In this document: positions 1 to 64,000 of the stretch, one piece after another | Numbering within the stretch: position 1 is the first letter of the stretch | How the letters are laid out: each line of letters opens with the position of its first letter | From: Pseudomonadota bacterium | GTDB taxonomy: Bacteria; Pseudomonadota; Gammaproteobacteria; Burkholderiales; Thiobacillaceae | Reading direction: 5' to 3' | Length of the DNA stretch: 64,000 nt | NCBI GenBank assembly: GCA_021784115.1 | Contig: JAJXTE010000002.1 | Location: forward strand, 1-64,000 | The notes under the pieces: generated by a model | Told to the model about the DNA's origin: nothing | The model's database searches: none | What the model saw: the letters and a program-made list of their open reading frames with translations, nothing else | Program-made: the position numbers and the translations under genes

Positions 1-184
1 CGTAGACCCGCTCGGGCAGCGCCTGCAGCAGCGAGACGTCGAACAGTCCGGCAGCGATGCCGATGCCGGCGAACAGCAGACCGTTCGCGGCGAGCGCGAA
101 CGCCACCGGATAGCCCAGCAGCAGGAACACCACCAGCCCGAGGAACATCAGCGGCGCCATGTTTTCCAGCAGCGCAGCCGCCAT
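1..184 (-). CDS. TRAP transporter large permease, N-terminal part (DctM-like), cut by window edge
   Basis: Only the first 61 or so codons lie in the window; the gene runs off the left edge. The translation begins MAAALLENMAPLMFLGLVVF and is followed by a second hydrophobic stretch, as in the N-terminus of DctM-type TRAP permeases, which carry out Na+-driven uptake of organic acids together with a small permease and a periplasmic binding protein. The start codon overlaps the stop of the upstream small permease gene (TGATG), which supports translational coupling and the family call. The substrate cannot be predicted, and no DctP gene is visible here. Confidence 0.75.
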   Translation of the reverse strand, partial: MAAALLENMAPLMFLGLVVFLLLGYPVAFALAANGLLFAGIGIAAGLFDVSLLQALPERVY

Positions 185-723
185 CACACTTCCTCTTCCG
201 GCGCTTCGCGCGGCAGCACGAGATGACCGCTCAACACGGCGATCCGCTTGATGACTTCGGCCACGCCCTGCAGGGCGAGCAGGGCGAAGCCCACGGGCAG
301 CAACAGCTTCACCGGCCAGCGCAGCAGACCGCCGGCATCGGGCGACATTTCCCGGGTCACCCAGGCCTCATGGGCCATCGGCCATGAGAGCCACGTCAGC
401 AGCACGGCCATCGGCAGCAGGAACAGCAGGCCCCCGACGAGATCGATCCAGGCCTGCCCGCGTGGCCCCAACCGGTTGTAGAGAATGTCGATGCGCACAT
501 GGCCGTTGTGTTTCAGTGTGTAGCCCGCCGCCAGCAGGAACATTGCGCCGAACAGGTACCACTGGATTTCCAGCCAGGCGTTGGAGCTCTCGCCCAGCGT
601 GTAGCGCACCAGCGCATTGCCGGCAGAAATCAGGGTGGCGGCGAGCACCAGCCAGATGACGAGGCGACCGACCCGTTCGGTCAGTGCGTCGATCAGGCGG
701 GCCAGGGCAAGCAGGGGCTTCAC
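184..723 (-). CDS. TRAP transporter small permease (DctQ-like)
   Basis: A 179-residue inner-membrane protein with about four hydrophobic segments; it contains WLEIQWYLFGAMFLLAAGYTL and the HVRIDILYNRL segment typical of DctQ small subunits. It partners the large permease encoded immediately downstream in a Na+-dependent tripartite (TRAP) uptake system. The ORF track gives a longer frame (to 1275), but the extra part lies antisense-free in another frame of the esterase gene; the likely start is the GTG that overlaps the esterase stop codon (GTGA). That coupling suggests co-transcription with pmbA and the esterase, although their functions look unrelated. Confidence 0.8.
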   Translation of the reverse strand: MKPLLALARLIDALTERVGRLVIWLVLAATLISAGNALVRYTLGESSNAWLEIQWYLFGAMFLLAAGYTLKHNGHVRIDILYNRLGPRGQAWIDLVGGLLFLLPMAVLLTWLSWPMAHEAWVTREMSPDAGGLLRWPVKLLLPVGFALLALQGVAEVIKRIAVLSGHLVLPREAPEEEV

Positions 724-1331
724 AGCGCGCCGGTTTTCTTGAGGAATTCGTCCAGCCGTTCGGCGATCTGGTGGTAGCCGGCGGCATTGGCGTGGATGGG
801 GTCGGACTTGAGGCGGGCGTCCTTCAGCACGTCGTTGAAGGCGTCCTGTTCCAGCGGCAGCTGCATGTCCCTGGCGACACGGGCGTAGAAATCCGGCGCG
901 CCGCCGAACAGCCTGGGCTCGGGCACGCCGATCAGCACGACGTCGGCGCCGCTGGCGCGGATGGTCTGCACCAGCAGGCGCAGGTTGTTCTCGGTTGTGG
1001 CGGCCGGCTGCTGGTGCAGCATGTCGTTGCCGCCCAGGCACAGCAGCACCAGGCGCGGCTTGTACTCGGCCAGCACGGCGGGCAGGCGCTGCAGCCCGGT
1101 GGTCGTGGTGTCGCCGGGCACGCCGGCGTTGATCACGATGTGCCCGCTGAGGGTGGCCAGGACGGCGGGATAGGCCGTGTCTTCGCTCGCACCGGTGCCG
1201 TGGGTCAGGCTGTCGCCGAAGGCGACGATGACGTCGTGCGGGCTGAGCCTGGGCAGCGTCGGTGCGCGGTCGCACGCAACGAGAAAAAGAACGGCGACGA
1301 GCGCAAATAAATAGCGCCGCACCGCCAGCAT
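720..1331 (-). CDS. GDSL-family lipoprotein esterase (arylesterase / TesA-like)
   Basis: A 203-residue protein. The N-terminus is a lipoprotein signal ending in the lipobox LVAC (Cys about 20), so it is probably anchored in the envelope. The SGNH/GDSL blocks are present: block I AFGDSLTHG with catalytic Ser about 41, the Gly block in NAGVPGDTT, block III GGNDM, and the Asp-x-x-His pair in DPIHANAAGY near the C-terminus. The family hydrolyses acyl and aryl esters or thioesters; the real substrate is unknown. The start codon directly abuts the pmbA stop codon, so the two genes probably share a transcript. Confidence 0.87.
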   Translation of the reverse strand: MLAVRRYLFALVAVLFLVACDRAPTLPRLSPHDVIVAFGDSLTHGTGASEDTAYPAVLATLSGHIVINAGVPGDTTTTGLQRLPAVLAEYKPRLVLLCLGGNDMLHQQPAATTENNLRLLVQTIRASGADVVLIGVPEPRLFGGAPDFYARVARDMQLPLEQDAFNDVLKDARLKSDPIHANAAGYHQIAERLDEFLKKTGAL

Positions 1332-2672
1332 TTAGTTGCCCGCCACCGTCATGTGGTCGATCAGGATGGAGCCGACCTGCTTGGAGCTGCGCCGCTCGAT
1401 GTCGCGGCCGATGGCGACGATGCCCTTGAACATCTCGGCCAGGTTGCCGGCGATGGTGATTTCCTCGACCGGGTACTGGATCTCGCCGTTTTCCACCCAG
1501 AAGCCGGCGGCGCCGCGCGAGTAGTCGCCGGTGACCATGTTGGCGCCGTGGCCGAGCAGTTCGGTGACCAGCAGGCCCGTGCCCATCTGCTTCAGCAGGC
1601 CGTCGAGGTCGTGCTCGCCGGGCGTGACGATCAGGTTGTGGCTGCCGCCGGCGTTGCCGGTGGTTTTCATGCCGAGTTTCTTCGCCGAATAGGTCGACAG
1701 GAAGTAGCCCTGCAGCACGCCGTCCCTGACGACGTCGCGGTCGAGACAGGCGACGCCTTCGCTGTCGAACGGCGCGCTGCCGAGGCCGGACGGCAGGAAG
1801 GGCGCCTCGCGGATGTTGACCAAGGGCGCGAACACCTGCTGGCCCAGGCTGTCGAGCAGGAACGACGACTTGCGGTAGAGGCTACCGCCCGACACCGCGG
1901 CGACGAAGTTGCCGATCAGGCCGGTGGCGATCGGCGCCTCGAACAGCACCGGACAGGTGCGGGTATCGAGCTTGCGGCCGTTGAGCCGGCGCACGGTGCG
2001 GGTGCCGGCGATGCGGCCGACGGTTTCGGCGGAGTCCAGATCGTTTGCATTGCGGGCGCTGGTGTACCAGTAGTCGCGCTGCATGCCGCCCTTGTCCTCG
2101 CCAATGACGGCGACCGACATGCCGTGGCGCGAGCCGGCGTAGCCGTTGCAGAAGCCGAGGCTGTTGGCATAGATGAATTGCGAGGTATGCAGGCTGACGC
2201 CGGCGCCTTCGGAATTGGTTAGCCGTTTGTCCACCGCCAGCGCCGCCGCCTCGCAGATCTGGGCGCGCTCGGCCGCCTCTTCGACGCTGAGCGCCCACGG
2301 GTGGTAAAGGTCGAGGTCGGGCACGTCCTTCGCCAGGCGGTCGGCGTCGGGCAGGCCGGCCGCCTCGTCCTCGGCGGTGTAGCGCGCGATGGTCAGGGCC
2401 TTTTCCACCGCGCTTTTCAGCGCCGCTTCCGACAGGTCCGACGTCGAGGCGTGGCCGCGCCGCTGCCCGATGTAGACGGTGACGCCGGCGCCCTTGTCCT
2501 TGTTGTATTCGATGGTCTCGATTTCACCCTGGCGCACGCTGACGCTCTGGCCGACGCCTTCGGAGATTTCGGTGTCGGCGGCCGTGGCGCCCTGTTTGGC
2601 GGCGTGCTCGATGACGATCCGGGAGAGGGCCATGAGCTGGTCGCGGGTGTAGCTGAATTGGGAGCGGGACAT
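1332..2672 (-). CDS. pmbA: metalloprotease PmbA/TldE
   Basis: A 446-residue protein, close to the roughly 450 residues usual for PmbA (TldE). In other proteobacteria it forms a heterodimer with TldD that degrades modified or unfolded peptides and is involved in microcin maturation and CcdA turnover. Family features seen include the N-terminal QSVSVRQGEIE segment, the central SLYRKSSFLLDSLGQQVF region and the C-terminal glycine-rich GHGANMVTGDYSRGAAGFWVE stretch. TldE is the subunit without the HExxxH zinc motif, and none is seen here. It is divergent from yjgA, a conserved arrangement that supports both calls. tldD is not in the window. Confidence 0.93.
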   Translation of the reverse strand: MSRSQFSYTRDQLMALSRIVIEHAAKQGATAADTEISEGVGQSVSVRQGEIETIEYNKDKGAGVTVYIGQRRGHASTSDLSEAALKSAVEKALTIARYTAEDEAAGLPDADRLAKDVPDLDLYHPWALSVEEAAERAQICEAAALAVDKRLTNSEGAGVSLHTSQFIYANSLGFCNGYAGSRHGMSVAVIGEDKGGMQRDYWYTSARNANDLDSAETVGRIAGTRTVRRLNGRKLDTRTCPVLFEAPIATGLIGNFVAAVSGGSLYRKSSFLLDSLGQQVFAPLVNIREAPFLPSGLGSAPFDSEGVACLDRDVVRDGVLQGYFLSTYSAKKLGMKTTGNAGGSHNLIVTPGEHDLDGLLKQMGTGLLVTELLGHGANMVTGDYSRGAAGFWVENGEIQYPVEEITIAGNLAEMFKGIVAIGRDIERRSSKQVGSILIDHMTVAGN

Positions 2673-2755
2673 GTCGGGCTATGAAAGGGAAGAGGGACGC
2701 AAGTCGGTTCGGCTGTTGTATCGATTCGGCACGTTTTGTGTGGGCAGAAACTACA

Positions 2756-3319
2756 ATGACGATAATAACAGCAACCGAAAGCCTCACCGTGCGCCTCATC
2801 GACCCTGATGCCGAGCTGGAATTCGACCCCGACGAGGTCTACGACGGGCCCAGCAAAAGCCAACAAAAACGCGAAGTCGAAGCCCTGCAAGCGCTGGGCG
2901 AAATCCTGGTCAAGCTCCCCGACGCTCAGTTCAAGCGCATCGAACTGCCGGAAGACCTGCGCGTCGCCGTGGCCGACTGCCGCAAGATCACCCAGAACGG
3001 CGCGTTGCGCCGGCAAAAGCAATATATCGGCAAGCTGATGCGGTCGGTCGACCCGGCGCCGATCCAGGCGCAGATCGACGCCTTCAACGGCGTATCTGCA
3101 GCGGAAAACGCCAAGCTGCACCAGGCCGAAAAATGGCGCGAGAAACTCATTGCCGACAACGAGGCGCTGACGCTGTTTCTTAACAGCTATCCCGACACCG
3201 ACGCCACGCATTTGCGGCAGCTCATCCGCAATGCACGCGACGAAGCGGCGCGCAGCAAGCCGCCGAAAGCCTTCCGGGAGATATTCCGGGTGATCCGCGA
3301 GGCCATGCAGGCAAAATAA
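2756..3319 (+). CDS. yjgA: ribosome biogenesis factor YjgA/DarP (DUF615)
   Basis: A 187-residue acidic/basic helical protein with the DUF615 signature (DGPSKSQQKREVEALQALGE, then LRRQKQYIGKLMR). In E. coli the homologue associates with late 50S assembly intermediates. The ORF track starts 25 codons earlier at 2681, but that extension overlaps the pmbA promoter region and is not family-like; the ATG giving MTIITATES fits the family length (about 183). It is transcribed divergently from pmbA, the usual neighbourhood. No strong Shine-Dalgarno sequence is visible, so the start is probable rather than certain. Confidence 0.9.
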   Translation: MTIITATESLTVRLIDPDAELEFDPDEVYDGPSKSQQKREVEALQALGEILVKLPDAQFKRIELPEDLRVAVADCRKITQNGALRRQKQYIGKLMRSVDPAPIQAQIDAFNGVSAAENAKLHQAEKWREKLIADNEALTLFLNSYPDTDATHLRQLIRNARDEAARSKPPKAFREIFRVIREAMQAK

Positions 3320-3335
3320 AAAAGGGAGAGGCAGC

Positions 3336-6300
3336 ATGTGGGGACGCGTTGTCAAAATTGCACTGAGCCTGCCGTTCCTGATCGTGGCCGGGCTGTTCGG
3401 TCTCTATCTGGTTTTCGGCTTCTTTCTGGTCAACCCGCTGGCGCAGAAGCTGTTGCCCTGGATCGGCGAGAACAAGCTTGCCAGCCAGTTGAGCGTGCGC
3501 CAGGTCAGGTTCAATCCCCTCACGCTGGAGGCCACGGTGGATGGTCTCAAGCTGGCCGAGAAAGGCGGCGCCCCGCTGGCGAGTTTCGAGCGGCTCTACG
3601 TCAACCTCGACACCGTCGGCCTCTTCCGCTGGGCCTGGCGCATCCGCGACATCGAGCTCGACCAGCCGCACGCGATCGTTGAAATCCGCCGCGGCGGCAA
3701 GCTGAACTGGGCGGCGCTGATCGCCAAGCTCGACGAGGACAAGAAGCCGCCGTCCGACACGGTCGCGCGGGTGCTGATCGACCACATCAAGATCGCTGAC
3801 GGCCACATCGTCTATACCGACGCCAACCGCGCGGGCAAGCCGTTCAATGCCGTGCTGGCGCCGCTCGGCATCGAGCTCGACGGCCTCTCGACCCTGCCCG
3901 AGGATCGCGGCGATTACCTGGTCGCGGCCAAATTGCCGGAGCAGGGCGGCACCCTCAAATGGAAGGGCGACGTCGGCCTGAACCCCGTCGCGTCGAGCGG
4001 CGAACTCGGGCTGGAAGGCGTGCGGCTGGCCAAGCTGCTGCGGGTGATCAAGAGCCCGCGCAATTTCGACCTGCCGTCGGGTACTTTGGCAGCCGGCCTG
4101 CGCTACCGCTTTGCCATGGTGCGCGACAAGACGGGCGAGGACGCGCCCTGGGTGCGGGTCAACGGCGCCAATCTGGTCGTGCAGAACCTCGCGCTGGCGC
4201 CGCGCGGCGGCGGGGCACCGGTACTGCAGCTCGCCGAGGCGCGCATCGGCAACGCGAATTTCGATCTCGCCACGCGTGCGGTCGATGTTGCGAGCGTGAG
4301 TCTGACTGGCGCCAAACTGGCTGCGACGCGCGACGTCAAGGGGATACTGGACTGGCAAACGCTGTTCGGCGCAGAAGAAGGGGCGACCGCGCCCCAGCCA
4401 GCCCCACCCAGGACAGCCGAACCGATGGCGCCCTGGAAAATCGGCGTGCGCGAAATCAAGCTGGCCGACTGGGTGGCGCATTTCACCGACCAGGGCTTCG
4501 CCACGCCGCTGGGCGTGACTGCCGAGGGCTTCGGCCTGACCGCGGCGCTGACAGGCGAAGTGGGCGCCACGACCGCCATCGACGTCGGCCCGGTGAACGG
4601 CACGCTGGGCCCGGTCCGGGTGCAGTCGGGGTCGCAGCAGGTGGCGGAGTTGCAGCACGCGGCGCTGGTCAACGCGGGGATGAGGCTGGCGGAAAGCCGG
4701 GTCGATATCGAGGCGCTGGAACTGAATGGCGCCAGGACCACCGTCACGCTGGACAAGAAAAAAAACCTCAACTGGGCCGATATTCTTAAAAAAGCGCCCG
4801 GCGCACCTGCCGCCGCGCCGGCCAGGACAGACACTGCAAAAGTTTCGCCCATGGACGTGCAGCTCGCGCGCCTCAGCCTCAACGACCTCGAAGTCGACAT
4901 CGTCGACGAGTCGCCTCCCAAGCCAGTCAAGCTCGATGTCGCCAAGGGTTTCGTCACCCTGAAAGACCTCAGCCTGGATCTGGACAAGGCGGTGCCGCTG
5001 GAGGCCGGTTTTGCGCTCAAGCAGGGCGGCCGTCTCGATGCCAGCGGCACGCTCATTCCGGGCCAGGCCTCGGGCCAGTTGGACGTCAAGCTCACGGGGC
5101 TGTCGCTAAAACCCTTCGCGCCCTATGTCAACCAGTTCGCCCGGCTCAACCTGCGTTCGGGCACGGCATCGACGCACGGCAAGCTGGCGTTTGCGCAGGC
5201 GAAGTCGGGCGAGAAGCTGGATTTCCGTGGCGGGTTTGCGGTGGACGATCTGGCCATCACGGAAGAGGACACCGGGGAGGCCTTCCTCGGCTGGAAGAAA
5301 CTGTCGTCCAACAGCCTCGACGTCAGGCTCGGCCCCAATCGGCTGCACATGAACGAGCTGGTGGCGCTGAATCCGTTCGGCAAGGTGATCATTTTCGAGG
5401 ACAAGTCGATCAACCTGCAGCGCATCCTGCGTACCCAGAAATCGGACACGCCGGAGGTCGCAGCCGCAGGCAAGCCCAAACCGTCCGCTCAGTCAGATGC
5501 CTTTCCGCTGTCCATCGGCCGCCTGCGCATCGTCGGTGCGAATGCCGAGTTCGCCGATCTCTCGCTCACGCCGCAGTTCGGCACGCGCATGCACGACCTC
5601 GGCGGCGTCGTCACCGGCCTCTCCACCGATCCCGCGACCACCGCGCAGGTCGAACTCGACGGCAAGGTGGACGAGTTCGGGTCGGCGCGTATACGCGGCT
5701 CGATCCAGCCGTTCCGGGCGACCGACTTCACCGACCTGACGCTGACGTTCCGCAACCTGGAGATGACAAAGATGACGCCGTATTCGGGCAAGTTCGCCGG
5801 GCGCAAGATCGATTCCGGCAAGCTGTCGGTCGATCTCGAATACAAGATCAAGGATCGCCAGTTGGCCGGCGAGAACAAGTTCATCGTCAACAAGCTCAAG
5901 CTCGGCGAACGCGTCGACAGCCCCGATGCGCTGCATCTTCCGCTCGACCTTGCCATCGCGCTGCTGGAAGACAGCAACGGCGTCATCGACCTCGACCTGC
6001 CGGTGTCGGGCAGCCTCGACGACCCGCAGTTCAGCTACGGGAAAATCATCTGGAAAGCCATCGTCAACGTGCTGACCAAGCTGGTCACGGCGCCATTCCG
6101 CGCGCTCGGCAAGCTCCTGGGGATCAGTGCCGAGAAGATGGAGGCCGTCAATTTCGACCCTGGCAGCAGCGCGCTGTTGCCGCCCGAGCAGGAGAAGCTC
6201 AAGACCCTCTCCGAGGCCCTGGCCAAGCGACCCGCGCTGACCCTGACGCTGGAGCCCGGCTACGATCCCGAGGCCGACCGGCGTGCCCTGCAGGAACAGG

Positions 6301-6821
6301 CAATGCGCACGGAGGCCGCCACCGTTGCCGGCATCAAGCTCGCCCCCGGCGAAGCGCCCGGCCCGGTGGACGTCAACAACTACAAGATCCAGACCTGGCT
6401 CGAAGATCGCTATGCCGAAATTGCCGGCAAGGAGGAATACAAGAAGCTGCGCGCGAGCTTCCAGGACAAGAACGCGGGCGCCGCCGCGCGCGTGCTGGAG
6501 ACCGAAATGGTCGAGCGTCTTGCGCGCCGCTTCAAGACCCGTGACACCGGTCCCATCTCTGCGTTCCATTCCGAATTGCTGGAGCGGCTGACCCAGAAGA
6601 CGCAGGTCGGCGACGACGCCCTGACGAAGCTCGCGCAGGCGCGCGGCCAGGTCATGCGCGACGCGCTGGTCAAGCTGGGTCTCGACGCCAGCCGCATCGC
6701 CGTTTCCGCCCCGGTCAAACAGGCAGCCAAGGAGAAACTGGTGGGCAGCAAGATGAGCCTGGGCGCCAGCACGAAGCCCCCGACCGAAGCCGCGCCTGCC
6801 GCGGCCCCTGCGACGCCTTGA
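3336..6821 (+). CDS. DUF748 (AsmA-like) giant envelope protein
   Basis: A 1161-residue protein. It has one N-terminal transmembrane anchor (about residues 7-30) followed by a long repetitive beta-rich region with alternating polar and hydrophobic residues, as in DUF748/AsmA-superfamily proteins that span the periplasm. Near residue 940 the sequence VNFDPGSSALLPPEQEKL resembles the start of an OmpA-like or DUF748 C-terminal module, followed by a helical tail rich in Lys, Glu and Ala. AsmA-like proteins are implicated in lipid transport to, or organisation of, the outer membrane; a specific role here is inference. It begins 16 bases after yjgA, preceded by a good ribosome site (GGGAGAGGC). Confidence 0.85.
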   Translation: MWGRVVKIALSLPFLIVAGLFGLYLVFGFFLVNPLAQKLLPWIGENKLASQLSVRQVRFNPLTLEATVDGLKLAEKGGAPLASFERLYVNLDTVGLFRWAWRIRDIELDQPHAIVEIRRGGKLNWAALIAKLDEDKKPPSDTVARVLIDHIKIADGHIVYTDANRAGKPFNAVLAPLGIELDGLSTLPEDRGDYLVAAKLPEQGGTLKWKGDVGLNPVASSGELGLEGVRLAKLLRVIKSPRNFDLPSGTLAAGLRYRFAMVRDKTGEDAPWVRVNGANLVVQNLALAPRGGGAPVLQLAEARIGNANFDLATRAVDVASVSLTGAKLAATRDVKGILDWQTLFGAEEGATAPQPAPPRTAEPMAPWKIGVREIKLADWVAHFTDQGFATPLGVTAEGFGLTAALTGEVGATTAIDVGPVNGTLGPVRVQSGSQQVAELQHAALVNAGMRLAESRVDIEALELNGARTTVTLDKKKNLNWADILKKAPGAPAAAPARTDTAKVSPMDVQLARLSLNDLEVDIVDESPPKPVKLDVAKGFVTLKDLSLDLDKAVPLEAGFALKQGGRLDASGTLIPGQASGQLDVKLTGLSLKPFAPYVNQFARLNLRSGTASTHGKLAFAQAKSGEKLDFRGGFAVDDLAITEEDTGEAFLGWKKLSSNSLDVRLGPNRLHMNELVALNPFGKVIIFEDKSINLQRILRTQKSDTPEVAAAGKPKPSAQSDAFPLSIGRLRIVGANAEFADLSLTPQFGTRMHDLGGVVTGLSTDPATTAQVELDGKVDEFGSARIRGSIQPFRATDFTDLTLTFRNLEMTKMTPYSGKFAGRKIDSGKLSVDLEYKIKDRQLAGENKFIVNKLKLGERVDSPDALHLPLDLAIALLEDSNGVIDLDLPVSGSLDDPQFSYGKIIWKAIVNVLTKLVTAPFRALGKLLGISAEKMEAVNFDPGSSALLPPEQEKLKTLSEALAKRPALTLTLEPGYDPEADRRALQEQAMRTEAATVAGIKLAPGEAPGPVDVNNYKIQTWLEDRYAEIAGKEEYKKLRASFQDKNAGAAARVLETEMVERLARRFKTRDTGPISAFHSELLERLTQKTQVGDDALTKLAQARGQVMRDALVKLGLDASRIAVSAPVKQAAKEKLVGSKMSLGASTKPPTEAAPAAAPATP

Positions 6822-6888
6822 TGCCGACTCAAGCAGGCGGGCGCTTCGTCGTTAAGGATAGGCCTCCCTATCCGTTTGCTCTGCCCTG

Positions 6889-7689
6889 ATGTTCCGCCGA
6901 ATTCGTATTCTTCTCCTGCTGGGGGTGCTGGCCGCGGCGGTCGGTTTGACCTGGCTGGAACAGACCATGGTGCGCGCCTGGCAGATACCGCTGGATGTGG
7001 CGGTGATTCCGATCAACGGTGACGGCTCGGCGCAGGCAACGGAGACGATCCGTGCACTTCGGGCAAGCGACTTCGACGACATCGGTGCTTTCCTGGAGCG
7101 CGAGACCGCGCGCTACGGCGTGAAGCTGTCGCCGGCCGTGCAGATCGCCCTGCTGCCGGAACTGCACGAGCAGCCGCCGGCGCCGCCGCGCGACGGCAGC
7201 GTGCTGAAAACCGTGTGGTGGAGCCTGAAGCTGCGATGGTGGGTGTACCGGCAGTCCGGCGCATGGTTGCCGCAACTGGGCAGGATCAAGCTGTTCGTGC
7301 TGTACCACGCGCCGCAGGACGGCGTCGCGCTGGAACATTCGCTGGGTCTGCAGAAAGGGCTGATCGGCGTGGTGCATGCCTTTGCCGATGCCGGACAGAC
7401 ACGCCAGAACAATATCGTCATCGCGCACGAGCTGCTGCACACGCTGGGGGCGACCGACAAGTACGACGCCGAGGGCAGGCCGGTCTATCCGCAGGGCTAT
7501 GCCGAACCGGAACTGCCGCCGCAGATGCCGCGCCACGAAGCGGAGATCATGGCAGGCCGGTTGGTGAGTGCGGCCGGCCGGCTGGTGATGCCGCCCAGCC
7601 TCGACCAGTGCGTGATCGGCGCCATGACGGCGCACGAGATCGATCTCGACGAAGGCTTCCGGCGGCGGTTCGCGTCATCCGGCGGCTGA
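6889..7689 (+). CDS. membrane-anchored metalloprotease-like protein (HExxH)
   Basis: A 266-residue protein with an N-terminal hydrophobic signal or anchor (about residues 5-22). It contains HELLHTLGATDKYD at about residues 181-194: an HExxH zinc motif extended to HExxHxxGxxD, as in metzincin-type proteases where the third ligand is His or Asp. The C-terminal region has further conserved-looking Asp and His residues (MTAHEIDLDEGF). I do not recognise a named family; the protein is probably periplasmic. It overlaps the 3' end of the convergent EI24 gene by 15 bases. Confidence 0.7.
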   Translation: MFRRIRILLLLGVLAAAVGLTWLEQTMVRAWQIPLDVAVIPINGDGSAQATETIRALRASDFDDIGAFLERETARYGVKLSPAVQIALLPELHEQPPAPPRDGSVLKTVWWSLKLRWWVYRQSGAWLPQLGRIKLFVLYHAPQDGVALEHSLGLQKGLIGVVHAFADAGQTRQNNIVIAHELLHTLGATDKYDAEGRPVYPQGYAEPELPPQMPRHEAEIMAGRLVSAAGRLVMPPSLDQCVIGAMTAHEIDLDEGFRRRFASSGG

Positions 7690-8400
7690 GCGCTTGCGCT
7701 GCTGGTCGAGGCGCGCGAGGCCGAAGTGAATGAACGCCAGCGCGGCGAATACCGGCCCCAGCAGGTTCAGCAGGGGGACGAACTGCACCAGCCCGGTCAG
7801 CAGCCCCAGTGCCCACCAGCTGCCGCGCTCGTTCCTGAACAGGGCCGCCATTTCGGCCGCGCTCGCGTGTTCGGCGATCGCGTCGTAACGGAACAGGCGC
7901 TGGTTCAGATAGGCGGCGGCGGCGAAGGGCACGATCACGCCGACGCCGATCAGCCACAACGGCAGCGTCACCACCCACAGGGCAACAAACAGGACGATGG
8001 CGATGGCCGCGTTCCACAGGCTGCCGACGAGGCCGCCGCCGTTCTCGCGCCTGAGTTCCGGATAGTTGCGTTCGGCGACGATGCGGATCAGTGCAGACGT
8101 GCCGAACAGCGCGGTGATGACGAGCGCGGTGAGATAGACCAGGGGCACGTAGAACACCACGTGCAGCAGCGCCTGGATGCCGTTGGCGATCCATACGGGC
8201 TCGAGGCCGGTCAGCCAGGCCTGGACGCCGAGCTTGTCGAGGCCCAGTGCGATCCAGCCGGAAAAGGTGGTCCAGAACACCACGGCCAGCACCAGCCACA
8301 GCAGGCCTGCCGCCAGCATCGGCCACACCACCACCCACAGCACGCGCGGCTGGAAGAGGTCGCGCAGGGCGCGCGCCAGCGCGTCGAGTACGGAAGTCAT
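7675..8400 (-). CDS. EI24-domain membrane protein (CysZ-like)
   Basis: A roughly 241-residue multi-pass inner-membrane protein with an EI24/etoposide-induced 2.4 family pattern: four or more long hydrophobic segments (WVVVWPMLAAGLLWLVLAVVF, ALLHVVFYVPLVYLTALVITALF and others) and the NLLGPVFAALAFIHFGL segment near the C-terminus. CysZ members of this superfamily import sulfate, but EI24 proteins in betaproteobacteria have no established substrate. I chose the ATG at 8400 because it overlaps the mogA stop as ATGA; an ATG two codons upstream (8406) is possible. Co-transcribed with mogA. Confidence 0.8.
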   Translation of the reverse strand: MTSVLDALARALRDLFQPRVLWVVVWPMLAAGLLWLVLAVVFWTTFSGWIALGLDKLGVQAWLTGLEPVWIANGIQALLHVVFYVPLVYLTALVITALFGTSALIRIVAERNYPELRRENGGGLVGSLWNAAIAIVLFVALWVVTLPLWLIGVGVIVPFAAAAYLNQRLFRYDAIAEHASAAEMAALFRNERGSWWALGLLTGLVQFVPLLNLLGPVFAALAFIHFGLARLDQQRKRSAAG

Positions 8401-8951
8401 ACCCATACCCGCAATGCCGACTTCGGGCGGAACACGGCGACCGTGCCCGGGCGCGCGTCGAGATACGGCCCGCCGATGAGGTCGATGCAGTAGGGCACGG
8501 CGGCGAAGATGCCATCGAGCGTTTCCTTGATCGCCTTGGGCTGCCCCGGCAGGTTGAGAATCAGGCTGGCGCCGCGGGTGACGCCGACCTGACGCGACAG
8601 GATGGCGGTCGGCACGTATTGCAGCGAGACCGCGCGCATCGCCTCGCCGAACCCGGGCAGCACCTTGTGCGCGACGGCGAGCGTGGCCTCCGGCGTGACG
8701 TCGCGCGGCGCCGGTCCGGTGCCGCCGGTGGTGAGGATCAGCGGACAGCGTTCGACGTCGGCCAGTTCGACCAGCGTCGCCTCGATCTGCGCCTGCTCGT
8801 CGGGAATCAGCCGGGTGACGAATTCGGCGGAATTGGCCAGCACCTCGCCAAACCAGGCTTCGAGTGCGGGCAGGCCCTTGTCTTCGTAGACGCCGCTGCT
8901 GGCGCGGTCGCTGATCGAAACGAGGCCGATGCGGACGGGTTCGTGAGTCAT
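8397..8951 (-). CDS. mogA: molybdopterin adenylyltransferase MogA
   Basis: A 184-residue protein with the MoaB/Mog fold signatures ILTTGGTGPAPRDVTPEA and SRQVGVTRGASLILNLPGQPKAI. MogA adenylates molybdopterin before molybdate insertion, a step in molybdenum cofactor synthesis in the cytoplasm. The ORF track starts 29 codons upstream, but the extra residues run into the promoter region of the divergent thioredoxin gene; the ATG giving MTHEPVRIGLVSISDRAS matches the family start. Followed immediately by the EI24 gene (ATGA overlap). Confidence 0.93.
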   Translation of the reverse strand: MTHEPVRIGLVSISDRASSGVYEDKGLPALEAWFGEVLANSAEFVTRLIPDEQAQIEATLVELADVERCPLILTTGGTGPAPRDVTPEATLAVAHKVLPGFGEAMRAVSLQYVPTAILSRQVGVTRGASLILNLPGQPKAIKETLDGIFAAVPYCIDLIGGPYLDARPGTVAVFRPKSALRVWV

Positions 8952-9024
8952 GTGGTCAGAAAAGAGGGTTGCGCGAGTGCCTGAATTTAGCAGAATGCAG
9001 GGAAAGTGGCAGAAGGAGGACGGG

Positions 9025-9516
9025 ATGAAGCTGATCAAGATGGCGCTGGCGGCAGGCTGTTTATGGGCGACTGCGGTGCTGGCCGACCCGCCTCCGGGCT
9101 ATCCGTTCGTCGGCTTCGACGCCGGCCTCAAGGCGGCGAAGTCGAGCGGCAAGCCTATCTTCCTGTATTTCGGGCGCTACGGCTGCGCGTGGTGCGACCA
9201 CACCAACAAGGTGACCTTTTCCGACGCGGCGCTGAAAAAACTGTACAGCGACAACTACGAACTGGTCTATGTCGACGCCGAGTCGGGCAAGCGGCTGACG
9301 CTGCCCTCCGGCGAGCGCATCACCGAGGCCGAGCTGGGCGCGCGCCTGCAGGCGTTCGCCACGCCGCTGTTCGTGTACCTGACGCCGCAGGGCGACAAGA
9401 TCATGCAGATTCCCGGTTTCAAGACCGTGCAGGATTTCCGCGATTACGACCGCTATGTGCGCGGCGGCTACTACAAGCAGAAAACCCTGCTCCAGTTTCT
9501 GGACGGCAAGTCGTGA
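9025..9516 (+). CDS. periplasmic thioredoxin-fold protein with CAWC motif
   Basis: A 163-residue protein. Residues 1-20 form a signal peptide (MKLIKMALAAGCLWATAVLA), so the product is exported. The redox motif CAWC follows the usual beta-strand (KPIFLYFGRYGCAWC), and a cis-Pro-like TPLFVYL occurs later, so it is a thioredoxin-like oxidoreductase of the SoxW/Thioredoxin_2 type. The start at 9025 is fixed by the strong ribosome site AGAAGGAGG just upstream; the ORF track start at 8950 is too early. Its stop overlaps the GTG start of the next gene, so the two are translationally coupled. The substrate is unknown. Confidence 0.85.
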   Translation: MKLIKMALAAGCLWATAVLADPPPGYPFVGFDAGLKAAKSSGKPIFLYFGRYGCAWCDHTNKVTFSDAALKKLYSDNYELVYVDAESGKRLTLPSGERITEAELGARLQAFATPLFVYLTPQGDKIMQIPGFKTVQDFRDYDRYVRGGYYKQKTLLQFLDGKS

Positions 9517-10703
9517 GGGCGGCCGCGCTGCTGCTGGCTGTGCTGGCGTGGCCGGCGCATGCGGCGTGGCAATGGAGCGAACCGCTCACCGTCAACTCGG
9601 TTCGCGGCGCGAAGGTCTTCCCGCACATGGAGTCGGCCAATCGCCGCAACGTGGCGGTATCGGGCACGACGGTCGGCGTGGTGTGGGAGGACAACCGCAG
9701 CGGCGGCACGCAGTGCTATCTGGCGACGAAGCCGGCGGCTGCGGCGCGTTTCCAGCCTGAGATCCAGCTGAGCCAGACCGAGTGCTATGAACCGGTGGTG
9801 GTTGCCCTGGATGGCGGGCGCTTCGTGGCTGCGTGGGAAGAGGGCGGCAAGGTGCATGCGCGACTGCTGCCGGGGGGGGATGCCCTGACGTTGTCGAATG
9901 CCGAAGCGGGACAGATCACGCTGGCGACGGGGGCTGGCAAGCTCTATGCCGCCTGGGCCGAAAAGGCAGGGCGGTTCCGGCGCATCGTCGTGTCGCGGAT
10001 CGAGGCGACGGCGGATGCGTTGCGGTCGGGCCCGGCGCAGCCGATCGAGGCGGCCCTGCCCTCCGACGAACAGGGCTGGCCCGCGCTGGCCGTGGCAGGC
10101 GATGGCAGCCTGACGGTGGCGTGGGAAGACCGCCGCGACCACCATACCGTGCCGCTGACGAGCCACAGCGAGGATGGCCGCAGTTTTTCGCCGCCGGTTC
10201 GCCTGAGCGACCTGCCCAAGGGGGGCGGGCAGGGCCGTGCCCTGGGACTGGGGGCGGGCACGGGCGCGATGCGGCCCACGCTGACGGCCTTGGGCGCGCA
10301 GGGCGTCGTCGCGGTGTGGCTCGACAAGCGCGATTTCCTGTCCGGTTACGACGTCTACGCGGCGTTCGATCCGGGCACGCGCCGCTTCGGACCCAACGTC
10401 AAGGTGCAGGACAGCTTCGGCGACAACATGGCGCAATGGCACGCGCAGATCGTCGGCGGCGCCGACGGGCGGCTGCTGGCGCTGTGGGACGACGCGCGCG
10501 ACGGCACCCCGGACGTGTGGCTGGCCGACTGGGACGGCGCGGCGTTCGGCGACAACGTGGCGGTGCCGGCAGCGGCCGGGCCCGGCGCGCAGTCCGACCC
10601 GGCCGCCACGCTGGATGCCTCAGGCGTGCTGCATGTGGTGTGGATGGAACAGGACGAACAGGCCGGCACGCGCGTCCGTTATGCGCGCGCCGTGTGGCAC
10701 TAG
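9513..10703 (+). CDS. exported beta-propeller (sialidase/BNR-like) protein
   Basis: A 396-residue protein starting at a GTG that overlaps the preceding stop (GTGA). A signal peptide covers about residues 1-18 (LLLAVLAWPAHA). The mature part repeats a pattern of a V-W-E/D-D-R/N motif at the end of four-stranded blades (GVVWEDNRSGG, TVAWEDRRDHH, VAVWLDKRDF, LALWDDARDG, HVVWMEQDEQ), which indicates a five- to six-bladed propeller related to exo-sialidase/BNR repeats. I do not see a full set of sialidase catalytic residues, so a binding or scaffold role is as likely as hydrolysis. Coupled to the thioredoxin, which may act on it. Confidence 0.72.
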   Translation: MRAAALLLAVLAWPAHAAWQWSEPLTVNSVRGAKVFPHMESANRRNVAVSGTTVGVVWEDNRSGGTQCYLATKPAAAARFQPEIQLSQTECYEPVVVALDGGRFVAAWEEGGKVHARLLPGGDALTLSNAEAGQITLATGAGKLYAAWAEKAGRFRRIVVSRIEATADALRSGPAQPIEAALPSDEQGWPALAVAGDGSLTVAWEDRRDHHTVPLTSHSEDGRSFSPPVRLSDLPKGGGQGRALGLGAGTGAMRPTLTALGAQGVVAVWLDKRDFLSGYDVYAAFDPGTRRFGPNVKVQDSFGDNMAQWHAQIVGGADGRLLALWDDARDGTPDVWLADWDGAAFGDNVAVPAAAGPGAQSDPAATLDASGVLHVVWMEQDEQAGTRVRYARAVWH

Positions 10704-11686
10704 ATCCAGCCGCGCTGCTTGAGCCGCCGATACAACACCAGAACGGCTGCGCCGGTCAGCAGCAGCACGGCCGGGTAGGCCCATGGCCACTTCAGTTCGG
10801 GCATGTTCACGAAATTCATGCCGTAGAGACTGAACACCACCGTGGGCAATGCAAGCAACGCGCCCCAGCCGGCCAGTTTCTGCACCGACTCGTTCTGCTT
10901 CACCGACAGTGACGCAAGGTTGAACTGCATGGCGTCCGACGTCGAGGCACGCAGACGATCGATGGCGGCCGACACCCGTACCGAATGGTCGTGGATATCG
11001 CGGTAGTACGCCTTGAGTTCCTTGGTGGACAACTCCGGGTGCAGGCGAATGAGATTCTGCGAGATTTCCTGCATCGGCTCGGTGGCGTCGCGCAGGGCGG
11101 TCAGATCGCGTTTCATCTCGTAAAGCTGTTCCAGCATGTTGCGCATGTCGTGCCCCGTCCTGACTCCGCTCATCAGCTGGCTCTCCAGAGAATGGAAGCG
11201 CTCCTGCATGCCTTCGATGACCGGCCGGAACTGGTCGACGATGAGGTCGAGCACGAGATACAGCGCGTAAGGCGTGGCCGCCTTGATGCCGGTGGGCAGA
11301 CGCTGCAGACGGTCGCTCACCCGCTGGTAGCCGCTGCCGCTGTCGTGGCGGATGGCGATGACGTAGTTGCTGCCCACGAACAGGTGCGTCTCGCCAAGTT
11401 CCATGCGCGCTTCCCACAGTTGCGCCGTGCGCACCGCAATGAAAATGTGCCCCTCGTACTCCTCCAGCTTGGGGCGCTGATGGGTCGAGATCGCGTCCTC
11501 CAGCGCCAGCGCATGCAGTCCGAGTTCCTGCCCCAGATGAGTGATGGTCTGGTTGTCCGGTGATTTCAGTTCGACCCAGATGAAACGGTCCGGCTTGCCG
11601 ACATGGTCGCTGATGTCGTCGAACGCGATCGGCTGGACTTTGGAATCGGTGAAGAGCAGGCAGTTGATGATGGACTCCGGCGACAT
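10700..11686 (-). CDS. corA: CorA-family magnesium/divalent cation channel
   Basis: A 328-residue protein with a large acidic cytoplasmic N-domain, a long helix, and two C-terminal transmembrane segments. The signature YGMNF (the CorA GMN selectivity motif) stands at the end of TM1 at about residue 287, followed by a short acidic loop (VNMPELK) and TM2. Pentameric CorA channels admit Mg2+ or Co2+; some relatives (ZntB) move Zn2+, but ZntB has GIN, so CorA fits. Convergent with the propeller gene, overlapping it by four bases. Confidence 0.92.
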   Translation of the reverse strand: MSPESIINCLLFTDSKVQPIAFDDISDHVGKPDRFIWVELKSPDNQTITHLGQELGLHALALEDAISTHQRPKLEEYEGHIFIAVRTAQLWEARMELGETHLFVGSNYVIAIRHDSGSGYQRVSDRLQRLPTGIKAATPYALYLVLDLIVDQFRPVIEGMQERFHSLESQLMSGVRTGHDMRNMLEQLYEMKRDLTALRDATEPMQEISQNLIRLHPELSTKELKAYYRDIHDHSVRVSAAIDRLRASTSDAMQFNLASLSVKQNESVQKLAGWGALLALPTVVFSLYGMNFVNMPELKWPWAYPAVLLLTGAAVLVLYRRLKQRGWI

Positions 11687-11861
11687 GGGGGCACTACCGT
11701 GATTCTAGGGCGTGTTCATGTCGATGGCACGCGGATTCAATATCGGCCGGCTCTGTCCGTTAGTGCGGAAGGCCGCGTCCATATGCCTCATTTGGGAGAT
11801 TGCGCGGCCGGAACGTGCCCTCGCCGAACAACAAGAATTGCCATCCAACGAATAACAAGAC

Positions 11862-12710
11862 ATGAAAGACAACATGAGGGGATTGGGGCTGTGTCTGACC
11901 TGGTTGCTGAGCACGGTGTGTCAGGCTGCCCCGACGGCGCCCTACGCGTTTGGTGTGCTCAACCACCGGAGTCTCCAGGCCACTGCCGCGTACTGGAATC
12001 CCATCCCGAATTATGTGTCGTCGCGTTCGGGCGTGCCGCTGGAACTGCATATCGGACGCACCGCCAATGAAACCACCGATCGCGTGGTGGCCGGCAAGCG
12101 GGATTTTGCCTGTACCAATCACCTGTTCACGCCGAAGCGGGCCGAGCTTGGCTGGCGCGTCCTGGCCCGGCAGGATTCGCAGGGCATCCGTGGTCAGGTG
12201 GTGGTGCTCGACAAATCGCCGATCAAAGCGCTACACGCGTTGGACGGCAAGACGGTTGCATTCGCCAATCCCTACGCCTTCGTCGGGTATTACGTGCCGA
12301 TGGATGCGCTGCTGCGCGCCGGGGTCAAGGTCACGCCCCTGTTCTCCGCCAACCAGGAAGCTGCGATGGGACAGCTCGTATCGGGCCAGGTGGCCGCCGC
12401 CGGGGTGAACCATCAGGTGATGGTCGATTTCGCGCAGCGTCGGCAACTGAAATATCGGATGCTGGCCGAATCGGAGCCTTACTACGATCTCGCGGTGATG
12501 GTGTCGCCACGGGTCAGCGCGGCAGACGGCGACAAGGTCCGCGAGGCGTTCGTCGGCATGGCCGGCGACCCGGCGGGACTGCGCGTGTTGCGGTTGGCGG
12601 CGCAGTCGCTCGGATGGCCCAGGGCGCGGGGGTTCGTCGCCGCGGACGATCACGACTACGCCAACTACCGGACGTTCTTCAGCCATACCCGGGTGCCGCT
12701 GAATGAGTGA
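11862..12710 (+). CDS. PhnD-like periplasmic substrate-binding protein
   Basis: A 282-residue protein with a signal peptide (cleavage near residue 23, CQA). It shows the type 2 periplasmic-binding fold of the PhnD/SsuA superfamily: GKTVAFANPYAFVGYYVPMDALLRAGV followed by QEAAMGQLVSGQVAAAGVNHQVM. No ABC permease or ATPase follows; instead the next gene is a GGDEF-EAL protein whose ATG overlaps this stop codon by eight bases. The arrangement suggests a sensory binding protein feeding the membrane-bound cyclic-di-GMP enzyme rather than a transporter. The ligand is unknown; phosphate, phosphonate or an oxyanion is only a guess from the family. Confidence 0.78.
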   Translation: MKDNMRGLGLCLTWLLSTVCQAAPTAPYAFGVLNHRSLQATAAYWNPIPNYVSSRSGVPLELHIGRTANETTDRVVAGKRDFACTNHLFTPKRAELGWRVLARQDSQGIRGQVVVLDKSPIKALHALDGKTVAFANPYAFVGYYVPMDALLRAGVKVTPLFSANQEAAMGQLVSGQVAAAGVNHQVMVDFAQRRQLKYRMLAESEPYYDLAVMVSPRVSAADGDKVREAFVGMAGDPAGLRVLRLAAQSLGWPRARGFVAADDHDYANYRTFFSHTRVPLNE

Positions 12711-15154
12711 CCCACAGGCGGTGCGCGGCACGCGCTACAGCCTGCATGCACGCATGCTGGGCGCTGTGTTTTTGCTGGTCGGGGTGATGTATCTGGTGGC
12801 CCTGGCGGTGCTGAGCCTGCCGCTGACGCAGCGCGCGCAGCAGCATCTCGATGCGGGCGCCGAGCGCGAACTGGGCGCGATCATGACGGCGATCCAGGAT
12901 CAGGCGCTGTTGCGCGATTATCCCGCAATCGAGCGCGCGATCCAGGCGCGTGCAACCGTCTTTCGCATCTTGCACGTGCGCTATGCGTACCGCCAGGTCG
13001 CGTTTGAGGCGGCGGCGCCGCCGGACCTGCAGCGCTATCCGGCCTGGTTCGCCGCGCTCGTGGACATTCGCGCGCCGCGCGCGCAATCCGAGCTGGTCGT
13101 CGGCGGCACGCCCTATGGAACGGTGTCGGTTGCGCTGGACGCGGCGCCAACCATCCAGGGCCTGTGGCTGCTGGCGGTGCGTTTCACCCTGCTGGCGATC
13201 GGCAGCCTGGTCGGTGTCATGCTGTTGCTGCGCTGGCTGCTGCAGGTCAATCTGCGCGGCCTGTATGCCCTGCGCACGGCCGCGCGGGCGATCGAACGCG
13301 GCGATCTGAGCGCGCGCGCCAGCCTGCTTCATGGCTCACGCCCGAGGTGCGTGAAACGAAGCTCTTGTTCAATCGCATGGCCGATCATGTCGAGCGGCTG
13401 GTGGCCGAGCTGGAACGCGAGCATGGCGAACTGCTCGTCGAAAAGGAACGTCTGCGGGTGACGATCGAATCCATTGCAGATGCCGTGGTAGTCACCGATG
13501 CGGAGGGACGGGTCGAATTCCTCAACCCCGGGCGGAGGCTTTGACGGGTTTCGCCAGCGACCTTGCGCGCGGCCGGCCCGTGTCCGACGTGTTGCGCCTG
13601 GTTGACGAGGAAAGCGGCGCACCCGTGACCAACCCGCTCGAACGGGCGCTGCGGGGCAATACGGTGATCGAACTGGGCAATCATGCGGTGATCCGCCGTC
13701 AGGATGGCGCGACGATTGCGATCCGCGACACGGCGGCGCCGATCCGCTCCGGCGACGGCAGGATTCAGGGCGGCGTGCTGGTGTTCCAGGACGAGAGCGA
13801 GCGGCGCAGCCTGATGCAGCGGCTGGCCTGGCAGGCCGAGCGTGATTACCTCACCGGGCTTTGGAACCGCCGCACGATGGAGGACAGGCTGGGCGCGGCC
13901 TTGCGCAGCGTGCATCAGGAGGCGCGGCATTTCATTTTCTGCTACATCGACCTGGATCGTTTCAAGCTGGTCAATGACACCTGTGGCCACCGGGCAGGCG
14001 ACGCCCTGCTGCAACGGCTGACAGCCATCATGGCACGCCGTGTGGAAGGCGAACATCATTACCTGGCGCGGCTGGGGGGAGACGAGTTCGGCCTGCTGTT
14101 CGTCGATTCCACCCTGACCGCCGCGCTGGAGCACATACAGGGCTTGCGTGACGAGATCGGCCGTTTCCGTTTCGAGTGGGACGACAAGGTGTTTCGCCTC
14201 GGCGTGAGCTTCGGCGTGACCGAACTGCACAGCGGCATGATCGACATCGGCGAGATCCTGGCACAGGCCGATACAGCCTGCTATCACGCCAAATCGCTCG
14301 GCGGCAACGCGATCCAGGTCTACGAAAAAACCCATCCCGCCCTGCAGAAAATCAACGACGAGATGCAGTGGGTGGGCGCCATCACCAAGGCATTCGAGGC
14401 GCATCGATTCGTCCTGTACCGCCAGCAGAAAGTGGCGCTGTCTCCGCAGGGAAAAGCCGGGGCCTGCAATGGCGTCGAAGCGTCAGGCGCCGCGCACTCG
14501 CCGGATGGCGAAGTGCGGCACTATGAAATCCTGCTGCGCCTGCGCGGCGAGGACGGCGCGATCATCTCACCCGGTGAATTCCTGCCGGCGGCCGAGCGCT
14601 ACGGGCTGGCGCCCAGTTTCGACCGCTGGGTGATCCGAAATTTCTTCGCCTACCTCGATACCCATCCGCAGGACGAGGCCTGCTATGCGCTTAACCTGTC
14701 GGGCCGCAGCCTCAGCGACCCGGGCACGGCCGAATTCATTCTCGAGGAGATCGACCAGTATCACTTCAATCCTTCGCGGATAAGTTTCGAGGTCACCGAA
14801 ACCGCCGCCATCGACAGCCTGGATGCCTGTGAGCGCCTGATCCTGGCGCTGAAGTCGCGCGGCATCCAGTTTGCGCTGGATGATTTCGGCAAGGGACAGT
14901 CATCGTTCGGCTATCTGAAACGATTGCCCGTGGCTTACCTCAAGATCGACGGCGACTTCGTGCGGGGGATGAGCTACGACCGGGAAAAGCTCGCCATCGT
15001 CAAAGCCATGCACACGCTGGGACACGAACTGGGCAAGCAGACCATCGCCGAGCAGGTTGAAACCGAGTCGGAACTGGACTGCCTGAAAAGCATGGGCGTG
15101 GATTTCGTGCAGGGTTATCTGCTGCACCGGCCGGCGCCGCTGCCGGAGGACTGA
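12703..15154 (+). pseudogene. diguanylate cyclase/phosphodiesterase (TM-HAMP-PAS-GGDEF-EAL) with two frameshifts
   Basis: Three overlapping ORFs in different frames together encode one protein. Frame 1 (12703-13461) gives two transmembrane segments flanking a periplasmic domain and a HAMP region. The reading frame then shifts near 13330-13345 to the frame with VRETKLLFNRMADHVERL and a PAS start (VTDAEGRVEFLNP). It shifts again near 13527-13535 to the frame with the rest of PAS, GGDEF (RLGGDEFGLLF) and EAL (EILLRL, ALDDFGKGQSSFGYLK, LKIDG). A single missing base would restore NP(V)AEALTGF at the second site; the first needs one base added or two removed. Catalytic motifs look intact, with EIL in place of EAL. 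Either real decay or sequencing errors. A TTG at 13541 overlaps the second ORF stop (TTGA), so the PAS-GGDEF-EAL part could be made alone. Confidence 0.82.
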
Positions 15155-15243
15155 TCCGAACGGCCAAGTAAGGCCATAATCACGTGGCCATCTCAGCGAG
15201 TTGTTTGAATCATTTCTGAAGAACCGATAGAAAGAGCCTAGCT

Positions 15244-16260
15244 TTGAAAATTTGCCAAGTTATAGCCAGTTACGGCGAAGGTGGACTGGAAAAGCACGTA
15301 CGCGAACTGACGCAACAGATGGTGGCGGCAGGCCATGAAGTAACGGTCTTTGGCGATCGACGATTTCTGACTACGTTGTCCGATGGTGTGGTGCGGGTGC
15401 CGGTGCCTTTCCATTTAAGTCGCCGCAATCCCTTGTTGCTGTGGGAATTGTTTATCAAGCTGCGCACTTGCCGTTGCGATGTGATTCATGCTCACGCGAA
15501 CAAGGCGGCCAGCCTGGTGGCTCTGCTAAAGCGGTGGCTGCGCAGCCCAACGATAGGAACGCTGCATAACATGAAACGCGATGTGAGGCCATTCCGCAGG
15601 CTTGATCATGTCGTCACCGTGAGCCGGCAACTCGCGCAGCCTCTCCCCGCGGCACAGGTGTCGGTTGTCTACAATGGTGTCGACGAACCGGAATTCGAGC
15701 GCATCGATCTAAGGACCTCATACGACTTGCCGGCCGATCGGCCGGTTCTGTGCGCGGTAGGCCGGTTGGTGACTGCCAAGGGATTTGATGTGCTATTGGA
15801 TGCCATCGATGGGTTGCCGGTGAGTCTTGTCATAGCGGGAGAAGGGCCTGAACGTTCACATCTCCAACAGAGGGTGGCCCGGTTGTCGTCGGCGACCTGT
15901 GTCCGCTTGCTTGGCCATAAGGACAACATCCCTTCGCTGATGGCGTCCGCAGACGCGGTTATCATTGCCTCAAGGCGCGAGGGTTTTTCCTATGTGTTCA
16001 ACGAAGCGCTATTTTGCAATGTGAAAATACTCTCCACCGATGTGCCGGTCGCGAACGAGGTGCTTCCGCGCCGCCTGATCGTTCCGGTCGACAATGCGGC
16101 TGTACTTCGGGAAAGGCTGGGTGACCTCCTTGGCAATATGGATGAATGGGAGGGGCTGATGTATGCGCCGCGTCAGTTTGCCCGTACGAACATGACGAAA
16201 CAGGCAATGTGTACGAACACGTTGGCGGCGTACGAGAAATTGCCGCCTCCCAAGCCTTAG
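15244..16260 (+). CDS. GT4-family glycosyltransferase
   Basis: A 338-residue GT-B fold glycosyltransferase beginning at a TTG codon (translation MKICQVIASYGEGGLEKHV). The glycine-rich N-terminal loop binds acceptor; the C-terminal half has VLCAVGRLVTAKGFDVLLDAI, VIAGEGPERSHLQ and the E-x7-E nucleotide-sugar motif in REGFSYVFNEAL. The role is probably in lipopolysaccharide or exopolysaccharide assembly. Base composition is visibly lower in GC than the neighbours, with many AT-ending codons, and the gene stands alone between the GGDEF gene and the convergent phosphomannomutase, consistent with acquisition by transfer. Sugar donor and acceptor cannot be inferred. Confidence 0.88.
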   Translation: MKICQVIASYGEGGLEKHVRELTQQMVAAGHEVTVFGDRRFLTTLSDGVVRVPVPFHLSRRNPLLLWELFIKLRTCRCDVIHAHANKAASLVALLKRWLRSPTIGTLHNMKRDVRPFRRLDHVVTVSRQLAQPLPAAQVSVVYNGVDEPEFERIDLRTSYDLPADRPVLCAVGRLVTAKGFDVLLDAIDGLPVSLVIAGEGPERSHLQQRVARLSSATCVRLLGHKDNIPSLMASADAVIIASRREGFSYVFNEALFCNVKILSTDVPVANEVLPRRLIVPVDNAAVLRERLGDLLGNMDEWEGLMYAPRQFARTNMTKQAMCTNTLAAYEKLPPPKP

Positions 16261-16319
16261 GATGCGTCCGAAGGGCAGCCGCGCCTGCAGGGGTTGTATG
16301 TGCTGCTGGCCTTCAATAA

Positions 16320-17693
16320 TCAAAACGGCAGCGCGAGGCTGGGTGCAGCCTGGTGGATCACCCGCCGGAAGTCGGCCTGGATCCGTTCGAGCGCGTCGGC
16401 GTTGTCGGCCTCGAAACGCAGCACGATCACCGGCGTGGTGTTGGACGGACGGGCGAGGCCGAAGCCGTCGGCGTATTCGACGCGCAGGCCGTCGAGCGTG
16501 ATGACTTCCTGCGCACCGGGGAAGTGCGCGGTCTTCTGCAGCCGCTCCATCAGCGCGTAATGCTCGCCCTCGGCCATCTTGATGTTGAGCTCGGGGGTGT
16601 TCACCGTGTCGGGCAGGCCGTGCAGGGTGGCATTGATGTCGACCTGCTTGCTCAAATATTCGAGCAGGCGCGCACCGGCGTAGAGGCCGTCGTCGAAGCC
16701 GAACCAGCGCTCCTTGAAGAACACGTGGCCGGACATCTCGCCGGCGAGCAGCGCGCCGGTTTCCTTCATCTTCGCCTTGATGAAGCTGTGGCCGGTCTTC
16801 CACAAGAGCGGGCGGCCGCCGCGTTCGCGGATCCAGCCGAACAGCTTGCGGGTGGACTTGACGTCGAAAATGATTTCGGCGCCGGGGTTGCGGCTCAGCA
16901 CGTCGTCGGCGAACAGCATCAGCTGGCGGTCGGGGAAGATGATGCTGCCGTCCTTGGTGACCACGCCGAGGCGGTCGCCGTCGCCGTCGAAGGCCAGGCC
17001 GATTTCGGCATCGCTGCTCTTCAGCGCGGCGATCAGGTCCTGCAGGTTTGCCGGCTGGGAGGGATCGGGGTGGTGGTTGGGAAAGTTGCCGTCGACGTCG
17101 CAGAACAGTTCCTCCACCTGGCAGCCCATGTCGCGGTAGAGCTTGGGGGCGAAGGCGCCGGGCACGCCGTTTCCGCAGTCGATGATGATCTTCATCGGGC
17201 GCGCGAGCTTGACGTCGGAGACGATGCGCGTGAGGTATTCACCGGCGATGTCGTGCTGGCGATAACCGCCGCTGCCATGCGCGAGGTCGTTGTTGACCAG
17301 CCGTTCGCGCAGCTTCTGGATGGTGTCGCCCGACAGCGTCTCGCCGCCCAGCACCATCTTGAGCCCGTTGTAGTCGGGCGGGTTGTGACTGCCGGTGACC
17401 ATCACTGCGCTGTTGGTGCCGAGCTGGTATGCCGCGAAATAGGTCATTGGGGTGGCGACCATGCCCAGATCCACCACGCCGATGCCGGCCTTGCGGATGC
17501 CGCGCGCCAGGGCTGCGGCCATGTCGGGCCCGGACAGGCGGCCGTCGCGCCCGATGCAGATTTCCTTCTGACTGCGCGCCGCCGCTTCGGAACCGATGGC
17601 GTGGCCGATGGCCTCGACGATTTCAGCCGTGAAGGTCTTGCCGACAATGCCGCGGATGTCGTAGGCCTTGAAAATTTCCTTGGGGTATTCCAC
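16320..17693 (-). CDS. algC: phosphomannomutase/phosphoglucomutase (AlgC-type)
   Basis: A 457-residue alpha-D-phosphohexomutase, the length usual for AlgC/ManB. The active-site serine loop VTGSHNPPDYNGLKM is at about residues 98-113, the Mg2+ loop FDGDGDRLGVV at about 235, the sugar-binding loop GEMSGH near 315, and the phosphate loop PSNTTPVIVLRFE near the C-terminus. It interconverts mannose-6-P/mannose-1-P and glucose-6-P/glucose-1-P, supplying GDP-mannose and UDP-glucose for polysaccharides. That fits the nearby glycosyltransferase and cellulose-synthase-like genes, although it is not in an operon with them. Confidence 0.93.
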   Translation of the reverse strand: MEYPKEIFKAYDIRGIVGKTFTAEIVEAIGHAIGSEAAARSQKEICIGRDGRLSGPDMAAALARGIRKAGIGVVDLGMVATPMTYFAAYQLGTNSAVMVTGSHNPPDYNGLKMVLGGETLSGDTIQKLRERLVNNDLAHGSGGYRQHDIAGEYLTRIVSDVKLARPMKIIIDCGNGVPGAFAPKLYRDMGCQVEELFCDVDGNFPNHHPDPSQPANLQDLIAALKSSDAEIGLAFDGDGDRLGVVTKDGSIIFPDRQLMLFADDVLSRNPGAEIIFDVKSTRKLFGWIRERGGRPLLWKTGHSFIKAKMKETGALLAGEMSGHVFFKERWFGFDDGLYAGARLLEYLSKQVDINATLHGLPDTVNTPELNIKMAEGEHYALMERLQKTAHFPGAQEVITLDGLRVEYADGFGLARPSNTTPVIVLRFEADNADALERIQADFRRVIHQAAPSLALPF

Positions 17694-17724
17694 AACGCAC
17701 TCCCTATGGTCAGAGAGGTCGATT

Positions 17725-18702
17725 CTACCCGGGCTGCGTGTCGAAATGCTGCATCAGCCGCCGCGGCAGCCAGTCGATATTGGCGGGGAACGGCCCCGAC
17801 GGAAAGGCGACATGGCCGCCGGTGTCGGGCTGCTCGAGCGTGACCGCAGGCGAGACATCGGCTGCGGTGGGCAGCGCCCGGGCGGGCAGGAACGGGTCGT
17901 TTTTCGCGTTGATGACGAGCGTCGGCAGGGCAATGGCCTTCAGCAGCGGCTTGGACGACACCCGCAGCCAGTAGTCCTCGGCATCGCGAAATCCATGCAG
18001 CAGCGCGGTGACCAGCGTGTCGAATTCGCGGAAGGTCGTGGCGGCGGCAATCGCTTCGGCATCCAGTGCGCCGGGAAATCGCGCGGCCTTGCGCAGCGCC
18101 TTGGCTTTCAGGGTGAGGAGGAAGCGCGCCGTGTAGACGCGGCGATTGAAACCGCGGTCGAGCGTGTGGCCTGCCGCGGACAGGTCGAGCGGCGCCGAGA
18201 CGCCCGCGGCGCGTTCGACCAGCAGGCGCGCCGATTCGCCCTGCTCACCCAGCCACTTCAGCAGTGCATTGCCGCCGAGCGAGACGCCGGCGGCGTAGAC
18301 CGGGGCATCGGGGTGGCGCGACTTCACGTGGCGCAGCATGCGCTCGATGTCCTCGCTGTCGCCGGCGAAGTAGGCGCGTGGCAGCCGGTTGTCCTCGCCC
18401 GAACAGCCGCGAAAATGGGCCACCACGCCATGCCAGCCACGCGTCCGGATCCGGGCCATGAGGCCCCGCGCGTAGTGGCTGTCGGCACTGCCTTCCAGGC
18501 CGTGGAACAGCACCACCACCGGCGCCTCGGCCACGCCGTCGACCCAGTCGAAATCGAGAAAGTCGCCGTCCGGCAATTCCAGCCGCTCGCGCCGGTAGAC
18601 CACGGGCGAAATGTGGATGAAGAGGCTGGTGTAGATGGTTTGCAGGTGGCCGCCGGGCAGCCAGGCGGGCGCGCGGTATGCGGTGTTATCCGGGAGGGGC
18701 AT
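17725..18702 (-). CDS. yheT: YheT-family alpha/beta hydrolase
   Basis: A 325-residue alpha/beta-hydrolase. Family marks are the N-terminal PAWLPGGHLQTIYTSL, the oxyanion region VVLFHGLEGSADSHYARGL, the nucleophile elbow AGVSLGGNALLKWL (Ser about 147), the Asp loop VINAKNDPF, and the His in TGGHVAFP. YheT members are esterase-like proteins of uncertain physiological substrate. The start ATG is preceded by spaced purines and the gene stands 32 bases from the phosphomannomutase start in the same direction, so the two may be co-transcribed. Confidence 0.88.
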   Translation of the reverse strand: MPLPDNTAYRAPAWLPGGHLQTIYTSLFIHISPVVYRRERLELPDGDFLDFDWVDGVAEAPVVVLFHGLEGSADSHYARGLMARIRTRGWHGVVAHFRGCSGEDNRLPRAYFAGDSEDIERMLRHVKSRHPDAPVYAAGVSLGGNALLKWLGEQGESARLLVERAAGVSAPLDLSAAGHTLDRGFNRRVYTARFLLTLKAKALRKAARFPGALDAEAIAAATTFREFDTLVTALLHGFRDAEDYWLRVSSKPLLKAIALPTLVINAKNDPFLPARALPTAADVSPAVTLEQPDTGGHVAFPSGPFPANIDWLPRRLMQHFDTQPG

Positions 18703-18737
18703 GCGCCGAGTGTAGCAAAGGGTGCCGCCCCCCAGAC

Positions 18738-19160
18738 CTAGTGCAAAACGACCGGCGGCGTGCGCGCAGCCGGCGTCCCGCCGACCTGCAGCGGTGACGC
18801 ATGGTGCAGCACCATGCGCCAGCCATCGGCATCCTTTCGATAGACGTTGGTCGCCAGGATTGGCGGGCGCGGCTCGGTCTCCTCGCCGATGACGAGGTAT
18901 TCGCGAACGATGCGGATGACCTGGCCGGGCGCGCGCATTTCATGTGCGAGTTCGACCTGCACGCGAAACTGGCCGGCGGCGTCGAACATGCTGCGCCAGC
19001 CGGCTGCAACGGCGACGCGTCCATTCAGCGGCGCGGTCAGCGGATGAACGCAGGCGATGCCGTCGTCACTGGCCCACACGGCCATCATGGCATCGGGGTT
19101 GCGTGCCTCGAAGGCGGCGTAGAAGGCCGCTTCAGCGGCTTCGGGAGTGGGGAAGGGCAT
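18738..19160 (-). CDS. SnoaL/NTF2-like small protein
   Basis: A 140-residue protein with the cone-shaped NTF2/SnoaL-like pattern: an N-terminal helix (EAAFYAAFEARNPDAMMAVW), then ACVHP, GRVAVAAGWRSMFD and the paired strands ending in LATNVYRKDADGWRMVLHHASP. Such proteins are small ketosteroid-isomerase-like enzymes or binding proteins; no particular reaction can be assigned. The ORF track extends 51 codons upstream, but that part overlaps the 5' region of the divergent synthase gene and is not family-like. The ATG giving MPFPTPEAAEAAF is the likely start. Confidence 0.78.
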   Translation of the reverse strand: MPFPTPEAAEAAFYAAFEARNPDAMMAVWASDDGIACVHPLTAPLNGRVAVAAGWRSMFDAAGQFRVQVELAHEMRAPGQVIRIVREYLVIGEETEPRPPILATNVYRKDADGWRMVLHHASPLQVGGTPAARTPPVVLH

Positions 19161-19261
19161 GGCTTGTATGGACGTGGTCTGCAGTAGGTCGGCGTTGGGG
19201 TGGAAGCAGAAACCGTGAGCACCATGCCGATGGCATGGCTTTTGCTGCTCTAGCGGGTCAC

Positions 19262-21478
19262 ATGCATAAGCCCGGCAACATGAAACCCGAATATCGCTCA
19301 CTCCATCGTGCACGGCAAGGAGTGGTACTGCTTTTTCTGGCGGTTGGGGCGTGGTATCTGAACTGGCGACTGGGAAGCTTCAACGCAGAGCACCCAATCT
19401 TCTCCAGGCTGCTATATGCCGCCGAGCTGTTTGGTTTTACCACGGCTGTCCTGAACGTTTTCATGACCTGGCGGCTCAGCGTGCGCAGTGCGCCCTCCCC
19501 CGCCGCTGGGCTCAAGGTCGACGTCTTCATTCCCACCTACAACGAGGATGTCGAGATGGTGCGGCGCACCGCGCTGGCGGCGCGGGCGATGGATTATCCG
19601 CATCAGACCTGGATTCTCGACGACGGCGCCCGTCCGGCCATGCGCGACATGGCCGAGTCCCTCGGCTTGCGCTATCTCGCGCGCATCGACAATGCCGACG
19701 CCAAGGCCGGCAACCTCAACCACGCCCTGCCGCACAGCACGGCGGACCTGATCGCGACGTTTGATGCCGACCACGCGCCGCGCCAGGATTTCCTGTTGAA
19801 AACGCTGGGTTATTTTTCTGACCCCGGGGTGGCATTTGTGCAGACGCCACAGGATTTCTACAACCTGGATTCGTTCCAGCACCGAACCGATGCGGACGGC
19901 CACGTTGCGTGGTCCGAACAGTCACTGTTCTTCAGGGTGATCCAGCGTGGCAAGGACTACTGGAACGCCGCGTTCTATTGCGGCAGTTGCGCGGTGATTC
20001 GTCGTCAGTCGCTCGACTCTGTCGGCGGGTTTGCGACAGGCACGGTGACCGAGGATATTCACACCAGCCTGCTGCTGCACAAGAAAGGCTATCGTTCGGT
20101 ATATCACGACGAGGCGCTGGCATACGGCGTGGCGCCTGCCAAAATCGAGCCATTCCTCAAGCAGCGGGTGCGCTGGGGGATCGGCGCAATGAATGTCTGG
20201 CGCAAGGAGGGCATTCTGTTTGCGCGCGGCCTGACGCTTCCACAGCGTCTGAATTATCTGGCCACCGTGCTGGCGTATTTTGATGGCTGGCAAAAGACAT
20301 TCTTCTATTTCGCACCGGTGTACGTGCTGATGGCGGGTGCCATGCCGATCGCCACGAATGGCTGGGTGTTCCTGCTGCATTTCGTGCCGTATTACCTGTT
20401 GAACTTCCTGGCGTTCGAGGAGATATCGCGCGGCTACGGGCGCAGCCTCCTGATCGAGCAATACAACATGGCGCGTTTTGCCAGTTTTGCCTGGTCGACG
20501 CTGGGCTTGTTCAAGGTGCGCAAACGCTTTGGCGTGACCGCGAAGGAACTGGGTGGGCACACACGCGGTCTGGGTTTCTTGCTGCCGCAACTCGCTGTCG
20601 TGGGCCTCAATGGACTGGCGATCCCGGTAGGTATCGTGCTGTTCTATTTCAACGGTCACCTGCCCGAGGACGGTATGTGGGCCAATGTGATATGGGCCTC
20701 GATCAACAGCTGGCTTGCCGTGTCGGTGGTGCGTTTCACCGTGGAGCGTGGGGTCAACCGGCGCAATGAATACCGTTTCGTCATGCCGCTGCCGGCACGC
20801 CTGAATGGCGTGCTGGGAACCGTAGACGATCTGTCACCCAGGGGGCTCAGCTTTTATGGCGTACTGGGCCCGGTGAAGGTGGGGGACAGGATGCCCGTCA
20901 CCTTGTACTTGCCGGACGGCACGATCGAGGCGCAGCTTGAAATCCGTGCGCTGGTTCATGCAGCAGAAGGCGAGCAGGCGTATATCCGTTCGATCGGTGG
21001 CATTTTCACTGCGCTGCCGCAGCCCGCGACCCAGCGCATCGAACAGTTCCTCTATGGTTCGGATGCGCAGAGGCGGGTCAATCAGTATCGTGAAGACAGC
21101 CCGACTCCCTTGCAACGCCTGGGGTTGGTCGATAAACCGCACGCCTCGCCCGGGGGCGTCAACTATTGGACAAGCTGTGAGATGTCAACCGACGCGGCCA
21201 GGACAGCCAACCCTCTGGCCGGGCTGGTCCGCATCCAGTCGGAGAGCGGACACGTCCGCCTGCTGGTGCATCAGCGGCTCGATGCCGGCTGCAGTTACGT
21301 CATTCAGGCGCATAGCCGGGCGGGCTTGCGTTCCCTGCACGCGACAGCCGGTGGTTACGAAACCATTTTGACCGGCTTGGGCGCACTGTACCTGTACCGG
21401 ATGGCCCTGCTGGCCGCGCCTGCCGTCCCGGCTATGTTCGAGGACGCGCCGGTGGCGCGTCCTGCCGTCGCTGCGTGA
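19262..21478 (+). CDS. cellulose-synthase-like GT2 protein with PilZ domain (BcsA-like)
   Basis: A roughly 738-residue inner-membrane processive glycosyltransferase. In order: two N-terminal membrane segments, the GT2 domain with VFIPTYNEDVEMVRRT, ILDDGARP, FDADHAP, VTEDIHTS and the QRVRW motif (the D, DxD, TED, QxxRW set of cellulose synthases), several membrane helices, then a PilZ domain with NRRNEYRF (RxxxR) and DDLSPRGLSF (DxSxxG), the cyclic-di-GMP-binding motifs. BcsA polymerises UDP-glucose to beta-1,4-glucan when c-di-GMP binds PilZ. Start choice between 19262 and 19280 is uncertain; the track start at 18944 is a read-through. Followed directly by a BcsS-like gene; no bcsB, bcsZ or bcsC is seen. 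Confidence 0.87.
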   Translation: MHKPGNMKPEYRSLHRARQGVVLLFLAVGAWYLNWRLGSFNAEHPIFSRLLYAAELFGFTTAVLNVFMTWRLSVRSAPSPAAGLKVDVFIPTYNEDVEMVRRTALAARAMDYPHQTWILDDGARPAMRDMAESLGLRYLARIDNADAKAGNLNHALPHSTADLIATFDADHAPRQDFLLKTLGYFSDPGVAFVQTPQDFYNLDSFQHRTDADGHVAWSEQSLFFRVIQRGKDYWNAAFYCGSCAVIRRQSLDSVGGFATGTVTEDIHTSLLLHKKGYRSVYHDEALAYGVAPAKIEPFLKQRVRWGIGAMNVWRKEGILFARGLTLPQRLNYLATVLAYFDGWQKTFFYFAPVYVLMAGAMPIATNGWVFLLHFVPYYLLNFLAFEEISRGYGRSLLIEQYNMARFASFAWSTLGLFKVRKRFGVTAKELGGHTRGLGFLLPQLAVVGLNGLAIPVGIVLFYFNGHLPEDGMWANVIWASINSWLAVSVVRFTVERGVNRRNEYRFVMPLPARLNGVLGTVDDLSPRGLSFYGVLGPVKVGDRMPVTLYLPDGTIEAQLEIRALVHAAEGEQAYIRSIGGIFTALPQPATQRIEQFLYGSDAQRRVNQYREDSPTPLQRLGLVDKPHASPGGVNYWTSCEMSTDAARTANPLAGLVRIQSESGHVRLLVHQRLDAGCSYVIQAHSRAGLRSLHATAGGYETILTGLGALYLYRMALLAAPAVPAMFEDAPVARPAVAA

Positions 21479-22209
21479 TGATGGGCATCACGCGTGCCCC
21501 CATTTTCAGGTCGAGCCAAGGCAGGTTGAGACTGCTGCTGGCGAGTTTGATCGTCGCGACGGCTCCTGCGTGGGCACAGGAGCGGATTGCGCTGGCGGGC
21601 CTGGAGGCAGGCCGCGATAACGGGTACGCCTATTGGGGGACGGTACTGCCTCTCCCGGGGCAGCATCTGGGCCAGGGGTTTGTACAGCGTTACTGGCTCG
21701 ATTACGTTGCCTATCGCTATGAAAAACTGCCGCAGCAGGACATCGACGCCAAGGCGGCGGGGGTCGAGGCGGCGCTGGGATACCAGCAAAGCAGCGCGAA
21801 TGGCTGGTGGGGAGCGTATCTCGGCCCACGCTACGCCAGCACGCGTTTGAGTCCAGACGACCCGGGGAACAATGATCGGGGGGGGCACTTGCGAGCCAAG
21901 CTGCAGTTCGAGGGGGAAACGGAATTGGGTGCGGGCTGGCGCCTCAACGGCATCGCGAGCCATCTGATCGGGCAATCGAGTTATTGGTTGCGCTTCCGTG
22001 CGCAAACCAGGCTGGACAACCAGCTGCTGCTTGGCCCCGAACTGGTCGTGCAGGGCGACCTCTCCTATCGCCTGTTCAAGCTCGGCGTGTATGTCGGTGG
22101 CATCAAGCTGGGGCGCGATGCGGCGCTTACCGTGAAGGCGGGCGCCAGCAAGCTGGATTCGGGCTCGGCTGGCGCGTATGCCGGGATTGAGTGGTACCTG
22201 CCGTATTGA
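21478..22209 (+). CDS. BcsS-like exported protein (cellulose biosynthesis)
   Basis: A 243-residue protein with a signal peptide (LLLASLIVATAPAWA) and a mature part of amphipathic beta-strands containing many Gly, Tyr and Leu, ending GIEWYLPY: the C-terminal aromatic residue typical of outer-membrane beta-barrels. It resembles the BcsS family found next to BcsA in several proteobacteria. The ATG at 21478 overlaps the preceding stop codon (TGATG), so it is translationally coupled to the synthase; a GTG one codon earlier and an ATG one codon later are also possible. It may form the export pore or bind the glucan in the outer membrane; this is inference. Confidence 0.7.
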   Translation: MMGITRAPIFRSSQGRLRLLLASLIVATAPAWAQERIALAGLEAGRDNGYAYWGTVLPLPGQHLGQGFVQRYWLDYVAYRYEKLPQQDIDAKAAGVEAALGYQQSSANGWWGAYLGPRYASTRLSPDDPGNNDRGGHLRAKLQFEGETELGAGWRLNGIASHLIGQSSYWLRFRAQTRLDNQLLLGPELVVQGDLSYRLFKLGVYVGGIKLGRDAALTVKAGASKLDSGSAGAYAGIEWYLPY

Positions 22210-22234
22210 CCCTGCAGCAACGCATTGACAACAA

Positions 22235-22263
22235 GGAAAAGGGCGGCCTCGGCCGCCCTTTCC
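22235..22263. terminator. bidirectional intrinsic terminator
   Basis: The stem GGAAAAGGGCGGCC / GGCCGCCCTTTCC (one bulged A, loop TC) lies between the convergent BcsS-like and PEP-CTERM genes. A-rich left and T-rich right flanks let it work in both directions. Confidence 0.8.
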
Positions 22264-22281
22264 ATTCACGAAGGCGAGGCC

Positions 22282-23001
22282 TTATCCACCGACAGGGCGC
22301 TGGCGCATGCGCCACGCCAGGGCCAGCAAGCCCAGGGCCATCAGGGGTGCGGCAGTGGGCTCCGGCACCACCGACACGCGTACATTGTCGAGCCCCCAGC
22401 TTTCGTCATCCAGGCTCTGCAGCCCGTAGCCGCTGAAATTGAGTGTGAGCTGGTCGGTGTCGTGTGCAAACGCAAAACTCAGCCGATAGACCGAATCCAT
22501 GACTTGTGAAGTCTGCTGGATGCCATCGACGAACACATACCCCAGCGAATACGTTTCGGCAGCACCGGCAAATGCCGGATTGACGGCAGCAGGACCGAAC
22601 GTCTGTCCGGCCGGGTTGCCGTTGCTGAAGGTCTTGTCCAGCAAAACGGGGCCTCCGCCAACCGACACCTTGAAGGCATCGTTGCCATAATCGTAGGAGG
22701 TGCCGGCTGAACTGCCGTCCCAGGAGCGGATCAGGTAAAGATCGAAATCAAGTTGTACGCCGCTGTGGGCGCCCAGGCCAGCCAGCGAAAGCGAAACCGT
22801 GTCATTACCGAATTCGCCCAGGAAAGTTCGCGGACCGAACCAGTATGGCGTCGGCGCATTTTCGGTCAGGGTCTGCGACCACTCGCTGCCCGCGCCCGAC
22901 TGAAAATCATTCTGGTAGACGATGACCGCGCTGGCGGATTGACCTGTCGTCAAACCGGCAAGGCCGGCAACCAGACTGAGGTTGAGTTTTGTAAGTTTCA
23001 T
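22282..23001 (-). CDS. PEP-CTERM sorting-domain protein
   Basis: A 239-residue exported protein. An N-terminal signal peptide (about residues 1-25, ending SASA) is followed by a beta-sandwich-like domain. The C-terminus carries the PEP-CTERM signal: VVPEPTAAPLMALGLLALAWRMRQRP, that is VPEP, a hydrophobic helix and a basic tail. In betaproteobacteria such signals are recognised by exosortase (EpsH/XrtA), a system linked to exopolysaccharide and biofilm formation; no exosortase gene is in this window. The function of the mature domain is unknown; it resembles choice-of-anchor/carbohydrate-binding-like beta domains. It lies next to the BcsA-like genes. Confidence 0.88.
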   Translation of the reverse strand: MKLTKLNLSLVAGLAGLTTGQSASAVIVYQNDFQSGAGSEWSQTLTENAPTPYWFGPRTFLGEFGNDTVSLSLAGLGAHSGVQLDFDLYLIRSWDGSSAGTSYDYGNDAFKVSVGGGPVLLDKTFSNGNPAGQTFGPAAVNPAFAGAAETYSLGYVFVDGIQQTSQVMDSVYRLSFAFAHDTDQLTLNFSGYGLQSLDDESWGLDNVRVSVVPEPTAAPLMALGLLALAWRMRQRPVGG

Positions 23002-23251
23002 TTCCCCTCCCGGAATTATTATTCGCTGTTATGCAGCAAACTTTGTTCCAGGAAGCGTGGCGTGGGTCTGACGCAGGTTCCTGACGGGGGGCGCGGCGAA
23101 ACAAGTGAATGAGGGGGCTGCGCGTTTTGAGCGTGAATTGGCGGCAGCCGGGGGTGTTGGGATGTCGACGTGGGTGTTGGCTTTCGCGCGGCGGGGGGGC
23201 TTGCTCGAGCACGCTCGTGCCGCAGGGCGCGAACGGCAGTCGCAGCGGCGC
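23002..23251. other. intergenic region, nothing recognisable
   Basis: This 250-base gap between the PEP-CTERM gene start and the zinc-finger gene stop is G-rich on the plus strand, with runs such as CGGGGGGC. The PEP-CTERM gene has a GGGAGG ribosome site at its edge. I find no convincing ORF, RNA or repeat; the ORF-track entries here have no family-like features. Confidence 0.6.
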
Positions 23252-23455
23252 TCAGTGCGACCTGCCGCTGGGCTTGCCCTTCAGGCGATAGAGCGTCCCG
23301 CAATAGGGGCAGAGGGCATCGCCGCGCGCCTCGATCGGCAGATAGACGCGCGGGTGGGCATTCCAGTCGGTCTGTTGCGGCGTCGGGCAGTGCAGCGGCA
23401 GGTCGCTTTCGGTAATCTCGATGACACGCTGGGTGTTGTCGTGCAATTCGCTCAT
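23252..23455 (-). CDS. zinc-finger (CHCC-type) small protein
   Basis: A 67-residue protein whose pattern LHCPTPQQ...WNAHPRVYLPIEARGDALCPYCGTLYRL supplies a Cys-His-Cys-Cys zinc site, as in zf-CHCC domain proteins related to the mitochondrial complex I subunit NDUFS6. In betaproteobacteria these are usually encoded next to ilvE, as here: its start is 12 bases after the ilvE stop. The physiological role in bacteria is not established. Confidence 0.85.
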   Translation of the reverse strand: MSELHDNTQRVIEITESDLPLHCPTPQQTDWNAHPRVYLPIEARGDALCPYCGTLYRLKGKPSGRSH

Positions 23456-23467
23456 GGCGCGCCCGCC

Positions 23468-24388
23468 TCAGACCGGCGTGAGCCAGTCGGTGTGGGCGGC
23501 GGAACGGCCATGCACACAGTCGAAATACAAGGCCTGCAGCTTCGCCGTGATGGGGCCGCGCGTGCCTTCGCCGATGGACCGGTTGTCGAGTTCGCGGATC
23601 GGCGTAACTTCGGCGGCGGTGCCGGTGAAGAAGGCCTCGTCTGCGATGTAGACCTCGTCGCGGGTGATGCGCTTTTCAATCACCTCCAGGCCGTTTTCCT
23701 GGGCGAGCTGGATGATGGTGTCGCGGGTGAGGCCGACCAGGGCGGAGCTTGGGTCCGGCGTGTAGAGCTTGCCGTCGCGGACGATGAAGATGTTCTCGCC
23801 CGATCCTTCGGAGACAAAGCCGTCGACGTCCAGCAGCAGCGCCTCGTCGTAGCCGTCCATCTCGGCTTCCTTGTGCGCGAGGATGGAGTTCATGTAGTTG
23901 CCGTTGGCCTTGGCCTTGCACATGGTGACATTGGAGTGATGACGCGAGAACGAACTGGTCTTGACGCGGATGCCGCGCTCCAGCGCTTCCTTCCCAAGAT
24001 ACGTGCCCCACGGCCAGGCTGCGACGATGACGTGCACCGACAGGTTCTTCGCCGAGATCCCCATGGCCTCGGAACCGAAAAACGCCATCGGACGGAGGTA
24101 GCCGGATTCGAGCTTGTTCTCGCGCACAACGGTGCGCTGCGCTTCGGAAATCGTGGCCTTGTCGAACGGCATCTTCATGCCGAGGATGTGCGCGGAATTG
24201 AACAGCCGTTTGGTGTGTTCCTGCAGCCGGAAAATCGACGTGCCCTGTTCGGCCTTGTAGGCGCGCACGCCCTCGAAAACGCCCATGCCGTAGTGCAGGG
24301 TGTGGGTGAGGACGTGGGTGGTGGCGTCGCGCCAGGGGACGAGCTTGCCGTCGTACCAGATGACGCCGTCGCGGTCGGCCATGGACAT
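23468..24388 (-). CDS. ilvE: branched-chain amino acid aminotransferase IlvE
   Basis: A 306-residue class IV PLP-dependent aminotransferase; E. coli IlvE is 309. It begins with the family WYDGKLVPWRDATTHVLTHTLHYGMGVFEG. The PLP lysine region CKAKANGNYMNSILA is near residue 160, with FVSEGSGENIFIV and FFTGTAAEVTPIRELD in the C-terminal half. It catalyses the last step of Leu, Ile and Val synthesis using glutamate. Followed by the small zinc-finger gene, a usual pairing in this group. Confidence 0.95.
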   Translation of the reverse strand: MSMADRDGVIWYDGKLVPWRDATTHVLTHTLHYGMGVFEGVRAYKAEQGTSIFRLQEHTKRLFNSAHILGMKMPFDKATISEAQRTVVRENKLESGYLRPMAFFGSEAMGISAKNLSVHVIVAAWPWGTYLGKEALERGIRVKTSSFSRHHSNVTMCKAKANGNYMNSILAHKEAEMDGYDEALLLDVDGFVSEGSGENIFIVRDGKLYTPDPSSALVGLTRDTIIQLAQENGLEVIEKRITRDEVYIADEAFFTGTAAEVTPIRELDNRSIGEGTRGPITAKLQALYFDCVHGRSAAHTDWLTPV

Positions 24389-24582
24389 GGTGGAGAGTCT
24401 CTTAACGAATGGAAAACGCGAATCTTACCGGATTCCGGGTGCCGCGAGGCACCCCCGGCGGGGGTCGCGGTGACGTGGGGAGTAGGGGCCCTGCGAGGGA
24501 AGGCCGCGTGTCCGCACCCCTGCCTGCGCCGCCCCCTGAGCCGCAGTTTGGGCGTCGTCATGGCATCACGGTGGCGCGGGCT

Positions 24583-24906
24583 CTAAAGGTATGCCTTGGC
24601 TTCCTCGCCGGGATTGGGCAGCCCCGCCAGGCGCCAGGTCTCGCGCGGACTGGGAAACAGCTGGTGCATGCAGTCGGGGACTTGCCCGACGAGGTGGCAG
24701 ACGTGGCTGAGTGCGGTGACGCTGCCGTGCCTGGAAAATTCATCGCGCAAGGCGCGCAGCAGGCCAAGCTGCATTTCGTTGAGGGCGCCGATGCCGTCGG
24801 TCTGGGCGATGCGGTCGGCCAGGCTTTCACTCCACATGGCGGGGTCGACCAAAAAGCCGTCGAGGTCGAAGACGGCGGGGCCTGACGTATTGAGCCGCGT
24901 GTCCAT
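24583..24906 (-). CDS. TusE/DsrC-superfamily protein lacking the catalytic cysteines
   Basis: A 107-residue protein with the DsrC fold pattern: an N-terminal segment (FDLDGFLVDPAMWSESLADRIA), a central helix-turn-helix-like region (LLRALRDEFSRHG) and the C-terminal LFPSPRETWRLAGLPNP. In DsrC two cysteines, one in the C-terminal arm and one at the penultimate residue, carry persulfide; TusE keeps the last one. Here the arm position is Trp and the tail reads GEEAKAYL, so both are missing. It resembles the cysteine-less RspA branch, which is proposed to be regulatory. A strong ribosome site (AGAGGAG) fixes the start. It stands alone, without tusBCD or dsr genes. Confidence 0.8.
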   Translation of the reverse strand: MDTRLNTSGPAVFDLDGFLVDPAMWSESLADRIAQTDGIGALNEMQLGLLRALRDEFSRHGSVTALSHVCHLVGQVPDCMHQLFPSPRETWRLAGLPNPGEEAKAYL

Positions 24907-25200
24907 GACAATCTCCTCTTGCGGTTACGCTGCGAATGTTATGTATAGCACTTTGCCCGCAATCAGCCTGGCGACGTCATCCGCTGAAGAATGGCCCGGA
25001 TCCCGACACGTTCGCGGCCGGGCGTCGGGCGCCACGGCTGAGCCGAGCAGGGTGCGAGGAAGTGTCCTGGCGGTGCCGCAGGACACCAGGCGCGATGCGC
25101 CGGCGGGTGGGCCGCGCCGTCCGGCGCGGGGCGTCCATGCTGCACGAGGCGGCGACGCCGAATTGAAGCGCACCTGCCGCGGGCGCCGCAGCCTGGCGGC
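24907..25200. other. 294-base intergenic region with a strong hairpin
   Basis: No gene is credible here. It contains a perfect 8-bp hairpin GTGTCCTG...CAGGACAC at 25062-25086, and several smaller GC-rich inverted repeats, downstream (minus strand) of the DsrC-like promoter region and before the mutY stop codon. The AT-rich stretch at about 24935-24955 probably holds the DsrC-like gene promoter, but no clear -35/-10 pair is visible. Confidence 0.5.
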
Positions 25201-26235
25201 TCATCGGCGATCGAGTTGCTTTACCAGCGTGCGTATGGGGGCGGGCAGCGCCGCGTCGAGCGCATCCGCCAGGGGCAGCCAGACCTGGCCGGGCAGCGTC
25301 GCGTGGCGCGGTGCGAGATGGAGTCTTACCGGCCGGATATGCAGCCTGAAGTGGGTGAAGCTGTGCGTGAATTGCGGCAGCGCCTGTTGGGTCAACGGGA
25401 CGAAGCCGAAGCGGTCGCGGCAGTGTCCGGCCGCGTCGGCGTCGGGGGCGAGTTCGGGCAGGCTCCACAGACCGCCCCATATGCCCTGCGAGGGGCGCTT
25501 TTCGAGCATCAGTTCGCCGCGGTCGAGCAGCAGCAGCATCTGCACCTGCTTTTCGGGCAGGGTTTTTTTGGGGCGCGGCGTGGGCAGTTCGTCGATGCGG
25601 CATTGCGTGCGCGCGATACAGTCGCCATTGACCGGACAGGCAGTGCAGTCCGGCCGACTGCGGGTGCAGACGAGCGCGCCGAGATCCATCATGCCTTGCG
25701 TGTAGGCCTCGATCCCGGCCCGCGGCAGTCGCGATTCGGCCAGCGTCCACAGCGCCGCTTCGACTTTCCTGTCGCCCGGCCAGCCGGCAAGTCCGCCGTG
25801 GCGAGCCAGCACGCGCTTGACGTTGCCGTCGAGAATGGCGCATGGCTGGCCGAATGCCAGCGCGGCGATGGCGGCGGCGGTCGAGCGTCCAACCCCCGGC
25901 AATCGTGCGATGGCGTCCGGCGTGGATGGGAAGGCGCCACCATGGCCCGCGATGATGCTGCGTGCGGCCGCGTGCAGATTGCGCGCGCGGCTGTAGTAGC
26001 CGAGACCGCTCCACAATGCGAGCACCTCGTCCTCATGGGCGGCGGCCAAGGCCGGCAGAACAGGGAAGCGTGCGAGAAAGCGCTCGAAGTAGGGGATGAC
26101 CGTGGCGACCTGCGTCTGCTGCAGCATGATTTCTGACAGCCAGATGTGATAAGGGTCGCGCGTGGCCTGCCATGGCAGGCTATGGCGGCCGTGGTGCCGG
26201 TGCCAGCTGACGATGCGGGAAGCGAACGATTTCAC
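25201..26235 (-). CDS. mutY: A/G-specific adenine glycosylase MutY
   Basis: A 344-residue base-excision-repair enzyme that removes adenine mispaired with 8-oxoguanine. Seen: the helix-hairpin-helix LPGVGRSTAAAI, the catalytic Asp in ILDGNVKRVLAR, the [4Fe-4S] cluster motif CTRSRPDCTACPVNGDC (Cx6Cx2Cx5C), and a C-terminal Nudix-like domain that reads 8-oxoG. The ORF track starts 52 codons upstream at 26391, within a repeat-like region that gives low-complexity sequence; the GTG at 26235 giving MKSFASRIVSWHRHHGRHSLPW matches the family start. Confidence 0.93.
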   Translation of the reverse strand: MKSFASRIVSWHRHHGRHSLPWQATRDPYHIWLSEIMLQQTQVATVIPYFERFLARFPVLPALAAAHEDEVLALWSGLGYYSRARNLHAAARSIIAGHGGAFPSTPDAIARLPGVGRSTAAAIAALAFGQPCAILDGNVKRVLARHGGLAGWPGDRKVEAALWTLAESRLPRAGIEAYTQGMMDLGALVCTRSRPDCTACPVNGDCIARTQCRIDELPTPRPKKTLPEKQVQMLLLLDRGELMLEKRPSQGIWGGLWSLPELAPDADAAGHCRDRFGFVPLTQQALPQFTHSFTHFRLHIRPVRLHLAPRHATLPGQVWLPLADALDAALPAPIRTLVKQLDRR

Positions 26236-26383
26236 CCCGGCAGGGTAGCCGGGGTGGAGGGATGAATCAATGCTGGAACCGCCGACGCCTGCAAGGAGTC
26301 GGCCGCGCGTGTCCCCGCGAGGGGAGGCCGTGCCAGCGACACCCCGGTTCCGGAGCCGGTCTGACGGCAAGGACACGTGCTCC

Positions 26384-26439
26384 ACCCGCAAGGGGTAGGC
26401 CGTGGTTGTGTAGCCGACAAATCGGCAACAGCCACGCTC
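26384..26439. repeat. dispersed 56-nt stem-loop repeat, copy 1
   Basis: ACCCGCAAGGGGTAGGC is followed by a 9-bp stem CGTGGTTGT/ACAGCCACG (one G-T pair) enclosing a second stem GCCGA/TCGGC. A second copy (55021-55076) matches at 49 of 56 positions without gaps, and the G-T pair becomes A-T there, a change that keeps pairing. This copy ends at the stop codon of the DUF1631 gene on the minus strand and may act as its terminator. Confidence 0.75.
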
Positions 26440-28627
26440 AGGCGTGACCGAGTTTCTGGCGGAACAGGTTCATCAGCTTGCCGAACGCCGATTCGGTGAT
26501 CGACTTGCGTTCGACCAGCACGGCCTCGCCGCGGCGCAGCTTGTCGGCCAGGCGTGGCAGGCTGATGGAGAAACTGTTCATGCCGTCCTGGTCCGAGAAC
26601 AGGTAGGTGCTCTTGATGGTGCTGACCCAGCCCAGCCGCGCCCAGCGGAAGGTGCCGTCGTCGTAATGGAATTCCACCCAGGCGCCCTTGCTCATGGCGC
26701 AGGCGAGTTGGGTGAATTCGTCGTCCACGTCGGGCGCGGCCTGGGTCGCCGTCGCGGCGGCTCCAGGGGCGGCCGGGGCAGGCATCAGTTCCTCGATTTC
26801 TTCGGGTGTGATGTCGGGCAGGGGGACCGGCTGGGCGTTGGGGCGCACCGCGTTGGCGTGCAGGATGACCAGCGTGGCAAAGAAACGATCTGAGAGTTTC
26901 TGCGGCAGGTCGATTTCTGCCGTTCCTTCGCGCAGGCGTTTCAGCAGGCCGGGCAGGATACGCACCAGCATCAGGCGCGCGTCCATGTCGGCCTTGGGCT
27001 GCACGCTCCATATCAGCTCGCGCATGGTTTCGACATGGCTGTTGAAATGTGCGCCCTGCTCACCCTCGTTGGTGTAATCCAGGATGAGCAGTTGCGCCCA
27101 GTCGCGGCGCAGGAATTCGCGCACGGCGTCGCCTACGGGCTGGTCCTTGAGCGCCCGGTTGATGAAATCATTCACGATGACCGGCGCGAGTTCGGCACGC
27201 TCGGACTGTTTGATCTGAGCGATGTCCGGCTGCAGGCTGACGTCCAGCGTTTCCTCGAGCGTTTCTTCCAGGGTGGCGCCCATGGCCTCCAGCTCGGCGG
27301 CGGCGGATTCGAATACGGCAATGTCCTTCTCGAAACTGTCGAGCACCCGGCTCACGACCTGCGAGATGGCTTCAAGGCGGGCGTTGCCCGTCTCGTTGTC
27401 GGGAAGGTGCACGGCAAGCGTGGCGATCGCATCCAGCATGCGGCGTACAGGGTGATTCGACTGCGAGAAGAAGTTGCGGTCCAGCATCGCTGCCTTGAGC
27501 ACCGGAATCTGCAGGCGGGCGATTTGCGCCTTGAGGCGATCGGGGATCGAGGCTTCCTCGAATACCACGTCGAACAGCATCGCCACCGCGTCCACCAGCA
27601 CCGCATCGAGCGGGCTTGCAGACTGCATCACCGGACTTTGCTGCAGGCTGCGCAGGACGTTGCTGACTGTGGCGGCTTCGAGGAGGGGCAGCTCGAAGCG
27701 TCCGCCTCCGGGCAGCATCATGGCGCCGGACTGGAGTTGGCTGAGCGAATCGAGGAGGCTGAGGCCTGCAAACGCCGCCCCGCCGGCCGCGCCGCCCGCA
27801 GCCGGGCTGACACCCTGGGCGAGTTGCTCGAACAGCCTGAACATGTCGGAGCCGGTTTTCGCTTGCATGGCGGGCACTCCACCGGCCGACGCGGTACCGG
27901 CCGAAGCCGTGTTGTGCGCCCGGCTTTTCGATCCGATCTTGAGGTCGGGCAGGATGCCACGGTCGATCAGGTGACGGTTGAGGGATTGATATATCTGCGC
28001 GAGCTCGGTGGTCAGTACCAGATCGAACTGGTTCAGCAGCACAATCCGCACGTCCTGCTCCGGCTGCAGGCGGGCGATGCCGTCGAGGAGGGCATCGCAC
28101 AGCGCGCGCGGACCGAGCGGATTGTCGTTTTCCGCCAGGTCGGTCCGACTCAGCAGATGAGCGATTCGGGCATCCAGGGCGACCAGCTCTTCGGCGCTGT
28201 TGTAGCGCAGCCGGGACGTGGCCTTGTCGACTGCCAGCGTGATTTCAAAGTCATGGTCGTCCACCAGCGACAATTCGAGCAGATCGCCACCGGCGGTCTT
28301 CTCGCGGTTGTGCGTGAAGTCGTTGAAGGCCTCGCAGTACGTCTCCTTGCAGGCGCTCAGCAATTCATTGGCCTGCCGGTTGAGGATTCTCTGGGCCGCG
28401 TAGTAGGTGTTTCGTGTTTCCAGCAACGGTGTGCGGTCGGCCATCGCAAGCAGGGTGTTTTCCATTGCCTCGGCCTGCCGGGTAAGCACCCGGGTCGCGC
28501 CCTCGATCAAGAGGTCGCGGCAACCGTGCAGAACGGCCAGCGTCTCGGCGGAGACCTGCGTACGGCGTGATCGCTCGAACTGATTGAGGTTTACTACGAC
28601 TGAATTGTCTGGCATGTCGCGCTCCAT
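26438..28627 (-). CDS. DUF1631 family protein under c-di-GMP riboswitch
   Basis: A 729-residue cytoplasmic protein of the DUF1631 family (sometimes misnamed thymidine phosphorylase). The N-half is helical (LLIEGATRVLTRQAEAMENTLL; SLVDDHDFEITLAVDKATSRLR), the middle is a low-complexity Ala/Gly linker (AGGAAGGAAFAG), and the C-terminal about 90 residues (GAWVEFHYDDGTFRWARLGWVSTIKSTYLFSDQDG) form a PilZ-like beta-barrel without the RxxxR motif. The ATG at 28627 follows GAGGTGATCACC; an alternative ATG is at 28615. The leader carries a GEMM-I aptamer and a sigma-28-like promoter. Paralogue of the next upstream gene. No proven function; the context points to c-di-GMP signalling. Confidence 0.85.
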   Translation of the reverse strand: MERDMPDNSVVVNLNQFERSRRTQVSAETLAVLHGCRDLLIEGATRVLTRQAEAMENTLLAMADRTPLLETRNTYYAAQRILNRQANELLSACKETYCEAFNDFTHNREKTAGGDLLELSLVDDHDFEITLAVDKATSRLRYNSAEELVALDARIAHLLSRTDLAENDNPLGPRALCDALLDGIARLQPEQDVRIVLLNQFDLVLTTELAQIYQSLNRHLIDRGILPDLKIGSKSRAHNTASAGTASAGGVPAMQAKTGSDMFRLFEQLAQGVSPAAGGAAGGAAFAGLSLLDSLSQLQSGAMMLPGGGRFELPLLEAATVSNVLRSLQQSPVMQSASPLDAVLVDAVAMLFDVVFEEASIPDRLKAQIARLQIPVLKAAMLDRNFFSQSNHPVRRMLDAIATLAVHLPDNETGNARLEAISQVVSRVLDSFEKDIAVFESAAAELEAMGATLEETLEETLDVSLQPDIAQIKQSERAELAPVIVNDFINRALKDQPVGDAVREFLRRDWAQLLILDYTNEGEQGAHFNSHVETMRELIWSVQPKADMDARLMLVRILPGLLKRLREGTAEIDLPQKLSDRFFATLVILHANAVRPNAQPVPLPDITPEEIEELMPAPAAPGAAATATQAAPDVDDEFTQLACAMSKGAWVEFHYDDGTFRWARLGWVSTIKSTYLFSDQDGMNSFSISLPRLADKLRRGEAVLVERKSITESAFGKLMNLFRQKLGHA

Positions 28628-28693
28628 GGTGATCACCTCGCGGTATCGGCGGTCAGCCGGCCTGGAACGAGGGAGAGGCGTGCGCGTGACAGA

Positions 28694-28793
28694 ATTACTG
28701 CCGGCGGCCCCGCTGTCTCGATCGCCTGCTGTGACGGGCGAGACCGGTAACTTTGCGTCCCCGCCTCGCGGCGGGTTTGCCCTGTTCGGTGGT
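28694..28793 (-). promoter_or_regulatory. class I cyclic-di-GMP riboswitch (GEMM-I) aptamer
   Basis: Read on the minus strand, the leader contains ACAGGGCAAACC, a perfect 6-bp stem CCCGCC/GGCGGG capped by the GNRA tetraloop GCGA, then GGGACGCAAAGTTACCGGTCT, a second helix (GTCTCG/CGAGAC), and CAGCGGGGCCGCCGG. These are the diagnostic GEMM-I elements in the right order, closely matching the Vibrio cholerae Vc2 aptamer. The aptamer sits about 67 bases before the DUF1631 start codon. No poly-U terminator follows, so control is probably at translation initiation, which I infer only. Confidence 0.95.
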
Positions 28794-28836
28794 CGGCGAT
28801 CATGTCGAAGAATCGACAAAAAACCGCATAACTGGC

Positions 28837-28864
28837 CTATCGGCCCAAGGTGAGAAAAACTTGA
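28837..28864 (-). promoter_or_regulatory. sigma-28 (FliA)-like promoter
   Basis: On the minus strand TCAAGTTT and GCCGATAG stand 12 bases apart (consensus TAAAGTTT-N11-GCCGATAA; TCAAG variants are common in Pseudomonas and relatives). The predicted start is about 35 bases upstream of the GEMM-I aptamer. One base longer spacing than the E. coli ideal lowers certainty. Confidence 0.72.
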
Positions 28865-28884
28865 GTGCTGTCGGGGAAAAAATC

Positions 28885-30951
28885 TTACCTCGACCCGGCC
28901 GCCAGGAGCATTTTGAGTCGCAGCATGGCTTTTCGGGTTAGTGACTGCTCGGGAACACGTGCCCGGCCGGCCCGGATCTCGGACGCGAGGCGCTCGCAGT
29001 CGAGCGGGAAACCCTGCCTGGCCTCGCTGTCGCAAAGCAGCAGGTGGCCGCGTGCGCCGACCCAGGCCACGCGAGCGGTCGCGTGGCCGTCGTAGGGCGG
29101 ATCGAAATCCACCCAGTCGCCCTCGAGCACCTGCCGAGCCGTTTGCAGGGCGGGATCGCCTTCCTGCGCGTCCGGCAATTGCCGGGCACGCGCCTCGATG
29201 TGCGCCTGCGAAACGCGCCGCGGCGCAGCGGTGTTGACCGCGGCGTCGCGTTGTCCCGTTTCGGGGCGGATCCAGCGTTCCTGGGTGGCCGTGATGGCAC
29301 TGAAGAAGTCCTTCAGCTGCGCGGGCTCGGCGCCCTGCGCGAGGAGGCCGTGCCGCAGGGCCGTATTGATGGCAGGAATCGATTGCAGGCGGGTTTCCCG
29401 CGCGGCCTCGTTGGCGGGCGGCTGCAGGCTGAGGAAGAGGCTCTGCAGGGTGAGGCAGGCCGCTCGCCAGTCGGGCCCTTCGCCGGATTCGGCCACGTAC
29501 AAGGAGGCCATATGCGGAACCCAGGCGGCTTCCAGCCGCCGCAGCACGGATTCCGGCGCGGGGTAGCGTTCGGCCAGATCGCTCAGGTTTTCGAGCGCCA
29601 GCTGCATGCCCAATTCCTGCCGTTCGATGTGTTCGAGACGCGTCACTTGAGGCGCCAGTCCGGCTTGCGCGCGCGCGTTTTCCCCGGCGAGCCAGGCGGC
29701 GAGCGCATCGTGCGCCTGCGCACAGGCCTCGGCCGGATGATCGACATCATGAAGGATGGCGGGAAAGGCGGCCCGGATCTGCCCGAGCGCAGCGGCATCC
29801 GTGGAATCGCCCTCGGGAAAGCGGCGGGAGAACAGGCCCACGAGGTCGATCAGCCGGCGTGCCGGATGCTGGTCGTCGCTGAAGAAATCCGGCGAGACGA
29901 GCGCGATCCGGAGAACGGGGATTTGCAGCTGCGCGATTTCGGCCCTGTAATGGGGCGAGACGCCGGGATCGTCGAGGATGAAGTCGAACAGCCCTGCCAC
30001 GGCATCCAGCACGGCGAGATCGAAAGCAGCGGCGCCAGCAAGGCGTGAATCCTGCTGCAGTTGTCGCAGGACCCGGGTGGGGGCTTCGGCATGGGCGGCT
30101 GGGATGCCGGGCGGGAACGGGTGCCAGTCAGCCAGGCTGTCGGACAGGCTGCGCGGCGCGGCCGCTTGAAACAGGCCCGTCGGCGACGCGCCGTCTGCCG
30201 GGCCGTTTTCGCCGCCGCGTGTGGCGACAGCGCGGATATGCGAGAGGACGTCCTGCCCGGCGTCGGCGCCGGCGCCGCTTCGGCCGGGGGGCGGGCGACG
30301 GGCTGCGTGCTGGGCGGGAAGATCGGGAATGTCGGCTGTGCCCAGGAACTGGCTGAGCGCGGTGTAGGTGTGTTTCAGCGTCTCCAGCAGCGGGGCGCGG
30401 ACACACTGGATCAGCACGGTGCCGCACGTCGGATCGATGCGCAGCGCATCAAGCGCGCGCGACAGGGCGCGAACGACCGGCAACGGGCCGTAGAGGTCGG
30501 CATGGTTCTGGTCCGGGTCTTCCAGCGCAGCCCGCTGAACGGCCTCCAGGCGCCCGAACAGCAGCAGCATCTCGGCACGCAGGATTTCGGTCATGTAGGC
30601 GGCGGCCATTTCTTCAGCCAGCCGCCGCTTGAGCGTATGGTCGTCCACCAACTGCAGCTCGGACGGATGGCCGGCCCGGTGCCGGGTGAAGGTCTCGGGG
30701 CGGGCGAGATGGCTGCGGAACTGATCGGCGAACGCAGTGGACAAGGCCTCCGGATAGGCATCGAGCCAGTCGAGACAGGTCTGGCCCGTCTCGATGTCCG
30801 AAGCCGTCGCCTGCGTGGCCAGCGCGCGGAAGGCGATGTCCTGGATCGAGCTCCGGCTTCGCTGGAAGAAGTTGTCGAGTGCCTGCGCCATGCGTGCATC
30901 GGCTTCGCGCAGCAGTGCGGCAGGGGAAGGCGGGGCGGACGGGGTATTCAT
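28885..30951 (-). CDS. DUF1631 family protein (upstream paralogue)
   Basis: A 688-residue paralogue of the downstream DUF1631 gene. It shares the N-terminal helical domain (LQLVDDHTLKRRLAEEMAAAYM) and middle segment (IAQLQIPVLRIALVSPDFFSDDQHPARRLID, matching IARLQIPVLKAAML...HPVRRMLD in the paralogue). The C-terminal PilZ-like barrel (GDWVDFDPPYDGHATARVAWVGARGHLLLCDSEARQGF) is followed by a basic tail (LTRKAMLRLKMLL), also shared. The start is the ATG giving MNTPSAPPSPAALL, since the track extension runs into the tRNA-Gly region. It is probably transcribed with, or just after, tRNA-Gly. No riboswitch is visible in its 5' region, unlike the paralogue. Confidence 0.82.
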   Translation of the reverse strand: MNTPSAPPSPAALLREADARMAQALDNFFQRSRSSIQDIAFRALATQATASDIETGQTCLDWLDAYPEALSTAFADQFRSHLARPETFTRHRAGHPSELQLVDDHTLKRRLAEEMAAAYMTEILRAEMLLLFGRLEAVQRAALEDPDQNHADLYGPLPVVRALSRALDALRIDPTCGTVLIQCVRAPLLETLKHTYTALSQFLGTADIPDLPAQHAARRPPPGRSGAGADAGQDVLSHIRAVATRGGENGPADGASPTGLFQAAAPRSLSDSLADWHPFPPGIPAAHAEAPTRVLRQLQQDSRLAGAAAFDLAVLDAVAGLFDFILDDPGVSPHYRAEIAQLQIPVLRIALVSPDFFSDDQHPARRLIDLVGLFSRRFPEGDSTDAAALGQIRAAFPAILHDVDHPAEACAQAHDALAAWLAGENARAQAGLAPQVTRLEHIERQELGMQLALENLSDLAERYPAPESVLRRLEAAWVPHMASLYVAESGEGPDWRAACLTLQSLFLSLQPPANEAARETRLQSIPAINTALRHGLLAQGAEPAQLKDFFSAITATQERWIRPETGQRDAAVNTAAPRRVSQAHIEARARQLPDAQEGDPALQTARQVLEGDWVDFDPPYDGHATARVAWVGARGHLLLCDSEARQGFPLDCERLASEIRAGRARVPEQSLTRKAMLRLKMLLAAGSR

Positions 30952-31028
30952 GGCCTGTAACAATAACGGCCAGGGGACAGCAATTATTGAACAGACGCCA
31001 ACCTGCTCATTCGGCTGCAAACCCTATG

Positions 31029-31102
31029 TGGAGCGGGCGAAGGGAATCGAACCCTCCTCATGAGCTTGGGAAGCTCAGGTAATGCCACTATACGACGCCC
31101 GC
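31029..31102 (-). tRNA. tRNA-Gly (anticodon CCC)
   Basis: The minus strand folds into a full cloverleaf of 74 nt including an encoded CCA. The 7-bp acceptor stem GCGGGCG/CGCCCGC, the anticodon stem TGAGC/GCTCA with loop TTCCCAA (anticodon CCC), and the T arm GGAGGGTTCGATTCCC (T-loop TTCGATT) are all present. The D-arm contains TAGTGGC. It reads GGG codons. Confidence 0.95.
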
Positions 31103-31221
31103 GCGATGCTTGTGCCCTTCAAGGTGGCGTACCCTCAAGGGGTGCTCGCACCTTCATGCCCGGCAAGGGGCTTCAGGGTAGAATTCGGCATTCTACTGAA
31201 ACTCATGTCCGGATAGAAGTT

Positions 31222-31425
31222 GTGATTGAACTGGTCATCAACGGGGAATCCCGCCGTTTTCCTGCCCCGCTTACCCTGAGCCAACTGGTCGAATCGCTGG
31301 ACCTGACCGGAAAACGCATCGCCATCGAAAAAAACGGCGAAATCGTCCCGCGCAGCCAGCATGCCGGCACCCAGCTTGGCAGCGGCGACCGCCTGGAAAT
31401 CGTCGTCGCCGTTGGCGGCGGCTGA
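31222..31425 (+). CDS. thiS: sulfur carrier protein ThiS
   Basis: A 67-residue ubiquitin-fold protein beginning at a GTG (MIELVINGESRRFPAPLTLSQLVE). The C-terminal GG tail (VAVGGG) is adenylated and then thiocarboxylated by ThiF, and the sulfur is given to ThiG to build the thiazole ring of thiamine. The track start at 31060 lies inside the tRNA-Gly region and is rejected. A hairpin GTAGAAT/ATTCTAC lies just upstream (31178-31196), but no TPP riboswitch is visible. Followed 48 bases later by thiG. Confidence 0.92.
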   Translation: MIELVINGESRRFPAPLTLSQLVESLDLTGKRIAIEKNGEIVPRSQHAGTQLGSGDRLEIVVAVGGG

Positions 31426-31473
31426 TCCCGTTTTCCCTAGCCCCTAGATCCCAAGCTCCTCGCCCCTTTGAAT

Positions 31474-32262
31474 ATGGAACCACTCGTCATCGCCGGAAAA
31501 TCCTACGCCTCCCGCCTTCTCGTCGGCACCGGCAAATACAAGGATTTCGAACAGACCCGCCTCGCGGTCGAAGCCTCGGGTGCGGAAATCGTCACCGTTG
31601 CCATCCGCCGCACCAACATCGGCCAGGATGCCAGCCAGCCGAGTCTGCTCGACGCGCTGCCGCCGTCGAAATACACCTACCTGCCCAACACCGCCGGCTG
31701 CTACACCGCGGACGACGCGATCCGCACCCTGCGCTTGGCGCGCGAACTGCTGGACGGCCATTCATTGGTCAAGCTCGAGGTGCTGGGCGACGCCGAATCG
31801 CTCTATCCCAACGTGGCCGAAACGATCAAGGCCGCCGAGGTCCTGGTGAAGGACGGCTTCCAGGTGATGGTCTATACCTCGGACGACCCCATCGCAGCGA
31901 AGCAGCTGGAAGACATCGGCTGCGTCGCGGTGATGCCGCTGGCGAGCCTGATCGGTTCCGGCATGGGCATCCTCAATCCGTGGAATCTGCAGATCATCAT
32001 CGACCGTTTGAGCGTGCCGGTGATCGTCGACGCCGGTGTCGGCACCGCCAGCGACGCCACCATCGCGATGGAACTTGGCTGCGACGCCGTGCTGATGAAT
32101 ACCGCGATCGCCGGTGCCGGCAATCCGGTGCTGATGGCCTCCGCGATGAAGAAGGCGGTCGAGGCCGGGCGCGAGGCCTTTCTCGCCGGTCGCATGCCGA
32201 AGAAGATCTACCAGGCCAGCCCCAGTTCGCCCACCAGCGGCCTCATCACCGGCACCAAATAA
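31474..32262 (+). CDS. thiG: thiazole synthase ThiG
   Basis: A 262-residue TIM-barrel enzyme that condenses dehydroglycine, deoxyxylulose-5-phosphate and ThiS-thiocarboxylate into thiazole phosphate. Family segments include [34 protein letters not shown], the Schiff-base lysine region LVKLEVLGD, and the phosphate loops [11 protein letters not shown] and [17 protein letters not shown] two codons earlier (31468) could also start it. thiG lies between thiS and trmB in one direction; trmB starts only three bases after its stop, so they are probably one transcript. Confidence 0.95.
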
Positions 32263-32265
32263 GGC

Positions 32266-32949
32266 ATGACGACCGACACCGGCGCGCGTCCGCGCATCCG
32301 CTCCTACGTGCTGCGCGCCGGGCGCGTCGGCTCCGGCCAGGCGCGCGCCCTGGCCGAAATCGGGCCGCAGTTCATGCTGCCGTACCAGGCCGCCGTGCTC
32401 GATCTCGACACCGTCTTCGGCCGCACCGCACCGCGAATTCTTGAGATCGGCTTCGGCATGGGCGAGGGCTTGGCCGAGATCGCGACGGCCCATCCGGAAA
32501 ACGACTACATCGGCGTCGAGGTCCACACACCGGGCGTGGGCGCGCTGCTCAAGCAGCTGGGCGAGCGCGGCCGGACCAATGTGCGCGTCATTCAGCACGA
32601 CGCCGTCGAGGTGCTGGGCCACATGCTGGCGCCGGGCAGTCTTGCCGGCGCGCACATTTTCTTTCCCGACCCCTGGCACAAGAAGCGTCACCACAAGCGC
32701 CGCCTGATCCAGTCGCCGCTGGTCAACCTTCTGGCCAGCCGCATTCGGCCCGGAGGCTATATCCATCTCGCTACCGACTGGCAGGACTACGCCGAGCAGA
32801 TGCTTGCGGTGCTCACCGCCGAGCCGCTCCTGCAAAACACCGCAACAGACTACGCGCCGCGCCCCGACACGCGCCCGCTCACCAAGTTCGAACAGCGCGG
32901 CATCCGTCTCGGGCATGGCGTGTGGGACCTGGTCTTCCGCAGGCTTTAG
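32266..32949 (+). CDS. trmB: tRNA (guanine-N7-)-methyltransferase TrmB
   Basis: A 227-residue SAM-dependent enzyme that methylates G46 of tRNA variable loops. The SAM loop [12 protein letters not shown] at about residues 60-70 and the family-specific [17 protein letters not shown] at about residues 130-146 are unmistakable, as is the C-terminal [17 protein letters not shown]. It forms a frequent thiS-thiG-trmB cluster in betaproteobacteria. Confidence 0.95.
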
Positions 32950-32983
32950 AAATTCGCCCGGTCATGCGGCTATGATGCGTGGC

Positions 32984-33619
32984 ATGGACCCCCTCGAACT
33001 CGTCAAGGCCGCGCTCGCGCTGTTCGCCATCGTCGACCCGGTCGGCGTCATCCCGATATTCCTTCTCGCCACCCAGGGCTACACGCTGGCGCAGAGCCAC
33101 GCGGCAGCACGCATCGCGGCACTGACGGTGCTGGGTGTGCTGACGCTGTTCACCTTTGCGGGTGGATCCATGCTGATGTTTTTTGGCATTCGTCTTGCAG
33201 CGTTCTCCGTCGCGGGTGGCTTGTTGCTGCTGTTGCTGGCGCTGTCGATGGTGCAGGCGCACGTCAGCCCGCAGCGGCAGACCCGGGACGAGGCGGCGGA
33301 AGCCGAAGAGCGGGACGCGGTGGGCGTGGTGCCTCTCGGTATCCCGCTGCTGGCGGGACCGGGGGCAATCACCCATGTGATCGTGGCGGCTTCTGCGGCC
33401 AAGGGCGAAGTACTGCATCAGGCCGCCCTGCTGATACCGGTGGCGCTGGTTTCGTTGTCGGTATGGCTCGCGTTTCGTGCTGCGCCGGTGATTTCGCGGC
33501 GGCTGGGAAAAACCGGAATCCACGTCGTCACCCGCCTGATGGGCCTGATCATTGCGGCGATTTCCGTCGAGATGATCGCGGAGGGACTCGGCAAGCTGTT
33601 TCCCGGCTTGTTGACCTGA
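32984..33619 (+). CDS. MarC-family integral membrane protein
   Basis: A 211-residue protein with six predicted transmembrane helices. The family opening MDPLELVKAALALFAIVDPVGVIPIFL and the conserved GIPLLAGPGAITHVIV define MarC/UPF0056. MarC was once linked to antibiotic resistance, but that was later withdrawn for E. coli MarC; the real function is unknown. The ORF track start (32804) lies within trmB; ATGs at 32972, 32975 and 32984 are possible, of which 32984 fits the family N-terminus. Confidence 0.88.
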   Translation: MDPLELVKAALALFAIVDPVGVIPIFLLATQGYTLAQSHAAARIAALTVLGVLTLFTFAGGSMLMFFGIRLAAFSVAGGLLLLLLALSMVQAHVSPQRQTRDEAAEAEERDAVGVVPLGIPLLAGPGAITHVIVAASAAKGEVLHQAALLIPVALVSLSVWLAFRAAPVISRRLGKTGIHVVTRLMGLIIAAISVEMIAEGLGKLFPGLLT

Positions 33620-33766
33620 ACGGGTGCATGGCGCACCGGCGGGGGGCACGCGTCGGCAACTTGTACGTCATGCAGGCGTCCTATCATGCGATTGTGCGGG
33701 CAGGTCTGCCCGTCAGGCTGCGATTGATGCGCCGTGCAGGCAATCATTTCTATCAAGGAGCCAAGT

Positions 33767-34675
33767 ATGGAATTCGGACTGGTCGGACTCGGCCGCATGG
33801 GCGGCAACATGGCGCGGCGACTCGCGCGCAAGGGCATCAGGATCGCGATCCATAACCGCAGCCATGATGTCAGCGAGGCCATCGCGGCGGAAACCGGCCA
33901 TCTCGCCTGTACGTCGCTGCAGGACATGGTGGCTGCATTGCAGGCTCCGCGCATCGTCTGGCTGATGCTGCCGGCGGGCGAGGCCACCGAGACGGCGCTG
34001 GACACGCTCACGCCCCTGCTTTCGCCGGGCGATCTCGTGGTGGATGGGGCCAATGCCTATTACAAGGACGATCAGCGCCGCGCCAGCGGGCTCGCGACGC
34101 TGAAAATCGAGTTTGCCGACGCCGGCGTGTCCGGCGGCGTGTGGGGGCTGGAAAACGGCTACTGCATCATGTTCGGCGGCAGCGACGCGGCGGCCGCGCG
34201 GCTCAAGCCCTACATGCAGGCGTTCGCGCCGACGCCAGACAGCGGCTGGCTGCACACCGGGCCGGTCGGCTCCGGCCACTTCGTGAAGATGGTCCACAAC
34301 GGCATCGAGTACGGCATGATGCAGGCCTTCGCCGAAGGCTTCGCGCTGATGAAGAACAAGCCGGGATTCGATCTCGACGTCGCCGAAATCGCGGAGTTGT
34401 GGCGGCACGGCAGCGTGGTGCGTTCCTGGCTGCTGGACCTGTCGGCGGATTTCCTCGCGCAGGATCAGGATCTGCAATCGATCGAGCCCTTCGTCGCCGA
34501 TTCGGGCGAGGGGCGCTGGACCGTGCTGGAATCGGTCGAGCAGGGCATCCCCGCCCCTGTGATGTCGCTGGCGCTGATGATGCGATTCGCCAGCCAGGGC
34601 AAGAACGATTACGCCGCGAAAATGCTGGCGAAAATGCGCCAGGGATTCGGCGGCCATGCCGTGAAGGAGGGCTGA
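33767..34675 (+). CDS. gnd: 6-phosphogluconate dehydrogenase, short (GntZ-type)
   Basis: A 302-residue enzyme that oxidises 6-phosphogluconate to ribulose-5-phosphate and CO2. The Rossmann loop FGLVGLGRMGGNMARRL is at the N-terminus, VDGANAYYKDD follows, and the catalytic SGHFVKMVHNGIEYG is near residue 180. At about 300 residues it is the short, often NAD-dependent type rather than the 470-residue Gnd. AAGGAG six bases before the ATG fixes the start. First gene of an operon with zwf and pgl, giving the complete oxidative pentose phosphate branch. Confidence 0.94.
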   Translation: MEFGLVGLGRMGGNMARRLARKGIRIAIHNRSHDVSEAIAAETGHLACTSLQDMVAALQAPRIVWLMLPAGEATETALDTLTPLLSPGDLVVDGANAYYKDDQRRASGLATLKIEFADAGVSGGVWGLENGYCIMFGGSDAAAARLKPYMQAFAPTPDSGWLHTGPVGSGHFVKMVHNGIEYGMMQAFAEGFALMKNKPGFDLDVAEIAELWRHGSVVRSWLLDLSADFLAQDQDLQSIEPFVADSGEGRWTVLESVEQGIPAPVMSLALMMRFASQGKNDYAAKMLAKMRQGFGGHAVKEG

Positions 34676-34676
34676 G

Positions 34677-36167
34677 ATGAACCTGGGCAAGAATTCGCCA
34701 ACCGACAATCTGCCGTGTACGTTTGTGATCTTCGGCGCGACCGGCAACCTCGCGTCGAACAAACTGCTGCCCGCGCTGTATCACCTCGAGGCGGCGGCCC
34801 GGCTGACCGAATCGCTCAGCATCATCGCGTTTTCGCGCCGCGACTGGACCACCGCCAACTGGCGCGAACACATGCGCGAAATCCTCAGGGACAAGATCAA
34901 GGGCTCGCTCGACACGCCGGTATTCGAGCGCTTCATCGCCCGCTTCAGCTATCACAAGGGCGACCTCAACGACGTCGAGTCCTTCCGCGCGCTTGCGGAA
35001 CGCATGCCGCCGGAATCGGCCTGCTCGAGCGCGGTGTTCTACCTGGCGATCAAGCCGGCCGAATTCGGCGCGGTGATCCAGAACCTCGAAGCCGTCGGGC
35101 TCAACAAGCCGCGCGGGCTGAACCGGGTGGTGATCGAAAAGCCTTTCGGCGAGGATCTCGAATCGGCACAGATGCTGAACCGCCTGCTTCACCAGTACTT
35201 TGACGAAGAGCAGGTCTACCGCATCGACCATTTTCTCGGCAAGGAAACCGTGCAGAACCTGCTGGTTTTCCGCTTCGCCAACACGCTGATCGAACCGCTG
35301 TGGAACCGCAACTTCATCGACCACGTGCAGATCACGGTAGCCGAGTCGATCGGCATCGAGAAACGTGCCGACTACTACGATCACGCGGGTGCGCTGCGCG
35401 ATATGTTGCAGAACCATCTGATGCAGTTGCTCACCGTCGTGGCGATGGAGCCGCCGCCCGCACTCGAAGCCGACGCGTTGCGCGACGAAAAGGTCAAGGT
35501 GCTGCGCTCGATCCGGCCGATCGGCAAGCGTGCGGTCCATGCCCATGCGGTGCGCGCACAGTATGCGCGCGGCAGCGTGGACGGACAGATCGTGCAGGCC
35601 TATCAGCAGGAGGACGACGTCGAGCCGAACTCGATTACCGAAACGTTTGTCGCCGCCAAGTTCTACATCGACAACTGGCGCTGGCGCGGGGTCCCCTTCT
35701 ACCTGCGCACCGGCAAGCGCATGTCGCGGCAGACCTCGATGATCGCGATCCGTTTCCGTCATCCGCCGCAGCAGTTGTTTCGCGAAACCCCGCTCGAGTC
35801 GATCGATCCCAACTGGATACTGCTGTCGATCCAGCCCGAGGAATCGATGCACATGGAGATCCATGTCAAGCAGCCCGGCCTCGACATGGACACGCGCCTG
35901 ATGCAGATGAACGCAAGCTTCCTGAAGACCAACGAGCAGACGCTCGACGCCTACGAGACCCTGCTGCTCGATGTGATCGAGGGGGACCGCTCGCTGTTCA
36001 TCCGTTTCGACGAAGTCGAATGGGCCTGGCAGGTCGTTGATCCCATCCTCAAGAACTGGACGGTCGAGCGTGAATTCATCCCGACCTATCCCGCCGGCTC
36101 CTGGGGTCCGGCCGAGGCGAACCGGCTGTTCGACAGCGACGACCAGACCTGGCGCAACGAGGTATGA
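34677..36167 (+). CDS. zwf: glucose-6-phosphate 1-dehydrogenase
   Basis: A 496-residue enzyme that oxidises glucose-6-phosphate to 6-phosphogluconolactone with NADP+/NAD+. The dinucleotide loop VIFGATGNLASNKLLPALY and the active-site RIDHFLGKETVQNLLVFRFAN (Lys and His of the family signature) are clear. The start lies two bases after the gnd stop, with the ribosome site GAAGGAGGG inside gnd. It overlaps pgl by ATGA. The gene order gnd-zwf-pgl suggests balanced expression. Confidence 0.96.
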   Translation: MNLGKNSPTDNLPCTFVIFGATGNLASNKLLPALYHLEAAARLTESLSIIAFSRRDWTTANWREHMREILRDKIKGSLDTPVFERFIARFSYHKGDLNDVESFRALAERMPPESACSSAVFYLAIKPAEFGAVIQNLEAVGLNKPRGLNRVVIEKPFGEDLESAQMLNRLLHQYFDEEQVYRIDHFLGKETVQNLLVFRFANTLIEPLWNRNFIDHVQITVAESIGIEKRADYYDHAGALRDMLQNHLMQLLTVVAMEPPPALEADALRDEKVKVLRSIRPIGKRAVHAHAVRAQYARGSVDGQIVQAYQQEDDVEPNSITETFVAAKFYIDNWRWRGVPFYLRTGKRMSRQTSMIAIRFRHPPQQLFRETPLESIDPNWILLSIQPEESMHMEIHVKQPGLDMDTRLMQMNASFLKTNEQTLDAYETLLLDVIEGDRSLFIRFDEVEWAWQVVDPILKNWTVEREFIPTYPAGSWGPAEANRLFDSDDQTWRNEV

Positions 36168-36859
36168 CGCTGCCTCAATGGAGGGTGTTCGATGGCGTCG
36201 ACGGCCTGGTGGCTGCCCTGGCCGATGCGCTATGCGCCGAAGCCGAGGCCGCCATCGCCGCGCGCGGGGCATTCCACCTGGTGCTGGCGGGCGGCAGCAC
36301 GCCGCGCGCCCTCTATCGCGCGCTGGCTGACCGGCAGGCCGGCGATGCGCACTGGCACCTGTGGTATGGCGACGAGCGTTGCCTGCCTTCGGATCATCCC
36401 GATCGCAACAGCGTCATGATCGAGTCGGCCTGGCTCGCGGCGTCGCGCGTCCCGTCTGACAACCGCCGCCCGATTCCGGCCGAACGCGGCGCGCACGAGG
36501 CCGCTGCTCGGTATGCCGGCTGGTTGAAAGGCGTGGGCGATTTCGACGTGGTGCTGCTCGGCATGGGCGAGGACGGCCACACGGCCAGCCTGTTTCCGGA
36601 ACACCCCTGGGGCGACGCGCCGGACAGCGCCGATGTGGTGGCCGTGCATGATGCACCGAAGCCGCCTCCCGAGCGGGTGAGCCTGTCGGCGGCGCGGCTC
36701 AACCGCAGTCAGCGTGTCTGGTTCGTGATCACCGGGTCCGGCAAGCGGCATGCGCTGCGGCGCTGGACCTGGCAGGAGACGTTGCCGGTGGCCGCCGTGC
36801 ACGGCAGGCAGCAAACCGTCGCCTGGGTCGATGCCCTGGCGTGGCCGGCGGACGACTGA
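36164..36859 (+). CDS. pgl: 6-phosphogluconolactonase
   Basis: A 231-residue hydrolase of 6-phosphogluconolactone. The family motifs LVLAGGSTPRALYRAL (N-terminal phosphate loop), WYGDERCLPSDHPDRNSVM and LLGMGEDGHTASLFPEH are present at the expected spacing. It starts with ATGA over the zwf stop. Its stop codon abuts the end of the convergent rbgA gene with no intervening base. Confidence 0.94.
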   Translation: MTLPQWRVFDGVDGLVAALADALCAEAEAAIAARGAFHLVLAGGSTPRALYRALADRQAGDAHWHLWYGDERCLPSDHPDRNSVMIESAWLAASRVPSDNRRPIPAERGAHEAAARYAGWLKGVGDFDVVLLGMGEDGHTASLFPEHPWGDAPDSADVVAVHDAPKPPPERVSLSAARLNRSQRVWFVITGSGKRHALRRWTWQETLPVAAVHGRQQTVAWVDALAWPADD

Positions 36860-37774
36860 TCAGGCGTCGCTGTCGGGTTCCGCGAGTTTGGGCCTGGCGG
36901 GCTTCGCCGCCGCCGCTGCCAGCATCGCCTGACGCGAGGCCGGCGTCTCCAGACTGATGCGCCCGAGCGTGCCGCCGCGGTAGTCGGTCAGCAGGATCAT
37001 CGCCGCTTTTTCCAGGTCGAGTTCACCACCGCGCCCTTTCAGGATGCAGCCGCGCTTCTTCGCTACCGCTTCCAGCACGCCGGTCGCATCGAGTCCTTCC
37101 AGCGCGAAACCGTAGCGCGCCTTCAGCAATGCCGGATAACGTTCCAGAAGAATTCCTGCGAGGAAGATCGCCACCTCCTCGTCGATCACCGCGTTGCGGC
37201 CGATGGCGTGGCTCGCCGCCAGCATGAAGCCGTCGGCGTCATGCTCGATCTTCGGCCAGGTCATCCCCGGCGTGTCGACCAGAATCAGGCGCGGCGACAG
37301 GTTGATGCGCTGCTGCGACTTGGTCACCGCCGGCTCATCTCCGACCGCCGCGACGCGGCGCTTGACCCAGGTGTTCATCAGCGTCGACTTGCCGACGTTG
37401 GGGATGCCCATGATCATCAGCCGCAGCGGCTTGAAGGTGTCGTCGCGATGCGGCGCCAGCTTCTGCGCCAGCGCCGGCAGCTTCGCCACGTCGCCAGGCT
37501 TTTTTGCGGAAATCGCCACTGCCAGCACACCGGGCTGCTTGTTGTAGTAGTCGAGCCAGGCCCGCGTCGCCTCGGGATCGGCGAGGTCGGCCTTGTTCAA
37601 AAGCTTGAGACAGGGCCGCTGGCGGAAATGCCGCAGCTCGTGGATCATCGGGTTGCTGCCCGCCTCCGGCAGACGCGCGTCGAGCACCTCGACCACCACG
37701 TCGATCTGCGCCATCGTCTCCGCGGCCTTCTTGCGCGCGGTGGTCATGTGACCGGGGAACCACTGGATCGCCAT
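36860..37774 (-). CDS. rbgA: ribosome biogenesis GTPase YlqF/RbgA
   Basis: A 304-residue circularly permuted GTPase that helps mature the 50S subunit. G motifs come in permuted order: G4 LLNKADLAD (about 60), G1 GIPNVGKSTLMN (about 125), G3 DTPGMTWP (about 170). The N-terminal IQWFPGHMTTARKKAAE is a family hallmark. The C-terminal extension is Ala/Pro/Lys-rich. Transcribed in the same direction as the aspartase gene, from about 50 bases downstream of it. Confidence 0.94.
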   Translation of the reverse strand: MAIQWFPGHMTTARKKAAETMAQIDVVVEVLDARLPEAGSNPMIHELRHFRQRPCLKLLNKADLADPEATRAWLDYYNKQPGVLAVAISAKKPGDVAKLPALAQKLAPHRDDTFKPLRLMIMGIPNVGKSTLMNTWVKRRVAAVGDEPAVTKSQQRINLSPRLILVDTPGMTWPKIEHDADGFMLAASHAIGRNAVIDEEVAIFLAGILLERYPALLKARYGFALEGLDATGVLEAVAKKRGCILKGRGGELDLEKAAMILLTDYRGGTLGRISLETPASRQAMLAAAAAKPARPKLAEPDSDA

Positions 37775-37822
37775 GGGGAAGGGTGTCAGCTAAAGGGGCG
37801 TGATTATCGCATCAGAGCGGCA

Positions 37823-39223
37823 TCAGCCGCCGCCACCGCCACTTCCCACGCCGTGCGCAGCCTCCAGCACCAGCGCGTCGAAGTCGGCTGCAGTCATCAG
37901 CCCGCGCTCTGCAACGATGTCGCGCACGGGGCGGCCGGATTTCTCCGATTCCTTGGCGACTTCGGCGGCCTGGTTGTAGCCGATCCGGGTATTGAGCAGG
38001 GTGGCGAGCGCGATGCTCTGGTGGATGAAGAAGGCACATCTTTCCCGATTCACGACGATGCCCTTGAGGTTTTTCTCGGTGGCGGCGTTCATCGCATTGG
38101 TCAGCCAGTCCATGGCGTCGAAAAGCGCGCTGCCGAGCGCCGGCATCATCACGTTGAGTTCCATCTGCCCGGCCTGCACCATGTAGGACACCGCGGCGTC
38201 CTGCCCCAGCACCTGGAAGCACACCTGGTTGAGCATCTCGAACATCACCGGGTTGACCTTGCCCGGCATGATGCTGGAGCCGGGCTGCACCGGCGGCAGC
38301 TGGATTTCGCCCAGCCCGGTGCGCGGGCCGGAAGCCAGCAGGCGCAGGTCGTTGGAGATGCGGGTGAGCTCCAGCGTGAGGTTGCGGATCTCGCCGGACA
38401 GGCGCGCGAGGTCGTTCATCGACTGCATCTGCGCGACCAGCTGGCCGACGCGGATCGGCTCATTGGTGAGCGTGGCCAGTTCGGCGGCGACGCGCGACGG
38501 GTAGTCGGGCGAGGTGTTGAGGCCCGTGCCGGCGGCCGAGCCCCCGAGGCCGATATCGCACAGCGCCGGACGCACCGCGTCGAGCGCGGCTGCACAGCGG
38601 ATCAGCGTCCACGCGTAGCCGGCGAATTCCTGGCCCAGCGTGGTCGGCACCGCGTCCTGCAGGTGGGTGCGGCCCGATTTCACCGTGTTCTTCTCGCGCT
38701 CGGCCAGTCGCGAGAACTCCGCTGCCATGGCGTGCACTGCGGCAACGAGGCGCGGCAGCTTGGCCAGCACGGCCAGCCGGATCGCGGTGGGGATGGTGTC
38801 GTTGGTCGACTGCCCCATGTTGACGTCGTCATTGGGGTTGACCGGCTTGTAGCCGCCTTTCTCGCCGCCCAGCGCGATATTGGCGAGGTTGGCGATCACC
38901 TCGTTGCTGTTCATGTTGTGGCTGGTGCCGGCGCCGGCCTGGAAGCGGTCGACCACGAACTGGTCCTGATGTTCGCCACCGAGAATTTTTTCGCAGGCGG
39001 CGACGATCGCGTCCCGCTTTTCTTCGGAAAGCCAGCCCGGCTGGCAGTTGGCGCGCGCGGCAGCAAGCTTGATCCGCACGTGCGCTAGTACGAAATCCTT
39101 ATCCGGAAGGCGCCCCGAAATGGGAAAATTGGCGACGGCGCGCGCGGTCTGTGCGCCGTACCAGGCATCCACGGGAACCTCGACTTCGCCAAGCGAGTCT
39201 TTCTCGATGCGAACTTCATTCAT
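37823..39223 (-). CDS. aspA: aspartate ammonia-lyase (aspartase/fumarase superfamily)
   Basis: A 466-residue lyase with the superfamily signature GSSIMPGKVNP (about residue 317) and NPNDDVNMGQSTNDTIPT. Superfamily members are aspartase and class II fumarase. The segments GAGTSHNMNSNEVIAN and NQVCFQVLGQDAAVSYMVQAGQMELNVMMP match aspartase (NQVCF..., AGQ.(L/M)ELNVM) better than fumarase, which has GNFELNVF. Aspartase deaminates aspartate to fumarate. The protein ends in an unusual glycine run (GSGGGGG). Its start lies next to that of the divergent TlpA-like gene. Confidence 0.85.
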   Translation of the reverse strand: MNEVRIEKDSLGEVEVPVDAWYGAQTARAVANFPISGRLPDKDFVLAHVRIKLAAARANCQPGWLSEEKRDAIVAACEKILGGEHQDQFVVDRFQAGAGTSHNMNSNEVIANLANIALGGEKGGYKPVNPNDDVNMGQSTNDTIPTAIRLAVLAKLPRLVAAVHAMAAEFSRLAEREKNTVKSGRTHLQDAVPTTLGQEFAGYAWTLIRCAAALDAVRPALCDIGLGGSAAGTGLNTSPDYPSRVAAELATLTNEPIRVGQLVAQMQSMNDLARLSGEIRNLTLELTRISNDLRLLASGPRTGLGEIQLPPVQPGSSIMPGKVNPVMFEMLNQVCFQVLGQDAAVSYMVQAGQMELNVMMPALGSALFDAMDWLTNAMNAATEKNLKGIVVNRERCAFFIHQSIALATLLNTRIGYNQAAEVAKESEKSGRPVRDIVAERGLMTAADFDALVLEAAHGVGSGGGGG

Positions 39224-39236
39224 GATGGTAAAACCA

Positions 39237-39731
39237 ATGCAGACGTTACAAAGTGGTCGATTTTATCCGATATGGCTGGCCGGGCTCGTGCTGGCGCTGG
39301 CAGCCTCGTTGGCCCAGGCAGGCGGGTTCAGGCTGACGGATACCGAGGGCAAGATACACAGCCTGGAGGGCTACAGGGGCAAGTGGGTGCTGGTGAATTT
39401 CTGGGCAACCTGGTGCCCGCCCTGCCAGGAGGAGATTCCCGACCTGATCGCGCTGCACGGCGACAAGAAAAACAATCTCGTCGTCATCGGCATTGCCATG
39501 GACTACCAGGATGCCAAACAGGTGACCGATTTTGCGGACGGTCTGCTCGTCGATTACCCGATCGTGCTGGGCAACGCCCAGGTGGCGAGGCAGATCGGCC
39601 CGATTCAGGGCTTGCCGACCACCTATCTGTACAACCCTGAAGGTAAGATGGTTGCCCAGCAGGTGGGCGCGATCACCCGTGAGTCGGTTGAAAGCTTCAT
39701 CACCCGTAAAAGCCCGCGCCCCAAGAAATGA
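39237..39731 (+). CDS. TlpA-like periplasmic thiol-disulfide oxidoreductase
   Basis: A 164-residue protein with a signal peptide or anchor (about residues 12-28, LAGLVLALAASLAQA) and a TlpA/ResA-type thioredoxin fold: WVLVNFWATWCPPCQEEIPDL with the CPPC redox centre, and the cis-Pro loop GLPTTYLYN. It probably reduces periplasmic disulfides, as in cytochrome c maturation. The ORF track start lies within aspA on the other strand; the ATG at 39237 is chosen, though 39222 and 39225 are possible. First of four coupled genes ending in a TolC-like protein and an adaptor. Confidence 0.88.
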   Translation: MQTLQSGRFYPIWLAGLVLALAASLAQAGGFRLTDTEGKIHSLEGYRGKWVLVNFWATWCPPCQEEIPDLIALHGDKKNNLVVIGIAMDYQDAKQVTDFADGLLVDYPIVLGNAQVARQIGPIQGLPTTYLYNPEGKMVAQQVGAITRESVESFITRKSPRPKK

Positions 39732-39757
39732 GCCTGTCTGCAAATCGAGGAGACCTC

Positions 39758-40264
39758 ATGCGTCAACTGTTCATCGCGTTCTTCATGTTGTTCGCCGTAT
39801 CCGCACAGGCAGAGACACGTGACCCGGGCAGCCATTTCTTCCAGCCCAAGTTCGGCGACTTTCCGGCCGAGCTCAAGGCTGCCAAGGAGCAGGGCAAGAA
39901 GGGCATTTTCCTGTTCTTTGAAATGGACGACTGTCCCTTTTGCGAACGCATGAAAAGCACCATCCTCAACCAGGCCGACGTTCAGGATGCCTACCGCGCG
40001 CAATTTCTGCTCTACCCCATCGACGTCAACGGCGACACGCCCATGACCGACTTCCAGGGCAAGCACACCACGGAAAAGGCGTTTGCCCTGGCCAACCGCG
40101 TGCGTGCCACGCCCACGATGCTGTTCTTCGACCTCGATGGCAAGCTGGTGACGCGCCATACCGGGCCCACCAAGGACAAGGCCGAGTTCCTGCTGCTCGG
40201 CAGGTATGTGACCGAAGGTGTCTACAAGACCGAACCCTTCACCAAATACAAGCAAGGCAAATGA
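39758..40264 (+). CDS. periplasmic thioredoxin-fold protein with CPFC motif
   Basis: A 168-residue exported protein (signal MRQLFIAFFMLFAVSAQA) with GIFLFFEMDDCPFCERMKS, a CPFC redox centre as in SoxW-type thioredoxins, and a TPTMLFFD cis-Pro loop. A GAGGAGACC ribosome site directly before the ATG at 39758 favours this start over the ATGA-overlapping 39728. It resembles the CAWC protein at 9025. Its stop overlaps the TolC-like gene start (ATGA). With TlpA, it forms a redox pair in this operon. Confidence 0.87.
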   Translation: MRQLFIAFFMLFAVSAQAETRDPGSHFFQPKFGDFPAELKAAKEQGKKGIFLFFEMDDCPFCERMKSTILNQADVQDAYRAQFLLYPIDVNGDTPMTDFQGKHTTEKAFALANRVRATPTMLFFDLDGKLVTRHTGPTKDKAEFLLLGRYVTEGVYKTEPFTKYKQGK

Positions 40265-41529
40265 GGCGCGCGGCGTGGGTCGCGTTGCTGGCGTGGGCGC
40301 TGTCCACGACGGCAACTGCCGAACGACTGACGCTGGAGGAGGCGCTGGCGAGCGTGGCCGCGCCTCACCCCGACCGGCGGATTGCGGAAAGCGACCTGGC
40401 GCTGGCGCGCGCCGACCGCGAACAGGCAGCCAGCCGCCAGGATTTCAGCCTGTTTCTGGACGGCAGCCTGCGCACCGGGCGGCGGCCTGACGGCGACTGG
40501 AAGCCCGACAACATCGGCCGCATCGTGGCGCGCAAGCCGCTTCTCGATTTTGGCCGCAGCAGCCGGGCCATCGCCGCGGCGGATCAGGAGATCGCTGCCC
40601 GCCAGGAAGCCCTTTACACGGTGGAAAGCCTGCGCCGCATCGACATCATGGCGCGCTACTTCGATGTGCTGATGGCCGACAGGCAGTACGCCGCCGACAA
40701 CGAATTCATGGCGGTCGCCTATGTCGCGTGGGACAACGCGAAGGACCGTTTCAACGTGGGCCAGATCAGCCAGCCCGAGCTGCTGAAGCTGGAAACCGAG
40801 TACCAGGATGTCCGCGAACGCCGCAACGCCAGCGAGCAGCGCATGCGCAGTGCACGGCAGCGGCTTGCCCAGGCCATCTATCGGCCCGACACGCTCCCCG
40901 ACGAACTGGCCGAGCCTGAGCTCAAGGACAATGCGCGCCCGGTGCCGGATTACGAAACCCTGCTGCCCTGGGTCATGGCGAAGAATCCGCGCGTGCTCGC
41001 GCTGCAGGCCCAGCTGGCGGCTGCGGATGCGCGCCTGGCGGCGATACGCTCGGAGCGCAATCCGACACTCGACGCCGAGGTGATCGGCGCCGGCTACAGC
41101 CGGGAATCGACCACTCGCGACGAAGCGAGCGCAGGACTCGTGTTCACGATTCCGCTTTATCAGGGGGGGCGCGTAGATGCCCGGATCGCACGCGAACTCG
41201 CGCAAAAGGAGCGAACGTCCGCCGAGCTGGAAAAACTCGGGTTCGACCTCTCCGACACCCTGCTCGCGACCCTCCAGGAGATCGAATGGCTGCGCGGCAG
41301 CGGTCGCGCGGCGGCCGACAAGCAGATCGAATACCGCGACTGGGCGCTGGAACGCGCGCGCGCGGAATACGAACTGGAAATGAAAACCAACCTGGGCACC
41401 AGCATGGCCGAAACCCAGGTGGCGCAGATACGTCGCAAGCAGGTGGAATACCGGCTGGCACTGGCGCTGGCGCGACTGCAAGCATTGTCCGGCGGCAGCC
41501 TGCCGCCTGTTGAGGGAGCACGCAAATGA
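40261..41529 (+). CDS. TolC-family outer membrane protein
   Basis: A 422-residue protein with signal peptide (VALLAWALSTTATA) and the TolC architecture of two homologous halves of long alpha-hairpins: QAASRQDFSLFLDGSL...RKPLLDFGRSS in the first, PTLDAEVIGAGYS...FTIPLYQGGRVDARIAREL in the second. TolC proteins form the outer-membrane duct for tripartite pumps and type I secretion. The start ATG overlaps the thioredoxin stop. No inner-membrane pump is encoded nearby, only a short adaptor, so the cargo is unknown. Confidence 0.86.
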   Translation: MRRAAWVALLAWALSTTATAERLTLEEALASVAAPHPDRRIAESDLALARADREQAASRQDFSLFLDGSLRTGRRPDGDWKPDNIGRIVARKPLLDFGRSSRAIAAADQEIAARQEALYTVESLRRIDIMARYFDVLMADRQYAADNEFMAVAYVAWDNAKDRFNVGQISQPELLKLETEYQDVRERRNASEQRMRSARQRLAQAIYRPDTLPDELAEPELKDNARPVPDYETLLPWVMAKNPRVLALQAQLAAADARLAAIRSERNPTLDAEVIGAGYSRESTTRDEASAGLVFTIPLYQGGRVDARIARELAQKERTSAELEKLGFDLSDTLLATLQEIEWLRGSGRAAADKQIEYRDWALERARAEYELEMKTNLGTSMAETQVAQIRRKQVEYRLALALARLQALSGGSLPPVEGARK

Positions 41530-42047
41530 ATCAGCGCAGGGTGGCTATCGCACTGGCCGGATGGAGCCTGATGGGGGCAAGCCCGCTGTGGGCGGCAGAC
41601 AAGGTTGAACTCACCACGCGCGTGTCCGGCGTGGTCGAGACGGTGCTGGTCAAGCGCGGCCAACACGTCACAAAAGGCGCGGTGCTGCTGCGCCTGGACC
41701 GGACCGTCCTGCAGGCGCGCCTCGAGGAAGCCCACGCGGAACTTGCGCGCGCGCAGGCCGACGAGGCGGACGCCAAACGCGAGCAGGGACGCGCACAGGA
41801 ACTATACGACCGCACGGTTTCATCGACCAGCGAATTCGATGCCGCTACGCTGCGCTACGCCCGCGCCAAGGCGACCCTGTCGGCTGCCCAGGCGCGGCGC
41901 GTGATCGCGCACAAGAACCTGGCCGACGCCGAACTCAAGGCTCCGTTCGCCGGGGTGGTGGACGCGATACCGGGCGGACCCGGCACCGTCGTGGTCGCGG
42001 ATTGCCAACCGAAACCGCTGATCATCCTGAGTCCCGATCAGCGCTGA
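41526..42047 (+). CDS. short periplasmic adaptor (HlyD/RND MFP-like, lipoyl and hairpin only)
   Basis: A 173-residue exported protein with signal peptide (GWSLMGASPLWA). It shows the first lipoyl half (TTRVSGVVETVLVKRGQHVTKGAVLLRLD), an alpha-helical hairpin (LEEAHAELARAQADEADAKREQ...AKATLSAAQARRVIAHKNLADAEL) and the second lipoyl half (KAPFAGVVDAI), then stops. Usual adaptors are 350 or more residues and continue with beta-barrel and membrane-proximal domains; these are absent, and the stop is clean. The start overlaps the TolC-like gene (ATGA). Confidence 0.83.
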   Translation: MNQRRVAIALAGWSLMGASPLWAADKVELTTRVSGVVETVLVKRGQHVTKGAVLLRLDRTVLQARLEEAHAELARAQADEADAKREQGRAQELYDRTVSSTSEFDAATLRYARAKATLSAAQARRVIAHKNLADAELKAPFAGVVDAIPGGPGTVVVADCQPKPLIILSPDQR

Positions 42048-42129
42048 GGCGGCCGACCGGGGGACTGCGCTGCCGCCGGGCCGCCTGTATCAGGCAGGCC
42101 GCGCCGGGACGCAGCCTCCGGACGCCGCG

Positions 42130-42639
42130 TCAGTCGGCCATGCGCTTGGCGATTTCCGCTTCCAGTTCGGCCGCCTGATGCGGCGACGCGACCGCGGCGA
42201 TCACCTTGTAGCACATCGGCAGGACGGCGTTGAAGCCAGCCAGATCCTGCACTTCGCTCATCTTCCGGTAGGCCGGGGACTTGGTTCCCACCAGCGCGGC
42301 CAGGAATTCCAGCGCATAGCTGCGGACATTTTCAAGTTTGGCTGCAGATGGCGCAGGGGCGCCCGCCGTGTTCGCGGCCGTCGTGGGGGCTGCGGCGGCC
42401 CCAGCGTCCTGCGGGCCAGCCATGGTGCGCAAGGCCTGGATGAACCCGTTTTTCAGCAGGTCGACCACCATGACTTCCAGGTCGGCGTAGTTCGGCAATT
42501 TGCCCCTGAGATCCGCAAGCGAAATGCCATTTCCCACGCTGAACAGGATTTGCCGCTGTTTGGGGCGCAAGGTATGGCCGTGGTTGAAGATTTCTTCCTG
42601 TCCCTTGACCGTGCGGGACAATTGCATTGTCATGTCCAT
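42130..42639 (-). CDS. hypothetical protein
   Basis: A 169-residue protein I do not recognise. It opens MDMTMQLSRTVKGQEEIFNHGHTLRPKQRQILFSVGNG, then a helical segment, an Ala/Pro-rich linker (about residues 75-95), and a helical C-terminal half (RSYALEFLAALVGTKSPAYRK...LPMCYKVIAAVASPHQAAELEAEIAKRMAD). No signal peptide or membrane segment is seen. The start at 42639 is fixed by a perfect GGAGGTGACT ribosome site; the track start is 18 codons too early. Two adjacent palindromes lie about 155-190 bases upstream. Confidence 0.75.
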   Translation of the reverse strand: MDMTMQLSRTVKGQEEIFNHGHTLRPKQRQILFSVGNGISLADLRGKLPNYADLEVMVVDLLKNGFIQALRTMAGPQDAGAAAAPTTAANTAGAPAPSAAKLENVRSYALEFLAALVGTKSPAYRKMSEVQDLAGFNAVLPMCYKVIAAVASPHQAAELEAEIAKRMAD

Positions 42640-42792
42640 AGTCACCTCCGTTGTCGTGATGCAGGTCTCCGCCTGTACCAAGGCAACGAGCATGGCCTGT
42701 GCCAGGACGAGGCCTTACCCGGAAATCCTTGACTGGCAAGGCATGCAGCGCGGTTGGGCGGGGAGAACGGAGGCAGGAATGGCGGCAAACCT

Positions 42793-42826
42793 GTCGACGA
42801 CGTCGACGGGTAGTTGAAATTTCAAC
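42793..42826. promoter_or_regulatory. two adjacent palindromes, candidate operator
   Basis: GTCGACGACGTCGAC (15 nt, symmetric around the central base) is followed five bases later by the perfect 14-bp palindrome GTTGAAATTTCAAC. They lie between the RcnB-like gene and the hypothetical gene, upstream of the latter. Pairs of palindromes in an intergenic region often bind dimeric regulators; no regulator gene is adjacent. Confidence 0.45.
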
Positions 42827-42846
42827 GGCCGTGTCACGGAAGGCTC

Positions 42847-42877
42847 GGCGGAACACCCCCTTGCGGGGCGTTCCGCC
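42847..42877 (-). terminator. hairpin after the RcnB-like gene
   Basis: GGCGGAAC/GTTCCGCC with an inner CCCC/GGGG lies nine bases beyond the RcnB-like stop codon on the minus strand. The stem is strong, but no T-run follows, so termination would depend on the hairpin or on Rho. Confidence 0.5.
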
Positions 42878-42885
42878 GGCGTGGA

Positions 42886-43299
42886 TCAGTCGCGAAGATC
42901 GTCGATCACATCCAGCACGACTCGCGTACGGGTGTGCAGGATCGCGACGTCCGTTCCGATCACGACGCGCACATAGCCCTCCGGCAGCCGGCTCAGGCGT
43001 CGTTCAACGTCGGCAGGCAGGTATTCCCAGGTAACGCCTGGCGGCACATTCTGGTGGCGTCGCAGCTTGAATGCGTGCCCCGGCGGGACCTTGCCCTGCT
43101 TCGCAAGGCCCGGCGGCAGGCGGCGGTACGAATCGCCGTAGTAATCCCGGATGATCGTGCGGTCGCGGTCCGTGAATACCACGCGCACATCGTAATCACG
43201 CGCCTGCGCGGGCTGGTCGCCGTAGTAGGGATGGATCTCGCAGCCGGCCAGGGTTGTCAGGGCTGCGGCGGTCAGGCATGCGCTCAGTAGGGTTTTCAT
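42886..43299 (-). CDS. RcnB-like lipoprotein
   Basis: A 137-residue protein with a lipoprotein signal (AALTTLAGC, Cys about 20). The mature part (YYGDSYRRLPPGLAKQGKVPPGHAFKL...LPEGYVRVVIGTDVAILHTRTRVVLDVI) resembles the RcnB-like periplasmic domain with its LPPG, a Gly-Tyr-x-Arg-V strand and a final I/L-rich strand. RcnB affects nickel/cobalt homeostasis in E. coli; related small envelope proteins have unknown roles. Stands alone. Confidence 0.72.
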   Translation of the reverse strand: MKTLLSACLTAAALTTLAGCEIHPYYGDQPAQARDYDVRVVFTDRDRTIIRDYYGDSYRRLPPGLAKQGKVPPGHAFKLRRHQNVPPGVTWEYLPADVERRLSRLPEGYVRVVIGTDVAILHTRTRVVLDVIDDLRD

Positions 43300-43415
43300 T
43301 CGCTCTCTTCCGTAATGGAGGCCATCAGGATGACGCGCCCCGTCTCAACATGGTGTAACCGGTATAAGAATCCCAGCCGGGCCCGAATCGACAGGCATGC
43401 TCAGCCGGGAGGATT

Positions 43416-44057
43416 TCAGGTGCGCGAGTCGGCGCCGGCCCGGTTCTCGGCCGACTGGGTGCGCGGGGTGTAGTCCCAGTTGCGTTTCCAGGCGTTGACG
43501 ACGAGCGTGGGATACTCCGGCTGGCCCAGGCTGCCGTTGTAGCGGCCAAGCGCACGGAATAAATCGCCGCGTTCGATGTCGATGTAATAACGCAGGATCA
43601 GGGCGCCGTACCGCAAATTGGTGCGCAACTGGAACAGGTTGTGGTCGGGGTTGCCGATCGTCTTGACCCAGAACGGCATCACCTGGGTGTAGCCGCGTGC
43701 GCCCACCGGTGACACGGCATATTTGCGGAACCCGCTTTCGACCTGGATCAGCCCCAGCATCAGTTGCGGGTCGATTCCGGCCCGCGAGGCTTCCCAGTGC
43801 AGCGTGGTCAGGAATTCGAGCCGCTCGGCCTCGTCCGGCATGCGCTTGGCGAGCCGGCGCGACATTTCCTTCAGCCAGGCTTCGCCGTCGGCGGGATTAC
43901 GGAAGGCCGTGCGGGTGACCGGGGTGTCCGCCAGTGCACGCTGCAGGGATGAACGCACATTGGCCGACATCGCTTCTTCGCGCTGCCCGCCCGCAAACGC
44001 GGGCTGGGCAAGCAGCAAAGCGGCGATCAGCAGGCTGATGTGCGTCGTCTTGTTCAT
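43416..44057 (-). CDS. lytic transglycosylase (SLT domain)
   Basis: A 213-residue exported protein (signal LLIAALLLAQPAFA) with a C-terminal SLT lysozyme-like domain: the catalytic Glu in GLIQVESGFRKYAVSPVGARGYTQVMPFW, followed by NLRYGALILRYYIDIERGD and ALGRYNGSLGQPEY. It cleaves peptidoglycan to 1,6-anhydromuramic ends. The start abuts the proS stop, separated by a single base, so it is probably co-transcribed with proS, an arrangement seen in other betaproteobacteria. Confidence 0.9.
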   Translation of the reverse strand: MNKTTHISLLIAALLLAQPAFAGGQREEAMSANVRSSLQRALADTPVTRTAFRNPADGEAWLKEMSRRLAKRMPDEAERLEFLTTLHWEASRAGIDPQLMLGLIQVESGFRKYAVSPVGARGYTQVMPFWVKTIGNPDHNLFQLRTNLRYGALILRYYIDIERGDLFRALGRYNGSLGQPEYPTLVVNAWKRNWDYTPRTQSAENRAGADSRT

Positions 44058-44058
44058 G

Positions 44059-45789
44059 TCAGTGCTCCAGTAATCCAGTCAAGAATTCCATTGCGGCGGG
44101 TACCGCGATTTTTTGCGCCTCGCCGCTTTGGCCGGGCGCTGCGCGCCGGGCCTGGTATTCGATCACGCCATCTTTCAGCCCGCGCTCGCCCACCGTGACG
44201 CGGTGCGGGATGCCGATCAGTTCGGCGTCGGCAAACATCACCCCCGGGCGTTCGTCCCGGTCGTCCAGCAGCACCTCGAACCCGGCGGCGCTTAAATCAG
44301 CATACAACGTATCGGCGGCGGTTTTAACCATTTCGCTCTTGCCATAGCCGATGGCCACAATCACCAGCAAGAACGGTGCCATCGCCTTCGGCCAGATGAT
44401 GCCGCGTTCGTCGTGGTTCTGCTCGATGGCCGAGGCCACGATGCGCGACACGCCGATGCCGTAGCAGCCCATTTCCATCACCTGCGCCTTGCCGGCCTCG
44501 TCGAGGTAGGTGGCGTTCATCGCCTGCGAATACTTGCTGCCGAGCTGGAATACGTGGCCAACTTCGATGCCGCGGCACAGCGCGAGCGCTCCTTTCCCAT
44601 CCGGGCTCGGGTCGCCGGGGACGACATTCCGTATATCGGCCACAAAATCGGGTTCCTGCAGGTCGCGGCCGAAATTGACCCCGGCCAGGTGGAATTTCGG
44701 CTTGTTGGCGCCGCAGACGAAATCGCCCATCGCGGCGACCGTACGGTCGGCGATGACCTTGATCTTGGCGCGGTCGATGCCGACCGGCCCGAGGAAGCCG
44801 GGCGGGCAATCGAAGGCGGCGCGGATTTCGGCCTCGTTCGCCAGCCGGAAATCCGCGAGGCCTTCCAGCTTGCCGAGTTTGACTTCGTTCAGCATGTGGT
44901 CCCCGCGCAGCAGCAGGACGATCATCTGCTCGCCGGCCATGACGGCGATAAGCTTGACGGTGCGCTCAAGCGGGATGCCGAGCAAGGCGGCGACATCCTC
45001 ACAGGTGGTCTGCTTCGGCGTGTCGACCTCGCGCATCGCTTCCTGCGGCGCGGCGCGCGGCGTGGCGGGGGAGAGCGCCTCGGCCAGTTCGACGTTGGCC
45101 GCGTAATCCGAATCCGGGCAGTAGGCGATCAGGTCCTCGCCGGACTCGGCCAGCACGTGGAATTCGTGCGAGGCAGAACCCCCGATGGCACCGGTGTCCG
45201 CCGCCACTGCGCGGAAGGTCAGCCCCAGCCGGCTGAATACACGGATGTAGGCGTCGTACATGATCTGGTAGGTGGCGGCGAGGCTGTCCTTGTCGGCGTG
45301 AAACGAATACGCGTCCTTCATCAGGAACTCGCGTGCGCGCATGACGCCGAAGCGCGGCCGGATTTCGTCGCGGAATTTCATCTGGATCTGGTAGAAATTC
45401 AGCGGCAGCTGGCGGTAGCTCTTGATCTCGCGGCGCGCGACGTCGGTGATGACTTCCTCGTGGGTGGGGCCGAAGCAGAAATCGCGCTGGTGGCGGTCCT
45501 TGATCTTCAGCATCTGCGGGCCGAACACCGCCCAGCGGCCGGTTTCCTCCCACAGTTCGGCCGGCTGCACCGCCGGCATCAAGAGTTCGATCGCGCCGGC
45601 GCGGTTCATTTCCTCGCGCACCACGGCTTCCACCCGGCGCAGCACGCGCAAGCCCAGCGGCATCCAGGTATACAGCCCCGACCCCAGGCGCTTGATGAGG
45701 CCGGCGCGCAGCATCAGCTTGTGGCTGACCAGTTCGGCCTCGGACGGGGCTTCCTTGGTGGTGGAAATGAAGAACTGGGTGGCGCGCAT
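44059..45789 (-). CDS. proS: prolyl-tRNA synthetase
   Basis: A 576-residue class II aminoacyl-tRNA synthetase of the bacterial type (about 570 residues with an internal editing insertion domain). The N-terminus [42 protein letters not shown], motif 2 [26 protein letters not shown], and motif 3 [17 protein letters not shown] are clear, and INS-domain segments ([19 protein letters not shown]) are in between. It charges tRNA-Pro. Confidence 0.97.
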
Positions 45790-45870
45790 GGTGGAATAAT
45801 CGGGACGAAAGCGCGCATTTTAGCGTGTGGACGGGTAATCTTTCGCGCTCGATTTTTGGACGGGACGGCA

Positions 45871-46641
45871 ATGCGCTTGAAGTTTGGTAAACGCCGGGCA
45901 GGCGACGACGGGCTGGAAGTGACCGAGGAACGCGGTACGCGTACGCTCCACCTCGGCAGCCGCGCGATCCAGAGCGCGATGCGGGTGAGCCGGCCGTGGG
46001 ACCTGGAACTCGCCTACACACGGGCGATGATGGGATTCCTCATGTTCAACCCGATGCCCCAGGACGTGCTGATGATCGGCCTGGGCGGCGGCTCGCTCGC
46101 CAAGTTCATCCGCAAGCAGCGGCCGCAGACGCGCATCACCGCGGTGGAAATCGACCCGCGGGTCATCGCCGCCGCGCGCACGCATTTCGAATTGCCGCCG
46201 GACGACGCCACGTTGACCGTGGTTGAGGCGGACGGCGCCCTGTATGTGCGCCAGCATCCCGGCAGCGCCGATGTCATCCTGCTCGACGGTTTCGACGCCG
46301 GCAATCAGGTCGAGGCGCTGGCGACGCAGACGTTTTATGCCGCCTGCCGCCGGGTGTTGAAGCCGGGCGGCATCCTGGTGGTGAATCTATGGGGTCGCGA
46401 CAGCGAATTCGCCGAATATTTCGCGCGGCTGACGCGGGCCTTCGACGGCGACGTCGGCTGGATCTCGGTGCAAAACAAGACCAACGTCATCGTTTTCGCC
46501 TTCACCGAGCCGGGCGCGCCCGCCAGGCTGGAAGCCGCGGGGCCAAAACTGGCTGATTTGTCGAAACGCTACGGCCTCGATCTGCGCGGATTTGCACGCG
46601 ATTTTCAGTGGGCGGAGGGACTGGCTCCGTTGCTTGGGTGA
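45871..46641 (+). CDS. spermidine-synthase-like methyltransferase-fold protein
   Basis: A 256-residue protein with the polyamine aminopropyltransferase fold: VLMIGLGGGSLAKFIRK (nucleotide loop), ITAVEIDPRVIAAARTHF, and ADVILLDGFDAGNQVEALAT with the acidic residue seen in SpeE. The N-terminal substrate-binding beta-domain is short, as in the many SpeE-like proteins whose reaction is not proven. A genuine polyamine role would fit the arginine/lysine-type decarboxylase at 49.6 kb, but that is inference. The track start is far too long. Confidence 0.75.
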   Translation: MRLKFGKRRAGDDGLEVTEERGTRTLHLGSRAIQSAMRVSRPWDLELAYTRAMMGFLMFNPMPQDVLMIGLGGGSLAKFIRKQRPQTRITAVEIDPRVIAAARTHFELPPDDATLTVVEADGALYVRQHPGSADVILLDGFDAGNQVEALATQTFYAACRRVLKPGGILVVNLWGRDSEFAEYFARLTRAFDGDVGWISVQNKTNVIVFAFTEPGAPARLEAAGPKLADLSKRYGLDLRGFARDFQWAEGLAPLLG

Positions 46642-46793
46642 CCCGCGCGCCCGCAATCCTCGGGTTGCCCGCGTGGGTCTCTGAAAACTCAATTAAAACA
46701 ATGCGTAACGGTGTTCTTTTTACTGCGTCCGGTTTGCATTTTCCGGCGGGTGTGAAAGAATGCAGTTAATTGTATTTATGAATGGTGGCGGCC

Positions 46794-47345
46794 ATGATTG
46801 ACCGAGAAGGGTACCGCCCGAACGTAGGCATCATATTGTGCAACGCGAACAACCAGGTTTTCTGGGGAAAGCGCGTCAACCAGCACGCCTGGCAGTTTCC
46901 CCAAGGCGGCATCAACGCAGGGGAAACGCCGGAACAGGCCATGTTCCGGGAACTGGAGGAGGAAGTCGGCTTGCAGGCTGCGCATGTGCGCATTCTGGGC
47001 CGCACGCGCGAATGGTTGCGCTACGACGTCCCTCCCCACTGGACGCGGCGCGACAGTCGCGGCGTGTATCGCGGGCAGAAGCAGATCTGGTTTTTGCTGC
47101 GCCTGACCGGGCGCGATTGCGACGTGTCGCTCCGAGCCAGCAGTCATCCGGAATTCGATGCCTGGCGCTGGAACGAATATTGGGTGCCGATGGATGCCGT
47201 GGTTGACTTCAAGCGCGAGGTTTACCGCCTGGCGCTCGAGGAGCTTGAACGCTATCTGCACAAGGACGTGCGATATCTGCGACAACGAGTGCCCCGTGTG
47301 CGCGACCGGCGCGGCGCGGCACAGGACCTGCTGGTGAAGCCTTGA
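46794..47345 (+). CDS. rppH: RNA pyrophosphohydrolase RppH
   Basis: A 183-residue Nudix hydrolase that removes pyrophosphate from 5'-triphosphate mRNA and triggers its decay. The Nudix box [23 protein letters not shown] (Gx5Ex7REUxEExGU) lies at about residues 38-60; the N-terminus [15 protein letters not shown] is typical of RppH, which favours the ATG at 46794 over 46782. A C-terminal basic tail follows. Confidence 0.95.
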
Positions 47346-47366
47346 TCCCGGAATGACGGAGGCGCG

Positions 47367-47726
47367 ATGAAGATACGAATCCATGCTTCAACAACGCCGA
47401 CGTCATTCACCGGGCCAGGGCCGGGTCTGCCCTTGTGGCAGATCGCCCCCACGCGCGATCTCGCCGGACGGCGACTGACCGATTTCATGATGCTCATCCC
47501 ACGTCTGCGAAGCCGCCCGCCCGCCGAGATCGAACGGGCCTCGCGCGATATCCAGGCTGTGCTGGCGCTCCATCAGGACGTGGTCTTTGCCGACCTCAAC
47601 CTGAAGCTGAATCTGCTGTGGGTCTCCTTGCGGCCGCGTCAGGGGGCAATCAGTGAACTGGTTGCGGCAATCCGTTTGCGCGTACCCGAGGCCGTGCTCG
47701 TCGCGCATTACGCCGAGCCTCGCTAA
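47367..47726 (+). CDS. hypothetical protein
   Basis: A 119-residue protein I do not recognise. It begins MKIRIHASTTPTSFTGPGPG, then a helix (RLTDFMMLIPRLRSRPPAEIERASRDIQAVLALHQDVVFADLNLKLNLLWVSLRPRQGAISELVAA) and VPEAVLVAHY. The last part, with a strand-helix-strand pattern, may be a small alpha/beta fold. It follows rppH by 21 bases with a GGAGG ribosome site, and may be co-transcribed with it. Confidence 0.65.
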   Translation: MKIRIHASTTPTSFTGPGPGLPLWQIAPTRDLAGRRLTDFMMLIPRLRSRPPAEIERASRDIQAVLALHQDVVFADLNLKLNLLWVSLRPRQGAISELVAAIRLRVPEAVLVAHYAEPR

Positions 47727-47854
47727 GGGCGACCGGCAGTCCCGAATGTCCCTGTGCATGGCAGGGAATCCCGCGTCCCCTCTACGTTCCCGTTCACCCA
47801 AAGCGTCAGAATTCGTTAAAATGAGCGATTGCTAATTAACCCGCTGGAGCAACC

Positions 47855-48943
47855 ATGGCCGTTTCTGAACTTCAGGTGCAGACCGCACTGAAAGAGTTGG
47901 TCGACCCCAACACCCACAAGGACTACGTCTCGACCAAATCCGCCCGCAATATCAAGATCGACGGCGGTGCCGTTTCGGTCGACATCCTGCTGAGCTACCC
48001 GGCGCAGAGCCAGTTGCCGGTGATCAAACAGCAGATCGAAGACAAGCTCAAATCCATCGACGGCGTGACCAGCGCCACCGCCAACGTAAGCTTCAAGGTC
48101 GTGTCGCATAGCGTGCAGCGCGGCGTCAAGCTGATCCCGAACGTCAAGAACATCATCGCCGTGGCCTCCGGCAAGGGGGGCGTCGGCAAGTCCACCACCG
48201 CCGTCAACCTGGCGCTGGCGCTGGCCGCCGAAGGCGCGCGCGTCGGCATGCTGGACGCCGACATCTACGGCCCGTCGCAGCCGACCATGCTCGGCATCAC
48301 CGACAAGCCCGAGTCCACCGACGGCAAGAATCTCGAGCCGCTGATGGGGCACGGCATCCAGGCGATGTCGATCGGTTTCCTGATCGACGTCGAGACCCCC
48401 ATGGTATGGCGCGGCCCGATGGTGACACAGGCGCTGGAACAACTGCTGAACAATACCAACTGGCACGATCTCGACTACCTGGTCGTCGACCTGCCGCCGG
48501 GCACCGGCGACATCCAGCTGACGCTGGCACAGCGTGTTCCGGTGACCGGCGCGGTGATCGTCACCACGCCGCAGGACATCGCGCTGATCGATGCGCGCAA
48601 GGGCCTCAAGATGTTCGAGAAGGTCGGCATTCCCATCATCGGCGTGGTCGAGAACATGAGCCTGCATATCTGCTCGAAGTGCGGCCACGAGGAGCGCATC
48701 TTCGGCGAAGGCGGCGGCGAGCGCATGTGCAAGGACTACGACGTCGAATTCCTCGGCGCGCTGCCGCTCGACGGCAGCATCCGTGCCGACACCGATTCCG
48801 GCAAGCCGTCGGTGGTGTCCGACCCGACTGGCCGCGTGACCGAGATCTACAAGCAGATCGCGCGCCGTGTTGCTGTTAAGATTGGCGAAACCGCGGTGGA
48901 TCACTCTGCCAAGTTCCCCAACATCGTCATTTCCAATACCTGA
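47855..48943 (+). CDS. apbC: iron-sulfur cluster carrier ApbC (Mrp)
   Basis: A 362-residue P-loop ATPase that carries and transfers Fe-S clusters. A DUF59/MIP18 domain fills the first about 90 residues, followed by the deviant Walker [16 protein letters not shown], then [29 protein letters not shown] and the cluster-binding CSKCG. In many betaproteobacteria it is encoded next to dcd, as here. A candidate -10 (TTAAAAT) lies about 40 bases upstream of the ATG. Confidence 0.95.
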
Positions 48944-49509
48944 TGAGCATCAAGTCCGACCGATGGATCCGCCGCATGGCGGCCGAGCATGGCATGATCG
49001 AACCGTTCGAACCGGGGCAGATCAAACAGGCCGGCGGCAAGTCCATCGTGTCGTACGGCACGTCGAGCTACGGCTACGACGTGCGCTGCGCCAACGAATT
49101 CAAGCTGTTCACCGACATCAACACTACGATCGTCGACCCCAAGGCGTTCGATCCGAACTCCTTCGTCGAGGTGAAAGGCGAGTCCTGCATCATTCCGCCG
49201 AATTCCTTCGCGCTGGCGCGCACGGTGGAATATTTCCGCATTCCGCGCAGCGTGCTGACCATCTGCCTCGGCAAGAGCACCTACGCGCGCTGCGGCATCA
49301 TCGTCAACGTGACGCCGCTGGAGCCCGAATGGGAAGGTCACGTGACACTCGAGTTTTCCAACACCACCCCGCTGCCCGCGCGCATCTACGCGAATGAAGG
49401 CGTGGCGCAGATGCTGTTCCTCGAGTCCGACGAGGTTTGCGAAACCTCGTACAAGGACCGCGGCGGCAAATACCAGGGCCAGGTCGGCGTGACCCTGCCG
49501 AAAATTTAA
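48943..49509 (+). CDS. dcd: dCTP deaminase
   Basis: A 188-residue enzyme that converts dCTP to dUTP for thymidylate synthesis. It contains the dUTPase-superfamily pattern [13 protein letters not shown] and [36 protein letters not shown], with Arg/Glu catalytic residues in family positions. The start overlaps the apbC stop (TGATG). Followed by a hairpin at 49508-49529. Confidence 0.96.
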
Positions 49510-49529
49510 TCCCCGGGACACCGGGGATT
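49508..49529 (+). terminator. hairpin after dcd
   Basis: AATCCCCGG-GACA-CCGGGGATT directly follows the dcd stop, and seven Ts come 13 bases later. A consensus TATAAT (49532-49537) between them may be the -10 of the next gene, without a clear -35. Confidence 0.55.
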
Positions 49530-49586
49530 CGTATAATCCGCTTTTTTTAATCCGCCCATTCCGACGGCTTCCCTCTGGAGCAGGCC

Positions 49587-51830
49587 ATGCGCTTCCGTTT
49601 TCCCGTCGTCATCATTGACGAAGACTTCCGTTCCGAGAATGCCTCGGGGCTCGGCATCCGTGCGCTGGCCGAGGCCATCGAAAAGGAGGGCATGGAAGTG
49701 CTGGGCGTCACCAACTACGGCGACCTGACCTCGTTTGCCCAGCAGCAGGCGCGCGCATCGGCTTTCGTGCTGTCGATCGACGACGAGGAACTCGCCGGCA
49801 GCGACGAGGATACGAGCAAGGCACTGCAAAAGCTGCGTGCCTTCGTCGAGGAAGTGCGCTTCCGCAACGCAGAGATCCCGATCTTCCTGCATGGCGAAAC
49901 GCGGACCGCGCGGCATATTCCGAACGACATCCTGCGCGAGCTAAATGGCTTCATCCACATGCTGGAAGACACGCCGGAATTCCTTGCCCGCTATATCGGC
50001 CGCGAAGCGCGCGCCTACCTCGATTCGCTGGTGCCGCCGTTCTTCCGCGCACTGACCCATTACGCCGCGGACGGCTCCTACTCCTGGCACTGCCCCGGGC
50101 ACTCCGGCGGCGTGGCGTTTCTGAAGTCGCCGATTGGCCAGATGTTCCATCAGTTCTTCGGCGAGAACCTGCTGCGGGCCGACGTTTGCAACGCCGTGGA
50201 TGAACTCGGTCAGCTGCTCGACCATACGGGCCCGGTGGGGGCGTCGGAGCGCAATGCTGCGCGCATCTTCAACTGCGATCATCTGTTTTTCGTCACCAAC
50301 GGCACCTCATCGTCGAACAAGATGGTGTGGCACGCCACGGTCGCACCGGGCGACATCGTCGTGGTCGACCGCAACTGCCACAAGTCCATCCTGCACGCGA
50401 TCATGATGTGCGGCGCGATCCCGATCTTCCTCACCCCGACGCGCAACCACTACGGCATCATCGGGCCGATTCCGCTGGATGAATTCCGTCCGGAGAACAT
50501 CGAAAAGAAGATCGCCGCGCATCCGTTCGCCAAGGATGTGAAGCGCAAGCCGCGCATCCTCACCATCACCCAGTCGACCTACGACGGCATCCTCTACAAC
50601 GTAGACATGATCAAGGAACTGCTGGGCGACTACATCGACACGCTGCACTTCGACGAAGCGTGGCTGCCGCACGCGACCTTCCACGATTTCTACCGCGGCA
50701 TGCACGCCATCGGCAAGGACCGTCCGCGCGCCAAGGATGCGCTGGTGTTCGCCACCCAGTCGACGCACAAGCTGCTGGCCGGTTTGAGCCAAGCCTCGCA
50801 GATCCTGGTGCAGGATTCGGAGACGCGCAAGCTCGACTTCCACCGCTTCAACGAAGCCTACCTGATGCACACCTCGACATCGCCGCAGTACGCCATCATC
50901 GCCTCGTGCGACGTGGCGGCGGCGATGATGGAGCCGCCTGGCGGCCCCGCGCTGGTCGAGGAGTCGATCAAGGAAGCGCTCGATTTCCGCCGCGCCATGC
51001 GCAAGGTCGACGATGAGTTCGGCGACTCCTGGTGGTTCAAGGTGTGGGGGCCGCAGAAACTTGCAGAGGAAGGCGTCGGCGATCGTGAGGACTGGATGCT
51101 GGCGGCGGGCGAGCGCTGGCATGAATTCGGCAACATCGCGCCCGGCTTCAACCTGCTCGATCCGATCAAGGCCACCGTCATCACCCCGGGCCTGGACATG
51201 GACGGCGCCTTCGCCGACTGGGGCATCCCGGCGGCGATCGTCACCAAGTACCTGGCGGAGCACGGCGTCATCGTCGAGAAGACGGGGCTGTACTCCTTCT
51301 TCATCATGTTCACCATCGGCATTACCAAGGGCCGCTGGAATACGCTGGTGACCGCACTGCAGCAGTTCAAGGCCGACTATGACGAGAACCAGCCGTTGTG
51401 GCGCGTGCTGCCCGAGTTCATCGAGAAGCATCCGCGCTACGAGAAGACAGGCCTCAAGGATCTGTGCGACAAGATCCACGCAATCTACAGGGCCAACGAC
51501 GTCGCGCGGCTGACGACCGAGATGTATCTGTCGGAAATGGCGCCTGCAATGAAGCCGGCGGATGCCTTCGCCAAAATGGCACACCGCGAGATCGAGCGTG
51601 TCGAGATCGACAAGCTCGAGGGCCGCATCACCGCCATGCTGGTCACGCCGTATCCGCCAGGCATTCCGCTGCTGATTCCCGGCGAGCGCTTCAACAGCAC
51701 CATCGTGCGCTACCTACAGTTCACCCGTGCATTCAACGAACAATTCCCCGGCTTCGAGACCGACGTGCACGGTCTGGTCGAGGACGTGGTCGACGGCCAG
51801 GCACGCTATTACGTCGACTGCGTGATCTGA
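49587..51830 (+). CDS. basic amino acid decarboxylase (arginine/lysine/ornithine type)
   Basis: A 747-residue fold-type I PLP enzyme of the AdiA/CadA/SpeF family. The N-terminal about 120 residues are the response-regulator-like wing domain (VVIIDEDFRSENASGLGIRALAEAIEKEGMEV), then the PLP domain with HCPGHSGGVAFLKSPIGQMF, NGTSSSNKMVWHA, and the PLP lysine in QSTHKLLAGLSQASQI, and a C-terminal domain with TPYPPGIPLLIPGE. It makes agmatine, cadaverine or putrescine; the substrate cannot be fixed by eye. Biosynthetic rather than acid-induced use is likely because no antiporter gene is adjacent. Confidence 0.92.
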   Translation: MRFRFPVVIIDEDFRSENASGLGIRALAEAIEKEGMEVLGVTNYGDLTSFAQQQARASAFVLSIDDEELAGSDEDTSKALQKLRAFVEEVRFRNAEIPIFLHGETRTARHIPNDILRELNGFIHMLEDTPEFLARYIGREARAYLDSLVPPFFRALTHYAADGSYSWHCPGHSGGVAFLKSPIGQMFHQFFGENLLRADVCNAVDELGQLLDHTGPVGASERNAARIFNCDHLFFVTNGTSSSNKMVWHATVAPGDIVVVDRNCHKSILHAIMMCGAIPIFLTPTRNHYGIIGPIPLDEFRPENIEKKIAAHPFAKDVKRKPRILTITQSTYDGILYNVDMIKELLGDYIDTLHFDEAWLPHATFHDFYRGMHAIGKDRPRAKDALVFATQSTHKLLAGLSQASQILVQDSETRKLDFHRFNEAYLMHTSTSPQYAIIASCDVAAAMMEPPGGPALVEESIKEALDFRRAMRKVDDEFGDSWWFKVWGPQKLAEEGVGDREDWMLAAGERWHEFGNIAPGFNLLDPIKATVITPGLDMDGAFADWGIPAAIVTKYLAEHGVIVEKTGLYSFFIMFTIGITKGRWNTLVTALQQFKADYDENQPLWRVLPEFIEKHPRYEKTGLKDLCDKIHAIYRANDVARLTTEMYLSEMAPAMKPADAFAKMAHREIERVEIDKLEGRITAMLVTPYPPGIPLLIPGERFNSTIVRYLQFTRAFNEQFPGFETDVHGLVEDVVDGQARYYVDCVI

Positions 51831-51843
51831 CTCCGCCATTGAC

Positions 51844-51871
51844 TTGATTTGTCAGGCAAAAAGCGTATGAT
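51844..51871 (+). promoter_or_regulatory. sigma-70 promoter candidate for rpsF operon
   Basis: TTGATT and TATGAT are 16 bases apart and lie about 95 bases upstream of rpsF. The start of transcription would fall just before a terminator-like hairpin at 51875-51904, so the leader could be attenuated. Confidence 0.5.
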
Positions 51872-51874
51872 TCG

Positions 51875-51904
51875 CAGTCCCCGGTTTGCCGGGGACTGTT
51901 TTTA
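51875..51904 (+). terminator. intrinsic terminator hairpin (possible rpsF leader attenuator)
   Basis: A perfect 10-bp stem CAGTCCCCGG/CCGGGGACTG with loop TTTG is followed by TTTTTATTT. It stands 45 bases after the decarboxylase stop, so its main role is probably to end that transcript. Because the best rpsF promoter candidate is upstream of it, it may also sit in the rpsF leader. Confidence 0.82.
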
Positions 51905-51966
51905 TTTGGCTGTTTAAACCTTGCTCCACCGCACCGCAGCGGGGGGCGGAACCGAAAGGAAACTTG

Positions 51967-52353
51967 ATGCGGCACTACGAAATCGTATTTATCGTCCATC
52001 CCGATCAGAGCGAGCAGGTGCCCGCCATGATCGAACGCTACAAGGGCAACATTACCACGCGCGGCGGCAGCGTCCACCGTCTGGAAGACTGGGGCCGCCG
52101 CCAGATGGCCTACCCGATCCAGAAGGTCCACAAGGCCCACTACGTGCTGATGAACATCGAGTGTGACCAGGAAACGCTGGAAGAACTCGAACACGGCTTC
52201 AAGTTCAACGATGCCGTGCTGCGCCACCTGACCATCAAGCGCGACGCCGCGGTGACCACGGCGTCGCCGATGATGAAGGAAGAAAAGTCGCGCGACATGC
52301 TGGACAGCGCCAAGCCGGAAGCGGCGGCCGAACAGCCTGCTGCCGCAGCCTGA
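51967..52353 (+). CDS. rpsF: ribosomal protein S6
   Basis: A 128-residue small-subunit protein. [26 protein letters not shown] and [15 protein letters not shown] are the S6 signature; the C-terminal tail is Ala/Glu-rich. The start is set by AAAGGAAACTTG before the ATG (the track start at 51886 is too early). First of four coupled genes (rpsF-priB-rpsR-rplI), the order found across beta- and gammaproteobacteria. Confidence 0.97.
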
Positions 52354-52357
52354 GTGA

Positions 52358-52648
52358 GTGAACCGGCTGGTCATCAGCGGAGCCCTCATCCAGGTTGAGC
52401 CTTTGCGTTACAGTCCGGCGGGCGTGCCGATTGCCGAAGCAGTCATCCTGCATCGCAGCAGTCAGACAGTGGCAACGCAGCCCCGGCAGGTGGAATGCGA
52501 GTTGACGGTCCAGGCGAGTGGATCGCTTGCTGGTCAACTGGCCCAACTGCCCACCGGAACGCAGGTGAAACTGGAGGGCGCGTTGAACCGACGCAGCGTC
52601 AACAGCCGGCAGCTGATCTTGATATTGAATCGAATCGAAAAGGAATAA
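52358..52648 (+). CDS. priB: primosomal replication protein N (PriB)
   Basis: A 96-residue single-stranded-DNA-binding OB-fold protein (NRLVISGALIQVEPLRYSPAGVPIAEAVILHRS) that helps reload DnaB at stalled forks. It starts with GTG four bases after rpsF. Its position between rpsF and rpsR is diagnostic for priB. Confidence 0.94.
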   Translation: MNRLVISGALIQVEPLRYSPAGVPIAEAVILHRSSQTVATQPRQVECELTVQASGSLAGQLAQLPTGTQVKLEGALNRRSVNSRQLILILNRIEKE

Positions 52649-52651
52649 ATC

Positions 52652-52939
52652 ATGGCACGTCCCATGGGTGGAAAATCCGGCGGCAAGTTCGCCAACAAGC
52701 GCCGCGACAGCGGCAATCGTGGTCTCTTCAAGCGTCGCAAGTTCTGCCGCTTCACGGCCGAGAAAGTCGTTGAAGTCGATTACAAGGACATCGATGTGCT
52801 GAAGGAATTCATCGCCGAAAACGGCCGCATCATCCCGGCGCGCATCACCGGCACCAAGGCGCACTACCAGCGCCAGCTGGGCACCGCGATCAAGCGTGCG
52901 CGCTTCCTGGCGCTCATGCCTTACACCGATCTGCATTGA
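52652..52939 (+). CDS. rpsR: ribosomal protein S18
   Basis: A 95-residue basic protein; [66 protein letters not shown] is the whole S18 core. Three bases after priB. A Cys in KFCRF is the position that binds zinc in some S18 proteins, but no other zinc ligands are seen. Confidence 0.97.
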
Positions 52940-52949
52940 GGAGACGACC

Positions 52950-53399
52950 ATGCAAGTGATTCTGATGGACAAAGTCGTCAACCTGGGCAATCTGGGTGAC
53001 GTGGTCAAGGTGAAAGACGGCTATGCCCGCAACTTTCTGATTCCCACCGGCCGTGCGCGCCGCGCCACGCAGGCCAACATGGAAGCGTTTGCCGCGCAGA
53101 AGGCCGAACTGGAACGCGTGGCCGCCGACAAGCTGGCCGATGCCCAGCGCCGCGGCGAAAAGCTGGAAGGCGCCAGCGTGAGGGTCAGTCATAAGGCCGG
53201 CGTCGATGGCCGCCTGTTCGGCTCCGTGACCAACGCCGATATCGCCGATGCCCTGAAAGCGCAAGGCCACGACGTGGTCAAGGCGGAAATCCGCCTGCCC
53301 GAAGGCCCGTTCAAGGCCATCGGCGAATACCCGGTGGTGCTGGGGCTGCACCATGACGTCACCGCCAACATCACGGTGGTGGTGGTCGGCGAACAGTAA
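52950..53399 (+). CDS. rplI: ribosomal protein L9
   Basis: A 149-residue protein with the N-domain [32 protein letters not shown], a long connecting helix ([20 protein letters not shown]) and a C-domain ([13 protein letters not shown]). The GAGGAG ribosome site is eight bases before the ATG. Followed by a strong terminator. Confidence 0.97.
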
Positions 53400-53418
53400 T
53401 CCCGCCGGCCATTCCTGG

Positions 53419-53449
53419 AAAGGGAGCCATCGGCTCCCTTTTTTATTTG
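53419..53449 (+). terminator. intrinsic terminator of the rpsF operon
   Basis: AAGGGAGCC-ATC-GGCTCCCTT is followed by TTTTATTT, 20 bases past the rplI stop. Clear Rho-independent form. Confidence 0.92.
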
Positions 53450-53478
53450 TCCTCATGGCATACCCGGCTGTCCACGTC

Positions 53479-53487
53479 TTATCCACA
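53479..53487 (+). promoter_or_regulatory. DnaA box (TTATCCACA)
   Basis: This exact match to the strong E. coli DnaA box lies 45 bases upstream of the dnaB start codon, after the rplI terminator. A weaker near-match (CTGTCCACG) is ten bases earlier. A single box in front of dnaB suggests DnaA control of helicase supply; it is not an origin by itself. Confidence 0.6.
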
Positions 53488-53531
53488 GCTTTTCCCTTGG
53501 TGGGCCCGAGGCCGAAGACTAGAATCCTGCC

Positions 53532-54923
53532 ATGGCCGCCATCCACTCCCTGACTGCAAATCCCGATCCCCAGCTGGCGCAAATGCGCCTGCCACCACAC
53601 TCGCTGGAAGCCGAGCAGGCGGTGCTGGGGGGCCTGCTCCTCGACAACAGCGCATGGGACCGCATTGGCGATGTCGTGTCGGAGAGCGATTTCTACCGCC
53701 AGGATCATCGCCAGATCCTGCGCGCCATCGTGCGGCAGATCGCCGAAAACCGCCCGGCCGACGCGGTGACGGTCGCCGAGGCGCTGCAATCGATGGGCCA
53801 ACTCGAAGGCGTCGGCGGACTGACCTACATCGTCGCGCTCGCGAGCAACACGCCCTCGGCCGCCAACATCCGCCGTTATGCCGAGATCGTGCGCGAGCGC
53901 TCGGTGATGCGGCGCCTCGCCGAGGTCGCGACCGGCATTGCCGACACTGCCTATTCGCCGGCCGGGCGCAGCGCCTCGCAGCTGCTCGACGAGGCGGAGG
54001 CCAAGGTGTTCGAGATTGCCGAATCCGGCAGCCGCGGGCAGGCTGGGTTCACCGAAATCAAGCCGTTGCTGAAGGAGGTGGTCGAGCGCATCGACGAGCT
54101 CTATCACCGCGACAACGATTCCGGCGTCACCGGCGTGCCGACCGGCTTTCACGACCTCGACCAGAAAACTTCGGGCCTGCAGCCGGGTGACCTCATCATC
54201 GTCGCCGGCCGGCCTTCCATGGGCAAGACCGCCTTCTCGATCAACATCGCCGAAAACGTCGCGCTCGACACCGGCCTCCCGGTGGCGGTGTTCTCGATGG
54301 AAATGGGCGGCACCCAGCTGGTGATGCGGATGATCGGCTCGGTCGGCAAGCTCGACCAGCACCGGCTGCGTACCGGCAAGCTGGGCGAGGACGACTGGCA
54401 GCGCCTCACCTATGCGCTCGGCAAGCTCAACGAGGCGCCGGTGTTCATCGACGAGTCGCCAGGCCTCAACGTGCTTGAACTGCGCGCGCGTGCACGCCGC
54501 CTGATGCGCCAGTGCGGCAAGCTCGGCCTCATCGTGATCGACTATTTGCAGCTGATGTCGGGCAGCGGCGGCGGCGAAAACCGTGCCACCGAGATTTCTG
54601 AAATCTCGCGTGCATTGAAGGGTCTGGCGAAAGAGCTGCACGTGCCGGTGATCGCGCTGTCGCAGCTGAACCGCAGCCTGGAGCAGCGCCCGAACAAGCG
54701 CCCGGTCATGTCCGACCTGCGCGAATCGGGTGCCATCGAGCAGGACGCCGACGTCATCCTGTTCATCTACCGTGACGAGGTCTACAACCCCGACACGCAG
54801 GACAAGGGCACCGCCGAAATCATCATCAGCAAGCAGCGTAACGGCCCGATCGGCACCGTGCGGCTGGCCTTCCTCGGCGAATACACGCGCTTCGAGACGC
54901 TGGCGCAGCCCGGTTCCTACTAA
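53532..54923 (+). CDS. dnaB: replicative DNA helicase DnaB
   Basis: A 463-residue hexameric helicase. The N-domain (MRLPPHSLEAEQAVLGGLLLDN) is followed by a RecA-like motor with Walker A GRPSMGKTAF, Walker B LIVIDYLQLM, and the arginine-finger region QLNRSLEQRPNKRPVMSDLRESGAIEQDADVI. No intein is present. The gene follows rplI, and alr comes next, a usual order. Confidence 0.97.
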   Translation: MAAIHSLTANPDPQLAQMRLPPHSLEAEQAVLGGLLLDNSAWDRIGDVVSESDFYRQDHRQILRAIVRQIAENRPADAVTVAEALQSMGQLEGVGGLTYIVALASNTPSAANIRRYAEIVRERSVMRRLAEVATGIADTAYSPAGRSASQLLDEAEAKVFEIAESGSRGQAGFTEIKPLLKEVVERIDELYHRDNDSGVTGVPTGFHDLDQKTSGLQPGDLIIVAGRPSMGKTAFSINIAENVALDTGLPVAVFSMEMGGTQLVMRMIGSVGKLDQHRLRTGKLGEDDWQRLTYALGKLNEAPVFIDESPGLNVLELRARARRLMRQCGKLGLIVIDYLQLMSGSGGGENRATEISEISRALKGLAKELHVPVIALSQLNRSLEQRPNKRPVMSDLRESGAIEQDADVILFIYRDEVYNPDTQDKGTAEIIISKQRNGPIGTVRLAFLGEYTRFETLAQPGSY

Positions 54924-55020
54924 ACCCTGATGAGGCCCACGTTCATCTGCCCCCGCCTGATTCCTGACCGCCGTGAAAAATTTTGTTCATCCGGGCGTAT
55001 GAAACACGGCGCCGCGCCTT

Positions 55021-55076
55021 ACCCGCAAGGAGCAGGCCGTGGTTGTAAAGCCGATAAATCGTCAACAACCACGCTC
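55021..55076. repeat. dispersed 56-nt stem-loop repeat, copy 2
   Basis: Matches the copy at 26384-26439 at 49 of 56 positions without gaps. The 9-bp stem CGTGGTTGT/ACAACCACG is perfect here; the inner stem GCCGA/TCGTC has one mismatch. It lies between dnaB and alr, about 100 bases after the dnaB stop. Confidence 0.75.
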
Positions 55077-55148
55077 TCTCAAGACTTTCCTCGCGACCCA
55101 TGTCCGGTGCGATCATCCGGCCAATTTGAGGAACCTCAGGGCTAGTCC

Positions 55149-56216
55149 ATGCGGCCCATCCAGGCGCGGATTTCAGTTGGTGCGATGGCGCATAACCTGC
55201 GCGTGGCGCGCAGCCACGCAGGTGCAGCGCGTGTGTTCGCGGTAGTCAAGGCCAACGCCTACGGCCACGGGTTGTCGCGTGCACGGCGCGCGCTGGCGGC
55301 GGCGGACGGCTTTGCCGTGCTCACATTGGAAGAAGCAGCCAATCTGCGGCAAATGGGTGTGGAACAGCCCATCCTGCTCCTCGAGGGGATCTTCGGCCCG
55401 GACGAAATCGCGGCCTGTGCCGAACTCGACCTTTGGCCGGTTTTGCACCATCACGTGCATCTCGACTGGCTGCAGCAGCAGCCGCCTGCGCGACCCATTC
55501 AGGTCTTTCTCAAATTCGACAGCGGCATGCACCGGCTGGGATTTCCGCTCGCCGACCATGCCGCCGCCGTTGCGCGGACGAAAAGTCTGGCCGGGGTGGC
55601 CGGCCTCACCTTGATGACCCACTTTGCCCAGGCGGACGAGGCTGCGGGGGTGGGTTGGCAATTGCAGCCCTTTCTGGAGCAGATGGCCCGCTATGGCCTG
55701 CCTTGGAGCAGCGCCAATTCGGCGGCGCTGCTGCGTTATCCGGATACCCTGGGCACGTGGGTGCGGCCGGGACTGATGCTGTATGGCGCTTCGCCGTTTG
55801 CCGACGTCTCAGCCGAGCAACTGGGGCTGCGGCCGGTGATGACCCTGCAATCTGAAATCATCAGCGTGCAGATCCTGCAGGCGGGCGAAGGGGTGGGATA
55901 TGGTCAACTGTTTCGCGCCGAACGCACGATGCGGGTGGGGGTGGTGGCTTGCGGCTATGCGGACGGCTATCCGCGCCATGCGCTGACCGGCACGCCGGTC
56001 CTGGTCAACGGACGCGCGAGCCGGACCCTGGGGCGCGTGTCGATGGACATGCTGTGCGTGGACCTGAGCGAATGCCCGGATGCGGGGGTGGGGAGCCGGG
56101 TCGTGCTGTGGGGCGAGGGCTTGCCGGTGGACACGGTGGCCACCGCCGCAGGCACCAGCAGTTATGAACTGCTGTGCGCGCTGGCCCCCCGGGTACCGAT
56201 TGAGGAAGCCGACTAG
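55149..56216 (+). CDS. alr: alanine racemase
   Basis: A 355-residue PLP enzyme (L-Ala to D-Ala for peptidoglycan). The PLP lysine is in VFAVVKANAYGHG at about residue 35, the catalytic Tyr is in the CGYADGYPR region (about 255), and RVSMDMLCVDLS follows. Length and motifs are complete. Convergent with the DsrC-like gene, whose stop lies three bases beyond the alr stop. Confidence 0.95.
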   Translation: MRPIQARISVGAMAHNLRVARSHAGAARVFAVVKANAYGHGLSRARRALAAADGFAVLTLEEAANLRQMGVEQPILLLEGIFGPDEIAACAELDLWPVLHHHVHLDWLQQQPPARPIQVFLKFDSGMHRLGFPLADHAAAVARTKSLAGVAGLTLMTHFAQADEAAGVGWQLQPFLEQMARYGLPWSSANSAALLRYPDTLGTWVRPGLMLYGASPFADVSAEQLGLRPVMTLQSEIISVQILQAGEGVGYGQLFRAERTMRVGVVACGYADGYPRHALTGTPVLVNGRASRTLGRVSMDMLCVDLSECPDAGVGSRVVLWGEGLPVDTVATAAGTSSYELLCALAPRVPIEEAD

Positions 56217-56219
56217 GGT

Positions 56220-56582
56220 CTAGTGTGTCGTGCCGAACGAGGGGTCGCGTGTTCCCGGAGGGGTCGGCAGTCCGGCATAGTGGCTGGCTTGGGCGATCGG
56301 CCCCTGCGGGAACAGGTTGTAGAGAAACTTGTGTCCCCCCAGCCCCGCAAATTGCTCTTCGAGCGCGTGCATCAGCATGCGTGCGTTGATGGTGCCGCCG
56401 TGATCTGCGTAGCAGTCTCGCAGGTAGCGAATGATGGCGAGATGGTCGTCCGTCAACTCCAGTCCGTCCTGCCTCGCCATCTCGATGGCCTGTTCCTCCG
56501 TCCAGGGTTCCAGTTCGATGAGGTTGCCGCGCAGCGTGGGGTCCGCGTGTTCCTGTTCCACGAGCTTGTTGATGTCCAGCAT
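56220..56582 (-). CDS. second TusE/DsrC-superfamily protein without the catalytic cysteines
   Basis: A 120-residue protein: ELEPWTEEQAIEMARQDGLELTDDHLAIIRYLRDCYADHG, then MLMHALEEQF and the C-terminal KFLYNLFPQGPIAQASHYAGLPTPPGTRDPSFGTTH. DsrC has Cys in the PAKQAC position and at the penultimate residue; here those positions are Ser and Thr, so no persulfide can form. The ATG is preceded by AAGGAGATCATC. It is closer in its helix-turn-helix part to DsrC than the 24.6-kb copy. A regulatory or binding role, as proposed for RspA, is inference. Confidence 0.85.
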   Translation of the reverse strand: MLDINKLVEQEHADPTLRGNLIELEPWTEEQAIEMARQDGLELTDDHLAIIRYLRDCYADHGGTINARMLMHALEEQFAGLGGHKFLYNLFPQGPIAQASHYAGLPTPPGTRDPSFGTTH

Positions 56583-56709
56583 GATGATCTCCTTGGGTCT
56601 GACGCTTGTTGTTTTATAGGACGCATACGCGTAAATCCAAGGCACGCCGTCCCCCTCTGCGACGGCGATGAAGCGGGGTGGCCGTTCAAACCCTTGGGGC
56701 GCCACGCGA

Positions 56710-57024
56710 TCAAGGCGATGCACGCGAGTGCTCCTGGCCGACGTCCCTCCAGGCAGGGCGGAAACACTCCAGGTGCCGTTCACCCTGGATGAAACCCATG
56801 CAGCCGAAGCGGAGCACGGCTGCATCCAGGGCCGCCGTAAACCCGGCAAAATCGGCAATGTCCTCGTAAACCTCCATCCATACGGCCGCGTCGTCGCAGC
56901 GGTTCAGCCGCCTTGGCTGCCGGGCGCAATGCTCTGCCATCACCCCGAGCAGGGCATCGATCCTGTCGGCGGCCGTCGCTTCCTGGGCCGGGTCGATGCG
57001 GTAATAGAGGTACGCGTGTTTCAC
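56710..57024 (-). CDS. DUF4936 family protein
   Basis: A 104-residue protein (MKHAYLYYRIDPAQEATAADRIDALLGVMAEHCARQPRRL, then VWMEVYEDIADFAGFTAALDAAV, ending in an acidic and polar tail) of the DUF4936 family, a small ferredoxin-like alpha/beta fold seen in betaproteobacteria next to ygfZ, as here: its start codon abuts the ygfZ stop. The function is not known. Confidence 0.85.
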   Translation of the reverse strand: MKHAYLYYRIDPAQEATAADRIDALLGVMAEHCARQPRRLNRCDDAAVWMEVYEDIADFAGFTAALDAAVLRFGCMGFIQGERHLECFRPAWRDVGQEHSRASP

Positions 57025-58053
57025 CTAGTCGGGCAGCGCGTAAGGCAAGGGCTTCAGGGCCAGCGCGGCGCCGTCGGCGGCTTTCAGGTGCAGGGTCTGC
57101 GTGGCCGCGCTCTCGACCTGGGCCACGGCCAGCACATCGAAGCCGCCAGTGGGGGCCGGGGCTGCATTGACCACGGTGCCTGTGGCCTGGCCTTCGATGT
57201 CGGCGCTGTACAAGCTGTCGCCCGGGGCCGCTTCGGCGTCCACGTGCGCAAGGAACATGCGGCGCTTGAGCTTCCCCAGATACTGGCTGCGCGCAACGAT
57301 TTCCTGGCCCGGGTAGCAACCTTTCTGGAAGCTGACCCCCCCAATCGCCTCGAGATTGACCATCTGCGGTACGAACTGCTCCTGGGTGGCAGCGACGATC
57401 ATGGGAATGCCGGCATTGAGCCGCAGCCAGTCCCATACGGGGGCACCCACCGGCGTGGCCGATTGGCGCAGCGCCTGCCACACGGCCGCAGCGCGCTCGG
57501 GTGCGACCGACAGGACGAACTTGTCGGCGCCGACGCGAATCACCTGGCCGGTCTCGCTGGCCGCCGAGCGCATCGCGGCGTCCGGCACGGCACCCATTGC
57601 CGCGCGCACGGCCGTTTCAGCCTGCGGGCCAGCCACCACCAGCCGCACGGTTTCATCGCTGGCGTCACGGCCCTGCACCCTGGCGCGCAGGATGAACATG
57701 GACAGGCGCTTCAGCACGCCGGGCAGGATGTCGCCCGACAATTGCAGGCAATAATCCTCGCCCTGTCGCCACATCAGGAAATTGCCGAGCAGCCGCCCTT
57801 TGGGGCTGCAATAGCCGTTCCACTGCACGCTGTCGGCGTGCAGGCTGCGCACGTCGTTGGTCAGCTGGCCCTGCAAAAACGTGGCCGTGTCGTCGCCACG
57901 GAATGCGATCACGCCGAGTTGCGACAAATCCGCCACAATGGTGCCGGTTGCCCCGGCGGCGCGTTCGGCCGCCGGATCGCCATAGTGCAGCACGGTGCTG
58001 CCTTCGATGGTCGCGCCTTGGGATTGCAGAAGGGTTTTCCAGGAATCGATCAC
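57025..58053 (-). CDS. ygfZ: folate-binding tRNA-modifying GTPase-like protein YgfZ
   Basis: A 342-residue protein of the glycine-cleavage T-protein (GcvT) fold. The family-specific KGCYPGQEIVARSQYLGKLKRRM (Cys in CYPGQE), FLQGQLTNDV and CSPKGRLLGNFLMW are present. YgfZ uses folate and helps build or repair particular Fe-S enzymes such as MiaB. First gene (with DUF4936) of a minus-strand pair; the divergent ygfX starts 52 bases away. Confidence 0.93.
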   Translation of the reverse strand: MIDSWKTLLQSQGATIEGSTVLHYGDPAAERAAGATGTIVADLSQLGVIAFRGDDTATFLQGQLTNDVRSLHADSVQWNGYCSPKGRLLGNFLMWRQGEDYCLQLSGDILPGVLKRLSMFILRARVQGRDASDETVRLVVAGPQAETAVRAAMGAVPDAAMRSAASETGQVIRVGADKFVLSVAPERAAAVWQALRQSATPVGAPVWDWLRLNAGIPMIVAATQEQFVPQMVNLEAIGGVSFQKGCYPGQEIVARSQYLGKLKRRMFLAHVDAEAAPGDSLYSADIEGQATGTVVNAAPAPTGGFDVLAVAQVESAATQTLHLKAADGAALALKPLPYALPD

Positions 58054-58105
58054 GGTGCGTTCCAGTCAGAGAGGGATGTGATGAAGGCCAAAAGTGTACA
58101 CGCGG

Positions 58106-58537
58106 ATGCGTGAGATTGAACTCAAACCCTCACGCAGCCTGGGGCTGTTGCTGCTGGGCGGCGCAGCGCTGGCGCTGGTCGCCATTCATCTTGCGGACGT
58201 GGCGGTCGCAGTCTCGCTTGTGCTGGCGGTTGCAGTGACCGGCCTCGCCGCATGGGGCTGGCGGCGGGCGTGCCCGGTGGCACGCCTGCGCATTGCGGCA
58301 GACGGCCGTTTGCAATGCCTGGATGACACGGCTGAGTGGTGCGATGCCGAGGTGCTGGGCGACGGGTTTGTTTCGACCGTGTTGATCGTGTTGCGCTACC
58401 GCACGCCAGGCGCGCGCGCCCGCACGCTGACGCTGCTGCCAGACAGTGCGGATGCCGACGATTTGCGCCGGCTCAGGGTGTTGCTTCGCTGGGCACGCCG
58501 CACACGCTCGGACACAGGGTTCCCGGACGCGGGTTGA
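58106..58537 (+). CDS. ygfX: YgfX-like membrane protein
   Basis: A 143-residue protein with two N-terminal transmembrane helices ([39 protein letters not shown]) after a short basic start ([10 protein letters not shown]), then a small beta-rich C-domain ending in a basic helix ([13 protein letters not shown]). It fits the YgfX/CptA-like family encoded beside nadB in betaproteobacteria. In E. coli CptA was reported as the toxin partner of CptB, which is not adjacent here. The 3' end overlaps nadB by 65 bases on the other strand. Confidence 0.8.
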
Positions 58538-60098
58538 GCACGGTGTTGCCGGCGATCGGCAGGGTCTCGGGATAGTCGCGGCTGAAATGCAGGCCCCGGC
58601 TTTCCTGTCGCAACTGGGCCGAGCGGATGATGAGGTCGGCGCTTTGCACCAGGTTGCGCAATTCGATCAGGTCGTTGCTGACGCGGAAATTCCGGTAGAA
58701 CTCGTCGATTTCGGCGCGCAGCAGGCGGATGCGGTGCGATGCGCGCGCGAGCCGCTTGTTGGTGCGCACGATGCCGACATAGTCCCACATGAAGCGCCGC
58801 AGCTCGTCCCAGTTGTGGGAGATTACAACTTCCTCGTCGGGATCGGTGACGCGCGACGCGTCCCACGGCGGCAGGCTGAGCGCGGGGGCGGGCGGCGTGG
58901 CCAGAATGTCTGCAGCGGCGGCGTGGCCGAACACCAGGCACTCGAGCAGCGAATTCGACGCCAGCCGGTTGGCCCCGTGCAGCCCGGTGAAGGTGACTTC
59001 GCCCACCGCATGCAGGTTGCACAGGTCGGTGCGCGCGTGGATGTCGGTGACGACGCCGCCGCAGGTGTAGTGCGCGGCGGGCACCACCGGGATCGGCTGA
59101 CGCGTGATGTCGATGCCGAGTTCGAGGCAACGGCGGTAGATCGTCGGGAAATGCTCGCGGACGAAGTCGGCCGGCTTGTGGCTGATGTCGAGGTAGACGC
59201 AGTCAATGCCGCGTTTTTTCATCTCGAAGTCGATCGCGCGCGCCACGATATCGCGTGGCGCGAGCTCGGCGCGCTCGTCGTGCAGGTGCATGAAGCGACT
59301 GCCGTCGGGCAGCAGCAGATGGCCCCCTTCGCCGCGCACCGCTTCGGAAATCAGGAAGGACTTGGCGTGCGGGTGATACAGGCAGGTCGGGTGGAACTGC
59401 ACAAATTCCAGATTGGCCACCCGGCAGCCGGCGCGCCAGGCCATCGCGATCCCGTCGCCGGTCGAGGTGTCCGGGTTGGTCGTGTAGAGGTAGACCTTGC
59501 CGGCGCCGCCGGTGGCGAGCACGGTGTGGCCGGCGGCGAAGGTCTCGACCTCGCCGGTGCCCTTGTTCAGCGCGTAGGCACCGTGGATCTGCCGTTCCTG
59601 GCCGCCGGCGCGCTTGCCGGTGATGAGGTCGATGGCGACGTGCTGCTCGAACGTCTCGATATTGGGGTGCGCGCGCACGCGGTCGAGCAGGCTGACCTGC
59701 ACCGCATGGCCGGTGGCGTCGGCCGCGTGCACCACGCGGCGCCTGGAGTGGCCGCCCTCGCGCGCCAGATGCAGGCCGCCGGGCGCCTGCGGATCGGGGG
59801 TAAAGGCGACCCCGTTGGCGGTCAGCCAGGCGATCATCTCGCGCGCCTGGCTGGCCACCAGCTGGGTAACGGCCTCGTCGCACAGGCCGGCGCCGGCAAC
59901 CAGGGTGTCGTGCACGTGCGCCTCGACTGAGTCGCCGCTGTCCACCGCTGCCGCGATCCCGCCCTGGGCCCAGTCGCTGGCGCCGTCGGTCATCTGCCGC
60001 TTGGTGACAATGGCGACGCGGCGCTGGTCGGCAAGCTTGAGCGCAGTGGTCAGCGCTGCGAGGCCGCTGCCGAGGATGAGGACGTCGTGTCTGTGCAT
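58473..60098 (-). CDS. nadB: L-aspartate oxidase
   Basis: A 541-residue FAD enzyme that oxidises L-aspartate to iminoaspartate, the first step of NAD synthesis. FAD loop [46 protein letters not shown] and the C-terminal flavoprotein helical domain are seen. The last about 20 residues ([20 protein letters not shown]) lie inside the 3' end of the convergent ygfX. Confidence 0.96.
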
Positions 60099-60154
60099 GG
60101 TGGTTGGGCGATGATAGCAGGCTTGGGTCGTGCCAGAATAACCCTGTTCGCGGT

Positions 60155-60181
60155 GAACTTTTCCGGTCCGATCCGCTCACA
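60155..60181 (+). promoter_or_regulatory. sigma-E-type promoter candidate upstream of rpoE
   Basis: GAACTT and TCACA are separated by 16 bases (consensus GGAACTT-N16-TCNRA). It lies about 60 bases upstream of the rpoE start, in the position expected for sigma-E autoregulation. A separate TATACT at 60204 may be a sigma-70 -10. Confidence 0.55.
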
Positions 60182-60239
60182 GGTACCGGAAGGTGCGGTC
60201 ACGTATACTTTCAACACAAACAAAAAGCAGCAGGGAGAT

Positions 60240-60836
60240 ATGTCGGACCGCGAACTGGATCAGGTGCTGGTCGAACGCGCCCAGCAGGGTGACAAGCGCG
60301 CATTCGAGTTGTTGGTGAACAAATATCACCGCAAGCTCGGGCGGCTGCTGTCGCGCATGGTGCGGGATTCAGCAGAGGTGGAAGATATTACGCAGGAAGC
60401 CTTTATCAAGGCCTATCGCGCGCTGCCCGGATTCCGTGGCGAAAGCGCCTTCTACACCTGGCTGTATCGCATCGCCGTGAACACCGCCAAGAACTATCTG
60501 GTGGCGCACAAGCGCATGCCGGTGGCGAGCGATGTGCTGGCTGAAGACGCGGAGAACTACGAGGACGGCGACCTGTTGCGCGATATTGCGACGCCGGAAG
60601 CGGAACTCCAGACCAAACAGATCGCCAAAGCAGTCAATGAGGCGGTCGATGCGCTGCCCGAGGAATTGAGGACGGCCATCACGCTGCGTGAGATCGAAGG
60701 CATGAGCTACGAGGAAATCGCACAGATGATGGACTGCCCGATCGGCACCGTGCGGTCGCGGATTTTCCGAGCGCGCGAGGCCATTGCTGAAAAAATACGC
60801 CCAATGCTGGGCACCAGTCAGGACAAAAGGTGGTAA
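60240..60836 (+). CDS. rpoE: RNA polymerase sigma-E factor (RpoE/AlgU)
   Basis: A 198-residue ECF sigma factor. Region 2 ([43 protein letters not shown]) and region 4 ([29 protein letters not shown]) are complete. RpoE drives the envelope stress regulon. The start ATG follows CAGGGAGAT; the track start at 60087 is upstream of the promoter. Heads the operon rpoE-rseA-rseB-rseC-mucD. Confidence 0.96.
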
Positions 60837-60838
60837 CC

Positions 60839-61384
60839 ATGTCAGCTCTTCTTAAACCCAAGACCCTTCCCCAGTCTGAGGAGGCCGACGACCACTGGCG
60901 GCTGATGCTGTCCGCTGCGCTCGACAGCGAAACGGCGCGCGCCGAAACGGAGGCCTGCGTCACCGCCCTGAAGCATGATGGAGATTTGCGACGGAACTGG
61001 TCGGAATACCACCTGATCGGCGACCTCATGCGCGGCATGGAACCGGCCGGGGACGACTTCATGGACCGTTTTTCCGCGCGGCTGGGAAACGAGCCGACCG
61101 TGCTTGCGCCGCGCCGGAGCGTGTGGCCCCAGCGCGTTGCCGTGGCCTCGTTCGCGTCGCTCGCGGTATGGGGCGCGATTACGCTCACCGGGCTGATGTC
61201 GGATGAGCCTGCCACGCTGCCCATGTCAGCCGCACCGGGCTTTCAGCAAGCTTCGCTGTCTTCGGCTCCGTCGCGCGACGACGCCCGGTTTGCCCCCTAT
61301 CTGGTGGCGCACCAGGAATTCGCCCCGATGGCGGTGGCGTCTCCCTATCAGCCGGCGGTGGCCGTTGTGGTGGAGCCGCGCTGA
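60839..61384 (+). CDS. rseA: anti-sigma-E factor RseA
   Basis: A 181-residue inner-membrane protein. The N-terminal cytoplasmic domain ([50 protein letters not shown]) binds sigma-E, one transmembrane helix (about residues 100-118) follows, then a periplasmic tail for RseB and DegS-like cleavage. Three bases after rpoE; a GTG at 60830 could also start it. Confidence 0.92.
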
Positions 61385-62340
61385 TGCGGGCGCAGGCTGT
61401 CTGGCGACAGGGCTGGCTGATTGCGGGGTTTACGGGACTGGCGTTGTTGTCCGGGGTGGTGCGTGCCGATGCCGCGGTTGATTGGCTAAACCGTGCTGCA
61501 ACTGCAGCCAGACAGCAGAATTACAGCGGCATCTATGTCTATCACCATGGCGAGCATGTCGAGGTGCTGCGAGTGCTGCACCGCGCCGATGCAAGCGGCG
61601 AACTGGAAAAAGTCGACGTCATGGACGGCACGTCACGCCAGTTCCTGCGCATCAATAACGACGTGTACTGCCATTTGCCGGACGGCAAGCACGTACAGCT
61701 GGAGCGCAACGCGCTGCGCCGTTTCTTCCCGGCCTTGCTGCCTGCACAGCCGGGCAGCCTGCTCGATTTCTACGAGGCGAAGCTGGGCGGAACCGAACGC
61801 GTTGCCGGCCGCGCCTGCCAGGTGGTGGCGCTGGAACCGCGCGATGGCTATCGCTACGCCTACAATTTCTGGCTGGACACGCGCACGGGCCTGCCCCTCA
61901 AGGCGCGCGTCGTCAACGAGAATGGGACCGTGATCTCGATGCTCGTTTTTTCAGAAATCCAGATCGGCAAGGCACCCGACCTCCAACTGTTTCGCAACGA
62001 CATGACAGGAAAAGTCGTCCAGAAAGCCCGTCTCGACAAACCCCCCGCAAGTACCTGGAACGTGACGCCCCCGCCTGGATACCAGCAGGTGCAGGAGGTG
62101 ATGCGTTCGCTGCCGGGCAAACGGGCGCCCGTTACCCATCTGGTATTTTCGGACGGGCTCTCCGTGTTGTCGATGTTCGTCGAGCCGGTGGACCCGCAGG
62201 TCCAAAGTCTGCACGGCCTGTCGGCCGAAGGCGCGATGGGCATCTATGCCCGCGAGGTTGACGGCTACATCGTGACGACGCTGGGCGAGGTGCCGAACAT
62301 GGCGCTCATCGAAACCGGAAACTCGGCGGCAAGGAAATAG
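61384..62340 (+). CDS. rseB: sigma-E regulatory protein RseB (MucB)
   Basis: A 318-residue exported protein (signal ending VVRADA). It has two lipoprotein-LolB/A-like domains (YSGIYVYHHGEHVEVLRVLHR, then YNFWLDTRTGLPLKARVVNENG, and the second domain from about residue 210). RseB senses LPS or mislocalised lipoproteins and protects RseA from proteolysis. Starts with TGATG over the rseA stop. Confidence 0.94.
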   Translation: MRAQAVWRQGWLIAGFTGLALLSGVVRADAAVDWLNRAATAARQQNYSGIYVYHHGEHVEVLRVLHRADASGELEKVDVMDGTSRQFLRINNDVYCHLPDGKHVQLERNALRRFFPALLPAQPGSLLDFYEAKLGGTERVAGRACQVVALEPRDGYRYAYNFWLDTRTGLPLKARVVNENGTVISMLVFSEIQIGKAPDLQLFRNDMTGKVVQKARLDKPPASTWNVTPPPGYQQVQEVMRSLPGKRAPVTHLVFSDGLSVLSMFVEPVDPQVQSLHGLSAEGAMGIYAREVDGYIVTTLGEVPNMALIETGNSAARK

Positions 62341-62348
62341 ATACGGGC

Positions 62349-62789
62349 ATGCTGGAACAGACGGCCGAGGTCACCAAAACTGCATCAGACGGCGTCTGGG
62401 TGCGGGCGGTCGAGCCGTCGGGCTGCGGCACATGCGGCGGGCAGGGCTGCTCGTCGCGCCGCATTGCCGAACTGTTCCAGCGCAAGCCCCGACAATTTCT
62501 GGTCGACTGCGACCTGGCCCTGGCACCGGGAGATCGCGTGGTGGTCGGGATTGCCGATGGCAGCGTGCTCAAAAGCGCATTGCGTGTCTATGGCCTGCCG
62601 CTGGGCCTGATGCTGGGTGGCGCGTTGCTGGCGCAGGCCAGCCAGCCCGGCGACGGCTCTGCGCTCGTCGGCATGCTGATCGGCGGGCTGGCGGGCTGGT
62701 TGGCCGCGCGAGGCGGGCGGCCGCCGCGCCCCGTGGTGCTCAGACGCGAAGACACAATCCTGTTTCAAGTGATGAAAGGACAGCCATGA
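62349..62789 (+). CDS. rseC: SoxR-reducing/sigma-E regulator RseC (MucC)
   Basis: A 146-residue inner-membrane protein with the RseC Cys-rich motif CGTCGGQGCSS near residue 26 and two transmembrane helices (about residues 75-115: LMLGGALLAQ...LVGMLIGGLAGWLAARGG). RseC/MucC affects sigma-E activity, and in E. coli, with RsxABCDGE, the reduction state of SoxR. Nine bases after rseB. Confidence 0.92.
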   Translation: MLEQTAEVTKTASDGVWVRAVEPSGCGTCGGQGCSSRRIAELFQRKPRQFLVDCDLALAPGDRVVVGIADGSVLKSALRVYGLPLGLMLGGALLAQASQPGDGSALVGMLIGGLAGWLAARGGRPPRPVVLRREDTILFQVMKGQP

Positions 62790-64000
62790 TGAGAAACGCT
62801 CTGGCGGCGATTGCGCTGGTGTCTACCCTGTCGGCACCGGCATGGGCAAAGGATGTGGTGGACGTGGCCGATCTGGTTGAAAAACAGGGCCCGGCCGTGG
62901 TGAACATCAGCACGACCAAGATGGTGAAACGCGGCCTCGAAGGCATGCCCTTCGGCGACGAGGACATGCAGGAGTTCTTTCGCCGCTTCTTTCCGGGCAT
63001 GCCGCCGGGGGGGCAGGGCGGTCCAGGCCCCATGCAGGAAATCCCGGCACGTGGTGAGGGTTCCGGCTTCATTGTCAGCAGCGACGGCTACGTCCTGACC
63101 AACGCGCACGTGGTCAAGGGTGCCGACGAGGTAGTGGTCAAACTCATCGACAAGCGTACCTTCACCGCCAAGGTGGTCGGGGCGGACGCGCGCACCGATG
63201 TGGCCGTGATCAAGATCACCGCAAACAATTTGCCCGTCGTCAAACTGGGCGATCCCACCAAACTGCGCGTCGGCGAGGCGGTGGCAGCCATCGGCTCGCC
63301 GTTCGGTTTCGAAAATTCGGTCACGGCGGGCATCGTTTCCGCCAAGGGCCGATCGCTGCCGTCGGAGTCATACGTCCCCTTCATCCAGACCGACGTGCCG
63401 ATCAACCCGGGCAACTCGGGCGGCCCCTTGTTCAACATGAAGGGCGAAGTGGTCGGCATCAATTCGCAGATTTACAGCCGCAGCGGCGGCTACCAGGGCG
63501 TGTCGTTCGCGATCCCGATCGACGTGGCGATGGAAGTGGTGGGACAACTCAAAAGCGGCGGCAAGGTGTCGCGTGGCTGGCTCGGCGTGGTCGTCCAGGA
63601 AGTGACGGCCGATCTTGCCGAGTCCTTTGGCCTGGATCGTCCGCGCGGCGCGCTGGTATCGCAGGTGCAGGCGGACAGCCCGGCGCAGAAGGCGGGACTG
63701 CAGGCGGCCGATGTCATCCTGGAGTTCAACGGCAAGGCCGTGGAGAACTCCAGCGACCTGCCGCGCATTGTCGGCATGGCCAAGCCGGGCACCAAAATCC
63801 CGCTGCAGGTCTGGCGCAAGGGCAAAGTCCAGCAAATGAGCGTGGTGCTGGGTGAATTGCCTGCCGAAAACCAGCAGGCTGGCAATGACGGCAAGTCTGT
63901 TCTGCGCGGTGGACTGGCCCTGTCGGAGCTGGGGGCGGAACAGCGGCGGGCGCTCGACCTCGACCATGGCGTGCTGGTCGCGGATGCCACGGGCGATGCG
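62786..64000 (+). CDS. mucD: DegP/MucD-type periplasmic serine protease (5' part, cut by window end)
   Basis: At least 405 residues are in the window; the gene runs past the right edge. Signal peptide about residues 1-22 (ALVSTLSAPAWA). The catalytic triad is His in TNAHVVKG, Asp in ARTDVAVIKI and Ser in NPGNSGGPL, followed by PDZ domain 1 (GWLGVVVQEVTADLAESFGL) and the start of PDZ2. Like HtrA proteins it degrades misfolded envelope proteins. It is the last gene seen of the sigma-E operon and overlaps rseC by ATGA. Confidence 0.94.
   Translation, partial: MMRNALAAIALVSTLSAPAWAKDVVDVADLVEKQGPAVVNISTTKMVKRGLEGMPFGDEDMQEFFRRFFPGMPPGGQGGPGPMQEIPARGEGSGFIVSSDGYVLTNAHVVKGADEVVVKLIDKRTFTAKVVGADARTDVAVIKITANNLPVVKLGDPTKLRVGEAVAAIGSPFGFENSVTAGIVSAKGRSLPSESYVPFIQTDVPINPGNSGGPLFNMKGEVVGINSQIYSRSGGYQGVSFAIPIDVAMEVVGQLKSGGKVSRGWLGVVVQEVTADLAESFGLDRPRGALVSQVQADSPAQKAGLQAADVILEFNGKAVENSSDLPRIVGMAKPGTKIPLQVWRKGKVQQMSVVLGELPAENQQAGNDGKSVLRGGLALSELGAEQRRALDLDHGVLVADATGDA

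Follow-up and report, generated by a model that had tools for sequence, protein, structure and literature searches.

A four-gene operon encoding two periplasmic thioredoxins, a TolC-like outer-membrane channel and a minimal periplasmic adaptor is conserved across the bacterial class to which the analysed DNA belongs, and comparison of the genomes makes its link to sulfur oxidation very probable. It likely works without a pump. As a whole mechanism we propose, tentatively and with somewhat less than even confidence, a periplasmic thiol relay coupled to an outer-membrane duct that is opened by a pump-less adaptor and serves sulfur oxidation. The route by which insoluble or polymeric sulfur passes the outer membrane in sulfur oxidizers is unresolved, and a 2023 study noted that membrane proteins for this passage lack experimental confirmation (PMC10045233). 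The operon is a compact, testable candidate: it is conserved and almost restricted to sulfur oxidizers, and it brings thiol chemistry together with an outer-membrane channel.

The window (the whole stretch of 64,000 nucleotides analysed here) is part of a Thiobacillus genome (contig C67; genome 2.23 Mb, 91% complete). The operon and its surroundings contain the following features.

37823..39223, minus strand: fumC, divergent neighbour, not claimed as part of the operon; its start codon is 13 bp from that of tlpA.
39237..39731, plus strand: tlpA, TlpA/ResA-like periplasmic thioredoxin with an ATWCPPC active site and a signal peptide (Pfam AhpC-TSA/Redoxin, AhpC-TSA 1e-20; NCBIfam ResA 3e-27).
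39758..40264, plus strand: soxW, SoxW-family periplasmic thioredoxin with a CPFC active site (Pfam Thioredoxin_2 2e-18).
40261..41529, plus strand: omf, TolC-like outer-membrane factor, two repeats, without cysteine (Pfam OEP 2e-36).
41526..42047, plus strand: mfp, minimal periplasmic adaptor of 173 aa, with a signal peptide, lipoyl half, alpha-hairpin and lipoyl half (RND_mfp match).
41790..41825, plus strand: RxxxLxxxxxxS TolC-docking tip in the adaptor (R89, L93, S100: RAQELYDRTVSS), invariant in the Thiobacillus alignment A1.
42003..42005, plus strand: Cys160 codon (VADCQPKP), the sole cysteine of the mature adaptor, invariant in 53/53 Thiobacillus copies.

The Pfam and NCBIfam matches confirm the four genes named in the original prediction, a CPPC TlpA-like and a CPFC SoxW-like thioredoxin, a TolC-like channel and a 173-residue adaptor. 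Its description of ATGA or short-spacing junctions also holds, with ATGA overlaps at soxW/omf (40261) and omf/mfp (41526). The soxW frame is open from a further ATGA at 39728, but this is probably not the real start because M11, at 39758, lies behind a GAGGAG motif and is the first residue of a clean signal peptide (MRQLFIAFFMLFAVSAQA); the tlpA–soxW spacer would then be about 26 nt. TlpA has the WCxxC active site and signal sequence of the TlpA-like fold, its ResA match (96 bits) being under the curated cut-off of 170, and CPPC is retained in all Thiobacillus copies and nearly all relatives examined. The channel belongs to the TolC/OEP family by its OEP repeats; no Thiobacillus copy has a cysteine, and in relatives, misread-frame loci aside, cysteines occur essentially only in the signal region.

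The Thiobacillus neighbourhood reads fumC(-) tlpA soxW omf mfp slt(-) proS(-). The gap between the fumC and tlpA start codons (39223–39237 in the window) stays at about 14–30 bp across Thiobacillus; no sigma-70-like site was found, so the promoters must sit within the opposite gene. The divergent neighbour is a fumarase of either of two unrelated classes, with class II fumC in Thiobacillus and eight other loci of the bacterial class, and a class I fumarase (PF05681/PF05683) in its place in 13 (variation seen at L145, L147, L149, L150, L155, L165, L170, L179 and L180); this would be accounted for by replacement of the gene in situ or by a functional connection of fumarase with the operon. Downstream, most Thiobacillus loci encode a conserved 187-aa protein (42130–42693, minus strand, in the window) without a Pfam or NCBIfam match.

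Wherever a contig extends far enough, the order is the same across the whole class: TlpA, SoxW, TolC-like channel, short adaptor. The later counts are based on tblastn and six-frame HMM searches, automatic gene calling having given wrong frames in high-GC loci. Among Thiobacillus loci the channel–adaptor pair is present in 53/53, with SoxW in 50 and TlpA in 47 and the remainder cut by contig ends; a further 66 loci elsewhere in the class have the pair, accompanied by SoxW in 61 and by TlpA in 41. Outside Thiobacillus an acylphosphatase often follows the adaptor (36 of 66 loci), and an ORF of about 89 aa in this position is acylphosphatase by sequence, a neighbour. CutA–DsbD or DsbD alone lies directly 3' of the adaptor in L143, L148, L177, L181 and L201, and after SoxW in L218; DsbD adjoins the operon in five loci of the class, a hint at most that it reduces SoxW, and four lineages have CutA behind the adaptor.

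A sample of 368 other genomes of the class was searched with an adaptor profile, a SoxW profile, SoxB, DsrA and SoxC, and 86 were accepted as operon genomes after the loci were checked by hand. In 18 of these the pair was accepted from a SoxW–adaptor distance of about 2 kb with the channel gene unread, and for two more the accepted locus consists of SoxW and channel at the end of a contig. One of 61 first matches (G282) was removed as an RND adaptor (L233), and profile A2 was left out of the prevalence counts, as ordinary RND adaptors also score well with it. SoxB is present in 81/86 operon genomes and 70/282 others (OR 49, p 1e-32), DsrA in 64/86 and 52/282 (p 2e-21), and either marker in 84/86 and 79/282 (odds ratio 108, p 4e-34), the significance in each case being inflated by relatedness. 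The operon is spread across at least 34 families, and at family level in the adaptor-profile set SoxB is found in 33/34 operon families compared with about 46/144, a family total inferred from labels. In an order-level sample the sole genome with a close relative (G049) has SoxB against a background of 12/24, which is consistent but not decisive. A SoxB match is absent from five operon genomes, and both markers from two (one of them 75% complete); DsrA gave no match at threshold in the window genome, perhaps because of missing sequence in an assembly that is 91% complete.

This association sets sulfur oxidizers apart from other genomes but does not hold among the sulfur oxidizers themselves. 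About half of the SoxB-positive genomes are without the operon, and among SoxB-positive genomes neither DsrA (p 0.08) nor SoxC absence (p 0.42) clearly predicts it; the operon is therefore not tied to one sulfur branch. SoxC itself is found in 15/86 operon genomes and 35/282 others, which is not significant, and the idea that the operon goes with the truncated Sox pathway that forms S0 was dropped, there being no SoxC association in either direction. The original prediction contained no sulfur link.

The adaptor was predicted to hold only the lipoyl and hairpin domains and to end after the second lipoyl half, and this is what is observed. It matches only positions 22–159 of the 322 of RND_mfp (116 bits, cut-off 95), and its AlphaFold2 model (pLDDT 88) is a lipoyl domain with a two-helix hairpin, with both the beta-barrel and the membrane-proximal domain absent. 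Foldseek places AcrA as the top match to this model (2e-11, TM-score 0.79 over 147 columns). Related adaptors of about 255 aa have the beta-barrel and end there without a membrane-proximal domain; the model of the sister of the Thiobacillus adaptor, from G049, shows this architecture (pLDDT 94). On a maximum-likelihood adaptor tree the barrel-less state needs five changes, at least four of them forced by well-supported branches, so barrel loss recurred. Two other families, whose genomes are small (1.4–2.6 Mb), also have barrel-less adaptors, of 158–179 aa and on a separate branch of the tree (L214, L215, L219, L227, L228).

The short adaptor is present in 35/35 sampled genomes of the same genus at 60–87% identity and is under purifying selection (dN/dS 0.05–0.19), and its conservation is thus far from chance. 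The R89/L93/S100 docking tip, whose RxxxLxxxxxxS pattern is the TolC-binding motif (PMC3391258), is found in 52/52 Thiobacillus loci, and the RLS string is strict in 45/67 adaptors outside Thiobacillus. Cys160 lies on a loop of the AlphaFold2 model, and relatives have Leu or a different residue in its place; it is a possible thioredoxin target in the Thiobacillus adaptor, but because it is limited to that genus an adaptor thiol cannot be a general feature, and an adaptor-thiol model for the whole family was dropped.

In the mechanism that we propose, the TolC-like trimer would span the outer membrane, and the short adaptor would dock by its hairpin tips on the channel's periplasmic mouth and hold it open or gate it. 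With no pump-facing domains on the adaptor, the channel would open to the periplasm and not to a pump. The two thioredoxins, SoxW and TlpA, would receive electrons from the cytoplasm via DsbD/CcdA; they may keep thiols reduced at the channel port, carry sulfane sulfur there, or both, and persulfide, polysulfide or zero-valent sulfur would move between periplasm and outside. Outward flow that disposes of excess S0 and inward flow that takes up external sulfur agree equally well with this scheme. In Thiobacillus only, Cys160 would be the thiol acted on by the thioredoxins. The comparisons themselves establish the gene order, the absence of an adjoining pump, the docking tip, the loss of pump-side domains, the restriction to sulfur oxidizers and the kinship with SoxW; gating without a pump, sulfur as the cargo, its direction and the reduction of Cys160 are proposals that go beyond them. 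The operon suggests that TolC–adaptor pairs can act without a pump, which would broaden the role of a large channel family. A pump-less TolC-type channel would be unusual, this type being known for pump-driven export, and that counts against the mechanism. The fullest form of the proposal, a new outer-membrane transport machine in which thioredoxins run a TolC-family channel opened by a pump-free lipoyl–hairpin cap and so move sulfane sulfur (persulfide, polysulfide, S0) across the outer membrane in sulfur oxidizers, is conceivable, though we regard it as unlikely.

The SoxW assignment agrees with the "SoxW-like" label first given to the gene. When the window SoxW was compared with 72,556 plasmids only three records matched; each match lies within a sox cluster, and two of these clusters read soxV-soxW-soxXYZAB. 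On the Ruegeria and Rhodobacter plasmids the matching gene lies between soxV/CcdA and soxX, and on the Indioceanicola plasmid it follows soxD in an unannotated sox cluster. The family alignment A3 has an invariant C69-P-F-C72, and its profile gives the Ruegeria and Rhodobacter SoxW proteins 63–65 bits. The Ruegeria SoxW scores higher with a second protein of the window genome (on C128) than with the window SoxW, so the comparison indicates kinship with the SoxW family, and one-to-one orthology with soxW is not claimed. That second protein (G000:C128, L239, 778–1737) is about 400 aa long with two matching stretches, and similar frames of 340–400 aa (E about 1e-26) occur in many sulfur-oxidizer genomes. 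In the operon-less genome G226 (L229:4623–7836) a SoxW relative follows a Porin_O_P gene and overlaps a Sulf_transp (YeeE/YedE) gene; the end of soxB is 5.5 kb upstream, and this is a further case of a SoxW beside an outer-membrane protein.

In another reading the operon is a redox repair and waste system for sulfur oxidation. SoxW and TlpA would act like SoxS, reversing wrong disulfides on SoxYZ or c-type cytochromes, and the duct would be the exit from the periplasm for small oxidised by-products (glutathione persulfide, polysulfide, sulfite). PMC10451225 and papers cited in it describe the reduction of mixed disulfides on SoxYZ by SoxS and of SoxW by SoxV, and both the DsbD genes beside the operon in some lineages and the same SoxB association would fit. 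By itself, however, this reading leaves unexplained why the thioredoxins are strictly tied to the channel and not to sox. Taken jointly, repair and waste removal seem rather improbable; they differ from the sulfur-passage reading mainly in cargo and purpose, a distinction undecidable from sequence.

The channel and adaptor might instead serve an RND, ABC or MFS pump encoded elsewhere, the short adaptor being a helper beside the pump's own adaptor. To our knowledge all characterised TolC–adaptor pairs do work with a pump, EmrA, which has no membrane-proximal domain, serves one, and the window genome encodes six full-length RND pumps as well as MacB-type ABC genes. All six RND pumps, however, lie beside their own full-length adaptors; a genome search with the flanks read found no orphan RND among them, and they include no candidate for a partner in trans. 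The original prediction had suggested looking for such a lone pump. At the operon itself, as it had stated, there is none, and a co-directional adjacent pump is absent from all 119 loci (53 Thiobacillus, 66 other), whereas ordinary RND adaptors recovered in the same search as a control (L097–L112) mostly have an RND gene within about 1 kb, so pump detection works. There are two exceptions: in L071 a MacB gene lies on the far side of fumC, 5.9 kb upstream, and in L204 an RND gene is on the other strand. A 1022-aa ORF 3' of the adaptor in L163 is a molybdopterin oxidoreductase and not a pump. The repeated loss of the adaptor barrel and the lack of an EmrA-like transmembrane anchor in the window adaptor further count against a distant pump, which we consider quite improbable. 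The six adaptor-paired pumps and the repeated loss of pump-facing domains weaken the prediction's alternative, in which the adaptor joins a pump encoded elsewhere. Neither outcome that the prediction named as refuting it occurred, the order being conserved and relatives having no pump gene fused to or beside the operon, so its idea that thiol chemistry is tied to an outer-membrane duct stands; the prediction is borne out in part.

Copper or other metal handling, with TlpA reducing copper-site cysteines and the duct exporting metal, is very improbable: TlpA-type proteins do reduce copper-site thiols during oxidase assembly and CutA adjoins some of the adaptors, but no metal-binding motif stood out in the four proteins, E. 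coli likewise has a cutA-dsbD pair, located next to dcuA and not near an operon of this kind, and the sulfur markers account for the distribution. That the operon is a decaying remnant whose pump was lost and whose order is kept by neighbourhood inertia alone is scarcely credible; the missing adaptor domains and the lineages that retain SoxW without channel or adaptor could be read so, but purifying selection disfavours it, and the invariant docking residues and Cys160 in Thiobacillus and the channel–adaptor pair in every Thiobacillus locus and 66 others also stand against it.

No published description of the operon was found in the open-access literature. Its parts belong to known families, and the sulfur link is the new result. 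Excerpts of adaptor reviews present EmrA as an adaptor that lost its membrane-proximal domain and BesA as one that lost its hairpin, and these excerpts mention neither a lipoyl and hairpin-only adaptor nor a thioredoxin link. EmrA, an MFS adaptor, also lacks one usual domain, but unlike the operon adaptor it works with a pump and retains both a barrel and a transmembrane anchor; BesA, from Borrelia, is the opposite case, having lost the hairpin and kept an RND partner. Tripartite efflux and type I secretion systems (AcrAB-TolC, MacAB-TolC, HlyBD-TolC) share the TolC-type factor, the lipoyl and hairpin domains and the RxxxLxxxxxxS tip. The operon differs from them in having two thioredoxin genes and no inner-membrane pump gene, and its adaptors lack the membrane-proximal domain throughout and the beta-barrel in Thiobacillus and several other lineages; judged by gene content, the assembly would lack the feature that defines tripartite pumps, an inner-membrane RND, ABC or MFS transporter that is encoded with the adaptor or docks to it. 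The YeeE/YedE carriers (SoxT, TsuA), one of which lies beside the SoxW relative in the L229 sulfur cluster, act in inner-membrane uptake without an outer-membrane part. The soxVW/soxS branch of the sox cluster shares with the operon a SoxW-family thioredoxin, DsbD or CcdA partners and occurrence in sulfur oxidizers, whereas the operon soxW lies beside an outer-membrane channel gene, away from sox genes and with a TlpA partner, and has a CPFC active site where the Rhodobacterales copies have CIYC.
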